Below are positions 1 to 46,424 of a stretch of DNA of 46,424 bases, one piece after another. This DNA is from Campylobacteraceae bacterium (lineage in GTDB: Bacteria > Campylobacterota > Campylobacteria > Campylobacterales > Sulfurovaceae). Both the position numbers and the translations under genes were made by a program. Numbering within the stretch: the first letter of the stretch is position 1; every line of letters begins with the position of its first letter. The notes below the pieces were generated by a model, which saw nothing but the letters and a program-made list of their open reading frames with translations, was not told where the DNA came from and made no database searches. Where the stretch lies: NCBI GenBank assembly GCA_027034975.1, contig JALVWQ010000026.1, positions 1-46,424 on the forward strand, read 5' to 3'.

Positions 1-1303
1 GGATTGTTTTATATTTATCGTACTCCACGCTAGAGCCCTCTTGGATCTTTACAAATTTTCGTTTTGTATAATCTACTTCGTAGTTGCCGGGGTTTTTGGT
101 AGAGAAATCGACACAGAGCTTTGCGGCAGACTCTAGCACACTTTGAGGCAAGTTCTGTTTATCGGTTCGAATAAATACATGTGAGCCTGGGATATTGCGA
201 ACATGAAACCAGATATCATTTGATTTTGCCACACTTAGGAGCTCTTGGTTCTCTTTAGCGTTTCTACCAACGGCTACTTTGTATCCCTCTATCCAAAAAA
301 CTTCGCCTATTTGGTTTTTCTCTTTTTTATTGCGGCTTCGTGCCTGTTTTGGCACTAAAAGCTCGAGTTCGTAGGGGTCGTTACTATTTTCTAGGGCACT
401 CTTAATGTTTTTGTAAAATGCTAGTTTTCCTTGGAGGTTACCTAACTCTATCTTTACATTTTTGGCTTTGCTTTTTGCTCGTTTAGCTAGGTTAAAAAAG
501 TGCTCACTGATTCTGTTTTTAACTACATTTTGCGGCAGCTCAATTGTTATTGCTTCGCTTTGGAAGTTGTAGGTTTTAAGCTCTTTGTCATATGGCTTTA
601 TCTGGTGGAGGTTTGCCAAAATGATATTTGCAATTTCGCTATATTTGTTAGCCTCTTCAAGTAGCTCCTCTTCGTTTGGCAAGGCATCTAGGTTCGATTG
701 CAATTTTTGAATCTTCTTTTCGATCATATTGAGTTTTTGGCTCTTTAGCCGCTTAACCAAAGTATTATTTACCTTTTGGTAGTTCTGCTCCAAGAGTGCT
801 TCGACATCCTCTACCTCTCCAGTAAACTTAGACTTAAAGGGTAAAAGCTCTGCCAACTCAACGCCGGGTTTGACAACTCGGTAACTTTTGTTTGCATCGA
901 TATGGTGGAGTGCCTCGATAACAATATTTTGCTCATCTGTAAGAATCAAGTTTGTATGGCGTCCTGTAAGCTCGAACCTTGCATAGATAACCCTATCTTT
1001 ATATTGGCTTTTTGGCTTAATTTTAAAAATAATCACCTTATCATTGCTAGGAACACTAACACTTAAAACTTTAGCGTGGCTAAGCAAGGAGTGTAGCTGC
1101 GTATCAAAGGGGGCGCTATAGTGATTAACCGGGCGGCTTGGCGCTTTATAAATTGTAGAATTACCTCTAGTTAAGTCAAAAAAGATAGACCACTCTTTGC
1201 CAAAATTGAGCTCAACTACATTATTAGCTACTCGGCGTGCCTTTTTTATAAAATCAAATGGCTCTAAATATCTAGCAACAGCTTCTATTTCGTATAGTTT
1301 CAA
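1..1303 (-). CDS. NFACT family protein (RqcH/FbpA-like), C-terminus cut by window edge
   Basis: This reading frame stays open from 1303 to the left edge, so the C-terminal end is missing. About 434 residues are visible. It begins at a TTG (1303-1301) encoding LKLYEIEAVARYLE, with a GGGG stretch just upstream as a weak ribosome site. The N-terminal part fits the NFACT-N domain. A lysine- and leucine-rich middle (about residues 180-300) should form the coiled coil. The visible C-terminal part carries the NFACT-R signature DIWFHVRNIPGSHV. NFACT proteins in other bacteria (RqcH) bind obstructed 50S subunits and add alanine tails; in older literature they are called fibronectin-binding proteins. 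The function here is by family only. It is divergent from leuC across a 114-bp promoter region, with a TATACT box on the minus strand at 1332-1327. Confidence 0.85.
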   Translation of the reverse strand, partial: MKLYEIEAVARYLEPFDFIKKARRVANNVVELNFGKEWSIFFDLTRGNSTIYKAPSRPVNHYSAPFDTQLHSLLSHAKVLSVSVPSNDKVIIFKIKPKSQYKDRVIYARFELTGRHTNLILTDEQNIVIEALHHIDANKSYRVVKPGVELAELLPFKSKFTGEVEDVEALLEQNYQKVNNTLVKRLKSQKLNMIEKKIQKLQSNLDALPNEEELLEEANKYSEIANIILANLHQIKPYDKELKTYNFQSEAITIELPQNVVKNRISEHFFNLAKRAKSKAKNVKIELGNLQGKLAFYKNIKSALENSNDPYELELLVPKQARSRNKKEKNQIGEVFWIEGYKVAVGRNAKENQELLSVAKSNDIWFHVRNIPGSHVFIRTDKQNLPQSVLESAAKLCVDFSTKNPGNYEVDYTKRKFVKIQEGSSVEYDKYKTI

Positions 1304-1355
1304 TGTAAGCCCCGTTTTTTTAAGAAAGTATAGCAAATATTCATTCCAATTTTGC

Positions 1356-1361
1356 TATAAT
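1356..1361 (+). promoter_or_regulatory. -10 box of leuC
   Basis: TATAAT preceded by TTTGC (context TTTGCTATAATCGCCC), 56 bases before the leuC ATG. A T-rich region without a clear -35 lies upstream, as is usual for Campylobacterota sigma-70 promoters. The same TTTGCTATAAT string occurs before the small gene at 38348. Confidence 0.6.
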
Positions 1362-1417
1362 CGCCCAAAATATTACATAGATGCAAAGAGTTGACATCTA
1401 TTACAACGAGGTTTATT

Positions 1418-2701
1418 ATGGCAGGTTTAACTATTACCGAAAAGATCTTTAGCGACCACGCCGGCAAAGAGGTAAGAGCTGGCGAAATTGTCCGTGTTAA
1501 TATAGATATGACAATTGGAAACGATATTACAACACCAATCTCTATTAAAGCATTTAAAGAGAGTGGTGCAAAAAAGTTAGCAAATCCGGATGCATTTGCA
1601 ATTGTAATGGATCACTACATTCCAGCAAAAGATATTGCGAGTGCAAATCAGGCTAAAATTAGCCGTGACTTTGCTTACGAGCATAACTTAAAGTACTTTT
1701 TTGACGAAAAAGATATGGGTATCGAGCATGCACTTTTACCAGAAAAGGGGCTTGTAATTCCAGGAGATGTAATTATTGGTGCAGATAGCCACACTTGTAC
1801 ACACGGTGCTTTAGGGGCATTTAGTACAGGTATGGGAAGTACAGATATTTCGTTTGCAATTATTACTGGTGGCAACTGGTTCAAAGTGCCAGAGAGTATT
1901 AAAGTTGTGCTCAATGGAAAGCCTGGAAAGCATGTGTATGGAAAAGATATTATCTTAGAGGTTATTAGAATCTTAGGTGTTGATGGTGCATTATACAAAG
2001 CCCTAGAGTTTACTGGTGAAGGCGTAAAGCATTTAGGTATGGCAGATAGATTTAGTATCTGTAATATGGCAATTGAGGCTGGTGCTAAAAATGGAATTAT
2101 TGCAGTAGATGATGTTACAAAAGAGTACCTAGAGAAGGTAAAAGAGGCTAATGGCGGCTTAAGAGCAGAGCCTAAATACTTCTACTCAGATGAAGATGCC
2201 GCGTATTGCCAAGTTATCGAGATAGATTTAGATAAACTAAGCCCTGTAATTGCCTACCCATTCTTACCGGAAAACGGTAAAAGTATCGAAACAGCAGTAG
2301 AGGATGATATTAAAATCGATCAAGTGATGATTGGTAGCTGCACAAATGGTCGTTTAGAAGATCTTGAGATTGCAGCAAAAATTGTAAAAGGCAAAAAGGT
2401 TGCAAGACACACAAGAATGATTGTAACACCAGCAACACAAAGAATCTTTTTAGAGGCACAAGATAAGGGCTATATTCGTGACTTAATCGAAGCAGGTGCG
2501 GTAGTATCTAATCCAACTTGCGGAGCTTGTCTTGGTGGATATATGGGAATTTTAGGCGAAGGCGAAAAGTGTGTCTCGACCACAAATAGAAACTTTGTTG
2601 GTAGAATGGGAGCAAGAACAAGCGAAATCTACCTAGCAAACTCAGCAGTTGCAGCAGCAAGTGCATTGGCTGGTAAGATTGTTGATCCAAGAGAAATTTA
2701 A
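1418..2701 (+). CDS. leuC: 3-isopropylmalate dehydratase, large subunit (LeuC/HacA type)
   Basis: A 427-residue aconitase-family protein. LeuC with LeuD isomerises 2-isopropylmalate to 3-isopropylmalate in leucine synthesis, using a [4Fe-4S] cluster. The cluster cysteines are visible in IGSCTNGRLEDLE and in NPTCGACLGGYMG. The substrate/cluster region GADSHTCTHGALGAFSTGMG is near residue 120. The length of about 420 residues is typical of the shorter archaeal/HacA-type subfamily rather than the 465-residue E. coli form, so homoaconitase activity cannot be excluded. The ATG at 1418 is chosen because AACGAGG lies 6 bases upstream; the reading frame extends further upstream without a ribosome site. 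The small subunit leuD is not next to it in this window. Confidence 0.9.
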   Translation: MAGLTITEKIFSDHAGKEVRAGEIVRVNIDMTIGNDITTPISIKAFKESGAKKLANPDAFAIVMDHYIPAKDIASANQAKISRDFAYEHNLKYFFDEKDMGIEHALLPEKGLVIPGDVIIGADSHTCTHGALGAFSTGMGSTDISFAIITGGNWFKVPESIKVVLNGKPGKHVYGKDIILEVIRILGVDGALYKALEFTGEGVKHLGMADRFSICNMAIEAGAKNGIIAVDDVTKEYLEKVKEANGGLRAEPKYFYSDEDAAYCQVIEIDLDKLSPVIAYPFLPENGKSIETAVEDDIKIDQVMIGSCTNGRLEDLEIAAKIVKGKKVARHTRMIVTPATQRIFLEAQDKGYIRDLIEAGAVVSNPTCGACLGGYMGILGEGEKCVSTTNRNFVGRMGARTSEIYLANSAVAAASALAGKIVDPREI

Positions 2702-2721
2702 CCCAATATTGCGTATGAATT

Positions 2722-2752
2722 TGTAACACTTATCCCCCTTGTAAGTGTTACA
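2722..2752 (+). terminator. Perfect hairpin after leuC
   Basis: An 11-bp perfect inverted repeat (TGTAACACTTA, then a 9-base pyrimidine-rich loop, then TAAGTGTTACA) starts 20 bases after the leuC stop. No U tract follows, so it may be an mRNA-stabilising hairpin rather than a full intrinsic terminator. The rest of the gap before gltB holds a possible TATACT -10 box at 2801-2806 and a loose 7-bp inverted repeat AACCACT/AGTGGTT at 2787-2793 and 2824-2830. Confidence 0.5.
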
Positions 2753-2941
2753 TAAAGTACTTTTGAAGCTCCCCTAAACAGCTTTTAACCACTTTTTAGA
2801 TATACTCTATGCCACTTGGGAATAGTGGTTACATTCGATTTATTAAGAGTTTTATTCGATTTTATCTAAGTATTTACCATACTACAGAGTAACTAGAGTA
2901 ACCAAAAAAGCTACCCTGAAACTTCCAATACAAGGATGCCT

Positions 2942-5900
2942 ATGCAAGATTTATATACCGCATATAAAGATAACTGTGGATTTGGGCTTATCGCCTCTAT
3001 CGACAACCAAGCAACTCATAAAAATGTAGAAGATGCACTAACAGCTCTTTCAAGAATGATGCACCGTGGAGCTATTGCTGCAGATGGTAAGAGTGGAGAT
3101 GGGAGTGGTTTACTATTTTCACTTCCAGAAAAGTTTTTTAGAAAAGTTGCTAAAGAGAGCGGCTATGATTTACCAGAGAAATTTGGTGTTGGTGTTATCT
3201 TTACAAAAGATGATGCACACTTAGAAAAAGTAGAACACTACTGTGAAACAAACGACCTTAAAGTGCTCTTTTGGAGAGAGGTACCTGTAAACACAGAGGT
3301 GCTTGGAGAGTTAGCCTTAGAGACACTACCAAAGATCTACCACGCATTTATTGTGCCAAACTCAATTATTGCAATTCGTCGCTTTGAAGCCCTACTCTAC
3401 TTAACAAGAAAGGAGATCGAGAACGATATTGACGATAAAGATTTCTATATTCCAACATTCTCGAGCAAAAAGATAACCTACAAGGGCTTATTAATGCCAA
3501 ACTATATTAAAGATTTCTATCCAGATTTGGCAGATAAAGATTTTAAAATCTCATTTGCACTTTTCCACCAGAGATTCTCTACAAATACGCTCCCTGAGTG
3601 GCGTTTGGCTCAGCCATTTAGATTCATTGCTCACAATGGAGAGATCAACTCTGTAGAGGCGAACAGAATAAACTCACTAATCAAGATAGAGTCTATAAAG
3701 TCAGAGGTATTTACCGAAGAGGAGCTAGAGAGACTTCTTCCGATTGTAAGATTTGATGAAAGCGATAGTAGCTCTCTTGATAGAATGATAGAGTTTATGA
3801 TAATGAATGGTATGGACTTCTTTAAGAGTGTTCGTGCACTTATCCCTATGCCGTGGCAAAATGCACCATCTCTTGATAGTGAGCTTAAGGCGTTTTATGA
3901 GTACTTCTCTACTCGATTCGAAGCTTGGGACGGCCCAGCAGCCGTTAGTGTAACAGATGGTAGATATATTGGGGTTGTTTTAGATAGAAACGGCTTAAGA
4001 CCAGCAAAATATATACGAACAAAAGATAACCGTATGCTTATTGCTAGTGAGTATGGGGTTTTAGATTTAGATGAAGATGAGATTGTAGAAAGAGGCAAAC
4101 TACAATCTGGACAGATGATAGGAATCGATACAAAATTTGGTGTAGTGCTTAAAAATGATGATATTGATGACTACCTAAAAAGAAGCAACAACTACACTAA
4201 GTGGCTTAATGAAAATATGATATACCTTCAAGAGTATATCGAAAATCCATACGCAATTGATGATAATATCGAAATTGATGATTTTGCATTTAAACAAAGA
4301 TATGCTGGTATTACAAAAGAGGTAATAAATCTATTTATTAAACCACTTGCAGTTGATGGCAAAGAGCCTACAGGAAGTATGGGAGATGACACTCCATTAG
4401 CCTGTTTTAGTAACTACCCATTTAGAAGCTTTAATGACTTCTTCCGCCAAAAGTTTGCTCAGGTTACGAACCCTCCAATCGACTCACTTAGAGAGAAGAT
4501 TGTAATGAGTTTAAATACAGGCTTTGGTGAGATACACAATATCTTAGATGAAGAACCAAAACACGCAAAAAGAATTAAAGCAACATCACCAATTCTAACA
4601 CAATCGAAGCTAGAGGTGCTCAAGAGCTTTGGCGACGAGAAATCACCAAGATTTGAGGCAGATTATAAAAATAGAACTTACGCTACAACATTTAAAAGTG
4701 GTTTAAAAGAGGCTATAGAGACTCTTACAGATAATATTATAGAAGATGTAAAAAATGATGGTGTAAGAATAGTATTCTTAGACGATAGCGGTGTAGATAG
4801 TGAGTATAAAACAATCCCCATGGCTATGCTCATTGGTAGGTTACACACAAAACTACTCGATGTTAAGCTTCGCCACCTAGTAAGTATTGTTGCTATGAGT
4901 AACGAAGTTATTACAGCACACGATGCAGCAGTGTTTATCGCTTATGGTGCAAGTGCAATCTACCCATATATGCTCTTTAAGACTGTTTGCCAGATCAGCG
5001 ATGCAGATGGTTTAGATAGAGATGAAGCCCTATTTAATGTACATAGTGCCTTAAATAAGGGGATCTTAAAGATTATGTCGAAGATGGGGATCTCGACTAT
5101 AGCGAGTTATAGAAACTCTGGACTCTTTGATATTATAGGTCTTAAGAGTGAGCTTGTAGAGGAGTGCTTTATCGGCTCTAAAGTAACCCTTAGTGGTCTT
5201 GATTATAGCGATATCGAAGCAAAGATCGAAAACCGCCACCAAGAGGCATTTAAAGAGGATAAACTCATTAATGGTGGGGTATTTAAGTACCGCAAAAACG
5301 AAGAGCTACACGAAGTTACTCCAGCTCTTACAAAAGCCCTTATGAGAGCTATCGAGAGCGAAGATACAACTGAGTATAAGAAGTTTAAAGAGATGATAGA
5401 AGAGCGCGAGCCAACCTATATTCGCGACTTCTTAGATATTAAATCAGATAGAGATCCAATTGATATTAACGAGGTTGAAAGTGCTAGCGAAATTGTAAAA
5501 CGCTTTATTGGTGCAGCTATGAGTATTGGGGCTCTCTCGCCAGAAGCACACGAAGATTTAGCAGAGGCTCTCAACTCTCTTGGAGCAAAATCGAACTCTG
5601 GTGAGGGTGGAGAAGACAAAAGAAGAAATGGCACGATTAAACGCAGTAAGATTCGTCAAATTGCATCGGGTCGTTTTGGTGTAACACCTGAGTATCTTGT
5701 AAATGCAGAAGATATTCAAATTAAGGTAGCTCAAGGTGCAAAACCAGGCGAAGGTGGGCAGCTGCCTGGCTTTAAGGTAACAACATATATCGCAAAACTA
5801 AGACACACAACACCAGGAAAAACGCTTATTTCGCCACCGCCACACCACGATATCTACTCTATCGAGGATTTGGCACAGTTAATCTTTGATCTCAAGCAGA

Positions 5901-7327
5901 TTAACCCAAGAGCTAAAATTAGCGTGAAGCTCGTTTCAACTATCGGTGTTGGAACAATTGCAGCAGGTGTTGCAAAAGCATATGCAGACCATATTGTAAT
6001 CTCTGGTAGCGAAGGAGGAACTGGTGCAGCACCAATCACCTCTATCCGCCACGCGGGTAACCCTTGGGAGATTGGGCTCATAGAGGCACAAAATGCCCTA
6101 AAAGCAAACCACCTAAGAGAGTATGTTCACCTAGAGACAGATGGTGCAATTAAAGCTGGTCGCGATGTAGTTGTAGCCGCACTTTTAGGGGCAGAGTACT
6201 ACGCATTTGGTACAAGCTTAATGATGGCAGTTAGATGTATCTTCTGTAGAAGCTGCCAGACAAATAAGTGTCCGGTAGGAATTACAACACAATCAGATGA
6301 GTACAGAGCAAAATATAAAGGTGTTGTAGAGAAAGTTAAAAACTATCTCATGCATGTAGCGAACGATGTAAGAGAGTACCTTGCATCTATGGGGTATAGA
6401 AGTGTCGATGAGCTTATTGGTAGAAACGACCTTCTCACAGTTAAAGAGGATCTTGAGTTAGCCAAAAAGTTTGACTTCTCACCACTCTTTGCACAAGTCA
6501 AGGGAGTGAATAAAAAAGAGAAAGCAAACGACCCATTCGATAAAAACGAGTTTGAACAAGAGCTTTTAGTAAAAGTACATGAGACAATTAAAAACCCTAA
6601 CTATAAGTCGGTTGTAAATAGCGAAATCTGCAACTTAAACAGAAGCTTTGGTGCAAGAATTAGTGGCGAAATTGCTAAATATTATGGCGACGAGGGGCTA
6701 GAAGATAATAGTATAGTATTTAACCTTACAGGAACTGCTGGGCAAAGTTTTGGGGTATTTTTGAGCAAAGGTGTTACCCTTAACTTAGATGGCGTTGCAA
6801 ACGACTATGTTGGTAAAGGTATGGCTGGCGGTAAGATAGTTATTAAACCAGCAAAAGGTGCAGGAGCAGGAAACACTTGTCTCTATGGTGCAACTGCTGG
6901 TAAACTCTTTGTAGCCGGAGAGGTTGGCGAGAGATTTGCAGTTAGAAACTCTGGAGCAGTTGCCATTGTAGAGGGAACTGGCGACCACCCATGCGAGTAT
7001 ATGACAGGCGGAGAGGTTATTATTTTAGGAAAAACAGGTATCAACTTCGGTGCTGGTATGACAGGCGGTGTTGCATTTGTTTACGATACAGAGCATAACT
7101 TTGTAGACAAAATCAACCCAGAACTGATCGAAATTAGAAGAATCGATATCGATGAAAATGAAAAACCGAAACTCTACCTCAAAAAGAGACTCCAAGAGTA
7201 CCTCAACGCAACAGGCTCGAAAGTAGCAGAGTTTATACTAGAGAACTTCAGAAGCGAAGTAAGACACTTCTGGCTAGTAACCCCAAAAGACAACCGCCCA
7301 CCACTAGACCCTAACGATATGGATTAA
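2942..7327 (+). CDS. gltB: Glutamate synthase, large (alpha) subunit
   Basis: About 1461 residues, the usual size for bacterial GltB. The enzyme moves the amide nitrogen of glutamine to 2-oxoglutarate to give two glutamates. The N-terminal class II glutamine amidotransferase begins MQDLYTAYKDNCGFG; the Cys of DNCGFG should become the catalytic N-terminal residue after removal of a short propeptide. The FMN/synthase domain follows. The 3Fe-4S motif C-x5-C-x4-C is in RCIFCRSCQTNKCPVG near residue 1099. The C-terminal glycine-rich beta-helix (GAGAGNTCLYGATAGKLF) is present. Two in-frame ATGs compete. AGG at 2933-2935 touches the first (2936) but sits 6 bases before the second (2942), so 2942 is preferred. 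The partner gene gltD is not adjacent; an azlD gene on the other strand follows. Confidence 0.93.
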   Translation: MQDLYTAYKDNCGFGLIASIDNQATHKNVEDALTALSRMMHRGAIAADGKSGDGSGLLFSLPEKFFRKVAKESGYDLPEKFGVGVIFTKDDAHLEKVEHYCETNDLKVLFWREVPVNTEVLGELALETLPKIYHAFIVPNSIIAIRRFEALLYLTRKEIENDIDDKDFYIPTFSSKKITYKGLLMPNYIKDFYPDLADKDFKISFALFHQRFSTNTLPEWRLAQPFRFIAHNGEINSVEANRINSLIKIESIKSEVFTEEELERLLPIVRFDESDSSSLDRMIEFMIMNGMDFFKSVRALIPMPWQNAPSLDSELKAFYEYFSTRFEAWDGPAAVSVTDGRYIGVVLDRNGLRPAKYIRTKDNRMLIASEYGVLDLDEDEIVERGKLQSGQMIGIDTKFGVVLKNDDIDDYLKRSNNYTKWLNENMIYLQEYIENPYAIDDNIEIDDFAFKQRYAGITKEVINLFIKPLAVDGKEPTGSMGDDTPLACFSNYPFRSFNDFFRQKFAQVTNPPIDSLREKIVMSLNTGFGEIHNILDEEPKHAKRIKATSPILTQSKLEVLKSFGDEKSPRFEADYKNRTYATTFKSGLKEAIETLTDNIIEDVKNDGVRIVFLDDSGVDSEYKTIPMAMLIGRLHTKLLDVKLRHLVSIVAMSNEVITAHDAAVFIAYGASAIYPYMLFKTVCQISDADGLDRDEALFNVHSALNKGILKIMSKMGISTIASYRNSGLFDIIGLKSELVEECFIGSKVTLSGLDYSDIEAKIENRHQEAFKEDKLINGGVFKYRKNEELHEVTPALTKALMRAIESEDTTEYKKFKEMIEEREPTYIRDFLDIKSDRDPIDINEVESASEIVKRFIGAAMSIGALSPEAHEDLAEALNSLGAKSNSGEGGEDKRRNGTIKRSKIRQIASGRFGVTPEYLVNAEDIQIKVAQGAKPGEGGQLPGFKVTTYIAKLRHTTPGKTLISPPPHHDIYSIEDLAQLIFDLKQINPRAKISVKLVSTIGVGTIAAGVAKAYADHIVISGSEGGTGAAPITSIRHAGNPWEIGLIEAQNALKANHLREYVHLETDGAIKAGRDVVVAALLGAEYYAFGTSLMMAVRCIFCRSCQTNKCPVGITTQSDEYRAKYKGVVEKVKNYLMHVANDVREYLASMGYRSVDELIGRNDLLTVKEDLELAKKFDFSPLFAQVKGVNKKEKANDPFDKNEFEQELLVKVHETIKNPNYKSVVNSEICNLNRSFGARISGEIAKYYGDEGLEDNSIVFNLTGTAGQSFGVFLSKGVTLNLDGVANDYVGKGMAGGKIVIKPAKGAGAGNTCLYGATAGKLFVAGEVGERFAVRNSGAVAIVEGTGDHPCEYMTGGEVIILGKTGINFGAGMTGGVAFVYDTEHNFVDKINPELIEIRRIDIDENEKPKLYLKKRLQEYLNATGSKVAEFILENFRSEVRHFWLVTPKDNRPPLDPNDMD

Positions 7328-7359
7328 TACTTCCTCTCCTTTTGGAGAGCTTGCAACCT

Positions 7360-7656
7360 TTAAAAAAAATTATTTATTAACACAATATATACCATACTTC
7401 CTAAAAATATCGAAAGTAAAAATCTTCTAAATAATAGATGTATTACAATTGTAACTACTATCGCAACCAACTCGTAACTTAAGATTTGTAAGTCAAGCTC
7501 TTTTGGGAAAAGTATATACAATGTTAATATAGTTAACAAAACAGTTGGAAAATCCTCTTTCAAAAAGAGAAACCTTTTATAGTGCTTCTTCAAAAAAAGT
7601 ATTGGTAGAAAACGAGTTAAAAAATTTGCAAATGCTGCTACTAAAATCTCAATCAT
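7360..7656 (-). CDS. azlD: AzlD-family branched-chain amino acid export subunit
   Basis: A 98-residue very hydrophobic protein with three to four membrane segments, matching the AzlD family in size and in the N-terminal TRFLPILFL motif. AzlD works with AzlC to export branched-chain amino acids or analogues. It overlaps the end of azlC by 8 bases, the normal arrangement for translationally coupled azlCD. It is the last gene of the minus-strand run starting at the M23 peptidase and converges on gltB. Composition is more A+T-rich than gltB. Confidence 0.75.
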   Translation of the reverse strand: MIEILVAAFANFLTRFLPILFLKKHYKRFLFLKEDFPTVLLTILTLYILFPKELDLQILSYELVAIVVTIVIHLLFRRFLLSIFLGSMVYIVLINNFF

Positions 7657-8293
7657 TCTTGTGCCTTAAAAATAAAACAACAAAGGCAAAAAAAATTGAA
7701 AAAATTAAAAGATTTTTTACTCCTAATAAATAAAAGATTCCGAACGATAAAGCACCTAATATAAATGGAAAAACTCGTTTGGATTTTAGAAAACTCTCTA
7801 GCAATATTACGATAAAAAGAGTAACCAAAATAAAATCTAACCCTTTAAATTTAATCTCTATATACTGTACAAAAACTACACCACAAATTGTTCCAATTAT
7901 CCAATATGCATGATTTAACAAAGAGATATACATCTCATATTTAGGATTCTCTCTTTTATGTGTAAGTATTGCAAAAGTTTCATCTGTTAAAGCAAAAATC
8001 TTATAAAAGCTATTTTTATATCGCTCTAAAAATGTTAAAGAGTAAAAAAACTGCCGAAAATTAAACAAAAATGAGGTTATAAATATATCAAATAGACTCA
8101 ATTTATTAAAAAGAGCTACAAGAAAAAACTGCAAAGAACCTGAATAGATAATTATTGACATAAAAATAGCCAAATAAGGGTTTAACCCCATTTTTACAGC
8201 TAAAATACCAAATGAAAAACTTAGAGCAAAATAACTAATAAATATTGGCAAAGTATCCTTAAATGCACTAAAAAATAGCCTTTTGTCTAACAA
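7649..8293 (-). CDS. azlC: AzlC-family branched-chain amino acid permease
   Basis: A 214-residue membrane protein with about six hydrophobic segments. The family pattern is visible in SFGILAVKMGLNPYLAIFMS, in SGSLQFFLVALFNKLS and in FNFRQFFYSLTFLERY. It forms an exporter with AzlD. Translation probably starts at TTG (8293-8291), because AAGGA lies 5-6 bases upstream and no ATG is better placed. It begins 11 bases after the stop of the small lipoprotein gene, so it probably shares its transcript. Confidence 0.8.
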   Translation of the reverse strand: MLDKRLFFSAFKDTLPIFISYFALSFSFGILAVKMGLNPYLAIFMSIIIYSGSLQFFLVALFNKLSLFDIFITSFLFNFRQFFYSLTFLERYKNSFYKIFALTDETFAILTHKRENPKYEMYISLLNHAYWIIGTICGVVFVQYIEIKFKGLDFILVTLFIVILLESFLKSKRVFPFILGALSFGIFYLLGVKNLLIFSIFFAFVVLFLRHKND

Positions 8294-8304
8294 ATGATTC
8301 CTTT

Positions 8305-8610
8305 TTAATTTGAATATGGCAAATTTTGTGAACTTATATATGGCTTTTTAATTTTATAGTTGCAGTTATGGGCTTTTCCTTGTTTGTCAAAGCAGACTCG
8401 TGCGACCTCTACGGCTTTTTGTAATCTCTTTTTGTTTTCGCTTTTTTTAAATGCTTGCTTAATTACCTTTTTGGCACTGCTGCTCTCTTGATCTACAGTT
8501 TGCTCTACGATAATAGGTTCTTCTTTTGGGCTCTCTTGAGGTGTACTTGTTGCAACACACCCACTCAATAATATAACTAAAGTAGGTAAAAATATTTTCT
8601 GAAAATGCAT
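8305..8610 (-). CDS. Small lipoprotein, unknown function
   Basis: A 101-residue protein with a lipoprotein signal peptide; the lipobox LLSGC places the lipidated Cys at about residue 18. An acidic/serine-rich stretch (PKEEPIIVEQTVDQESSS) is followed by a lysine-rich helix and a C-terminal part with two cysteines (VCFDKQGKAHNC). The upstream extension of the frame is discarded because AGGAG sits just before the ATG at 8610. It begins 2 bases after the msrA stop. I do not recognise a family. Its lipobox context (LSGCVA) resembles that of the lipoprotein at 43986. Confidence 0.7.
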   Translation of the reverse strand: MHFQKIFLPTLVILLSGCVATSTPQESPKEEPIIVEQTVDQESSSAKKVIKQAFKKSENKKRLQKAVEVARVCFDKQGKAHNCNYKIKKPYISSQNLPYSN

Positions 8611-8612
8611 CT

Positions 8613-9134
8613 TTACTCCTTTTTCTCTTTTAGCCACTGCTGAGCTTTCTCTACCTTTGGGGCAGCTACAGCCATGCAGTAGGGTTGGTATGGGTTTTTT
8701 TGAAAATAATCTTGGTGGTACTCTTCGGCTCTGTAGTAGCACTTAAGCGGCTCTACCTTTGTAACTATTTTTCTCTCATAATCTTTTTGCAGCTGCTCTA
8801 TATACTCTTTTGCTATTTGCTCTTGCTCATCATCTAAAGTAATAATTATCGAACGATACTGCGATCCATAATCTGCACCTTGTCTATTGAGTGTAGTTGG
8901 GTCATGTATCTTAAAGAAGAGATCTAGGAGATCTTGATAGCTAATTTTGCTCTCATCATAAGTTATCTTTACAACCTCAGCATGCCCTGTTGTATCTGTG
9001 CATACCTCTTTGTAACTAGGGTTCTCTACATGCCCATTTGCATAGCCACTCTCTACATCCACAACGCCTTCTACAATCTCAAATGCAGCCTCTAGGCACC
9101 AAAAGCAGCCGCCACCAAATATTGCCTCTTTCAC
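8613..9134 (-). CDS. msrA: Peptide methionine-(S)-S-oxide reductase
   Basis: MsrA reduces methionine-S-sulfoxide in oxidised proteins. The active-site motif GGGCFWCLEAAFE is at the N-terminus, and the family blocks GYANGHVENPSY, GHAEVVKITYD and AEEYHQDYFQKNPY are present. The start is set at GTG 9134-9132, giving 173 residues. AAAGGG lies 6 bases upstream and the codon directly follows the stop of the NUDIX gene. A longer reading from TTG 9158 would overlap the NUDIX gene and has no ribosome site. No MsrB domain is fused. As a cytoplasmic repair enzyme it fits beside a NUDIX housecleaning hydrolase. Confidence 0.93.
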   Translation of the reverse strand: MKEAIFGGGCFWCLEAAFEIVEGVVDVESGYANGHVENPSYKEVCTDTTGHAEVVKITYDESKISYQDLLDLFFKIHDPTTLNRQGADYGSQYRSIIITLDDEQEQIAKEYIEQLQKDYERKIVTKVEPLKCYYRAEEYHQDYFQKNPYQPYCMAVAAPKVEKAQQWLKEKKE

Positions 9135-9136
9135 TT

Positions 9137-9709
9137 TTATCCCTTTGTCAAAAACCAATTAAATGCAAAAAGGAGCCCTGGTGTTTTTGGGATAGTCTCA
9201 TCAAACATAAATGCTCGAGCTTCACTCAGAGGAATCTCAACTACCTCTATCATCTCTTCACCTACAACGCCGCCGCCACTACTTACTCGCATACTCTCAT
9301 TTACTTTTGCAAAATAGAGGTGCTGTTTTGAACCTGCAAAACCAACAGAGGTATAAAAGGATGTAATCTTCTCTAATGCAGAAGACTCAACACTAAAGCC
9401 ACACTCCTCTAAAATCTCTTCGCTAGCAATCTCTTCGAGACTTAAATCTTTGTCCAAAATACCGGCACAAAGCTCCACTGTTACACCGTTTGTCTCCTTA
9501 TCTTGCATATAGACAGCTGGGCGAAACTGCCGAACACAGACAAAAGCGTCGCTCTCTTCATTAAGAATAAGTATTGCTACACTATCGCTTGCCTTTACTA
9601 TCTCCCAATTTCGCTCTTCATTATTGAGCCTATAGCTTGCAAAACAGGGCTTTACAAACTTCCCCTCTTTCAGCTCTTGGCAACGAAAATCTTCTACTTT
9701 AAACTCCAT
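9137..9709 (-). CDS. NUDIX hydrolase, UDP-/ADP-sugar pyrophosphatase type
   Basis: A 190-residue NUDIX protein. The Nudix box is at GILDKDLSLEEIASEEILEECGF (shown in two parts: GILDKDLSLEEIAS and EEILEECGF). The canonical Glu after G-x5 is Leu and the canonical Arg is Glu, while the metal-binding EExxEE core is intact. The same altered pattern occurs in the NUDT14-like UDP-glucose pyrophosphatase group, which also shares the GSKQHLYFAKV block seen here. The likely role is hydrolysis of a nucleoside diphosphate sugar in the cytoplasm; the substrate cannot be fixed from sequence. It starts at ATG 9709 with AAGGGAAGAG upstream and lies 9 bases after mgtE. Confidence 0.8.
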   Translation of the reverse strand: MEFKVEDFRCQELKEGKFVKPCFASYRLNNEERNWEIVKASDSVAILILNEESDAFVCVRQFRPAVYMQDKETNGVTVELCAGILDKDLSLEEIASEEILEECGFSVESSALEKITSFYTSVGFAGSKQHLYFAKVNESMRVSSGGGVVGEEMIEVVEIPLSEARAFMFDETIPKTPGLLFAFNWFLTKG

Positions 9710-9718
9710 CTCTTCCCT

Positions 9719-11083
9719 TTACAGTAGTATCACTTTTGCTAACCCTAAGAAGGCAAAGAAGCCCACAATGTCGGTGACCGTTGTTAACAGTACACTACTT
9801 GCAACCGCTGGATCGATACCTACTTTTTTAAGCATTAAAGGTATTGTTGCCCCAAAGAGCCCCGCACAAAGCAGGTTAATTACCATAGCGGCTCCTATAA
9901 CAATGCCCAGCTTATAGTCGTTAAACCAAAGATAGGCGACAAGCCCCATCACTATTGCAAATATCAAACCGTTTAAGAGTGAAACCGCAACCTCTCGCAA
10001 AATTGCTGCTTTGGCTTCGTGCCAGTTAATCTCTTGCAGAGCCAACTGACGCACCATAACCGTTAAGCTCTGTGTTCCAGCATTTCCACCCATCGAAGCA
10101 ACAATAGGCATTAACACTGCTAAGGCGACATAGGCTTGAATGGTCTGGTCAAACAAGCCAATTACAAACGAGGCAGCAATCGCTGTAAAGAGGTTGATTC
10201 CTAGCCAGATAGCCCTCTTTTTCGTAATGGCACCTATCTCTCTATCTTCCTCACTCTCATCATCAACCCCGGCCATCTTATAGATCTGCTCGGTTGCTCG
10301 CTCTTCAATAAGATCATAAATATCATCCGAGGTGATTCGCCCAATAAGCTTGCCGTAAACATCTGTAATTGGCATCACAACAAGATCGTAATCTTCAAAA
10401 TTCTTTACAACCTCATCAACTGAGTCTGTCGCCTTAAGAGAGATAACTCGCTTATAGGACTCTCTAAGATAGTCTCGATAAGTTTTATCAAAATCGAATG
10501 TAATAACATCCTCAAGCGGTATTGCACCTATGAGATAACCAAACTCATCCGCCAAAAAAACCATATAGATATTATCTAAGCCCTCCTCTTTCAGCTTTTT
10601 TAATCGCTTAATAGAGTCGCCAATCTTTTCGTCTAAATTGGCACTAAAGAGCTCTGTTTGCATTAAAGAACCTGCCACATCTTCGTCGTAGCGTTGAAGC
10701 TTTTTGATATCCTCTACATCCTCATCATCTAGATTTGAGAGAATCTCCTTCTCTTTCTCACTATCAAGCTCTGCAATATCCTGTATAAGATCTGCTGCAT
10801 CATCGCTATCGAGCTCATCAACAACTTCTGCTAATTTCTTTACAGAGAGCTCTTCGAGTGCCTCATCTTTTAAGTGCTCTGGTAACTCTAAAAGTACCTC
10901 CCCTAAATACTCTTCTGGGATTTTGCGAAGATACTCTATAAAGCTCTCTCTTCCCTCATTTTGGTATATATCTTTTACAATTTTTGCTACAACACTTGGA
11001 TGTGTATGCTCAAACTCACTCGGATTTGCTATTAACTCCTCAAGCATCTCCTTTTTCACTTCGTACTTCGACTCTTTTACCAT
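9719..11083 (-). CDS. mgtE: Magnesium transporter MgtE
   Basis: 454 residues with the standard MgtE order. An acidic N-terminal helical domain (about 1-135, rich in DSDDAADLIQDI) is followed by a CBS pair (about 140-260). The C-terminal membrane domain has about five helices, including PIVASMGGNAGTQSLTVMVR and the C-terminal DIVGFFAFLGLA. In known structures the cytoplasmic domains sense Mg2+ and gate the channel. The start at ATG 11083 has GAGGA 7 bases upstream. The gene begins inside the 3' end of the M23 peptidase gene (44-bp overlap), so the two are probably coupled. Confidence 0.92.
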   Translation of the reverse strand: MVKESKYEVKKEMLEELIANPSEFEHTHPSVVAKIVKDIYQNEGRESFIEYLRKIPEEYLGEVLLELPEHLKDEALEELSVKKLAEVVDELDSDDAADLIQDIAELDSEKEKEILSNLDDEDVEDIKKLQRYDEDVAGSLMQTELFSANLDEKIGDSIKRLKKLKEEGLDNIYMVFLADEFGYLIGAIPLEDVITFDFDKTYRDYLRESYKRVISLKATDSVDEVVKNFEDYDLVVMPITDVYGKLIGRITSDDIYDLIEERATEQIYKMAGVDDESEEDREIGAITKKRAIWLGINLFTAIAASFVIGLFDQTIQAYVALAVLMPIVASMGGNAGTQSLTVMVRQLALQEINWHEAKAAILREVAVSLLNGLIFAIVMGLVAYLWFNDYKLGIVIGAAMVINLLCAGLFGATIPLMLKKVGIDPAVASSVLLTTVTDIVGFFAFLGLAKVILL

Positions 11084-12314
11084 TACTACTATCCTCTTTT
11101 TTAACTACTATTGTTACAGTCGCATTATAATCTTTCCATCTATATATGTTTTGCGAATTGCTTTTGACAAGCGTATTATATTCAATTTTCGCCTCTTTCG
11201 TAAGCTCTTTTTCGAGTTTCTCACTCTTAACTACAACTTTTTTTGTAACAATTGCACTCTGTACCTTTACTCGCCGCTGTAAATATCTATCCGGATTCAC
11301 TGCTCTCCCTCGTTTATAGAAACCAAGATGCAGGTGTGGTCCGGTACTTCGTCCAGTAGAGCCAACCTTTCCTATAGTCTCACCTCGTTTTACAAAATCT
11401 CCTCGCTTCACCAAAAGCTTACTCTGGTGTGCATAGAGCGAAACTAAGCCATAACCATGGTTGATCTTTACAACTTTTCCATACCCTCGCATCCATCCAG
11501 CATAGACAACCTTACCATCTGCAATTGCATGAATTGGTGTCCCACTCTTTGCACCATAATCGATACCAAGGTGGGGTCTGTAACGATGCAAAATTGGGTG
11601 CCACCGTTTATAGGTAAACTTTGAAGTTATCCGGATTTTAGAGAGTGGGTTGCTAAAACTAAGGTAGACAGGAGCAGTAGTAACACTTTTTTGCTCAACA
11701 CTTTGATTATTCGTCCAAAACCGGTAACTCTCCTCTCCATCTCTTAGAGCAAAATACTCACTCTTCCCTCGTTTTATATAGGCTGCATTAATAGTAGGCT
11801 TCTCCCACGGAAGACCATTAATACTTCTCTGTTCATAATCGATTGCTACAAAATCACCCTTCTGCAGCTTCGTAAAATCGACATGATCCTTAAAGACTCG
11901 CTTTAAATAAGTCGCAATATGGGGATTGTTGGTAAGCTCTTTAACATTACTAAAGCAGTTACTCTCTATAGTAAAACCAATCCTGTTTTTGATAACCTTA
12001 TACTTTAGAGGAATAATATCAAAGCTATACCCCTCTTTCTCCTTTTTTATATGCATCTGCATCTCTTCACCAAGAGGGATAAGCACCTCTTTAAGCTCAT
12101 CTTTTGTGCTATTTTCAAAAAATGGTGCTCCTGACTCTATTGAAGAAAGAAATTTTAGATCATCAGGATCCACCTTGGCAAAAAACTTCGTAGCATCAAT
12201 CTTATGCCGTACCAAGTAGTCCGAAAAGGTCTCTTGATCTTTCCAAAACTTTAACTGAAACTCGTTTGCATAGAGTGAAACGAGTAAAAATATTGCTATT
12301 GTTACTATTCTCAT
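11040..12314 (-). CDS. M23 metallopeptidase, Csd3/Pgp3-like cell-wall endopeptidase
   Basis: 424 residues with an N-terminal signal peptide (MRIVTIAIFLLVSLYANEF). An N-terminal region of about 200 residues is followed by an M23/LytM domain. Zinc ligands are visible in HLGIDYG and HLHLGFY, with the intervening GYGKVVKINHGYGLVSLYAH block. The N-terminal architecture resembles Csd3 of H. pylori and Pgp3 of C. jejuni. Those proteins trim peptidoglycan peptides and set helical cell shape, so a similar periplasmic role is inferred. The start at 12314 is chosen for GGAGAA upstream and the signal peptide that follows. It is the first gene of the minus-strand run reaching azlD. Confidence 0.82.
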   Translation of the reverse strand: MRIVTIAIFLLVSLYANEFQLKFWKDQETFSDYLVRHKIDATKFFAKVDPDDLKFLSSIESGAPFFENSTKDELKEVLIPLGEEMQMHIKKEKEGYSFDIIPLKYKVIKNRIGFTIESNCFSNVKELTNNPHIATYLKRVFKDHVDFTKLQKGDFVAIDYEQRSINGLPWEKPTINAAYIKRGKSEYFALRDGEESYRFWTNNQSVEQKSVTTAPVYLSFSNPLSKIRITSKFTYKRWHPILHRYRPHLGIDYGAKSGTPIHAIADGKVVYAGWMRGYGKVVKINHGYGLVSLYAHQSKLLVKRGDFVKRGETIGKVGSTGRSTGPHLHLGFYKRGRAVNPDRYLQRRVKVQSAIVTKKVVVKSEKLEKELTKEAKIEYNTLVKSNSQNIYRWKDYNATVTIVVKKEDSSNGKRVEVRSEKGDA

Positions 12315-12411
12315 TAATTTTCTCCAATTTGTGCTAAAATAGCAAATATTATAACACAATATTCAATCACTATCAATATTTGTGACAATACCAAATAAAG
12401 GCAACTCTAAA

Positions 12412-12969
12412 ATGAAAAAAATTCTCTTCTCACTTATGCTAACTTTTACAGGAGTTTTTGCAATAAACCTTTCAAAAACTTATGCAACAGTAGCAGCAAT
12501 CAATGGCGAGAGTGTCACCCTCTCTAACCCTATGCCCTACCCTAATATGAGCGGTATAGTGTTACGAAACACCCCAAATGGAGATTTTGCACTCCTCTAT
12601 CTTAAAATAGATGGGACAAATGGGCAGATAATTGACAAAGATCCCCTTGGTGGTAATCCACTCGCAACGCTCAAAACAGTACCAAAAGTTGGCGATAGAG
12701 TCATAGGTGGCTTCCTCTACGATAAGGTACTTATTGTTGCAGCAAATAAAGAGCAAGAGGAAAAAGTTAAAAACCGCTACCCAATTACAACTGTCGATAG
12801 CCAACTCTTTAAAAGCTTCCTTGCAAGTAGTGGCAAGAGTGTAAATGCACAAAGCTATAAAGCCTTTGCAAAGCTAGTGGGAGTTGGGCTTATCTTTATT
12901 GTTGAGGGGAGTAGTGTAAAAATTTACGACCCAATCTCAGAAGCTGTTATCGCTACAGAGAGTTTTTAA
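12412..12969 (+). CDS. Secreted protein with PgbA N-terminal-like domain
   Basis: 185 residues with a signal peptide (MKKILFSLMLTFTGVFA). The mature protein has the block MSGIVLRNTPNGDFALLYLKI, then KVGDRVIGGFLYDKVLIVAAN and a helical part ending near TVDSQLFKSFLAS. This resembles the N-terminal domain of H. pylori plasminogen-binding proteins PgbA/PgbB, which is widespread in Campylobacterota and not tied to virulence. The natural function is unknown. The ATG at 12412 follows AAAGG by 10 bases. The stop codon is the first base triplet overlapping the palindromic repeat that fills the next gap. It is divergent from the M23 peptidase gene. Confidence 0.7.
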   Translation: MKKILFSLMLTFTGVFAINLSKTYATVAAINGESVTLSNPMPYPNMSGIVLRNTPNGDFALLYLKIDGTNGQIIDKDPLGGNPLATLKTVPKVGDRVIGGFLYDKVLIVAANKEQEEKVKNRYPITTVDSQLFKSFLASSGKSVNAQSYKAFAKLVGVGLIFIVEGSSVKIYDPISEAVIATESF

Positions 12970-13133
12970 CCCAATTTTTGCAATAGAATTAGCAAAGATT
13001 TAGCAAATGCTTTGTTTTAGGGTGTTTGCAAAAATTTTGAGGTTAACCCATAGGTTAATTGATGGATTTTTGTAAATGCCCTAGAACAAATGATTTGTTA
13101 AAGGTTGTTAATCTCTAATGCGAAATTTGGGTT
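12968..13133. repeat. 166-bp near-palindromic element, copy 1
   Basis: It begins AACCCAATTTTTGCAATAGA and ends GCGAAATTTGGGTT. The left half is an imperfect inverted repeat of the right half, centred on the TTAACCCATAGGTTAA region at about 13048-13055, so it can fold into one long hairpin. A second copy of equal length lies at 17502-17667, with 17 differences in 166 bases by my count. The flanks could be read as a TTTAA duplication (TTTAA-CCC and GGG-TTTAA), but copy 2 does not show the same. No coding capacity is apparent. It overlaps the stop codon of the PgbA-like gene and ends 64 bases before the GlcD-like gene. Confidence 0.85.
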
Positions 13134-13197
13134 TAACTCTACAATTTAATCCAAATTTAGGTATAAAACAAATAATATTTATAGTAACGGAGTCCTT

Positions 13198-14583
13198 ATG
13201 GAACTACAAGCAAAAGATATAGAATTTTTTACCAATCTCCTTGGAAGCGACAATATCTATACAGACAAAGCTCACAAAAGAGCCTATAGCTACGATGCAA
13301 CAAGAACCCACTACGAGCCTGATGCTGTATTATTTCCACGAAACGAAGAGGATATTAGTAAAATTTTAAAATATTGCAATGAAAATCAAATTATTATTGT
13401 CCCTCGCGGTGCCGGAAGTGGCTTTACAGGTGGTGCACTCCCAGTAAATGGCGGCATAGTACTTGCCATGGAGAAGCACATGAATAAAATACTCGAAATT
13501 GATCTTGAGAATATGCTTGCCATTGTACAGCCAGGTGTTATTAACAAAGATCTCCAACGCCATGTAGAGGAGCTAGGACTCTTCTATCCGCCAGATCCTG
13601 CAAGCGAAGAGTACTCAACACTTGGCGGAAATGTTAGCGAAAACGCTGGTGGAATGCGTGCTGCAAAGTATGGTATTACAAAAGATTTCGTTATGGCACT
13701 TAGAGCAGTGCTTCCAAATGGCGATATTATTCGTGCTGGAAAGCGAACGATCAAAGATGTTGCAGGCTATAATATTGCCGGTATCTTAACTGCAAGCGAA
13801 GGGACACTAGCAGTAATTACCGAAATCACTCTAAAGCTGCTGCCAAAACCAAAATTTGCCAAGTCATATATGGGGATCTTCCCAGATGTTAATAGTGCTA
13901 TGAATGCTGTATTTAAGTCGCTTGCGAAGGGTGCAAATCCGGTAGCTATGGAGTTTTTAGACTCTCTAGTGGTCAAAGCAGTACAAGAGAAACTTGGTAT
14001 CAAACTCCCAAGCAGTGCCGGTGCACTCCTAATTGGTGATGTCGATGGTAATGTGCAAGAGGAGGTAGAGTTCCAGCTCAAAACCCTCAAAGAGTCTTTT
14101 ATAGAAAATGGTGCCCTCAATTTCCAAGTAGCAACAGATAGTAACGAAAGAGATGAACTCTGGAAAGCACGACGAGGAGCTTCACCATCTATTACAATCT
14201 ATGGAAGCAAAAAACTTAATGAAGATATATCCGTACCTCGAAGTATGCTCCCAAAAGCTCTTGAAGAGATCTATAAAATTGGTGATAAGTATAACTTTAA
14301 GGTTCCATGCTTTGGGCACGCAGGGGATGGAAATATCCATGTAAATGTAATGGTAGATGGCTCAAACCCACAAGAGTTAGAAGATGGGCACAAAGCGATT
14401 GAAGAGATCTTCCAATTAGTTGTCGATATGGGTGGAACACTCAGTGGCGAGCATGGTATTGGGCTTAGCAAAGCAGAGTTTATGAATATCGCCTTTAGCG
14501 ACGAAGAGCTTGCACTCTTTAAAAGAGTTAAAGAGGCTTTCGATCCAAATGGCATCTTAAATCCTGGAAAGATGGGACTTTAG
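13198..14583 (+). CDS. glcD: FAD-linked oxidase, GlcD/D-lactate dehydrogenase family
   Basis: 461 residues, typical of GlcD. The family oxidises D-2-hydroxy acids such as glycolate or D-lactate. The FAD-binding (PCMH-type) domain shows PRGAGSGFTGGALP near residue 70 and STLGGNVSENAGGMRAAKYG near residue 140. The C-terminal cap domain has PCFGHAGDGNIHVN and SGEHGIGLSKAEF, which carry the metal/active-site histidines of this family. GlcE and GlcF (the iron-sulfur partner) are not adjacent, so whether it acts as glycolate oxidase or respiratory D-lactate dehydrogenase is open. The start at 13198 has CGGAG 5 bases upstream. Confidence 0.85.
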   Translation: MELQAKDIEFFTNLLGSDNIYTDKAHKRAYSYDATRTHYEPDAVLFPRNEEDISKILKYCNENQIIIVPRGAGSGFTGGALPVNGGIVLAMEKHMNKILEIDLENMLAIVQPGVINKDLQRHVEELGLFYPPDPASEEYSTLGGNVSENAGGMRAAKYGITKDFVMALRAVLPNGDIIRAGKRTIKDVAGYNIAGILTASEGTLAVITEITLKLLPKPKFAKSYMGIFPDVNSAMNAVFKSLAKGANPVAMEFLDSLVVKAVQEKLGIKLPSSAGALLIGDVDGNVQEEVEFQLKTLKESFIENGALNFQVATDSNERDELWKARRGASPSITIYGSKKLNEDISVPRSMLPKALEEIYKIGDKYNFKVPCFGHAGDGNIHVNVMVDGSNPQELEDGHKAIEEIFQLVVDMGGTLSGEHGIGLSKAEFMNIAFSDEELALFKRVKEAFDPNGILNPGKMGL

Positions 14584-14638
14584 GAATTTTGAATTTTGAA
14601 TGATGAATTTTGAATTAAATTTGTAGGAGCAGAAGGGT

Positions 14639-15430
14639 GTGAAACAAAAAACAGTAAAAGAGTGGATTATCTATATCTTTAAATTAACAAAAGAGTTTAT
14701 TGGTGAGCTTTTAGATCCTAAGCTAAGCTTCTATGCTGCAAGTATGAGTTGGGCTACCCTCTTTTTTATCATTCCACTTCTTGTTATTACCCTATCGGTT
14801 ATTATCTATACCCCTATCTTTAGCCAATTCTACCAAAAAATCCATACTCTTATTACAAACTCATTAATGCCAACAAGCTCCAAACAGCTTATAGAGCTAC
14901 TCGATACATTTACAGCAAACTCTTACCAGATGGGTTACATTGGAGTACTCTATGTCATCGTTGCTGCAATATTTTTCTTTCGTGATTTCGACTATATCGT
15001 AAACGATATATTCGGTCACCAAAGACGAAGATTCCTCAAAGCTTTCTTTATTTATGGATTGATGCTTATTCTCATTCCTATCTCAACTGCTCTCTCCATC
15101 TGGTTTTTAACAATCTTACAGAGCAAAATCCACTTTGCTCCAATCTTTCTGCAATTTATCATAACATGGTTTACTATATTAATTATCTATAAAGTAGCAC
15201 CCAAAGAGTATATCCCTCTTGATATAGCTGCCCAAAGCTCATTTGTCACTACACTTGTTTGGTATTTAGCGAAATCGATCTTTATCTTCTATATCCTCTA
15301 CAACAAAACATACACAACAATCTATGGCACTATCTCTATAATAATGTTTACATTTCTTTGGATCTACATCTCTTGGACAATCTTTCTGCACGGCTTGCAA
15401 CTCTGTAAAATGCTTCAAGATGAGGATTAA
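14639..15430 (+). CDS. YihY/BrkB-family inner membrane protein
   Basis: 263 residues with about six membrane segments. The family hallmark is near the N-terminus (LSFYAASMSWATLFFIIPLLV), with FFRDFDYIVNDIFG in the middle and TTIYGTISIIMFTFLWIYISW near the end. The old label 'ribonuclease BN' for this family is wrong; its function is not established. Translation starts at GTG 14639, with TAGGAG about 9 bases upstream. The 55-bp gap before it contains three copies of GAATTTTGAAT (from 14584, 14591 and 14605). It converges on uvrB. Confidence 0.82.
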   Translation: MKQKTVKEWIIYIFKLTKEFIGELLDPKLSFYAASMSWATLFFIIPLLVITLSVIIYTPIFSQFYQKIHTLITNSLMPTSSKQLIELLDTFTANSYQMGYIGVLYVIVAAIFFFRDFDYIVNDIFGHQRRRFLKAFFIYGLMLILIPISTALSIWFLTILQSKIHFAPIFLQFIITWFTILIIYKVAPKEYIPLDIAAQSSFVTTLVWYLAKSIFIFYILYNKTYTTIYGTISIIMFTFLWIYISWTIFLHGLQLCKMLQDED

Positions 15431-15467
15431 GGGTGGGTTCAGAGTTCCGAATTTTGGGTTTAAAGAT

Positions 15468-15482
15468 TGTGGCGAAGCCACA
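15468..15482. terminator. Short hairpin between convergent genes
   Basis: A perfect 6-bp stem TGTGGC-GAA-GCCACA lies between the stop of the YihY-like gene and the stop of uvrB, where a bidirectional terminator would be expected. Neither side has a strong U tract, so activity is uncertain. Confidence 0.4.
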
Positions 15483-15511
15483 CCTTATAAGCTCTTAGCC
15501 CTAAGCTGTCC

Positions 15512-17488
15512 CTATAGTTTCTTCAACTTTGCAATCTCATCACGACACCTCGCTGCCTCTTCAAAATCGAGCCGTTTTGAGGCTGCAAGCATCTTTGCTT
15601 TAAGCTCTTTTATTATCTTTTGTCGCTCTGCTGCTGGGATCTTTTGAGCACGGCTTGCTTTATTATAAATCTCTCCGCTATCTTCAACTTTCAAGTTGGT
15701 ATCGAGAGCTCGCTTTGTACTCTTTGGGGTAATACCGTGCTTCTTATTATACTCTAGCTGCTTTTTACGGCGAGCCTCGGTCGTTTCGATACACTCCTTC
15801 ATTGAGTTTGTTATCTTATTGGCATACATAATCACCTTACCATTCACATTCCGTGCAGCCCTCCCAGCAGTCTGTATAAGCGCTGTTGTAGAGCGCAAAA
15901 AACCCTCTTTATCGGCATCTAATATAGCAACAAGTGCGACCTCTGGTAAATCTAACCCTTCTCTAAGCAGGTTAATCCCAACTAAAACATCAAACTCTCC
16001 AAGCCTCAAAGAGCGGATTATTTGGTTTCTCTCAATCGCATCTAAATCTGAATGCATATATTGCGTCTTTACCCCCAAATCGTTGTAAAAAGTTGTTAGC
16101 TCCTCTGCCATCTTTTTTGTAAGTACCGTTACTAAAACCTTATCTCCTCGCTCAACTACCTTCTTTATCTCATCGTGCAGCTTGGCCACTTGGTTATCGC
16201 TGCTCTCTACCACAATCTCTGGATCCACAAGCCCTGTTGGTCGAACAATCTGCTCAGCAATTACACTCGAATTTTGCACCTCAAAATCGCCAGGTGTTGC
16301 CGAAACAAAAAGAAAACTTGGAGCCTTATTGATATACTCTTCAAACTTTAAAGGGCGGTTATCTAGAGCACTTGGCAGCCTAAACCCATGCTCTACAAGC
16401 ACCTCTTTTCGACTTCTGTCTCCTGCATACATGCCTCGAAACTGCGGCAAGGACACATGCGACTCATCAACCATTACCATATAATCGTCGCCATACATCA
16501 TCTCAAAGTAATCTAGCATCGAGTATGGTGTCTCGCCCGGTTTTTTGCCTGTTAAATGCCTAGAGTAGTTCTCAATCCCCTTACAAGTTCCTGTGCTCTC
16601 AAGCATCTCTAAATCAAACTCGGTTCGCTGCTTCAAGCGATTATACTCCACCATTCGCCCCTCTTTTTTAAAGAAATCGAGTCGATCGGCAAGCTCCTCT
16701 TCGATACTCTTAATCGCTAAAGCAAGTTTCTCCTTTGCAACAATAAAAGGGTTTGTAGAGTAGATCGTAATCTCTTTATAATCAGCCACCTTCTCGTTGG
16801 TTAAGCTATTAAAGCTGTAGATACTCTCTATCTCATCACCAAAAAACTCTATTCGATACGCTAACTCTTCATTATAGGCTGGATAGATATCGATAACCTC
16901 GCCATTGACTCTAAAATCACCCCTATCAAAGTAGGCATCGTTTCGCTTATACCCCATATCAACAAATCGCATCAACAACGCTCTTTGCGAATACTCTTGC
17001 CCTACACTTAACTTTTGTACAATTTCTTTATAATCTTGTGGGCTTCCTAAACCATAATTTGCCGAAACTGAAGCGACTACAATGACATCATCATGACTCA
17101 ACAAACTAGCCGTTGCAGAGAGCCGCAAACGCTCCAACTCATCATTAATAGAGCTATCCTTTTCGATAAAGAGATCCTGTCTTGGCAAATATGCCTCTGG
17201 CTGGTAGTAGTCGTAGTAACTAATAAAGTACTCCACATGGTTATCTGGAAAGAAGCTCTTAAACTCACTATAGAGCTGTGCAGCAAGCGTTTTATTATGC
17301 GTCATTATTAGAGTTGGCTTGCCACTTTTTGCAATAAGGTTTGCCATAGTGTATGTTTTCCCACTCCCTGTTACCCCAAGCAGTGTCTGGTAGCGGTTCT
17401 TCTGCTCTATCGATTTGAGCAACTTCTCTATGGCTTGCGGCTGGTCCCCAGATGGAGAGTAGTCACTTTTTAACTGAAACTTTGCCAA
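15512..17488 (-). CDS. uvrB: UvrABC system protein B
   Basis: 658 residues, full length. UvrB is the damage-verification helicase of nucleotide excision repair, working with UvrA and UvrC. Walker A is GVTGSGKT (about 38-45). The beta-hairpin that clamps DNA is around [12 protein letters not shown] near residue 95. Helicase motifs DESHVSLPQ and QTAGRAARN are present, and the C-terminal UVR motif ends in [13 protein letters not shown]. The start is TTG 17488-17486, with AAGGA 7 bases upstream and the conserved beginning [19 protein letters not shown]. The 166-bp palindromic element starts 13 bases upstream, so it probably lies in the uvrB leader or promoter. Confidence 0.96.
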
Positions 17489-17501
17489 TTTTGATTCCTT
17501 A

Positions 17502-17667
17502 AACCCAAATTTTGTATTAGAATTAGTAAAGATTTGGCAAATGCTTTTGTTTAGGGTGTTTGCTAAAATCTTGAGCTTAACCCATAGGTTAAGTGATGGA
17601 TTTTAGTAAATGCCCTAGACGAAATGATTTGCTAAAGGTTATTAATCTCTAATGCAAAATTTGGGTT
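17502..17667. repeat. 166-bp near-palindromic element, copy 2
   Basis: It begins AACCCAAATTTTGTATTAGA and ends AATGCAAAATTTGGGTT, the same length as copy 1 and about 90% identical. Its outer arms pair better than those of copy 1. Several differences from copy 1 are matched in both arms, so pairing is kept. It fills most of the gap between the divergent uvrB and coiled-coil genes and touches the uvrB ribosome site. Confidence 0.85.
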
Positions 17668-17775
17668 ATATCTGTTTGATGCTCATATTTTACTAATTAT
17701 ACCCTTTATAGATCATAATACTTTGTGGTGTATAAGGGTATAAATGTTATTATTAGTTAAAAAAAGAGGGAAGCT

Positions 17776-18024
17776 ATGACAGCTCTTGAGAGATTAAAAG
17801 CAAAAATTGACGAATGGAAGAACAACTACGAGGCAATTGCAAAAGAGAACGAAGAGTTAAAAGCGAAGCTAGAGAGCTCTTCTGGCGGTAGTGGTAACTG
17901 TGAGCAGCTCGAATCAAAAGTTGCTGAGCTTGAAGCCCAAATCGAAAAACTGCAGCAAGAGATAGAAGAGAAAGATGTCGAAATCGAGAGCATCTTAGAG
18001 AATGTCGAAGCACTACTAGATTAA
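17776..18024 (+). CDS. Small coiled-coil protein, ZapB-like in form
   Basis: 82 residues, almost entirely heptad-repeat coiled coil. The first helix (about 1-34) and second helix (about 43-80) are separated by a flexible SSSGGSGNC segment. No membrane or signal sequence is present. Size and layout resemble the division-associated coiled coil ZapB, but sequence identity cannot be claimed. AGGGA lies 7 bases before the ATG. The next gene follows after 9 bases, so the two form an operon, divergent from uvrB. A single cysteine sits in the linker. Confidence 0.7.
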   Translation: MTALERLKAKIDEWKNNYEAIAKENEELKAKLESSSGGSGNCEQLESKVAELEAQIEKLQQEIEEKDVEIESILENVEALLD

Positions 18025-18033
18025 GGAGAAGCA

Positions 18034-18252
18034 ATGGATTTAACACTCAGCATTAAAGGTTTACGCATAAAAGCAAAAAAGCTCGATAATGACTTTTACG
18101 AATTTATAAAAGAGGATCTCGCAAAATCGGGGGTCGATATTACACAAGATAACTCAATCGAAGCACTCTTTACAGCATACCTCCGCCTTGCAGCAAAGGC
18201 ACACAACTACGACAAAGAGATAGAAGGCATCATTAGTCAAATAGAGAGTTAA
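18034..18252 (+). CDS. Conserved-looking small protein of unknown function
   Basis: 72 residues, soluble, alpha-helical. It begins MDLTLSIKGLRIKAKKL and has a second half with a helix (IEALFTAYLRLAAKAHNYDKE). AAGGAG lies immediately upstream within the 9-bp gap after the coiled-coil gene, indicating co-translation. The N-terminal beta-like strand followed by helices could suit a ZapA-like partner of a ZapB-like coiled coil, but no recognisable ZapA motif is visible. I do not recognise the family. Confidence 0.65.
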   Translation: MDLTLSIKGLRIKAKKLDNDFYEFIKEDLAKSGVDITQDNSIEALFTAYLRLAAKAHNYDKEIEGIISQIES

Positions 18253-18427
18253 TATCCTCTCTTTTGATCTTCTCGTTTTAAATAAATATAAATACTTCCA
18301 AAAAATCTTACCTTATATATAATATATCCAAGAAGAAGAGAAATTTCAAAAAAATAGTCCAAATTTTTAAAAAAAATGAAAAAAATTCTAAAAAAGTGCT
18401 AAAAATGTGTTTTTTTAATTTTCTTAT

Positions 18428-18442
18428 TACCATTTTATGGTA
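18428..18442. promoter_or_regulatory. Operator-like palindrome before the pilin gene
   Basis: TACCATTTTATGGTA is a 6-3-6 palindrome that partly overlaps a possible -10 box (TATTAT at 18441-18446), about 36 bases before the pilin start. It lies in a 225-bp very A+T-rich gap (18253-18477) with no other clear feature. It could bind a repressor of the pilin genes. Confidence 0.35.
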
Positions 18443-18477
18443 TTATTTTAATGCAAAAAAAATAACAAAGGAAAAAA

Positions 18478-18930
18478 ATGAGACGTGGTTTTACTATGAT
18501 CGAATTGATCTTCGTGATCGTTATTATAGGTATTTTGGCGGCGGTAGCTATTCCTAAGCTTAGTGCAACTAGAGATGATGCGAAAGCGGTAAAAGTTTAT
18601 CAAAATCTATCTACTTGTATTAATGACATCGGTTCACACTATACTGCAACAGGTATGGAAGTTGTAGGTAATGGAACGGCTGCAGATGGTTCAGATTCTT
18701 ACAAATCTTGTAAGGTTGTTAAAAATGAAGATTGTTTTGTAATAGCCGGAGTAGAAGCAGGAAATGATGCAGATGGAAATATTACAGTAGATTGGGCAGG
18801 TGGAAATAAAAATAAGAGATGGTGTAAGTCTGCTAAAGATGAAGCAGTGAAAAATGCTGATTTTGATCCAAATAATGCCCCTACAGTTCATAGCTTCGGT
18901 GGTTCAAAAGTCGATTTAAATGCTAACTAA
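18478..18930 (+). CDS. Type IV pilin-like / pseudopilin protein
   Basis: 150 residues. The class III prepilin signal MRRG-FTMIELIFVIVIIGIL gives cleavage after Gly4 and Glu at +5 of the mature protein, as processed by PilD-type peptidase. The hydrophobic helix is followed by a globular domain with four cysteines (STCIND, KSCKVV, NEDCFV, KRWCKS) and an end block SFGGSKVDLN. It could be a major pilin, minor pilin or type II secretion pseudopilin; no assembly ATPase, secretin or peptidase gene is in the window. AAAGGAAAAA precedes the ATG. A paralogue follows 36 bases later. Confidence 0.8.
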   Translation: MRRGFTMIELIFVIVIIGILAAVAIPKLSATRDDAKAVKVYQNLSTCINDIGSHYTATGMEVVGNGTAADGSDSYKSCKVVKNEDCFVIAGVEAGNDADGNITVDWAGGNKNKRWCKSAKDEAVKNADFDPNNAPTVHSFGGSKVDLNAN

Positions 18931-18966
18931 TTTCAAGTAGGCTTCTGCCTACTTTAGTTTTAAATA

Positions 18967-19383
18967 ATGAAAAAAGCTTTTACTTTAATTGAATTAATTT
19001 TTGCAATAGTAGTAATAGGTATTTTAGCTTCTGTTGCTATTGTTAAAATTAATGTAACCAGGGTTGATGCAAAAGCAGTAAAAGCAAAAGAAAACTTGAC
19101 TGTGTGTATTACCGATATAGCTTCTATATATACTGCAAAAGGTATCGAAACTACTGGAAAAAATAATGACGCTAGTGATTATTCTAAAGCTTGCAAAATG
19201 GTTCTAAATGATAACTGTTTCATCATTGAACTATCAAACTTTACAGATGGAAATATAACAGTTAAAGATAATAATATTAATAAAAAGTGGTGTGATATTT
19301 CCCATGACTTAGCCCATAAAGAAAATTTGTCTGCCCCTGGAGAAGGTTTATTATTTAGTTTCGGAGGCAGTAAAATAAAATAA
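18967..19383 (+). CDS. Second pilin-like protein, tandem paralogue
   Basis: 138 residues, paralogous to the preceding gene. It shares the N-terminal helix, the DAKAVKxxENL region, the four cysteine positions (TVCITD, KACKMV, NDNCFI, KKWCDI) and the closing SFGGSK block. The prepilin site is KKA-FTLIEL, with Ala instead of Gly before the cleavage point, which some prepilin peptidases accept. It is more A+T-rich than its neighbour. No good ribosome site is visible upstream; it may depend on coupling with the first pilin gene. Confidence 0.78.
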   Translation: MKKAFTLIELIFAIVVIGILASVAIVKINVTRVDAKAVKAKENLTVCITDIASIYTAKGIETTGKNNDASDYSKACKMVLNDNCFIIELSNFTDGNITVKDNNINKKWCDISHDLAHKENLSAPGEGLLFSFGGSKIK

Positions 19384-19576
19384 CAAAATGAAGTTTCAAC
19401 TACTTAAAAACAGATTACAAGATCAATTTTTCAAAGTGATAAAACTGCTTAGAACAACATTCTAAATCTATTCACTTACAACTCCTGTATGAGTTGCAAC
19501 CATACTGTACAAATATAATATCATGAATTAAACTGTAGAACTCTTAACCCATAACCTTACCCTAAAGAAAGGCTTT

Positions 19577-20473
19577 CTATTCTGAAATAGTCTTAATTTC
19601 TTGGAGACTCCCACTAAACTCAATCTGTAATTGCGATCTATTAAAAGTTACTTGCCGTTTCGCTAAGCGGGCTGTATTGGTTGCTATTTTATCTTCAAGT
19701 TCATTTCTACTATAGACACCATCAAGATACTCTAAGACCTCTTTTATCCCTATTGCTCCCATCGATTGTGGTGCTCTTGTGTATTTTTTCTCGAGGTAGG
19801 CAACTTCGTCAATCAAGCCCATTTTAAGCATCTTTTTTGTTCTCAGTTTAATCCGCTCTCGCAAAGCTTCTCTCTCTATTGCAATTTCATATATTGGTAA
19901 ATTTGGCTCTATTGGCTTTGGGGGATTTGCCTTAAAGTATTGGCTTGGTGGCGTGTTTGTTGCAAAATAGATCTCTAATGCCTTCTCGATTCTATAGCGG
20001 TCGCTACTCTTTATACCCTTTGCGTAAGTGCTATCTATACCCTTTAAAAAATCATAAGCAACTTGCAAATTTTGCATAAGCTCTGCCACTTTTGCTTTCG
20101 TTTGGGCTTCTATTTTTGGCAGTTGGCTAATTCCATCGGTTAACATCTTTAGATAGAAGCTACTCCCCCCAACAATAATTAACTTTTTGCCATGCTCTTT
20201 TGCATACGCCTTTGCTCTTTTAAAATATTCTAAGAACTCAATAACACTAAACTTCTCATTAGGGTAGAGCTCATCAATTCCAAAGTGTTTTACCAACTTC
20301 AGCTCTTCACGGCTTGGCTTTGCAGAGGCGATATCTATCTCTTTATAGACAGCTAACGAATCTACTGAGAGAATTACTCCCCCAAGCTTTTGTGCTAACT
20401 CTAAACTTAAATCGCTCTTACCAGAAGCGGTTGGACCAACAATAGCTATAATATCTTTTTCGCTGCTCTTCAT
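19577..20473 (-). CDS. miaA: tRNA dimethylallyltransferase
   Basis: 298 residues, a normal MiaA. It adds the isopentenyl group to A37 of tRNAs reading UNN codons, making the substrate for MiaB, whose gene lies about 3 kb away. The P-loop GPTASGKSDLS is at residues 13-23. SVDSLAVYKEIDIASAKPS and GGSSFYLKML follow, with the C-terminal RLAKRQVTFNR motif. The ATG at 20473 has no ribosome site. TATCAT (20486-20481) ends 7 bases before it, so a leaderless transcript is possible. A small hairpin CAACTC-N6-GAGTTG lies in the gap downstream, near 19490-19508. Confidence 0.94.
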   Translation of the reverse strand: MKSSEKDIIAIVGPTASGKSDLSLELAQKLGGVILSVDSLAVYKEIDIASAKPSREELKLVKHFGIDELYPNEKFSVIEFLEYFKRAKAYAKEHGKKLIIVGGSSFYLKMLTDGISQLPKIEAQTKAKVAELMQNLQVAYDFLKGIDSTYAKGIKSSDRYRIEKALEIYFATNTPPSQYFKANPPKPIEPNLPIYEIAIEREALRERIKLRTKKMLKMGLIDEVAYLEKKYTRAPQSMGAIGIKEVLEYLDGVYSRNELEDKIATNTARLAKRQVTFNRSQLQIEFSGSLQEIKTISE

Positions 20474-20536
20474 GGCTATAATGATACCATAATCTCAAAA
20501 AAGGTAAAATAGCATTTGAAATAATAAGGAGTATAA

Positions 20537-21088
20537 ATGAACCTTTTTGATCCTCATAATAGATTTAACCTTGCAAACTCTATCACCTTTGCAAATGTTG
20601 CATGTGGGGTAATCGCCCTCTACTTTGTAACACAAAAGGAGTTTTTTATAGCAATCATCTTAGCATGGATTGCTGGGGCACTCGATATTGCAGATGGCAA
20701 AGTGGCTCGAAAATATAATCTCTCTACAGAGTTTGGTGTCCAACTCGATAGCTTTGCCGACTTCTTAAGCTTTGTTATTATGCCGGCATTCTTGCTCTTT
20801 TACTCTTTAAATATCCAATCAGGCTTTGCAACCTTTCTTATTGGGTTAATCTTTATCTACTATATTATCAGCGGTTTACGCCGCTTGGTAGAGTTTAACC
20901 TCAAAACAGATGCTGGGAGTGTCGATAAGTTCTTTACAGGCGTTCCAACACCTCTTGGGGCGATCTTACTGTGGGTTCTCTATCTTCTCCATAGCTTTGG
21001 CGTAATCGACTCACCATGGATTATTGCAATTCTCACAGGTATTGTGGCTTGGTCTCTAAACTCTCAAATAAAGATTCCGCACCCATGA
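20537..21088 (+). CDS. pssA: CDP-alcohol phosphatidyltransferase, PssA-like
   Basis: 183 residues, an integral membrane enzyme. The family motif DG-x2-AR-x8-G-x3-D-x3-D is complete, with D53, G54, A57, R58, G67, D71 and D75. PSS-type enzymes make phosphatidylserine from CDP-diacylglycerol and serine, the route to phosphatidylethanolamine. The length and the N-terminal NLANSITFANVACGVIA fit PssA, though phosphatidylglycerophosphate synthase cannot be wholly excluded. AAGGAG lies upstream of ATG 20537. The stop overlaps the ATG of the next gene (ATGA). Confidence 0.82.
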   Translation: MNLFDPHNRFNLANSITFANVACGVIALYFVTQKEFFIAIILAWIAGALDIADGKVARKYNLSTEFGVQLDSFADFLSFVIMPAFLLFYSLNIQSGFATFLIGLIFIYYIISGLRRLVEFNLKTDAGSVDKFFTGVPTPLGAILLWVLYLLHSFGVIDSPWIIAILTGIVAWSLNSQIKIPHP

Positions 21089-21945
21089 GTTTAAAGCAAA
21101 AACTCAAAGATTTTAGCGATTTAGTAGTCTTTGAGCATACCATCTTCTCTTTCCCATTTATCTTTCTTGCTATGGTGGTAGCAGCCCATGGATGGTTTGG
21201 CTGGAAACTCCTCTTTTTAGGAGCCATAGCAGCAATAAGTGCACGAAACTTTGCAATGGGAGTAAACCGCTATTTAGACCGCGATGTTGACGCCCTCAAC
21301 CCACGCACAAAGAATCGCCCCTCTGTAGATGGGAGGGTATCGGTAGAAGAGATGCTTCTCTTTATCGGAGCAAATGCACTTATCTTTATTGTAACAGCAT
21401 ATTTTATCAACTCTCTTGCATTGAAACTCTCGGTACCTATTCTTTTTGTTTTAGGGGTTTATACACTCTTTAAACGCTTTAGTGCTTTAGCACACATTGT
21501 TTTAGGTATCTCTTTAGGGCTTGCACCAATTGCCGGTGCCATAGCAGTACTTGGCGATATTCCAGGATGGGTAGTGCTCTTAAGTATTGGCGTTACCTTT
21601 TGGGTGGCAGGTTTTGACCTTCTCTATAGTCTGCAAGATATCGATTTTGATAGAGAGCATAAACTCCACTCTATCCCTGCAAAGCTTGGAGCACAAAATA
21701 CACTCCATTTAGCTCTGCTTTTCCATATTTCTACAGTTATCTGCTGGTACCTCTTTGCAAAGAGTGCCAACTTACACTTGTTGGCTACACTTGCAGTAGC
21801 TCTTGCAGCCATTATGCTCACATACGAACACTACCTAGTTCGCAAAGATTTTACAAAGATAGATAGAGCTTTCTTTACTGTTAATGGCTACTTGGGTTTT
21901 ATCTTCTTTATTTTAGTAACCTTAGATATTGTATTGTTGGGGTAA
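21085..21945 (+). CDS. mqnP: UbiA-family prenyltransferase, MqnP-like
   Basis: 286 residues with about eight membrane helices. The first prenyl-diphosphate/Mg2+ site is NRYLDRDVDALNPRT (N61, D65, D69) and the second is DLLYSLQDIDFDREH. Campylobacterota make menaquinone by the futalosine route, and the prenylation step there is assigned to MqnP, often annotated as 4-hydroxybenzoate polyprenyltransferase. The MqnP assignment is by family and lineage. The start at 21085 overlaps the pssA-like stop, indicating coupling; the longer frame upstream lies inside that gene. Confidence 0.82.
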   Translation: MSLKQKLKDFSDLVVFEHTIFSFPFIFLAMVVAAHGWFGWKLLFLGAIAAISARNFAMGVNRYLDRDVDALNPRTKNRPSVDGRVSVEEMLLFIGANALIFIVTAYFINSLALKLSVPILFVLGVYTLFKRFSALAHIVLGISLGLAPIAGAIAVLGDIPGWVVLLSIGVTFWVAGFDLLYSLQDIDFDREHKLHSIPAKLGAQNTLHLALLFHISTVICWYLFAKSANLHLLATLAVALAAIMLTYEHYLVRKDFTKIDRAFFTVNGYLGFIFFILVTLDIVLLG

Positions 21946-21949
21946 CTTT

Positions 21950-22678
21950 ATGAAAAAGAGAATCCAAAAGTTCCTAGCCCCAAGAGTCGATAGCTCTTGG
22001 CTGCCACTCCTTAGCGAGGCTCTATTGCAGCTTGACCCTAGCTACTTAGAGTTTGTCTTAGAAGACAATAGCTATATTCCAAACCAAAACAAACTCTTTA
22101 ACGCCTTTAAAACACTCCCTAAAGAGAGAGTCAAATATATCCTCTTTGGGCAAGACCCCTACCCAAGAGAGCAAAGTGCCATAGGATACGCCTTTATCGA
22201 TGGAGCGGTAAAAAGTATCTTTAGTGAAAGTGGACTAAGTAAAGAGGTGAACCGAGCAACAAGCCTAAGAAACTTTATAAAGATGGCTCTCGTTGCAGAT
22301 GGCAGACTCTCCCTTGAAGATACAAGCCAAACAGCAATCGCAACACTCGATAAGAGCGACCTTATCGAGACTATCGAAGAGCTCAAAAGCAACTTCGAAA
22401 AAAAAGGTGTCCTCCTCCTTAATACTGCCCTCCTCTTTACCGATAAAAGAGATTCAAAAAGACACATAAAAGCATGGGAGCCCTTTACGCGTTACCTTTT
22501 GGAAAACCTAGATAACACTATTGAACTCATCCTCTTTGGCAACCACGCAAAAGAGATTATAAAAAAGTTCCAACCAAAACAAAAAAGCACCCTACTACCA
22601 CACCCATACAACACCTCTTTTATCTCTTTAAATGAGAGCCACACACTCTTTGCACCGCTTTCGCTTCTAAAAAAGTAG
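21950..22678 (+). CDS. Uracil-DNA glycosylase-fold protein with altered motifs
   Basis: 242 residues. Family 1 UNG landmarks occur in order: GQDPYP at 67-72 (canonical GQDPYH, catalytic Asp kept as D69), VLLLNTALLF near 154-163, LFGNHAKE near 195 (canonical LWGSHA) and LPHPYNTSF near 217 (canonical HPSPLS). The Tyr/His gate after GQDPY and the minor-groove Ser-Pro loop are changed. It may be a diverged glycosylase with a different lesion range or a non-catalytic DNA binder. The ATG at 21950 is 4 bases after the mqnP-like stop, so it is probably the third gene of that operon. Confidence 0.75.
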   Translation: MKKRIQKFLAPRVDSSWLPLLSEALLQLDPSYLEFVLEDNSYIPNQNKLFNAFKTLPKERVKYILFGQDPYPREQSAIGYAFIDGAVKSIFSESGLSKEVNRATSLRNFIKMALVADGRLSLEDTSQTAIATLDKSDLIETIEELKSNFEKKGVLLLNTALLFTDKRDSKRHIKAWEPFTRYLLENLDNTIELILFGNHAKEIIKKFQPKQKSTLLPHPYNTSFISLNESHTLFAPLSLLKK

Positions 22679-22748
22679 TCCAATTGCATATTTACTACAC
22701 ACAAGAGAGATACTATAGTAATATAAAAAAAATATCAAGGAGAAAAGT

Positions 22749-22826
22749 ATGAAACAGTTAAAGTATCTCGTCGCCGTAGCAGCAATTGCACTTGCCTTTA
22801 CAGGGTGTCTCTCTACAAGTAGTTGA
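22749..22826 (+). CDS. Very small lipoprotein (25 residues to the first stop)
   Basis: AAGGAGAAAAGT precedes an ATG encoding MKQLKYLVAVAAIALAF-TGCLSTSS, a lipoprotein signal with lipobox FTGC, and then a TGA (22824-22826). Reading past the TGA, the same frame stays open for 14 more codons (AAGTPQQTSCSVGH) to a TAG at 22869-22871. It could be a mini-lipoprotein, a gene interrupted by a nonsense mutation, or, less likely, a recoded stop. The strong ribosome site and the signal sequence are the reasons for calling it. It ends next to the convergent recombinase gene. Confidence 0.5.
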   Translation: MKQLKYLVAVAAIALAFTGCLSTSS

Positions 22827-22872
22827 GCAGCAGGAACACCGCAACAGACAAGCTGTAGCGTTGGACACTAGG

Positions 22873-23706
22873 CTACTCATCCCTATTTGCTAGCGGATGA
22901 GCCTTGAGGTAGTTTTGTAGCTTTGTAGAGTTTGTTAATTTTGTATATATTTGTGTAGTTGCCATAGAGCTATGCCCCAAAAGTTCGCTTACATCTGCAA
23001 TTCTTGCTCCATCTTTGAGAAGCTCTGTTGCAAATGAGTGGCGAAGCTGATGAGGTGTTGCTTTTATACCGTGTCTCTTGAATGCTCGCTCTACTCTGTA
23101 GCGTAACTGTGCACTACTAAGAGGCTTCTCCTCTTTCTCAAAAAGGTAGTGTTTTGGTTGCTTAAGAGCAATATACTCCTCTATTAGCACAGAAACATTT
23201 CGCAAAAGGGGTACTTCGCGAGTCTTTGAACCCTTCCCAAAAACTCGTACCCACTTTGTCGATATATCGATTAGTTTTAAAGAGGCAAGTTCGCTAATTC
23301 GTAACCCCAAAGCATAGAGCATCGCAATTATAAGCCGCTCCTCCAAAGAGCACTCTTGCAGTACCTCTATAATCTTCTTATCATCAATAGGTTTTGGGAG
23401 TGTTTTAGGCACTTTTACAGATTGATCGCCATGGAGTTTTACTTTTAAATTATGATGCGTGTTGAGGTACTCGATAAATGAGCGAATAGCACTGAGTCTT
23501 GCTGCAATCGCCTTTTTAGAGTGCTTTGCAAGCATAAGCCGCAAAGGCATAATATTAACTATCGTCACACCATTTTTAGACTCAATTTCGTGAAACTCCA
23601 GAAGTTGATTGAGAGCAATATGGTAACTCCGCAAAGTCTCTTTACTATAGCCTCGCAAATCGCGACAATACTCTAAAAAAGGCTCTACGAAATTTGCTAA
23701 CTCCAT
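22873..23706 (-). CDS. Xer-type tyrosine recombinase
   Basis: 277 residues. An N-terminal SAM-like core-binding domain (about 1-95) is followed by the catalytic domain. The catalytic residues R136 (LGLRISEL), K161 (GKGSKTREVP), H219-x-x-R222 (HQLRHSFAT), H245 (LLGHSSMATTQIY) and Y254 are all present. The size fits XerC/XerD-like enzymes; Campylobacterota usually have one such enzyme (XerH) for chromosome dimer resolution at difH. Its position directly after miaB in a housekeeping operon argues against a phage integrase. I could not identify a dif-like site in the window. Confidence 0.82.
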   Translation of the reverse strand: MELANFVEPFLEYCRDLRGYSKETLRSYHIALNQLLEFHEIESKNGVTIVNIMPLRLMLAKHSKKAIAARLSAIRSFIEYLNTHHNLKVKLHGDQSVKVPKTLPKPIDDKKIIEVLQECSLEERLIIAMLYALGLRISELASLKLIDISTKWVRVFGKGSKTREVPLLRNVSVLIEEYIALKQPKHYLFEKEEKPLSSAQLRYRVERAFKRHGIKATPHQLRHSFATELLKDGARIADVSELLGHSSMATTQIYTKLTNSTKLQNYLKAHPLANRDE

Positions 23707-23709
23707 ACC

Positions 23710-25008
23710 CTAGAGCACTTCTCCATGGAGCACCGTTATATTGGCACTCTTTATTGCTACCTCTTTTATTTCACCTAAAAGCTCTTCGCTCCCTTGCACC
23801 ATTACCAAGCGACCATCATCACTTCTACCTGCAACTTTACCACCCTCTTTAAGCTCTTCAAAGAGTACCGCAACTCGTTTGCCAACTTGGGCATCCATAA
23901 TCTCTTTTTGTATCTCTCTATGGCGGCTTTGGAGGCGTGTAAGTCGTTCAGAAGCAATAGCACTATCAACCTGGTCTGGATACTCTGCTGCAGCTGTATG
24001 AGGTCGCGGCGAATACTTAAACGAAAAGAGTGCATCAAATCGCACCTGCTCTAATACATCCATAGTATCTTCAAAATCTGCATCGCTCTCACCTGGAAAA
24101 CCAACAATAATATCTGTCGAGATAGCAACCTCTGGCACCATTTCGCGAATTTTATTACATCTATCTAAAAACCACTCTTTTGTGTAGCCTCGCTTCATCC
24201 GCTTAAGAAGCTCTGTCGATCCACTCTGCAAAGGTACATGGATCTGCTTACAAATTTTTGGATTATTGGCAAACTCCTCTAAGAATGCATCGTCCATATG
24301 GAGTGGATGTGGGGATGTAAAGCGAATCCGCTCCAACCCCTCTACCTTGCTTACCTCTTGCAGTAGCTCAGTAAAGTTTTGAGCACCATCAACACTCCCA
24401 CTAAAGCGACGCCCATAATTGTTGACATTCTGCCCCAAAAGGGTAACCTCTTTTGCACCGCTTGCTACTGCTTTTTGCACCTCTTGCACAATTAAATTGC
24501 TAGGTATCGAGATCTCTTCGCCTCGCGTTACAGGCACAATACAGAAACTACACTGCTTATCGCAACCAATAGAGATATTCACCATCGCTTTGTAGGGATT
24601 GGAGCGAAACTCTCCAAAGACATAGTTGCTCTCATCATAATCGGTTGCAATCTCTACGGCATGTTTTTTTTCTATAACTTCGGTAATTTTAGAGACATTT
24701 CGAGCCCCTAAAACAAAATCGACATAGGGTGCTCTTTTGATAATATCTTTCCCTAAGTGGCTTGCTGTGCAGCCAGTTACTCCAATCTTTGCACCCTCTT
24801 TACGCTTTTTCTTAAATACCCCAATCTCCGAAAAGAGCTTAGAAACAGGCTTTTCGCGAACCGAACAAGTGTTAATGATAATCAGATCTGCCTCTTCAAG
24901 ATTTTGTGTAAGCGTATAGGGCTCTTTTTTATTCAACTCCGCTATCATATGCTCGCTATCGCGAACATTCATCGCACAACCAAGCGTCTCTATATAAAGT
25001 TTTTTCAT
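23710..25008 (-). CDS. miaB: tRNA-2-methylthio-N6-dimethylallyladenosine synthase
   Basis: 432 residues. MiaB adds a methylthio group to i6A37 of tRNA. The N-terminal UPF0004 domain has cluster cysteines C11, C48 and C80. The radical-SAM motif CDKQCSFC gives C149, C153 and C156. A C-terminal TRAM domain (about 370-432) is present. It lies between the HP0268-like gene upstream and the Xer gene, spaced by 1-3 bases on each side, so the three are one operon. The HP0268-like/miaB neighbourhood with nusA is as known in H. pylori and C. jejuni. Confidence 0.96.
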
Positions 25009-25009
25009 C

Positions 25010-25246
25010 TTAGAGAATATGCACTTCGTAGATATAATCTAACTCTCCAAGCCCAAACTTTACCTCTTTCATATAGACATTATAGCCTTTCTCTTCGAAA
25101 TACTCTTGGAGTGCTATTAAATCTTTATGCTCATTCTCTCTTGCAAAATAGAAAAACTGCTCTTTTTTAAGAGCCTCTTCAATCTGCTCTATCTTTATCT
25201 TTTTTGCTTTTGCATTCAGTGATGGCTTCGCTAACTGTAACTCCAT
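25010..25246 (-). CDS. HP0268-family small protein (putative nuclease)
   Basis: 78 residues. It begins [16 protein letters not shown], has [20 protein letters not shown] in the middle and ends [10 protein letters not shown]. It matches from memory the H. pylori HP0268 protein in length, in the FYFAPTNAHKD-like block and in the C-terminal YELHII-like end. HP0268 has been reported as a nicking endonuclease/ribonuclease. The start at 25246 follows AAAGGGTAGAG; the longer frame upstream runs through the promoter region and is discarded. A TATAAT box on the minus strand lies at 25282-25277. Being next to miaB supports the assignment. Confidence 0.85.
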
Positions 25247-25276
25247 ATCTCTACCCTTTAGCTTTAAATTTTTTGT

Positions 25277-25282
25277 ATTATA
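25277..25282 (-). promoter_or_regulatory. -10 box of the HP0268-like/miaB/xer operon
   Basis: TATAAT on the minus strand, about 31 bases before the start codon of the HP0268-like gene, in the divergent region shared with nusA. For nusA a TATACT at 25363-25368 is the matching candidate. Confidence 0.55.
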
Positions 25283-25444
25283 ACAAAAATTGCTTTTCAA
25301 GCCGATTGTCTTTTGCCTCAAAAAAAGCTTTAGGATAGCTCTAAGCATTTTTTCGATACAATTATACTCTACAAAGACGAGACAATCCCCCACGAAATTA
25401 CTATTGTTAATTAAATCTATTGGTGATTGTATAAAGGTATATAA

Positions 25445-26575
25445 ATGGAAAAAGTCAATACTATTATTGAGGCGATTGCACACGATAAGAATATAACTAT
25501 TGAGAGTGCAAAGAGAGCCTTTAAAGAGGCGTTAATTAACACTGCAAAGAGACTTGAGGGTCAAGAGTGCAAGTTCGAAGTTGTTGATGACACACAAAAT
25601 GATAAGGTTGAGATCTATCGAATATTAAATATTGTTGCAGATGATGACCCACTTTTAGAGGAGCAGCCAGAGGTCTATATAGGACTCTCTGAAGCAAAAG
25701 AGTACGGCGATGTTGAGATAGGAGACCACTTACGATTAGAGTTTGATTTAGAAGAGTATGGGCATACAGGAGCAGCAAATTTCTATAAAGAGTTAGAGTA
25801 TCATCTTCAAAGAAATATAGAGCAAGAGCTCTTTGAGAAGTATAAAAACAAGGTTGGCACAGTTGTTCTTGGTACAGTAACACGCGTAGATGAAGATGAT
25901 AACACCTTTGTAGAGATTGGCGAGCTTCGTGGCCTCTTAACGCAGAGAAACCGCATTAAAGGCGAGCAGTTTAAGGTGGGTGACTCTATAAAAGCTCTCC
26001 TTAAATTTGTAAAAGTAGATCCAAAATTTGGAATGCTCCTAGAACTTACTCGAACTTCGCCTAAATTTTTAGAGGCACTCATGGCAAAAGAGGTTCCAGA
26101 GATCGAAGATGGCGATGTAGAGATTGTATCGAGTGCACGAATTCCAGGTGAGAGAGCAAAGGTTGCCCTTACAACTGACCGAGCAAATATCGACCCTGTT
26201 GGTGCAGCAGTTGGAAGCAATGGTGTAAGAATTAATGCAGTAAGTAACGAATTAAATGGCGAAAATATCGACTGTATCGAGTATTCTCCAATTCCAGAGA
26301 TATATATCTCTCGAGCACTCTCGCCTGCTGTTATTAAAAGCATTCGCATTATAAGCAATAAAGAGGGAGAGAAAAAGGCAATTGCTGATGTTACAAGCGA
26401 TCAAAAGGCAAGAGCAATTGGTAAAAGTGGTATCAATATTCGCCTTGCCTCAATGCTTACAAAGTATGCTATAGAGCTTAACGATATCGAAGGAAGCTCT
26501 GCAACTGCTCAAACAAACGAAGAGCAAGTTACAAAAACTTCTGATACTTCAGCCCTAGAAAGCCTCTTTAAGTAG
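25445..26575 (+). CDS. nusA: Transcription termination/antitermination protein NusA
   Basis: 376 residues, the short NusA form without C-terminal acidic repeats. The N-terminal RNA-polymerase-binding domain (about 1-125) is followed by the S1 domain (about 130-200, VGTVVLGTVTRVDEDDNTFVE) and two KH domains. The first KH domain is around DPVGAAVGSNGVRINAVSNEL and the second around AIGKSGINIRLASML. AAGG precedes the ATG. NusA modulates pausing, termination and antitermination. Standing next to HP0268/miaB on the opposite strand, it matches the C. jejuni arrangement. Confidence 0.95.
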   Translation: MEKVNTIIEAIAHDKNITIESAKRAFKEALINTAKRLEGQECKFEVVDDTQNDKVEIYRILNIVADDDPLLEEQPEVYIGLSEAKEYGDVEIGDHLRLEFDLEEYGHTGAANFYKELEYHLQRNIEQELFEKYKNKVGTVVLGTVTRVDEDDNTFVEIGELRGLLTQRNRIKGEQFKVGDSIKALLKFVKVDPKFGMLLELTRTSPKFLEALMAKEVPEIEDGDVEIVSSARIPGERAKVALTTDRANIDPVGAAVGSNGVRINAVSNELNGENIDCIEYSPIPEIYISRALSPAVIKSIRIISNKEGEKKAIADVTSDQKARAIGKSGINIRLASMLTKYAIELNDIEGSSATAQTNEEQVTKTSDTSALESLFK

Positions 26576-26583
26576 AGAGGCTT
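26560..26583 (+). terminator. Terminator overlapping the nusA stop
   Basis: An 8-bp perfect stem AAGCCTCT/AGAGGCTT with an 8-base loop that contains the nusA stop codon. A second small inverted repeat (GAGCTT at 26585-26590, AAGCTC at 26601-26606) enclosing a T-rich loop follows directly. This separates nusA from the tRNA promoter. Confidence 0.65.
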
Positions 26584-26613
26584 CGAGCTTATATTCTTTT
26601 AAGCTCATCTTGA

Positions 26614-26619
26614 TATAAT
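26614..26619 (+). promoter_or_regulatory. -10 box of the tRNA-Arg gene
   Basis: TATAAT in TTGATATAATTTCGC, 15 bases before the first base of the tRNA, so transcription would start about 8 bases upstream of the mature 5' end. Confidence 0.65.
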
Positions 26620-26634
26620 TTCGCTCTAATTTAT

Positions 26635-26711
26635 GCACTCGTAGCTCAGCTGGATAGAGCATCTGATTGCGGTTCAGAAGGTCACAGGTTCGAATCCTGT
26701 CGAGTGTACCA
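26635..26711 (+). tRNA. tRNA-Arg, anticodon GCG
   Basis: A 77-base cloverleaf. The acceptor stem is GCACTCG/CGAGTGT with a discriminator A and encoded CCA (26709-26711). The D arm is GCTC-AGCTGGATA-GAGC. The anticodon stem is TCTGA/TCAGA with loop TTGCGGT, so the anticodon is GCG (reads CGC/CGU). The T arm is ACAGG-TTCGAAT-CCTGT. Most bacteria read these codons with an ACG tRNA deaminated to inosine, so the GCG anticodon is of note. Confidence 0.95.
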
Positions 26712-26786
26712 CTTTTCTTTTGCACTACCCCATAATTTAATCATTATTATAGTAAAATTTTTTATCTTCAAATTAGGTTTTAAAAT

Positions 26787-27356
26787 ATGAAAGAGATATC
26801 AATTATCAGTAAATCCCTTATTGTCAATGAACTACTAAAACTTATCTTCAAAAAGAGAGAGGAGAACCCCTCTTTTACAAAAGAGAGCGATATTGAGACT
26901 CTCTCAAACGCTATAGTTATTATTGATGACTCTATTGCGGATCTAGAGAACACTATTGAGCACTTAAAACACCAAAACAATAGAGTAATTTTACTAGGTG
27001 AGAGCTCTGCTCCTGTAGAGTACCAAGTCGAAAAGCCTTTTTTGCCACAAGATATAGAGAGTATACTAGATAAACTCCAAAAGCAGCCAGAGAGTGAAAT
27101 TAAAACCAATATACTCGATCCAGACGAAATTGCTCACATCAAAGCACTTATGGCACTTGAAGATGACGAAGAGGAGGAGTCAACACTCACAGCCCTTGAG
27201 AAGTTAGAGGAGAGGCTATCTTTTAAAGCCAAAGGAAGAGAGGCAAAAGAGTTTCTACTTGCACTCACAGAGCTTGACCCTAAAAGTTTAAAAAAGATGC
27301 TCAAAAAGAGTAAAGTCTCTCTAAAGATCTCATTTAAAGAGAGTAGTGATGCATAG
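26787..27356 (+). CDS. Acidic protein with degenerate receiver domain (HP0322/ChePep- and Cj1178-position)
   Basis: 189 residues. The first 95 residues look like a response-regulator receiver: IVIIDDS (D47/D48) at the phosphorylation strand, a RVILLGE strand, and EKPFLP with K83 at the KPF position. The beta-1 acidic pair is missing. An acidic stretch (EDDEEEE) and a helical tail follow. Its place directly before gmk-tatA-argS is that of H. pylori HP0322 (ChePep, a polar flagellar/chemotaxis regulator) and the C. jejuni 'highly acidic protein'. This protein lacks the long Glu-rich repeats of HP0322. A flagellar-pole role is inferred from position and domain only. It overlaps gmk by 8 bases. 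Confidence 0.72.
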   Translation: MKEISIISKSLIVNELLKLIFKKREENPSFTKESDIETLSNAIVIIDDSIADLENTIEHLKHQNNRVILLGESSAPVEYQVEKPFLPQDIESILDKLQKQPESEIKTNILDPDEIAHIKALMALEDDEEEESTLTALEKLEERLSFKAKGREAKEFLLALTELDPKSLKKMLKKSKVSLKISFKESSDA

Positions 27357-27963
27357 TGGTGTTTTGGTTCTTTCTGGCCCTAGTGGAGCTGGGAAAAGCA
27401 CCATTATCAATGCAGCTGCAGATGCAATTGGGGAGTTCTACTTCTCAGTCTCTACCACAACACGAGAGCCTAGAGAGGGAGAGATTGAAGGCGTCGATTA
27501 CTACTTTGTAACTAAAGAGGAGTTCGAAGAGGGTATCGCAAGAGGCGACTTTTTAGAGTATGCAACGGTGCATGGAAACTACTACGGCACCTCTTTGCTT
27601 CCAGTAAAAAAGGCTCTTAGTGAGGGGAAGTTAGTAATATTTGATATCGATGTGCAAGGGCATAGACTTGTACGAGAAGTGATGGGAGATATTGTAGTAA
27701 GTGCATTTATTACACCTCCGACACTTAATGAACTTGAAAAAAGACTCCAACTGCGATGCAGTGATCTTCCAGAAGTAATTCAAAAGCGTATTCAAAATGC
27801 CAAGGAGGAGATAAAAGCGATTCATGAGTATGACTTTGTCATTATAAATGATACTATTGAAGATGCAAAAAATGCATTTATCGCTATTGCAAATGCTGCA
27901 AGATATAAAATGGATAAAAGAGAAACAGAAAAGTTTATAAAAATGTGGTTAGAAGGAAAATAA
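27349..27963 (+). CDS. gmk: Guanylate kinase
   Basis: 204 residues. It phosphorylates GMP to GDP. The P-loop GPSGAGKSTI is at the N-terminus, then STTTREPREGEIEGVDYYFV, where GMP binds, and FLEYATVHGNYYGTSL. The start codon is either GTG 27346 or ATG 27349. ATG is chosen because it lies in the usual ATG-overlap position with the preceding gene's stop. The tail ends with a lysine-rich helix. Confidence 0.95.
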   Translation: MHSGVLVLSGPSGAGKSTIINAAADAIGEFYFSVSTTTREPREGEIEGVDYYFVTKEEFEEGIARGDFLEYATVHGNYYGTSLLPVKKALSEGKLVIFDIDVQGHRLVREVMGDIVVSAFITPPTLNELEKRLQLRCSDLPEVIQKRIQNAKEEIKAIHEYDFVIINDTIEDAKNAFIAIANAARYKMDKRETEKFIKMWLEGK

Positions 27964-28018
27964 AACTCAAATCTTCTTTTTTATAAATAAGAAAAAGTAA
28001 TCTATTATCAAAAAAGTG

Positions 28019-28024
28019 TATAAT
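28019..28024 (+). promoter_or_regulatory. -10 box of tatA
   Basis: TATAAT in GTGTATAATTAG, 31 bases before the tatA ATG and 55 bases after the gmk stop, suggesting that tatA-argS can be transcribed separately from gmk. Confidence 0.5.
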
Positions 28025-28054
28025 TAGAGAAACAAATTTGTAAAAGGATAAGAT

Positions 28055-28288
28055 ATGGGTATGCCAGGTGGTTGGGAACTATTTGCCATTATTTTAGTAA
28101 TTGTACTTCTTTTTGGAGGCAAAAAGATACCAGAGCTCGCAAAGGGTTTAGGAAAAGGTATTAAGGACTTCAAAAAAGCGGTAAACGAAGATGAGACTGA
28201 GAGTGCAAAAACAGTTGACGCTAAAGAGCTAGAGGCAAAAAAAGAAGAGACTACAACTGTAGAGTCAAAAGATACAAAACAAGCATAA
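28055..28288 (+). CDS. tatA: Sec-independent protein translocase subunit TatA
   Basis: 77 residues. A single N-terminal membrane helix (WELFAIILVIVLLFGG) is followed by the TatA signature KKIPELAKGLGKGIKDFKKAV and an acidic/lysine-rich tail. TatA oligomers form the pore of the twin-arginine export system with TatC, whose gene is not in the window. Its place between gmk and argS is conserved in H. pylori and C. jejuni. AAAGGAT lies upstream of the ATG. A weak GCCC/GGGC hairpin (near 28303-28317) lies before argS. Confidence 0.95.
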   Translation: MGMPGGWELFAIILVIVLLFGGKKIPELAKGLGKGIKDFKKAVNEDETESAKTVDAKELEAKKEETTTVESKDTKQA

Positions 28289-28344
28289 TTTTACACTTTA
28301 CTTCGCCCTTTAGGGGCAATACTACATTGACAGAGGCGTCTTGA

Positions 28345-30039
28345 ATGCAAATAAAATCACAAATTAATAATATTTTAGAAGAGAGCTTTAAAGCTTTAAA
28401 TATTACCCCAAAATCACTCCAAGTAAGCGATGCGACAAAGCCAGAGTTTGGAGACTACCAGTACAATGGTGCAATGGCATTAGCAAAAGAGCTTAAGCAA
28501 AACCCTCGCGAAATTGCAATAAAATTAGCAAATGAGCTAGAGAAGAGCGAACTCTTCGAGAAGGTAGAGGTAGCAGGTCCTGGATTTATTAACTTAACCC
28601 TCAGCAGCAGTTTTTTATCGAAAAATCTTCTAAAAAGTTTAGATGAGAGAGCCGGTGTTTCACTTAAAGAGAATCCGATTAAAGTAGTTGTGGATTACTC
28701 TAGCCCAAATATGGCTAAACAGATGCATGTTGGACATCTTCGCTCTACCATTATTGGGGATACACTTGCAAATCTCTTTGAGTTCTTAGGCGATGAGGTG
28801 ATCCGCCAAAACCATATTGGAGATTGGGGTACACAGTTTGGTATGCTTATTGCATACTTCGAAGAGAACCAAAAAGATATCGATGCTAAACTAAGCGACC
28901 TAGAGGAGTTCTATAAAGCAGCTAAAAAACGCTTTGATGAGAGCGAAGAGTTTGCAAAAAAAGCAAGAGAGTATGTCGTAAAGCTACAAAGTGGTGACGA
29001 GGGGTGCTTAAGACTCTGGAGTGCCTTTATCGATAAGTCTCTGCAGCACTGCCAAGAGGTCTATGATAAGCTAGGAGTAAAGCTCGATAAGAATTGCGTA
29101 AAGAGCGAAAGCAGCTACAACGATGACCTTGGGAATATTGTTACAGAGCTCGAGTCTAAAGGGGTTGCAAAAGAGAGCCAAGGGGCAAAATGTATCTTTT
29201 TTGAGGGAAGCGATAACCCACTTATTGTACAAAAGCAAGATGGTGGATTTCTCTATGCTACTACCGATTTAGCTGCCATTAGATACAGAGTACAGGAGCT
29301 TGGAGCAAAGAGAGTATGCTATGTAGTCGATGCAAGACAGAGTGAACACTTTAGGCAGGTTTTTGAGGCTGCAAGATTAGCTGGTTTTGCTGATGAAAGA
29401 GTTTTGCTTGAGCATATAGCATTTGGAATGATGCTCGATAAGAGCGGCAAACCTTTTAAAACAAGAGATGGTGGTACTGTAAAACTAATTGACTTAATAG
29501 ATGAAGCTGTCAATCGAGCCAAAGAGGTTATTAGCCGTGCTAATGAGTATAGTCAAGAAGAGCTAGAAAAAATTGCTCAAGTTGTTGGTATCGGTTCACT
29601 CAAATATGCTGATCTCTCAATCAATCGCCAATCAAACTATATCTTCGATTGGGATAAAATGCTCTCACTTGATGGCAATACAGCTCTTTATATGCAGTAT
29701 GCTTATGCAAGAATTAACTCTATCCTCAATAAAGCAGGTGAGTTTGAGACACGAGAACCTAAGCTCACTGATACGCTAGAGCGTCGATTAGCACTCAAAG
29801 TGTTAGCACTCGAAGATACGCTTTTAAAAGCTTATCAAGAGGCAATGCCACACATAATTACCAACTATCTTTATGAGTTAGCAACACTCTTTATGAAGTT
29901 TTACGAAAATAATCCAATACTAAAAGAGGGTGTAGATGAAGAGACAAAGATAAGCCGGCTCAATCTAGCAAAAGCAACAGCAAATGCGATTAAAGTTTCG
30001 CTCAATATTTTAGGAATAGAAGTTTTGGAAAGAATATAA
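28345..30039 (+). CDS. argS: Arginyl-tRNA synthetase
   Basis: 564 residues. A class I synthetase charging tRNA-Arg. It has an N-terminal tRNA-binding Arg-S domain (1-about 85) and the HIGH motif as HVGH in SSPNMAKQMHVGHLRST. The KMSKS region is replaced by MMLDKSGKPFKTRDGG, as is usual for ArgRS. The C-terminal DALR domain begins near ALYMQYAYARINSIL. The length is at the upper end of the bacterial range. AGAGG lies 8 bases before ATG 28345. A membrane-protein gene starts 1 base after the stop. Confidence 0.96.
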   Translation: MQIKSQINNILEESFKALNITPKSLQVSDATKPEFGDYQYNGAMALAKELKQNPREIAIKLANELEKSELFEKVEVAGPGFINLTLSSSFLSKNLLKSLDERAGVSLKENPIKVVVDYSSPNMAKQMHVGHLRSTIIGDTLANLFEFLGDEVIRQNHIGDWGTQFGMLIAYFEENQKDIDAKLSDLEEFYKAAKKRFDESEEFAKKAREYVVKLQSGDEGCLRLWSAFIDKSLQHCQEVYDKLGVKLDKNCVKSESSYNDDLGNIVTELESKGVAKESQGAKCIFFEGSDNPLIVQKQDGGFLYATTDLAAIRYRVQELGAKRVCYVVDARQSEHFRQVFEAARLAGFADERVLLEHIAFGMMLDKSGKPFKTRDGGTVKLIDLIDEAVNRAKEVISRANEYSQEELEKIAQVVGIGSLKYADLSINRQSNYIFDWDKMLSLDGNTALYMQYAYARINSILNKAGEFETREPKLTDTLERRLALKVLALEDTLLKAYQEAMPHIITNYLYELATLFMKFYENNPILKEGVDEETKISRLNLAKATANAIKVSLNILGIEVLERI

Positions 30040-30040
30040 A

Positions 30041-30394
30041 ATGTGGCGATTAGTACTGCTTTTTCTCATATCTCTAGCTTTGATAGTATTCAACTATAAA
30101 AAAGAGAGGCAACTCCAAAAGAGCCTTCTTTTGCTCTTCATTTTGCTCTATATATTCTCAATTGGTTACAGCGGTGCAATTTTAACGCGTGCAATCCCAC
30201 CACTCTTTTTTGCTCATATTATCGCTTTAGTTATTGGATATATAGGTTTTATACTCTATCTATGGAGAGATAAGCTTCGATGGTACTTCCTATTAGCACC
30301 ACTCTTACCAATTGCAACCTATATCTTATTAAACTATTTTGATGGCTCTCGCTACGAAGCTCTTAGAGACTTTTCTATCTATTATTGCACATAA
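30041..30394 (+). CDS. Small membrane protein of unknown function
   Basis: 117 residues with about four hydrophobic helices and a short C-terminal soluble tail. The spacing of 1 base after argS shows it is the last gene of that operon. Its end overlaps the end of the convergent SGNH gene by 13 bases. I do not recognise a family. Confidence 0.65.
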   Translation: MWRLVLLFLISLALIVFNYKKERQLQKSLLLLFILLYIFSIGYSGAILTRAIPPLFFAHIIALVIGYIGFILYLWRDKLRWYFLLAPLLPIATYILLNYFDGSRYEALRDFSIYYCT

Positions 30395-31119
30395 TCAATA
30401 ATTGCGGAGAACCATCTATCTGCCATCTTTTTGTAACCACTTTTACTAGGATGTGTATTCTCTAAATAGTCACCGGCTCTTCCACTTAACATATTTCGCA
30501 TATCCACTTGAATTACATCTGGATCTCCGAGCGAAGCTAAATAGGCTTCCAAATTTTTATTATAATCCTCAATCTTACGATCAAAGAGCCATCTATTTAT
30601 AATCAATGCAACAAAAATTTTAATTTTCATCTTATGATCAGCAGCAAATCGTTTGATTTCGCTAATAACCTTTTTAGTTCCTTTTATACTTCTTGAGTGG
30701 TCGTTTGTTCCAATATGCAATAAAACTATATCAGCTGGATGAGCAGCCAAAAAATCATATACATGACTCGCAATCTGATAACTAGTCCATCCTGGATGGC
30801 CTTCATTATCTGGATCAAACGGTGGTTTTACACTATAGCCTGCTCTTCTGCTTCCAACAAAATCATAATTAACGCCTGCATCATCTAGGTCATATGCTAA
30901 AAAAGAGCGATAAGCTGTTCTCTTTCCCGCAGGCACTAAGTTTCTACCATTTGAATCATAATAAGCATGAGCATCATCATAAGTTATAGAGTCACCTAGC
31001 GGCATAATTCTCCACCTTTTAGAAGAACTGCTAGACGAGGAAGAACTACCACCTCCACCGCAAGCAGTTAAAAGTACGGAGAGCCCAATTATAGTTAAAA
31101 ACTTAAATAATCTTTTCAT
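30382..31119 (-). CDS. SGNH/GDSL-family esterase lipoprotein
   Basis: 245 residues. A lipoprotein signal with lipobox LTAC is followed by four glycines and nine serines, a flexible tether. The SGNH blocks are present: GDSIT (catalytic Ser), HIGTNDH (Asn) and THPSKSGY (catalytic His) near the C-terminus. The arrangement resembles carbohydrate esterase family 3 (deacetylases of polysaccharides), which would fit an envelope-anchored enzyme acting on surface glycans. The substrate is unknown. A ribosome site AAGGTAG precedes the ATG. It stands alone, convergent to the argS operon. Confidence 0.8.
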   Translation of the reverse strand: MKRLFKFLTIIGLSVLLTACGGGGSSSSSSSSSKRWRIMPLGDSITYDDAHAYYDSNGRNLVPAGKRTAYRSFLAYDLDDAGVNYDFVGSRRAGYSVKPPFDPDNEGHPGWTSYQIASHVYDFLAAHPADIVLLHIGTNDHSRSIKGTKKVISEIKRFAADHKMKIKIFVALIINRWLFDRKIEDYNKNLEAYLASLGDPDVIQVDMRNMLSGRAGDYLENTHPSKSGYKKMADRWFSAIIDYVQ

Positions 31120-31201
31120 ACACTACCTTATAATAAAAATCTGCATAATTGTAGCACATTATTATAAAATAATTGTAAAATAAAATCTTCGTATATCCAT
31201 T

Positions 31202-31603
31202 CTACTTTATTGATATATCTTTTCTTGCCGCATTAATCGAGATAACAAACCCACCAATTGCATCTAAAAATGACATGAGCATTAAAATAAAGAAAAGCGA
31301 ATTGTGTGCTCTATCCCACATCAAAAAGAGTACTAAATAGGCAACTGATACAAAAAAACTCACTATTGTCTCAGAGATACTGTAATCTCCTGTTGTTGCT
31401 GCTTTGTAGATTTCCACAAATAGTAGTACAACTCCCACTATTAAAAAGATATCTTTTGTTGTAAGATAAAAGAGCTCATTATGGGCCCAAACTACATGCT
31501 GCATATCTAAAGCTGGCATATCAAGTTCAACTACAGCATAGCGTGCAAAAATATAAACAATCAACAACCATAAAAAGGTTGATATATCTCTAATTAATGA
31601 CAT
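31202..31603 (-). CDS. Membrane protein with four helices, unknown function
   Basis: 133 residues with four predicted membrane helices and no recognised motif. Its general shape resembles PsiE-like small membrane proteins, but I cannot support that assignment. GAGGAATATA precedes the ATG. It lies 75 bases after the SPFH gene on the same strand, so the two may be co-transcribed. A GGGG/CCCC hairpin overlapping the SPFH stop (about 31657-31675) could weaken read-through. Confidence 0.6.
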   Translation of the reverse strand: MSLIRDISTFLWLLIVYIFARYAVVELDMPALDMQHVVWAHNELFYLTTKDIFLIVGVVLLFVEIYKAATTGDYSISETIVSFFVSVAYLVLFLMWDRAHNSLFFILMLMSFLDAIGGFVISINAARKDISIK

Positions 31604-31678
31604 TATATTCCTCTCTTTTCATTGGATTTTATAGACTTTTTAATTAAAGCCACATTAATTGGGGACATGTTAAACCCC

Positions 31679-32737
31679 CTACTCTTTTTTAGCATCATCA
31701 CTACTCTCCTTATCCATCAAAGGATCAATTGCTCTAAGTCCCATAAACCCTTTCATTGAGTCTCTTAAATCTGCAGGATAAACTACAAACTTAGAATTTT
31801 CTGATTCTGAAAGACTCTTTAATGTATCTAAATACTTCTCACCTAAAATATAATTTAATGGCATCTGTGCATCGTTTGTACTATTTACCTCTTTAATCTT
31901 CTCTATTGCCTCTGCAGATGCTTGAGCATGAATATGGTGCATCTGGGCATGAATCTTTGCAACCTCTAGTTCTGCTTTAGCCTGAAGCACTTTTACACTC
32001 TTTTCTGCTTCGGCTTTAATCTCTTGTGCCATCTTTTGTCTCTCTGCAGCTGCACGCACTTCAATTGCTTCTCTAACATGCGATTGTGGTGTAAACTCTA
32101 CTCCTCCAACAGCACGAATCTCAATTCCGATATCTGCACCTTTTTGTGCAATCTCAGATAGTACCATTCCACCCATTTTTCCACGATTTGCCAAAGCTTC
32201 ATCTAGTGTCATATCTTTTATAATATTTCGAATCGACCCCTTTATAAAGCCAATAATCCTATCATTATAATTTGGTGCATCATAAGCAATTTTTTTAGCA
32301 TCTTTTATTTTATAAAGTACAAAAGCTTTTGCTTCTATAAAAACCTTATCTTTTGTATATGCTTCAAACTCTGAAACCACTTCTTTTTGTTCTTTTACAT
32401 TTACTTTTGCTTTAATTCGTTCAACAATTGGATCAAAAAGTACAAAACCAAATGGAGATGTACATATTCTTCTAAATTCATCTTTTCTATCAATTACCCA
32501 CTCTTCTCCAAACGGAATACGATGTACACTTTTATATAAAAAATAAAAAATTACTGCATCAATTGTTAGTATAATTCCTCCGACAGTACTATAGCCATCT
32601 TGAATATATTTAATACCACTAATTAATATAAATAGAGTAATTGCTACACTTAACAATAAAAAGAGATCAATAAAATTCTTTCTAAACTTCTCTATATACC
32701 GATAAAAGATAGAGTGATTTTTCTTATTTTTATCCAT
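31679..32737 (-). CDS. SPFH/band 7 domain protein (flotillin/stomatin-like)
   Basis: 352 residues. Two N-terminal membrane helices (about 22-42 and 50-68) are followed by an SPFH domain (about 75-240, with EAYTKDKVFIEAKAFVLYKI and GIEIRAVGGVEFTP). An alanine- and lysine-rich coiled coil (AAAERQKMAQEIKAEAEKS) and a soluble tail follow. Such proteins form rings or scaffolds on the inner membrane and often control membrane proteases or lipid domains. No NfeD-like partner is adjacent; instead a small four-helix membrane protein follows. Confidence 0.8.
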   Translation of the reverse strand: MDKNKKNHSIFYRYIEKFRKNFIDLFLLLSVAITLFILISGIKYIQDGYSTVGGIILTIDAVIFYFLYKSVHRIPFGEEWVIDRKDEFRRICTSPFGFVLFDPIVERIKAKVNVKEQKEVVSEFEAYTKDKVFIEAKAFVLYKIKDAKKIAYDAPNYNDRIIGFIKGSIRNIIKDMTLDEALANRGKMGGMVLSEIAQKGADIGIEIRAVGGVEFTPQSHVREAIEVRAAAERQKMAQEIKAEAEKSVKVLQAKAELEVAKIHAQMHHIHAQASAEAIEKIKEVNSTNDAQMPLNYILGEKYLDTLKSLSESENSKFVVYPADLRDSMKGFMGLRAIDPLMDKESSDDAKKE

Positions 32738-32782
32738 CTTATACCTCTAAATTAAATTTTACACTATTATAACATGTATTCA

Positions 32783-34402
32783 TTAACTTTTAACCTCACG
32801 CAATCTAACTGCTGGTACCTCAAAATGGTACTTTTTATGCCCTACTGTTGACTCCTCTATAATTTTATCATACATATAGGCATCATAGAGGAACTTTGGG
32901 GCTCCATTTTCAAACTCGAGCGTAAAATAGACAATATGGACTGGTATTTTCTGATTTAATCCTATTCGCACCGTCTGCCCACTTGCAACTAAGCTCCCTA
33001 GATCTTGAGGATTTCTTAAATATGGCATCAACACACTATAGAGTCCATCTGGATCACTCAGCCGCATACACCCAGAGCTATTATAGCGATACTTATTACT
33101 AAAGAGCCCCTTATTTGGCGTATCATGCAAATAGACTGCATACTTATTTGGGAACATAAACTTTACATGCCCAAGTGCATTGAGTGGGCCAGGTTGTTGT
33201 ACAAAGTGGTACGGAAGAGCCCTTTTAGAATTCTCATAACTAAAGAGTCTTTGTAAATCCGGCTTCACCTCTTTGCGACCCTGATAAGCTTTGATACCAA
33301 CCTCTTCTAATAGATTTGGATTATTCTTGAGGGCTGGTATTAAATCTTTTTTTGCTAAGTGTTCTGGAATACTCCAAGTAGGGTTTACCACCACAAACTC
33401 CAACTGATCACTAAAGATTGGTGTTGGACGATCAAGTCTACCTACAACAATATCACTGCTAAATCGCTCATAGCCACTCTCATAAAAACGCATCTTAAAC
33501 TCAGGTATATTTACCTCTATATATGTGTTCCCAAATGATGGTGGATAGAGCTTTGTCTTATCCAAATTAACGAGAATCTTCTTAATATAGTATGACTTTG
33601 GAAGATTAATATACCCAATAAGCTTATTGTCAATATAGTCACCAGCCCTTAAGTTAAATCGTTTTCGAAATCTCCGTACTGCATAGAGCAGGTCTCTATC
33701 GAAAGTTCTATTAATCGATCCACTTCGTGGAAAATCACCCAATAGTAGAAGCCGTCTCTTAATCTGATAGACTCTCTTATCTCTTTGCTTATACTTTATC
33801 ACCTTACCAAAAGGGACTTTTCTAAACTCTGGAATTTTACGATAATACTGCAAAATATCGATATAAGACTTATATCTCTGCTGCAATCCAATACTTGCAG
33901 AGAGGAGCGTATTGACTCTACCTGATCGGATATAGCTATAGATCGTTTGGGCAGATGGCATCCCTTTAATTCGCATCTCCCAAACTGCATGAATATCATG
34001 CTCTCTTTTGAGATCTTTAAGCTTCTTTTTGACTAATGCCCAATCGACATCTCCAACGCGTATAAATTTGAGTAGCCTTAAATATGCATCGGTTACAAGA
34101 ATATCTAACTTATCTTTTTGCAAACTACTTAATGCCCCAGAATCGAGTGCATAGAGGAGTCTTGTTATCTCATTTCTATGGAGAGGTTTATTTTTGTAGT
34201 TATAGTAGCCATTCTCGAAAGCTTTTGTAGCTTTCTCAAGGTTTGATGGATTGTTTAACCATAAATAGTTGCCACCACTCAGTCTATAGAGTTGCATAAT
34301 CAAGTTCTTATAAGGTGACTGTATACCATTTAATACCGAAAGATTCACTGCACCAAAGAGCGAAACAATACTAATAAGTAGTAGAAAAACTATTCTTCTC
34401 AT
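32783..34402 (-). CDS. L,D-transpeptidase, YcbB/LdtD-like
   Basis: 539 residues with an N-terminal signal peptide. A long N-terminal helical scaffold and a peptidoglycan-binding-like part (about 205-265, YQIKRRLLLLGDFPRSGS) precede the YkuD catalytic domain. The active-site block is YAVYLHDTPNKGLFS, then YNSSGCMRLSDP with catalytic Cys near 445 and His near 426. The enzyme would form 3-3 cross-links or attach proteins to peptidoglycan in the periplasm. The start ATG 34402 overlaps the thyX stop by one base and has GAGGG 6 bases upstream, better than the GTG one codon earlier. Confidence 0.85.
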   Translation of the reverse strand: MRRIVFLLLISIVSLFGAVNLSVLNGIQSPYKNLIMQLYRLSGGNYLWLNNPSNLEKATKAFENGYYNYKNKPLHRNEITRLLYALDSGALSSLQKDKLDILVTDAYLRLLKFIRVGDVDWALVKKKLKDLKREHDIHAVWEMRIKGMPSAQTIYSYIRSGRVNTLLSASIGLQQRYKSYIDILQYYRKIPEFRKVPFGKVIKYKQRDKRVYQIKRRLLLLGDFPRSGSINRTFDRDLLYAVRRFRKRFNLRAGDYIDNKLIGYINLPKSYYIKKILVNLDKTKLYPPSFGNTYIEVNIPEFKMRFYESGYERFSSDIVVGRLDRPTPIFSDQLEFVVVNPTWSIPEHLAKKDLIPALKNNPNLLEEVGIKAYQGRKEVKPDLQRLFSYENSKRALPYHFVQQPGPLNALGHVKFMFPNKYAVYLHDTPNKGLFSNKYRYNSSGCMRLSDPDGLYSVLMPYLRNPQDLGSLVASGQTVRIGLNQKIPVHIVYFTLEFENGAPKFLYDAYMYDKIIEESTVGHKKYHFEVPAVRLREVKS

Positions 34403-35022
34403 CACTCACCCTCGCTTATACACTCTCTAAAGATATATTTGTGATCCTCTGGCAAAACCTCGAAGAGAGCATTTGCTAAATTGCGTATCTCCCAGAGTGC
34501 ACTTTTTGAGCTTCGAAGCGTTAAAAAGTTCTGCAGACTACGAGCATTGATTGTCCAAGTAAGCTCTGTTTTATAGCTTTCAGGAAGAGCATACTTAGCT
34601 ATATCGTTACCAATCCCCTGCTTTAAAAGCTCTTGAAGATTATTTAAAGCTGCAATCGAAGCACTATCGACACTCTCGTTTTCCGTTAAAACAATAAATC
34701 TAGATGCCCCTTCGTAATCGTGTAATGCAAAAGGCTCTACCTTTTTAAGCTCTTTTAGTGTGTATCGTGTCGACTTTACACTTAAGCTTGCTACTCTGTG
34801 TCTTGCTAACTCTTGCAAGAGTGCACGGCTAATGCCTTGGATATAAAAGGTATATACCAAGTGTTCTAGAGTTGATGCGTGTTTATACTTATTGCCTACT
34901 CTATCGATAAGTGCCTTATCCTTCTCGCCACCTGCATCACTTTTATCAAAGCTTTGCCAACATGTGCGGATTGCATGACTACACACCTCTAAGGGTGTAA
35001 AGTGTTTGAGTGTTACTTTCAT
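34402..35022 (-). CDS. thyX: Flavin-dependent thymidylate synthase
   Basis: 206 residues. ThyX makes dTMP from dUMP using FAD, NADPH and methylenetetrahydrofolate, replacing ThyA. The motif R-H-R-x7-S with RHRVASLSVKSTRY is at residues 74-87 and the FAD/dUMP region HASTLEHLVYTFYI at about 48-61. The start at 35022 follows AAAGGGACTAAA. It is divergent from dgt, another dNTP-pool enzyme, and coupled to the L,D-transpeptidase gene downstream. Confidence 0.93.
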   Translation of the reverse strand: MKVTLKHFTPLEVCSHAIRTCWQSFDKSDAGGEKDKALIDRVGNKYKHASTLEHLVYTFYIQGISRALLQELARHRVASLSVKSTRYTLKELKKVEPFALHDYEGASRFIVLTENESVDSASIAALNNLQELLKQGIGNDIAKYALPESYKTELTWTINARSLQNFLTLRSSKSALWEIRNLANALFEVLPEDHKYIFRECISEGE

Positions 35023-35103
35023 TTTAGTCCCTTTTGGTACAATTGAGAATATTATAGCAAAAAATTAATATTTTTTAGTAAAAAAATTGCAAAAAGGTTA
35101 AAT

Positions 35104-36210
35104 ATGAACCCTTTTAAGAGATTTTACCCCTTAAATAATGACTTTCGAGACCCCTTTAGTAGGGATAGAGACAGAGTTATACACTGTAGCTCATTCCGTC
35201 GCCTCGAGTATAAGACGCAAGTCTTTATCAACCATGAGGGAGACTACTTTCGAACCCGTCTCACCCACTCGCTTGAGGTTGCACAGATTGCACGAACACT
35301 CGCTAGGGCTCTTAGCTTAAACGAAACACTCGCAGAGGTAATTGCCCTCAGCCACGATTTAGGGCATACCCCCTTTGGACATGTTGGGGGCGATGAGCTT
35401 GATAGGCTTCTTAAAGCTGATGGTTTTAACAATGGTTTTGAGCATAACTTTCAATCGTTTCGAGTTTTAACGAAACTAGAAAAACGCTACAAGGGGTATG
35501 ATGGGCTTAACCTCAGCTACGCAACGCTAGAGGGGGTTTTAAAGCACTCCGAACCCTATAGAAAAAGCTTCTATCCAAAAGAGATAGAACAACTGTTCAT
35601 GCTCGATTTTCACCCCTCTTTAGAGGCAATCTTAGTAGATAATGCCGACGAGATAGCCTATATTAGCCACGATATTGATGATGGGCTCAAATATAAACTT
35701 ATCACCATCGACGATCTTAAGCCAAGCACGCTTATCCAAAAGGCTATTGCAAGCGTAAACGAAGAGGGTGTTAAAGAAGATGAACATCTGTTCAATCATC
35801 GTTTAGTGGCGGCAATTATTAAGATTTTGGTCGAAAATGCCATCAACTTCTCGCAACCATTTACAGCCAAGCTAGCAAACGATAAGCCACTTGCCTCTTA
35901 CTTTAAGAGTGAACAAAAACTCCCAATTGGTTTAGACCCACAGATACAAAAAGAGTTAAAGCAACTCAAAAAACTTCTTTTTCAAAAACTCTACTGGCAC
36001 GAAGCAATTGTAAAACATATGTACGCTGGAAAGGTCTGCGTTCAAAATCTCTACCAAGCCTTTATGGATGAAGAGAAGCTCCTCCCAAAACGGCAAAAAG
36101 AGTTTCTAGAAATTCGACCAAAACATAGAGTTGTTGCTGATTTTATCGCCTCAATGACAGACCGTTATGCTCTGAAACTCTCGCAAGAGATCTATGGTAT
36201 TAAGTTATAA
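35104..36210 (+). CDS. dgt: dGTP triphosphohydrolase-like protein (HD superfamily)
   Basis: 368 residues. HD-domain metal site: TRLTHSLEVAQ (His), then the HD pair in LSHDLGHTPFGHVGGDEL, and a later Asp in DNADEIAYISHDIDD. The family hydrolyses dNTPs to deoxynucleosides plus triphosphate; the short Dgt-like group has variable substrates. AAAAGG precedes the ATG at 35104. The gene is divergent from thyX. Confidence 0.88.
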   Translation: MNPFKRFYPLNNDFRDPFSRDRDRVIHCSSFRRLEYKTQVFINHEGDYFRTRLTHSLEVAQIARTLARALSLNETLAEVIALSHDLGHTPFGHVGGDELDRLLKADGFNNGFEHNFQSFRVLTKLEKRYKGYDGLNLSYATLEGVLKHSEPYRKSFYPKEIEQLFMLDFHPSLEAILVDNADEIAYISHDIDDGLKYKLITIDDLKPSTLIQKAIASVNEEGVKEDEHLFNHRLVAAIIKILVENAINFSQPFTAKLANDKPLASYFKSEQKLPIGLDPQIQKELKQLKKLLFQKLYWHEAIVKHMYAGKVCVQNLYQAFMDEEKLLPKRQKEFLEIRPKHRVVADFIASMTDRYALKLSQEIYGIKL

Positions 36211-36258
36211 GCCTTTTTTCGATATTATTCGCCTAAAATTATCAAGGATTTCGCTTCG

Positions 36259-38082
36259 ATGCAAAAGATTAAAAATATTGCCGTGATCGCCCATGTTGAC
36301 CACGGAAAAACTACACTTGTAGACCAACTACTCCAACAAAGCGGTACATTTGCTGCCCACCAAGAGGTGCAAGATAGAGTTATGGATAGTAACGATATCG
36401 AAAAAGAGAGAGGGATTACGATTCTCTCTAAAAACACAGCTATTACCTATGGTGACCATAAAATTAATATTATCGACACTCCAGGCCACGCCGACTTTGG
36501 TGGCGAGGTTGAGCGTGTTTTAAAGATGGTAGATAGTGTTTTGCTTCTTGTAGATGCACAAGAGGGTGTAATGCCACAAACTAAGTTTGTACTCAAAAAG
36601 GCTATCGGTTTTGGTATTAAGCCAATTGTTGTTATAAATAAAATCGATAAAGATGGTGCCGAGCCTGATAGAGTGATGGATGAAGTTTTCGATCTTCTTG
36701 TAGCACTCGATGCAAACGAAGAGCAGCTAGAGTTCCCCGTACTCTATGCAGCAGCAAGAGATGGCTATGCAAAATGGAACCTCGAAGATGAGAATAAAGA
36801 TATGACACCACTCTTCGAAGCAATCTTAGAGCATGTGCCATATCCAGCTGGAAGCAGCGATGAACCAACACAACTCCAAGTATTTACACTCGATAGCGAC
36901 AACTTTGTAGGAAGAATCGGTATCTCTCGTATCTTTAACGGCAAAGTTAAAAAAGGGGATGAGTATCTTCTTATTAAAGCTGACGGAAGAAAAACAAAAT
37001 CTCGTGTCAGTAAACTTATTGGATTTATTGGGCTCGATAGAGTAGAGATAGACGAAGCGGAAGCTGGTGATATTGTTGCAATTGCAGGATTTAGCGATAT
37101 CGATGTAGGCGACTCTATCTGCGATCCGGCAAACCCACAGCCACTTGACCCAATGCATATAGAAGAGCCAACACTCTCTGTTATTATGTCGGTAAACGAT
37201 GGACCACTAGCAGGGCAAGAGGGGAAACATGTTACCTCTAATAAGATCCGCGAACGATTAGAGAAAGAGATGGAGACAAATATCGCAATGAAGATGGAGC
37301 CACTAGGCGATGCAAGCTTTAAGGTAAGTGGGCGTGGAGAGCTCCAGATTGGTATTCTAGCAGAGAATATGCGAAGAGAGGGCTTTGAGTTTCTACTTGC
37401 AAGACCAGAAGTTGTTGTAAAAGAAGAAAATGGCGTAAAGATGGAGCCATTTGAGCACCTAGTAGTAGATGTTCCAGAGGAGTTCCAAGGAGTAGTTATA
37501 GAAAAACTTGGAAAAAGAAAAGCAGATATGACATCGCTTACACCAATGCCAGATGGAACTGTGCGGTTAGAGTTCGAAATTCCAGCACGCGGACTTATCG
37601 GGTTTAGAAGCGAATTTTTAACAGATACCAAAGGTGAGGGGATTATGAACCACTCCTTTATCGAGTACCGCCCATACACAGGAATAGTTGAAAGTCGGAC
37701 ACAAGGTGCCTTAGTCTCTATGGATAATGGAGAAGCGGTAGCATTCTCTCTTTATAACCTCCAAGCTCGTGGTACCCTCTTTATAAAACCACAAGATAAA
37801 GTATATAACGGTATGGTAATTGGCGAAAGTGCAAGACCAGGAGATCTTGAGGTAAATCCTCTTAAAGGAAAGCAACTCACCAATATGCGTTCAGCTGGTT
37901 CAGAAGATGCCATTAAATTAGTGCCGCCACGAGAGATGAGCCTCGAGCACGCTATGGAGTGGATTGAAGATGATGAGTTGATCGAAATCACACCAAAATC
38001 TATCCGAATTCGTAAAAAAGCTCTCGATCCAATCGAAAGAAGAAAGATCGCGAGAGAGCGAAAAAATGCAGCTGCTAAATAG
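36259..38082 (+). CDS. typA: GTP-binding ribosome-associated factor TypA/BipA
   Basis: 607 residues. Translation-factor GTPase with G1 [12 protein letters not shown], switch [13 protein letters not shown]3 [12 protein letters not shown] and G4 [15 protein letters not shown]-like domains II, III and V follow, and then the BipA-specific C-terminal domain. BipA helps late 50S assembly and stress-adapted translation. The ATG at 36259 follows AAGGA by 10 bases. Confidence 0.96.
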
Positions 38083-38296
38083 TGGCTACTTTTTTCTATC
38101 AATCATAGTTTTGTTACTTCATAAAAACGAACATTTATATAATTTTAGTAAAAACTCTCAATAGAATATTCAACAAACCTTACGAACTCTTTTATATATT
38201 TAGATTTATATTATTTATACTTCTTATGTATATCAAAAAAATTGCAAAAAAAAATATAAATTATGTTATTTTTATGTAATTTTTTACTTTTTTTGC

Positions 38297-38302
38297 TATA
38301 AT
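38297..38302 (+). promoter_or_regulatory. -10 box before the orphan small gene
   Basis: TATAAT in TTTTTGCTATAATTC, following about 200 bases of very A+T-rich DNA (38083-38290) with many T runs, typical of a strong Campylobacterota promoter. The rest of this 265-bp gap shows nothing I recognise. Confidence 0.6.
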
Positions 38303-38347
38303 TCTCTTGTAAACAATAAATTAATTTTACAACTGAGGACAAAATAA

Positions 38348-38584
38348 ATGAAAAAAAGATTTGTAAATACCTATCTAGAGAGAATCTATGAAGATAAAAA
38401 GAGCTTTATAGATGTTTTTGGAACAGAGAAACTCTTTGATCCAAAATTTATGCTTATTGCAGATATAGCTAGTGAACATCAGGAGCTTTTCTCAGATGCG
38501 ATCTTAGAAGCAATCCAATCTATGCAAGAGCAAAATATAGTTTCAAACACTTACTCTTTAGCTTCATTAAGCAGAAAAAATTAA
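38348..38584 (+). CDS. Orphan small protein, unknown function
   Basis: 78 residues, soluble, mainly helical (MKKRFVNTYLERIYEDKKS at the start; FSDAILEAIQSMQEQN in the second half). No family recognised. It is believed real because it has a good -10 box, a 46-base leader and a TGAGGA ribosome site 8 bases before the ATG. Its stop overlaps the end of the convergent PqiA-domain gene by 4 bases. Confidence 0.65.
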   Translation: MKKRFVNTYLERIYEDKKSFIDVFGTEKLFDPKFMLIADIASEHQELFSDAILEAIQSMQEQNIVSNTYSLASLSRKN

Positions 38585-39420
38585 ATACCTTCTTTTTCTG
38601 CTTCACTCTCTATTAACTTCTCTACAACAACTGATGTTACAATAGAAAAGATAACATAAACAAGAAAAATATAGAGTCCACTTTCGATCTGAGAGTAGCT
38701 ATTTTCGGTACTTCCAGCACTTAAATAAACCAAAAGTAAAGCAACCACAAAAACATCTAACATCGACCATTTTCCCAAATGCTTAAAGAGTTGTACCAAT
38801 TTCGTAGCCATATGCAATCGTTTCCAGAAAGCAACAGCTATCATACTGAGTGTCTTTAGGAGTGGAACAACTATAGAGAAGAGTAAAATAGCAATCGCTA
38901 CTGGATAGTTCCCATTATTATAAAGATGCACTATAGTTCCAAATATAGTTTTAGATTCAAAAGAGAGTATAATATCGCCTAAATAATCGACATTTTTATG
39001 GATAACAATCATTAAAATTGGAGTAAAAATACCAAAAAGGAGTGTTACCAAAGAGGCAAACCCAAGGAGTAGTGCATAGCTATTAAGTGATATTATAAAA
39101 TATGTCAATAAAATGGCAAATCCTACCACACCAAGTAGTAGTGTGCTCTCTCTATTCTTCTCTTTGAGTATCAAAGTTTGGGCTTTAAGCTCCTCAATGT
39201 TTTTTGCCTTTGTATTGTTTCGCTCAAATGCTCCAAAACTAATAGTAGAGAGTAACGAATCAAAACGGCGTTTTATCAGTTCCCCTATATCTGTTTGTGC
39301 TTCGTAGTAGTCTCTATTTATCTTCTCTAGCTCTTTTGCTGTAGTATAGGAGCTATAGCTAAAATAGAGCAATGCAAGAAATGCAAAAAGGGCAATGGTA
39401 CTATCGATAACTTTTTTCAT
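38581..39420 (-). CDS. PqiA-domain inner membrane protein
   Basis: 279 residues. An N-terminal membrane anchor, an extracytoplasmic segment of about 70 residues, then several helices. The PqiA signature is near the C-terminus (HLGKWSMLDVFVVALLLVYLSAG). PqiA works with MCE proteins in lipid traffic in E. coli. This is a single PqiA domain without the N-terminal zinc-finger cysteines of E. coli PqiA, and no MCE gene is near. ATG 39420 is preferred to the TTG at 39435. TATAAT (39432-39427) ends 6 bases before the ATG. Confidence 0.78.
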   Translation of the reverse strand: MKKVIDSTIALFAFLALLYFSYSSYTTAKELEKINRDYYEAQTDIGELIKRRFDSLLSTISFGAFERNNTKAKNIEELKAQTLILKEKNRESTLLLGVVGFAILLTYFIISLNSYALLLGFASLVTLLFGIFTPILMIVIHKNVDYLGDIILSFESKTIFGTIVHLYNNGNYPVAIAILLFSIVVPLLKTLSMIAVAFWKRLHMATKLVQLFKHLGKWSMLDVFVVALLLVYLSAGSTENSYSQIESGLYIFLVYVIFSIVTSVVVEKLIESEAEKEGI

Positions 39421-39467
39421 GCTCCTATTATACAAAAAATTATGGAGTTTAAGTTATAATCGCGCCT
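39421..39467. promoter_or_regulatory. Divergent promoter with two -10 boxes next to start codons
   Basis: On the plus strand TATAAT (39455-39460) ends 7 bases before the ATG at 39468. On the minus strand TATAAT (39432-39427) ends 6 bases before the ATG at 39420. Transcription would therefore begin at or within a base or two of both start codons. Confidence 0.55.
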
Positions 39468-40256
39468 ATGGAAAGATTAAAAGCATTAGAAAATATAGTA
39501 CTAGAAGCAGGTAAAATTGTTCAAGAGGGCTACCACAGCAATATAGAGGTGAGTAAAAAATCACCAACAGAACTTGTAACAAAATACGACAAAGCTGTCG
39601 AAGCATATTTAATAGAGAAGATAGCACCCCTCTATAGCAATTACACCATAGTAGCCGAAGAGAGTTTTGAGGGTGGGAGCATCCCACAAAATGCTATCTT
39701 TATCGACCCAATCGATGGAACAACAAACTTTGTCCATAAGATCCCTCACTTAGCCATTAGTATAGGCATATGGTCAAATGGTAAACCTCAAGAGGCGATA
39801 GTCTATAACCCAATACTTAATGAACTCTATAGTGCAAAAAGGGGGCAAGGTGCCTACTGTAATGGCAAAAAGATTCAAGTGCAAAAAGATACAAATCTAC
39901 AAAATGCAATTATTGCCACAGGTTTCCCATACGCAAAGCATGAGATGGGCAAAGCGTATTGGTGGGTTGTAAAGAGTTTTGAGAGTCTACTTCCTAAAAT
40001 TAGAGATATTCGTCGCCTTGGAGCAGCAGCACTCGATCTATGTTACCTTAGCTCTGGAAAAGTAAATGGTTTTTACGAAATCAACCTTAAACCTTGGGAT
40101 GTCGCTGCAGGTATACTGATTCTCCAAGAGGCTGGTGGAGAGGTATCCGATATCTATGGCAAAGCCTATAGCTTTGAAAAAACGATTATAGTTGCAAGCA
40201 ATGGGTCTATTCATAGTCAACTCTTAGAGAATCTTGCGGAGTATCACGATGGATAG
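39468..40256 (+). CDS. Inositol monophosphatase family protein (SuhB-like)
   Basis: 262 residues. Metal-site residues are visible: E64-E65 in IVAEESF, the motif IDPIDGTTNFVH (D80, D83) and WDVAAGILILQEAGG near residue 200. The family dephosphorylates inositol phosphates or related sugar phosphates, and SuhB also binds RNA polymerase in E. coli; the substrate here is unknown. No ribosome site lies close to the ATG, and the -10 box is 7 bases upstream, suggesting a leaderless mRNA. Confidence 0.87.
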   Translation: MERLKALENIVLEAGKIVQEGYHSNIEVSKKSPTELVTKYDKAVEAYLIEKIAPLYSNYTIVAEESFEGGSIPQNAIFIDPIDGTTNFVHKIPHLAISIGIWSNGKPQEAIVYNPILNELYSAKRGQGAYCNGKKIQVQKDTNLQNAIIATGFPYAKHEMGKAYWWVVKSFESLLPKIRDIRRLGAAALDLCYLSSGKVNGFYEINLKPWDVAAGILILQEAGGEVSDIYGKAYSFEKTIIVASNGSIHSQLLENLAEYHDG

Positions 40257-40740
40257 TATCAAAGCACTGCTCCAGTCACTCCCAAAGAGTCCAGGAATGC
40301 GTATAATGCACTTTTGCAAAGAGCCTCTTTTGATTTCGCAGATACAAGAGTATTGCAAAAGCGAAAGTGACTATTGCGAATACCTTATAGTAACCCTAAC
40401 AGCCCAAGATGCTGCCGAGCTCCAAGAGTTTCAAAACAACTATACTGAGGTGAAGTATCTAAGCCCACAGCGTCCTCGCTTCCATATGCAATCGAAGCAG
40501 TATGACTACCTCTTTCTAAGTACACTCCCACAAGAGCGAATTCCTTTTTTTAAAAAAATCTATCGTGCCCTTAAAAATGGTGCACCACTCTTTATATTTT
40601 TAGAAAAAGAAGTAAGTGAACTCTACTATAAAATAGAGAGTGAATTGATAGAGACAAACTATGTAGCCACAAACAGAACAGAACTTGAAGAGTTTACACT
40701 TCTCTCAGCCAAAAAGATGCACGGCTGGAGCGGAGCTTAA
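40249..40740 (+). CDS. Methyltransferase-fold-like protein, unknown function
   Basis: 163 residues. The second half reads like the end of a Rossmann SAM-methyltransferase (QYDYLFLSTLPQERIPFFKKIYRALKNGAPLFIFLEKE), but no glycine-rich SAM loop is visible in the first half, where MRIMHFCKEPLL stands. It may be a degenerate methyltransferase. The ATG at 40249 overlaps the preceding stop and follows GCGGAG by 7 bases. Its stop codon overlaps the stop of the convergent LysR gene. Confidence 0.6.
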   Translation: MDSIKALLQSLPKSPGMRIMHFCKEPLLISQIQEYCKSESDYCEYLIVTLTAQDAAELQEFQNNYTEVKYLSPQRPRFHMQSKQYDYLFLSTLPQERIPFFKKIYRALKNGAPLFIFLEKEVSELYYKIESELIETNYVATNRTELEEFTLLSAKKMHGWSGA

Positions 40741-41648
40741 CAACTAACACACCCTTTTTGCAGCATCGCTTGAGAGATCATAGATTTAGAGAACTCATAG
40801 AGTTTTAAGAAGAGCTCGCTCTTATACTTATCTTTATGATAGATTGCATAAAAGTCTCGTGCACAACGGAACCCTTTTACATTAAGCTTAAAGAGTGATC
40901 CATCAATTAACTCTTTACTAACTGCTAATTTCGAGAGGCAACTAAGTGGTTTTTTGCTTAAAAGTAGACTTTTAATAGACTCTGTATGCCCAAGCTCTAA
41001 GAAGATATTTAAACGAACACCACTCTCTTTTGCACAATTTAAGAAGGCTTCTCTTGTTGAGCTGCCTCTCTCACGCAATACCCAGCGATAATCGGCAATT
41101 TCAGCTAGAGTAAGCTCTCTATCTTTTAACTCCTCATTTGCACTCACGATAATAAGTTCATCTTTTCCTATCGACTCCTGTATAATATCGCTATCCATAA
41201 CATCTGCTTCAATAAAGCCCATATCGATTTGCCCACTCTTAACCAAAGAGAGAATCTCTTGTGTATTCCCCTCTTTTAGATCTATCTTTACATTTGGATA
41301 GCGGCTCATATAGTCACAGACAATCCCTGGCATAAGATAGTCGATAATGGTAGTACTCGCTCCGACACGAATATTCCCTTTATCTTCGCTATTTTTAAAC
41401 TCACTCTCAATATCACTTAACTTTTTATAGATTGGCTTTACAGCACTATAGAAGCTTCTTCCAATCTCATTAAGAATCAACTTTTTATTAATTCTATCAA
41501 AAAGCTTCTTGCCTAAAATTGTCTCGAGCTCTTTAATTGACATAGAGATAGCCGACTGGCTTAAACCAAGGGTCGATGCTACCTTCGTTAAATTTTGAAA
41601 CTTTACAACATATAAAAATATCTCTATCTGTCTGAGTGATATCTTCAT
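40737..41648 (-). CDS. LysR-family transcriptional regulator with C-terminal CxxC
   Basis: 303 residues. The N-terminal winged helix-turn-helix (about 1-60, VASTLGLSQSAISMSIKELE) is followed by a LysR substrate-binding domain (about 88-295). The last residues are KGCVSC, a CxxC (C300, C303) at the extreme C-terminus that is not part of the usual fold and could bind metal, Fe-S or form a disulfide. It is divergent from the NifS-like/NifU-like pair across 225 bases, the standard layout for a LysR gene and its target. It belongs to the CysB/CbbR-like general family; the ligand is unknown. Confidence 0.88.
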   Translation of the reverse strand: MKISLRQIEIFLYVVKFQNLTKVASTLGLSQSAISMSIKELETILGKKLFDRINKKLILNEIGRSFYSAVKPIYKKLSDIESEFKNSEDKGNIRVGASTTIIDYLMPGIVCDYMSRYPNVKIDLKEGNTQEILSLVKSGQIDMGFIEADVMDSDIIQESIGKDELIIVSANEELKDRELTLAEIADYRWVLRERGSSTREAFLNCAKESGVRLNIFLELGHTESIKSLLLSKKPLSCLSKLAVSKELIDGSLFKLNVKGFRCARDFYAIYHKDKYKSELFLKLYEFSKSMISQAMLQKGCVSC

Positions 41649-41695
41649 AACTTACCTTTATAGCCAAATTGTATAAATTTATCGAAAAAACTTAT

Positions 41696-41727
41696 TATAA
41701 TAGAAAAAATTCTAAAAATTTATTATA
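41696..41727. promoter_or_regulatory. Inverted repeat in the LysR/NifS-like intergenic region
   Basis: TATAATA (41696-41702) and TATTATA (41721-41727) form a 7-bp inverted repeat in the 225-bp gap. It is A+T-rich and close to the LysR start, so it may be an autoregulatory operator, or simply overlapping -10 boxes. The rest of the gap (41728-41873) holds AAAGGAGAA, the ribosome site of the NifS-like gene, and nothing else I recognise. Confidence 0.35.
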
Positions 41728-41873
41728 CATATTTTTTGTTAATAGTAGCCCAAAAAAGCATTCTAAAACGAAAGAGTCTCATATATTCTTCTTTTTTTAA
41801 AAAGCTAAGTTGAAACAAAGCTATTTAATTGTAAATTCAAATCGGACAATATCACTCCCAAAGGAGAATTTGA

Positions 41874-43040
41874 ATGGCTATTTTATTAAATAGTAATATC
41901 ACCACCCCAACAATGCAAAATGTAATAGATGCAATGGAGCCATGGAGAGACAAAGCAATAGACCTATATAACAAAGCAAGATCAAATCAGAAAGCTCTCC
42001 AAACCTATCATGGTGCAATAGAGAAGATCTACGCCTCAATTCATGCAAAAGATGAAGATACAATTTTACTCAACTCAGGCAACAATGAGGCAATCTCACA
42101 GCTCTATTTTACAATCTATATTCACTATATATTAACTGGGCGTAAAAATGCCATTGTAGCTTTTGATAGATGCTCTATGAGCGAGCAGCGAACTTTGAAG
42201 CTATTAGAGTCGCAAGGGTGTAGAGTGCACCGAGTACCACCAACTATAGATGGTACTATTGACCTTGAGATCTTAAAAGAGTATGTCAATACAAAGACAG
42301 CACTCGTTTCACTGCCACTTGTTGATGAAGAGAGTGGAGTTATTCAGCCACTCGAAGAGGTTTCACAAATCTGTGCACTCCATGGTGCACCTCTTTATGT
42401 TAATGCAAAGGATGCTATGGGGAGAATCCCTATCGATACACAACGCGAAAGGGTTGATTTCTTAAGCTTTGAGGGGGCAAATATTGGAGGACCAAAAGAT
42501 ATTGGTGCACTCTATATTGCAAAAGATGCTCCAGAGCTTCTACCGCTTATTTTTGGGCACCAAAGTGAACAAGCAGGATTGCGGGCAAATCTGCAAGATG
42601 TTGCAAAGGTAATTGGTTTTGCTAAAGCACTCGAGAGTGTAGTGGATGCTCTTGATTTCGAGATCGAAGATACACGAGACCTTCGTGACAAACTCGAAGA
42701 GGAGCTTCTTAAGATTCCACAGAGCTACTCACTAGCACCTTGGGCACTGCGTGTTCCAACAGTTGCTATTATGGCGTTTCAAGGGGTACATGGTGGCATG
42801 CTCGTTGATCTTTTGGCAAAAAGAGATATTATCGCCTACTCATATGCGAGCTACCCTCGTACAAACTTCGAGCGTACACCACTTACAGAGCTTGCAAAGC
42901 TCGATGAATCACTTAAACACTGCACAGTTGGTTTTAGCCTCTGGTCGCACAATAGCGAAGAGGAGATAGAAGAGGCGATCAAAATAATTAACGAAACAGT
43001 CGCAGAGGTACGCGAAATCTCTGCTTGCAAAGGAGAATAG
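41874..43040 (+). CDS. NifS-like protein lacking the catalytic residues (pseudo-cysteine desulfurase)
   Basis: 388 residues, the full length of Helicobacter/Campylobacter-type NifS, with a clear family scaffold: LNSNITT at the start (canonical LDNNATT), RIPID...VDFLSF, GGPKDIGALYI, LRDKLEEELLKIP and FSLWSHNSEEEIEEAI. The chemistry is gone. The PLP Schiff-base Lys of the xHKxxGPKG motif is N203 (EGANIGGPKD). The PLP-contacting Asp is N177 and the neighbouring Gln is D180 (YVNAKDAMGR). The stacking His is S101. The RSGTxN phosphate loop is LRANLQ, and the catalytic loop GSAC is SYASYPRT without Cys. I infer a non-desulfurase role, possibly scaffold or regulator. AAAGGAGAA precedes the ATG. NifU-like follows with no gap. 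Confidence 0.85.
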   Translation: MAILLNSNITTPTMQNVIDAMEPWRDKAIDLYNKARSNQKALQTYHGAIEKIYASIHAKDEDTILLNSGNNEAISQLYFTIYIHYILTGRKNAIVAFDRCSMSEQRTLKLLESQGCRVHRVPPTIDGTIDLEILKEYVNTKTALVSLPLVDEESGVIQPLEEVSQICALHGAPLYVNAKDAMGRIPIDTQRERVDFLSFEGANIGGPKDIGALYIAKDAPELLPLIFGHQSEQAGLRANLQDVAKVIGFAKALESVVDALDFEIEDTRDLRDKLEEELLKIPQSYSLAPWALRVPTVAIMAFQGVHGGMLVDLLAKRDIIAYSYASYPRTNFERTPLTELAKLDESLKHCTVGFSLWSHNSEEEIEEAIKIINETVAEVREISACKGE

Positions 43041-43976
43041 ATGAGTAAACAAGCAATACTCCCACAGGTAAGAGAGAACTTTAAAATCGACTCCCTAATT
43101 AACGGAAAACAAAATATCGGTAGACTGAGTAAAGAGGAGGCTCAAGCAATGCAAGCTACTCTCTTTACCTACAACTATGGCTCTTGCGAGAGTGGCTTAG
43201 CCCTTACAATCTATGCTGCCTTTAATAAAGAGCAAAGAGTGGTCGATTGCAAAATCGAGGTTTTTGGAGAGAGCGAATTGATTGCAGTAGCCTCAATTGC
43301 AGCTCTCATTGCCAAAAACAAAACACCTCAAGAAATACTGCAGCTTAAAGAGAAGGGGATAGAGTACTTTTTGCGCGAAAACCCAAATAAGCCAGCACTT
43401 CCTAAACAGCTGCGATTTGTCACAAATATTATGATAGATGCCCTCCATCTTATGGCAAAAAGCTACCTTGGCGAAACGATCGTAGAGGGTAGAGAAATCG
43501 ACCCACTTACTGGCACAACAGAGCGGTTTATTAAAGAGAGTATCAAACGGTTCGATATCAAAACACTCGAAGAGTTAAGCGACTATACGCGTGCAGGCTA
43601 CCTTGGCTCGACACATCTTCAGTCTGGCTTTAGTAATATTTTAGAAGATATCCTTAAAGAGAGTCGTAAAGAGATAGAAGAGTCACAAAAAGAGAGTATA
43701 ACACTCCCAGATAAACCATTTAAAGAGCTCACCGTAGAAGAGAAAAGAGCAGCCATAGAGGCGATAATCGAAGAGAATATCCGCCAGATGCTCGTTATGG
43801 ACGGAGGTGATATGGAGATACTAGACATCAAAGAGAATGGCGAAGATACAGATATCTATATCCGCTACCTAGGAGCCTGCAACGGCTGTGCGAGTGCAAG
43901 TACTGGAACACTCTTTGCTATCGAAGGCATTTTAAAACAGAAGCTCGATAAAAATATCCGTGTAATTCCTCTCTAA
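43041..43976 (+). CDS. NifU-like protein with only the C-terminal CxxC retained
   Basis: 311 residues with the three-part layout of Helicobacter NifU. In the N-terminal IscU-like domain (about 20-145) one Cys (C49) may match the first scaffold cysteine. The second (FGCG) is now FGES (E77), and the third (HCS) is lost near residue 126. The central Bfd-like domain (about 155-200, LEELSDYTRAGYLGSTH) lacks all four [2Fe-2S] cysteines. The C-terminal Nfu domain (about 235-311) is highly conserved, with MDGGDMEILDIK and YLGACNGCASASTGTLF (C280, C283). It probably carries or transfers an Fe-S cluster through this last domain. It starts directly after the NifS-like stop; a terminator follows. Confidence 0.87.
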   Translation: MSKQAILPQVRENFKIDSLINGKQNIGRLSKEEAQAMQATLFTYNYGSCESGLALTIYAAFNKEQRVVDCKIEVFGESELIAVASIAALIAKNKTPQEILQLKEKGIEYFLRENPNKPALPKQLRFVTNIMIDALHLMAKSYLGETIVEGREIDPLTGTTERFIKESIKRFDIKTLEELSDYTRAGYLGSTHLQSGFSNILEDILKESRKEIEESQKESITLPDKPFKELTVEEKRAAIEAIIEENIRQMLVMDGGDMEILDIKENGEDTDIYIRYLGACNGCASASTGTLFAIEGILKQKLDKNIRVIPL

Positions 43977-43980
43977 AAAT

Positions 43981-44004
43981 AGAGCTTACTGCTCTGTCTT
44001 TTTT
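43981..44004 (+). terminator. Intrinsic terminator after the NifU-like gene
   Basis: A short stem AGAGC-TTACT-GCTCT is followed by GTCTTTTTT, 4 bases after the NifU-like stop. It overlaps the 3' end of the convergent lipoprotein gene. Confidence 0.55.
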
Positions 44005-44174
44005 GGATGCGTAGCATAGTAGCGATCTATCATCTCTTGAGTTACCTCAAGCATAATACTCGAAGTCACCTCCACTGGCTCATCATCTATTGCTGTGCTC
44101 TTTTTGGGTGCCCCTTTGGCAACACACCCACTCAATATTAAACATCCTATACTTAAAAGTAGTAATTTTTTCAT
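43986..44174 (-). CDS. Small lipoprotein, unknown function
   Basis: 62 residues. A lipoprotein signal with lipobox LSGC puts the lipidated Cys at residue 17. A short lysine/acid-rich mature part (AKGAPKKSTAIDDEPVE) and an amphipathic helix (LEVTQEMIDRYYATHP) follow. GGGAAGG lies upstream of the ATG. It converges on the NifU-like gene. The 136-bp gap beyond it contains an imperfect hairpin around CAACTTCTTAAACAAGAGTTG-like sequence near 44200. Confidence 0.68.
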   Translation of the reverse strand: MKKLLLLSIGCLILSGCVAKGAPKKSTAIDDEPVEVTSSIMLEVTQEMIDRYYATHPKKTEQ

Positions 44175-44310
44175 AACCTTCCCTTATTGCATTTCACAAC
44201 TTCTTAAACAAGAGTTGCTTTAAGAGTAAATACCCATATGCAATAGTACTACATTTTTAATTTTCACATTAAAAAATATACAAATTGAAATAAAAATAGT
44301 CCCTTTTTAC

Positions 44311-44688
44311 CTATTGTTTAAATTTATTTACCGTCAAATCAATAAAATTCTTTGCATTTAGGTATCCAACAAACTTTGCTTGCATGCTTTTATCGCAAGG
44401 ATCAACAATATAGATAATAGACGTAGACTTTAGCCTCTTTAAGAACTTTGGTTCACCCTCTACATCTACATTTACAACCGCTGGAATAAACTGCTTCTTT
44501 ATAATTGTATCGATACTCTTTACAGAAAGTATATTCTCTTCTAATTTTCGGCACCAAGGACAAGATGGGGCATCCGCAACAACCATTATATAGCGTTTCT
44601 CTCTCTTTGCCTTCTCAAGATCTTTGTTAAAATCCTCTTCGTAGCCCATCTTTTTAGCAAATGAGTGATGCTTGATCTCTTTTAGCAA
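44311..44688 (-). CDS. Thioredoxin-fold protein with CPWC motif
   Basis: About 125 residues. Thioredoxin-like domain with the active site SCPWCRKLEENIL near residue 43 and the cis-Pro region replaced by STSIIYIVDP. No signal peptide is visible in this reading. The start is uncertain: TTG 44688 gives LKEIKHHSFAKKMGYEEDF, while ATG 44649 (13 codons later) gives a 112-residue protein; neither has a good ribosome site. The CxxC and its place next to other thioredoxin-like genes suggest thiol-disulfide exchange. Confidence 0.7.
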   Translation of the reverse strand: MLKEIKHHSFAKKMGYEEDFNKDLEKAKREKRYIMVVADAPSCPWCRKLEENILSVKSIDTIIKKQFIPAVVNVDVEGEPKFLKRLKSTSIIYIVDPCDKSMQAKFVGYLNAKNFIDLTVNKFKQ

Positions 44689-44765
44689 TAAAAAATTTGT
44701 AAAAAGAATAATATAATATAAGAAATTTTAATATAATATGGAGTCTATACACTCCACAAAAAAGA

Positions 44766-45680
44766 TTACTGCCAATCGAGCTGATTGTAATAGTCTGTAG
44801 CATTGTGACGATTAAGCTCCTTCACATGCTTTAAATCTTTAAACTTCTCTAAATGCAAATGCTTTGGCAAATCAATTAAATCTACATCATTATCGTAGGC
44901 TTTTTTTACTTGGCTCTGCAGTGCTTTGAGATACTCCTCAGTCGTTTTATATGCATCCGCACCCATAATCGATCCATGTCCGCCTAAAACAATTTTTGGC
45001 TTAAGGGCTTTTATCTTCTCTATCGCCTCTAACCACCCTTTCATATTGCTATTTTTTGTGTAATTGAGTGCTCTGTTATTAAATACAATATTGCCAGCAA
45101 ACAAAAAGCCGTTATCGGGCACCCATACAACAATATCAGACTTCTCTTCACTGACATAACTCAATTTTAAAAGTTTTACAACCCTTTTTGTGCCATTAAT
45201 ATCATACTCTTTCTCAAAAAGGGTATTTGGCGTTACTACCTTAGTGCCCTTAAACTCCTCTTTTGTTAAGATATGTTTCATTCTCTCAAACTTTTGTGGA
45301 TTCTTCTTGATATCTTCAATAATATTTTTATGTGCAATTACAGGAATATTTTTGCTTGCATAGTAACTTGCACCCAAAAGCCTATCGTCATGATAGTTTG
45401 TAACAACAACTGCTTTTACCTTCTTACCGCTTAGTTTCTCTGCGGCAGCTGCAAACTCTTTTGCAAAGTTAAAACTTGGCCCTGGATCAACCACAACCAA
45501 ACCATCACCCACATCAATAAAGCAACTATTATTTACAAACCCTTTATTCTCTTTTGTTGGTGGATTAAAATCTCCTATAACGCACTCTATACCGTCTGCA
45601 ACTTTTTTAAAGTCAAAGTTATAGATATTTGCATTCAAAAACGAAAATACAATAGCCGCTATCAAAATTATCTTTTTCAT
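44766..45680 (-). CDS. MBL-fold protein with degenerate metal site (SoxH-like)
   Basis: 304 residues with a signal peptide (MKKIILIAAIVFSFLNA). The metallo-beta-lactamase fold is evident (DVGDGLVVVDPGPS, VVVTNYHDDRLLGASYY, LFAGNIVF, VLGGHGSIMG). The zinc motif THxHxDH reads T-N95-Y-H97-D-D99-R100, so two of the four ligands there are replaced. The usual later His and bridging Asp are also not evident (N197), while H235 remains. It may bind one metal or none. Related periplasmic MBL proteins occur with Sox and quinoprotein clusters. The ATG directly follows the stop of the thioredoxin gene, in an operon with CcdA. Confidence 0.75.
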   Translation of the reverse strand: MKKIILIAAIVFSFLNANIYNFDFKKVADGIECVIGDFNPPTKENKGFVNNSCFIDVGDGLVVVDPGPSFNFAKEFAAAAEKLSGKKVKAVVVTNYHDDRLLGASYYASKNIPVIAHKNIIEDIKKNPQKFERMKHILTKEEFKGTKVVTPNTLFEKEYDINGTKRVVKLLKLSYVSEEKSDIVVWVPDNGFLFAGNIVFNNRALNYTKNSNMKGWLEAIEKIKALKPKIVLGGHGSIMGADAYKTTEEYLKALQSQVKKAYDNDVDLIDLPKHLHLEKFKDLKHVKELNRHNATDYYNQLDWQ

Positions 45681-46046
45681 CTACTCTCCTATCTTATATT
45701 TTTGTAACATCTCTAAAAGCTCTTTTTTACTCAATTTACCCACATGTCTTGCAACTATTGTGTTGTTACTATCTATAAAAACTTGTGTTGGAATCAGCGA
45801 TATTTTAAACTTTTTTGCTACATCCATCTCTTGCATAATATTTACAAAATAAAGCGGCCGTTTTGGATCTTCACTCTTTAATTGGTAAAGCAACTTATCC
45901 ATCTCTTGACACGCCATACAGCTTGTTGCACCAAACTCTATCAACTTTGCACCTTTTGGTATATCGGCAAATTTAGTTGCCTCAAGCATCCCATCTTCTG
46001 CATATAAACCTAAAATCAAAAAAGCCAATAGTAACATTTTTCTCAT
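45681..46046 (-). CDS. Periplasmic thioredoxin-like protein with CMAC motif
   Basis: 121 residues with a signal peptide (MRKMLLLAFLILGLYA). The thioredoxin fold has the active site GATSCMACQEMD near residue 43 and a cis-Pro in SLIPTQVF. The CMAC dipeptide differs from classical CGPC. It probably receives electrons from the membrane protein CcdA encoded just upstream. The start at 46046 follows AAGGA; upstream is a purine-rich stretch with an 11-bp direct repeat (AAGGGAGAAGG, complement of 46053-46063 and 46074-46084). Confidence 0.8.
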   Translation of the reverse strand: MRKMLLLAFLILGLYAEDGMLEATKFADIPKGAKLIEFGATSCMACQEMDKLLYQLKSEDPKRPLYFVNIMQEMDVAKKFKISLIPTQVFIDSNNTIVARHVGKLSKKELLEMLQKYKIGE

Positions 46047-46086
46047 AATTTTCCTTCTCCCTTCATCCTTCAACCTTCTCCCTTAT

Positions 46087-46424
46087 TTAAATAATTTGCC
46101 ACGCTTTATAGAGGTAATAAACTCCAATTCCAAAGAGCATTGTAATAAATATTGCATTTAAAGCACGGCTAATTTTACTCAATAAATCACTACTTGCAAT
46201 ACTTTGTGCAAAACCTACCGAAATGCCAGAGATTAAAAGCAAACTTGCATGCCCTAATGCAAAGGCTAAAACAAGCATATAAGCCTGCAACCAATTACTA
46301 CTCTGCTGTGCAACAGTAATTATTGCAACAAGTGGAGCCGAAGCACAAGGTGTGCTTACAAGCCCAAAAATTATACCAATAATCACCGCACCAAAAAGTT
46401 TAAAACGCAAAAGCTTTTTAGCAA
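46087..46424 (-). CDS. CcdA/DsbD-type membrane thiol transporter, N-terminus cut by window edge
   Basis: The C-terminal 112 residues are visible; the frame stays open to the right edge, so the N-terminal half is missing. It has three to four membrane helices, with the CcdA landmark GLVSTPCASAPLVAII holding one of the two redox cysteines. CcdA passes electrons from cytoplasmic thioredoxin across the membrane to periplasmic thioredoxin-like proteins, consistent with the thioredoxin gene 40 bases downstream. Confidence 0.82.
   Translation of the reverse strand, partial: AKKLLRFKLFGAVIIGIIFGLVSTPCASAPLVAIITVAQQSSNWLQAYMLVLAFALGHASLLLISGISVGFAQSIASSDLLSKISRALNAIFITMLFGIGVYYLYKAWQII

Follow-up and report, generated by a model that had tools for sequence, protein, structure and literature searches.

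A NifS/NifU-like gene pair with lost catalytic and scaffold residues is maintained beside SUF in Nitratifractor/Sulfurovum-like Campylobacterota

Cysteine desulfurases are generally regarded as almost ubiquitous among bacteria. The described systems closest to the locus analyzed here are the NifS/NifU pairs of Helicobacter and Hydrogenimonas (TIGR03403, TIGR02000; PDB 5wt2, 5zsp); the two H. pylori proteins bind each other in a complex. Natural loss of the pyridoxal phosphate (PLP) lysine is known from IscS of Archaeoglobus fulgidus (PDB 4eb5, 4hvk, 4r5f), which was reported to be inactive yet bound to IscU (PMC7585200) and which keeps its loop cysteine as a cluster ligand, and from IscS1 of Methanosarcina acetivorans. 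The A. fulgidus protein is a precedent for a desulfurase homologue that has lost its lysine and is nevertheless retained as a partner of IscU. In NfuA, an Nfu domain is fused to a degenerate domain in which a cysteine required to ligate a cluster is missing and which directs NfuA to apo-proteins; a carrier role has been proposed. Finally, the SMS/SUF systems of the methanogens M. jannaschii and M. maripaludis combine SufBC-type assembly with the lack of a recognisable cysteine desulfurase, and sulfide as the sulfur source in desulfurase-free assembly is established for SMS (PMC12192291, PMC8351635).

The window, by which we mean the whole analyzed stretch of 46,424 nucleotides, contains a NifS-like gene followed by a NifU-like gene, with a regulator gene on the opposite strand.

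40737..41648, minus strand: divergent LysR-type regulator; the nearest NCBIfam model is YeiE, with a score below cut-off
41874..43040, plus strand: pseudo-NifS, a full-length NifS/IscS-fold protein of 388 aa
43041..43976, plus strand: NifU-like protein of 311 aa, with IscU (about 1-145), ferredoxin (146-205), and Nfu (236-311) domains
43746..43973, plus strand: Nfu domain of the NifU-like protein (residues 236-311); its C280-x-x-C283 is the sole metal-site motif that remains

Both reading frames are open and intact, the NifS-like stop abuts the NifU-like start with zero gap, and purine-rich ribosome-site sequences precede both genes (aaaggagaat.. and aaaggagaatag followed by atg), in agreement with the first-pass annotation of this DNA. 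The pair resembles the Helicobacter/Hydrogenimonas system in gene order, domain order, fold, and, in relatives, locus position. It differs in that all nine catalytic/PLP positions checked are changed, the IscU and ferredoxin cysteines are lost, SUF is present, and no desulfurase is left.

The NifS-like protein is matched over its whole length by the TIGR03403 (nifS_epsilon) model, but the score, 212 bits, is far below the cut-off of 587.7. The nine catalytic/PLP positions read THNDQSHKC in 37 of 38 aligned canonical NifS proteins and SHNDQSHKC in the other one; the corresponding string in the window protein is NSENDEANY. The PLP lysine K206 is replaced by N203, the PLP aspartate D180 by N177, and the stacking histidine H104 by S101, and the catalytic loop reads SYAS, with no cysteine, exactly as the first-pass annotation had it. 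Every catalytic residue checked has been lost, among them the lysine that binds PLP and the cysteine that forms the persulfide. Chance misalignment was ruled out by separate alignments and by alignments with PDB entries, in which neither a lysine nor a cysteine is in place, and the conserved positions of the degenerate NifS-like family contain no substitute Schiff-base lysine and no invariant cysteine. The folds of both proteins are predicted to be intact; the AlphaFold2 model of the NifS-like protein has a pLDDT of 88.9 and a TM-score of 0.89 to the H. pylori and Hydrogenimonas NifS.

With the NifU_proper model (TIGR02000; cut-off 273), the score of the NifU-like protein is 80 bits. The loss of two or three IscU cysteines had been claimed from the sequence; all three aligned columns are in fact changed, C49 and C70 being off-register, and the four central ferredoxin-domain cysteines are gone, as claimed. 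The C-terminal Nfu domain is near-perfect, as was also noted at first pass, with an intact CNGC and 66 bits with PF01106 (cut-off 27). It is the best-conserved part of the protein, with a median dN of 0.085 versus 0.24 for the IscU-like and 0.38 for the ferredoxin-like domain. In a structure comparison, the predicted IscU-like domain was matched by ISCU2 as it occurs in complexes with Nfs1. The NifU-like proteins of genomes G029 and G020 retain the four ferredoxin-domain cysteines. An intermediate stage is seen at loci L054 and L056 of genus g10, where these four cysteines are present and those of the IscU domain are absent.

One explanation for such a pair is a function like that of A. fulgidus IscS, where the NifS-like protein would have no desulfurase activity and would donate a cysteine ligand for a cluster bound by its IscU-like partner. 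The same lysine position is replaced in both proteins (Asp in A. fulgidus, Asn here), their homology is clear (E 2.7e-34), and an IscS-IscU complex has been described for A. fulgidus. However, the window protein has lost the loop cysteine together with the lysine, as well as the His and Asp, and its partner has lost the scaffold cysteines, so that the cluster ligands on both sides are missing. Here, unlike in the A. fulgidus system, the partner also carries an Nfu domain. This explanation is already contradicted by the residues, and we consider it highly improbable.

The degenerate form is present in every member of the window's genus (g1) in which the site is covered. It also occurs in members of g5, g9, and g10, in the sole g6 genome (G026), and, as a truncated copy, in G021 of g11. 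Because the residue losses recur in all covered members of the genus and in further genera, they are not due to chance. The canonical nine-position string is near-invariant in canonical NifS and is lost in all degenerate proteins. When 68 sequences were placed in a tree, a single branch separated the 30 degenerate ones from the rest (95/99; 97% of bootstrap trees), a grouping to be taken with caution given the long branches of the degenerate sequences. A scan of 84,980 species yielded 30 loci, 3 of them canonical, all titled Campylobacterota (Nitratifractor, Sulfurovum, and Campylobacteraceae metagenome-assembled genomes). The losses are common to one clade of Nitratifractor/Sulfurovum-like Campylobacterota comprising 30 sequences from five or six genera. 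In g9, the NifS-like proteins at loci L059, L060, and L061 are 367-371 aa long, and the catalytic loop itself is deleted.

The degenerate pair is flanked by pyrG and recJ in g9, g10, and g6 and by folE in g5, and the canonical nifSU genes occupy the matching positions beside pyrG, recJ, and folE in g2 and g3, the names of these neighbours being our reading of cluster sequences. Since the degenerate pair sits where relatives carry canonical nifSU, the housekeeping NIF locus itself has changed. In most lineages, synteny identifies the pair as the original housekeeping locus and not an added paralogue. Duplication occurred too, since both the degenerate and the canonical forms are found in G019 (g9) and G021 (g11). 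Canonical nifSU at locus L049 also coexists with a degenerate copy in G008, a draft genome with 4% contamination; the genes adjoining nifSU at this locus are flavodiiron-like and TPR-Nfu-like, and the same arrangement is seen in G014 and G035.

A change of this extent might reflect slow decay after replacement of NIF by SUF, and most canonical-invariant positions of NifS (78 of 102) are indeed relaxed in the degenerate family. However, simple counting estimates of dN/dS in close pairs are 0.079 and 0.089 for the NifS-like and 0.048 and 0.089 for the NifU-like protein, and two further degenerate NifS pairs yielded 0.043 and 0.060. These values resemble that of sufD, 0.086 in one of the latter species pairs, and those of two canonical NifS pairs, 0.027 and 0.075. 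Wherever a degenerate locus of the first set covers both genes, the two lie side by side. Moreover, the NifS-like proteins have acquired seven invariant positions that differ from the canonical consensus (T88, V150, D151, S154, E265, D266, and W290), and the NifU-like proteins have gained invariant K105, Y109, F110, L111, and others. Because of the adjacency, the dN/dS of 0.04-0.09, and these new invariant residues, the pair is not decaying; with its frames intact as well, decay is largely refuted and scarcely credible. The suggestion made from the sequence alone that this is not simple decay is therefore upheld: homologues are found clade-wide, with dN/dS far from 1, and the module is kept under purifying selection. 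Likewise borne out is the central claim of a pair stripped of desulfurase chemistry and kept as a module, with the addition that the scaffold chemistry has been lost too.

The first-pass annotation expected canonical nifS and nifU elsewhere in the genome. In the genome of the window (96.9% complete), no canonical nifS or nifU and no canonical-type NifS, IscS, or SufS was found. The single contig of 2,101,285 bp in G029, taken as Nitratifractor salsuginis and apparently complete, encodes no other NifS/SufS/IscS-type protein, a canonical desulfurase is absent from five other g1 genomes that are 95% complete or more, and no SufS was found in g1, g5, or g10. Most genomes with the degenerate form lack canonical NifS, IscS, and SufS. 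The proposal that the pair binds or regulates the products of canonical NifS/NifU is accordingly unsupported, as those genes are absent from the window's own genome and most relatives, which have SUF instead. Other class-V hits in the window's genome were rejected as desulfurases, being read from their sequences as alanine-glyoxylate-type, DegT/DnrJ-type, MetY, aspartate-type, and class-III aminotransferases. In G029, the remaining two hits were read as a DegT-type and a MetY protein.

Cysteine sulfur could still be supplied by a hidden desulfurase, either a canonical gene missing from the assemblies or the NifS-like protein itself working in an alternative catalytic mode. Most of the genomes are drafts, and the retained MnmA needs sulfur. 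We regard such a supply as very improbable: the absence extends to the single-contig genome and the five near-complete g1 genomes, and neither the type-specific nor the shared invariant positions of the degenerate family include a Lys or Cys. MnmA is here of the CxxC..C type, and a sulfide/[4Fe-4S] route for MnmA has been both proposed and contested.

These desulfurase-less genomes with the degenerate form carry sufB-C-D-E-T without sufS, and the SufE cysteine is intact; in the window's genome, this operon lies on contig C51 (L085:4387-9040). A chorismate-mutase-like gene adjoins it and is also found upstream in several relatives. In a hand tally of family genomes at least 90% complete, which are related and so not independent of phylogeny, SufB/D was matched in 17 of the 18 with only degenerate NifS versus 43 of the 68 with canonical NifS. 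Since G021 has a degenerate copy and a canonical-type NifS with no SUF match, SUF is not strictly required. In two genomes from other families, G053 (L098) and G057 (L103), sufBCD was found without NifS or SufS, with sufT seen in G053 and no SufE in the stretches read; they may represent a second desulfurase-less SUF lineage.

Our preferred reading, to which we give slightly less than an even chance, is that the former NIF pair is a non-catalytic carrier or docking module beside SUF, with the Nfu domain as its working end and the pseudo-NifS as its docking partner. On this reading, cluster assembly passed to SUF: with that operon present and able to build clusters, NifS would have lost the chemistry that depends on PLP and the persulfide, and NifU the scaffold cysteines of its IscU domain. 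The pair would be retained as a protein-protein module. The NifU-like protein may carry clusters on the Nfu domain, probably [4Fe-4S] clusters from SufBCD. Its cysteine-poor IscU and ferredoxin domains could serve for docking, by analogy with the degenerate A-type domain of NfuA, and a pseudo-NifS dimer might hold or position them. NfuA is the nearest functional parallel of the NifU-like protein, an analogy and not a family membership, as the degenerate part is IscU-like and ferredoxin-like here and is accompanied by a pseudo-NifS. It counts against a carrier that a standalone small Nfu protein exists in the genomes with the degenerate form, which leaves no evident need for a second one, and that retention of a large pseudo-NifS for an Nfu carrier is left unexplained. 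Because of the standalone Nfu, the possibility that the NifU-like protein is the sole Nfu of the genome was rejected.

As the searches turned up no cysteine desulfurase, SUF probably receives its sulfur from sulfide or sulfane sulfur, either directly or via SufE. Elemental sulfur has been reported to serve N. salsuginis as a sulfur source. The situation resembles that in methanogen SMS, but here the system is bacterial, with SufD, SufE, SufT, and a retained pseudo-NifS/NifU pair. Alternatively, it is the pseudo-NifS that docks to or gates this sulfur route, binding SufE or another acceptor and positioning it for sulfide, polysulfide, or rhodanese-bound sulfur, the NifU-like protein being secondary. 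SufE is kept with its cysteine though SufS is absent. In relatives with SUF and no SufS, no desulfurase other than canonical NifS was found, so that NifS probably served SufE there, and the desulfurase-less genomes searched have 7 to 11 rhodanese matches each. Against this stand the loss of the canonical sulfur-transfer loop, up to its deletion in g9, and the persistent association of the pseudo-NifS gene with nifU rather than suf; we consider this alternative rather unlikely. A rhodanese-domain gene is located near the degenerate nifU in G029 (C1:6143-6502).

Combining the carrier or docking role with the sulfur route, we hold it an even matter whether, in a cultivable user of elemental sulfur, a bacterial SUF system with SufE draws on sulfide or sulfane sulfur and works without a cysteine desulfurase, the ancestral NifS/NifU being kept as a non-catalytic module. 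If so, a bacterial clade has swapped a desulfurase for a conserved pseudoenzyme, making the sulfur source of SUF directly testable, and a whole two-protein assembly machine has turned from catalysis to protein contact. The hosts of the degenerate pair are deep-sea and sediment bacteria around Nitratifractor, among whose genomes and those of their relatives the stages are preserved: NIF alone, NIF with SUF, pseudo-NIF with ferredoxin cysteines and SUF, and pseudo-NIF without these cysteines and with SUF. The initial statement that no such pair is described holds in part: lysine-less IscS proteins are known from A. fulgidus and M. acetivorans, but no description of the double degeneration or of the missing desulfurase was found in the literature searched (Nitratifractor and Fe-S topics, with few subscription journals covered).

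The neighbourhood of the pair suggests yet another role, that of a sensor or regulatory pair which might, for example, act with the LysR-type regulator to report the state of clusters or of sulfur. The divergent LysR gene lies beside the pair in all g1 loci that reach far enough upstream, and its product may regulate the pair. However, this neighbour is specific to g1, the other genera with the degenerate form having pyrG/recJ or other genes instead, and a sensory role is improbable. On the other side of the pair, the reverse strand of the window (44311-46410) encodes a thioredoxin-like protein, a SoxH-related metallo-hydrolase, a second thioredoxin, and a CcdA-like membrane protein.
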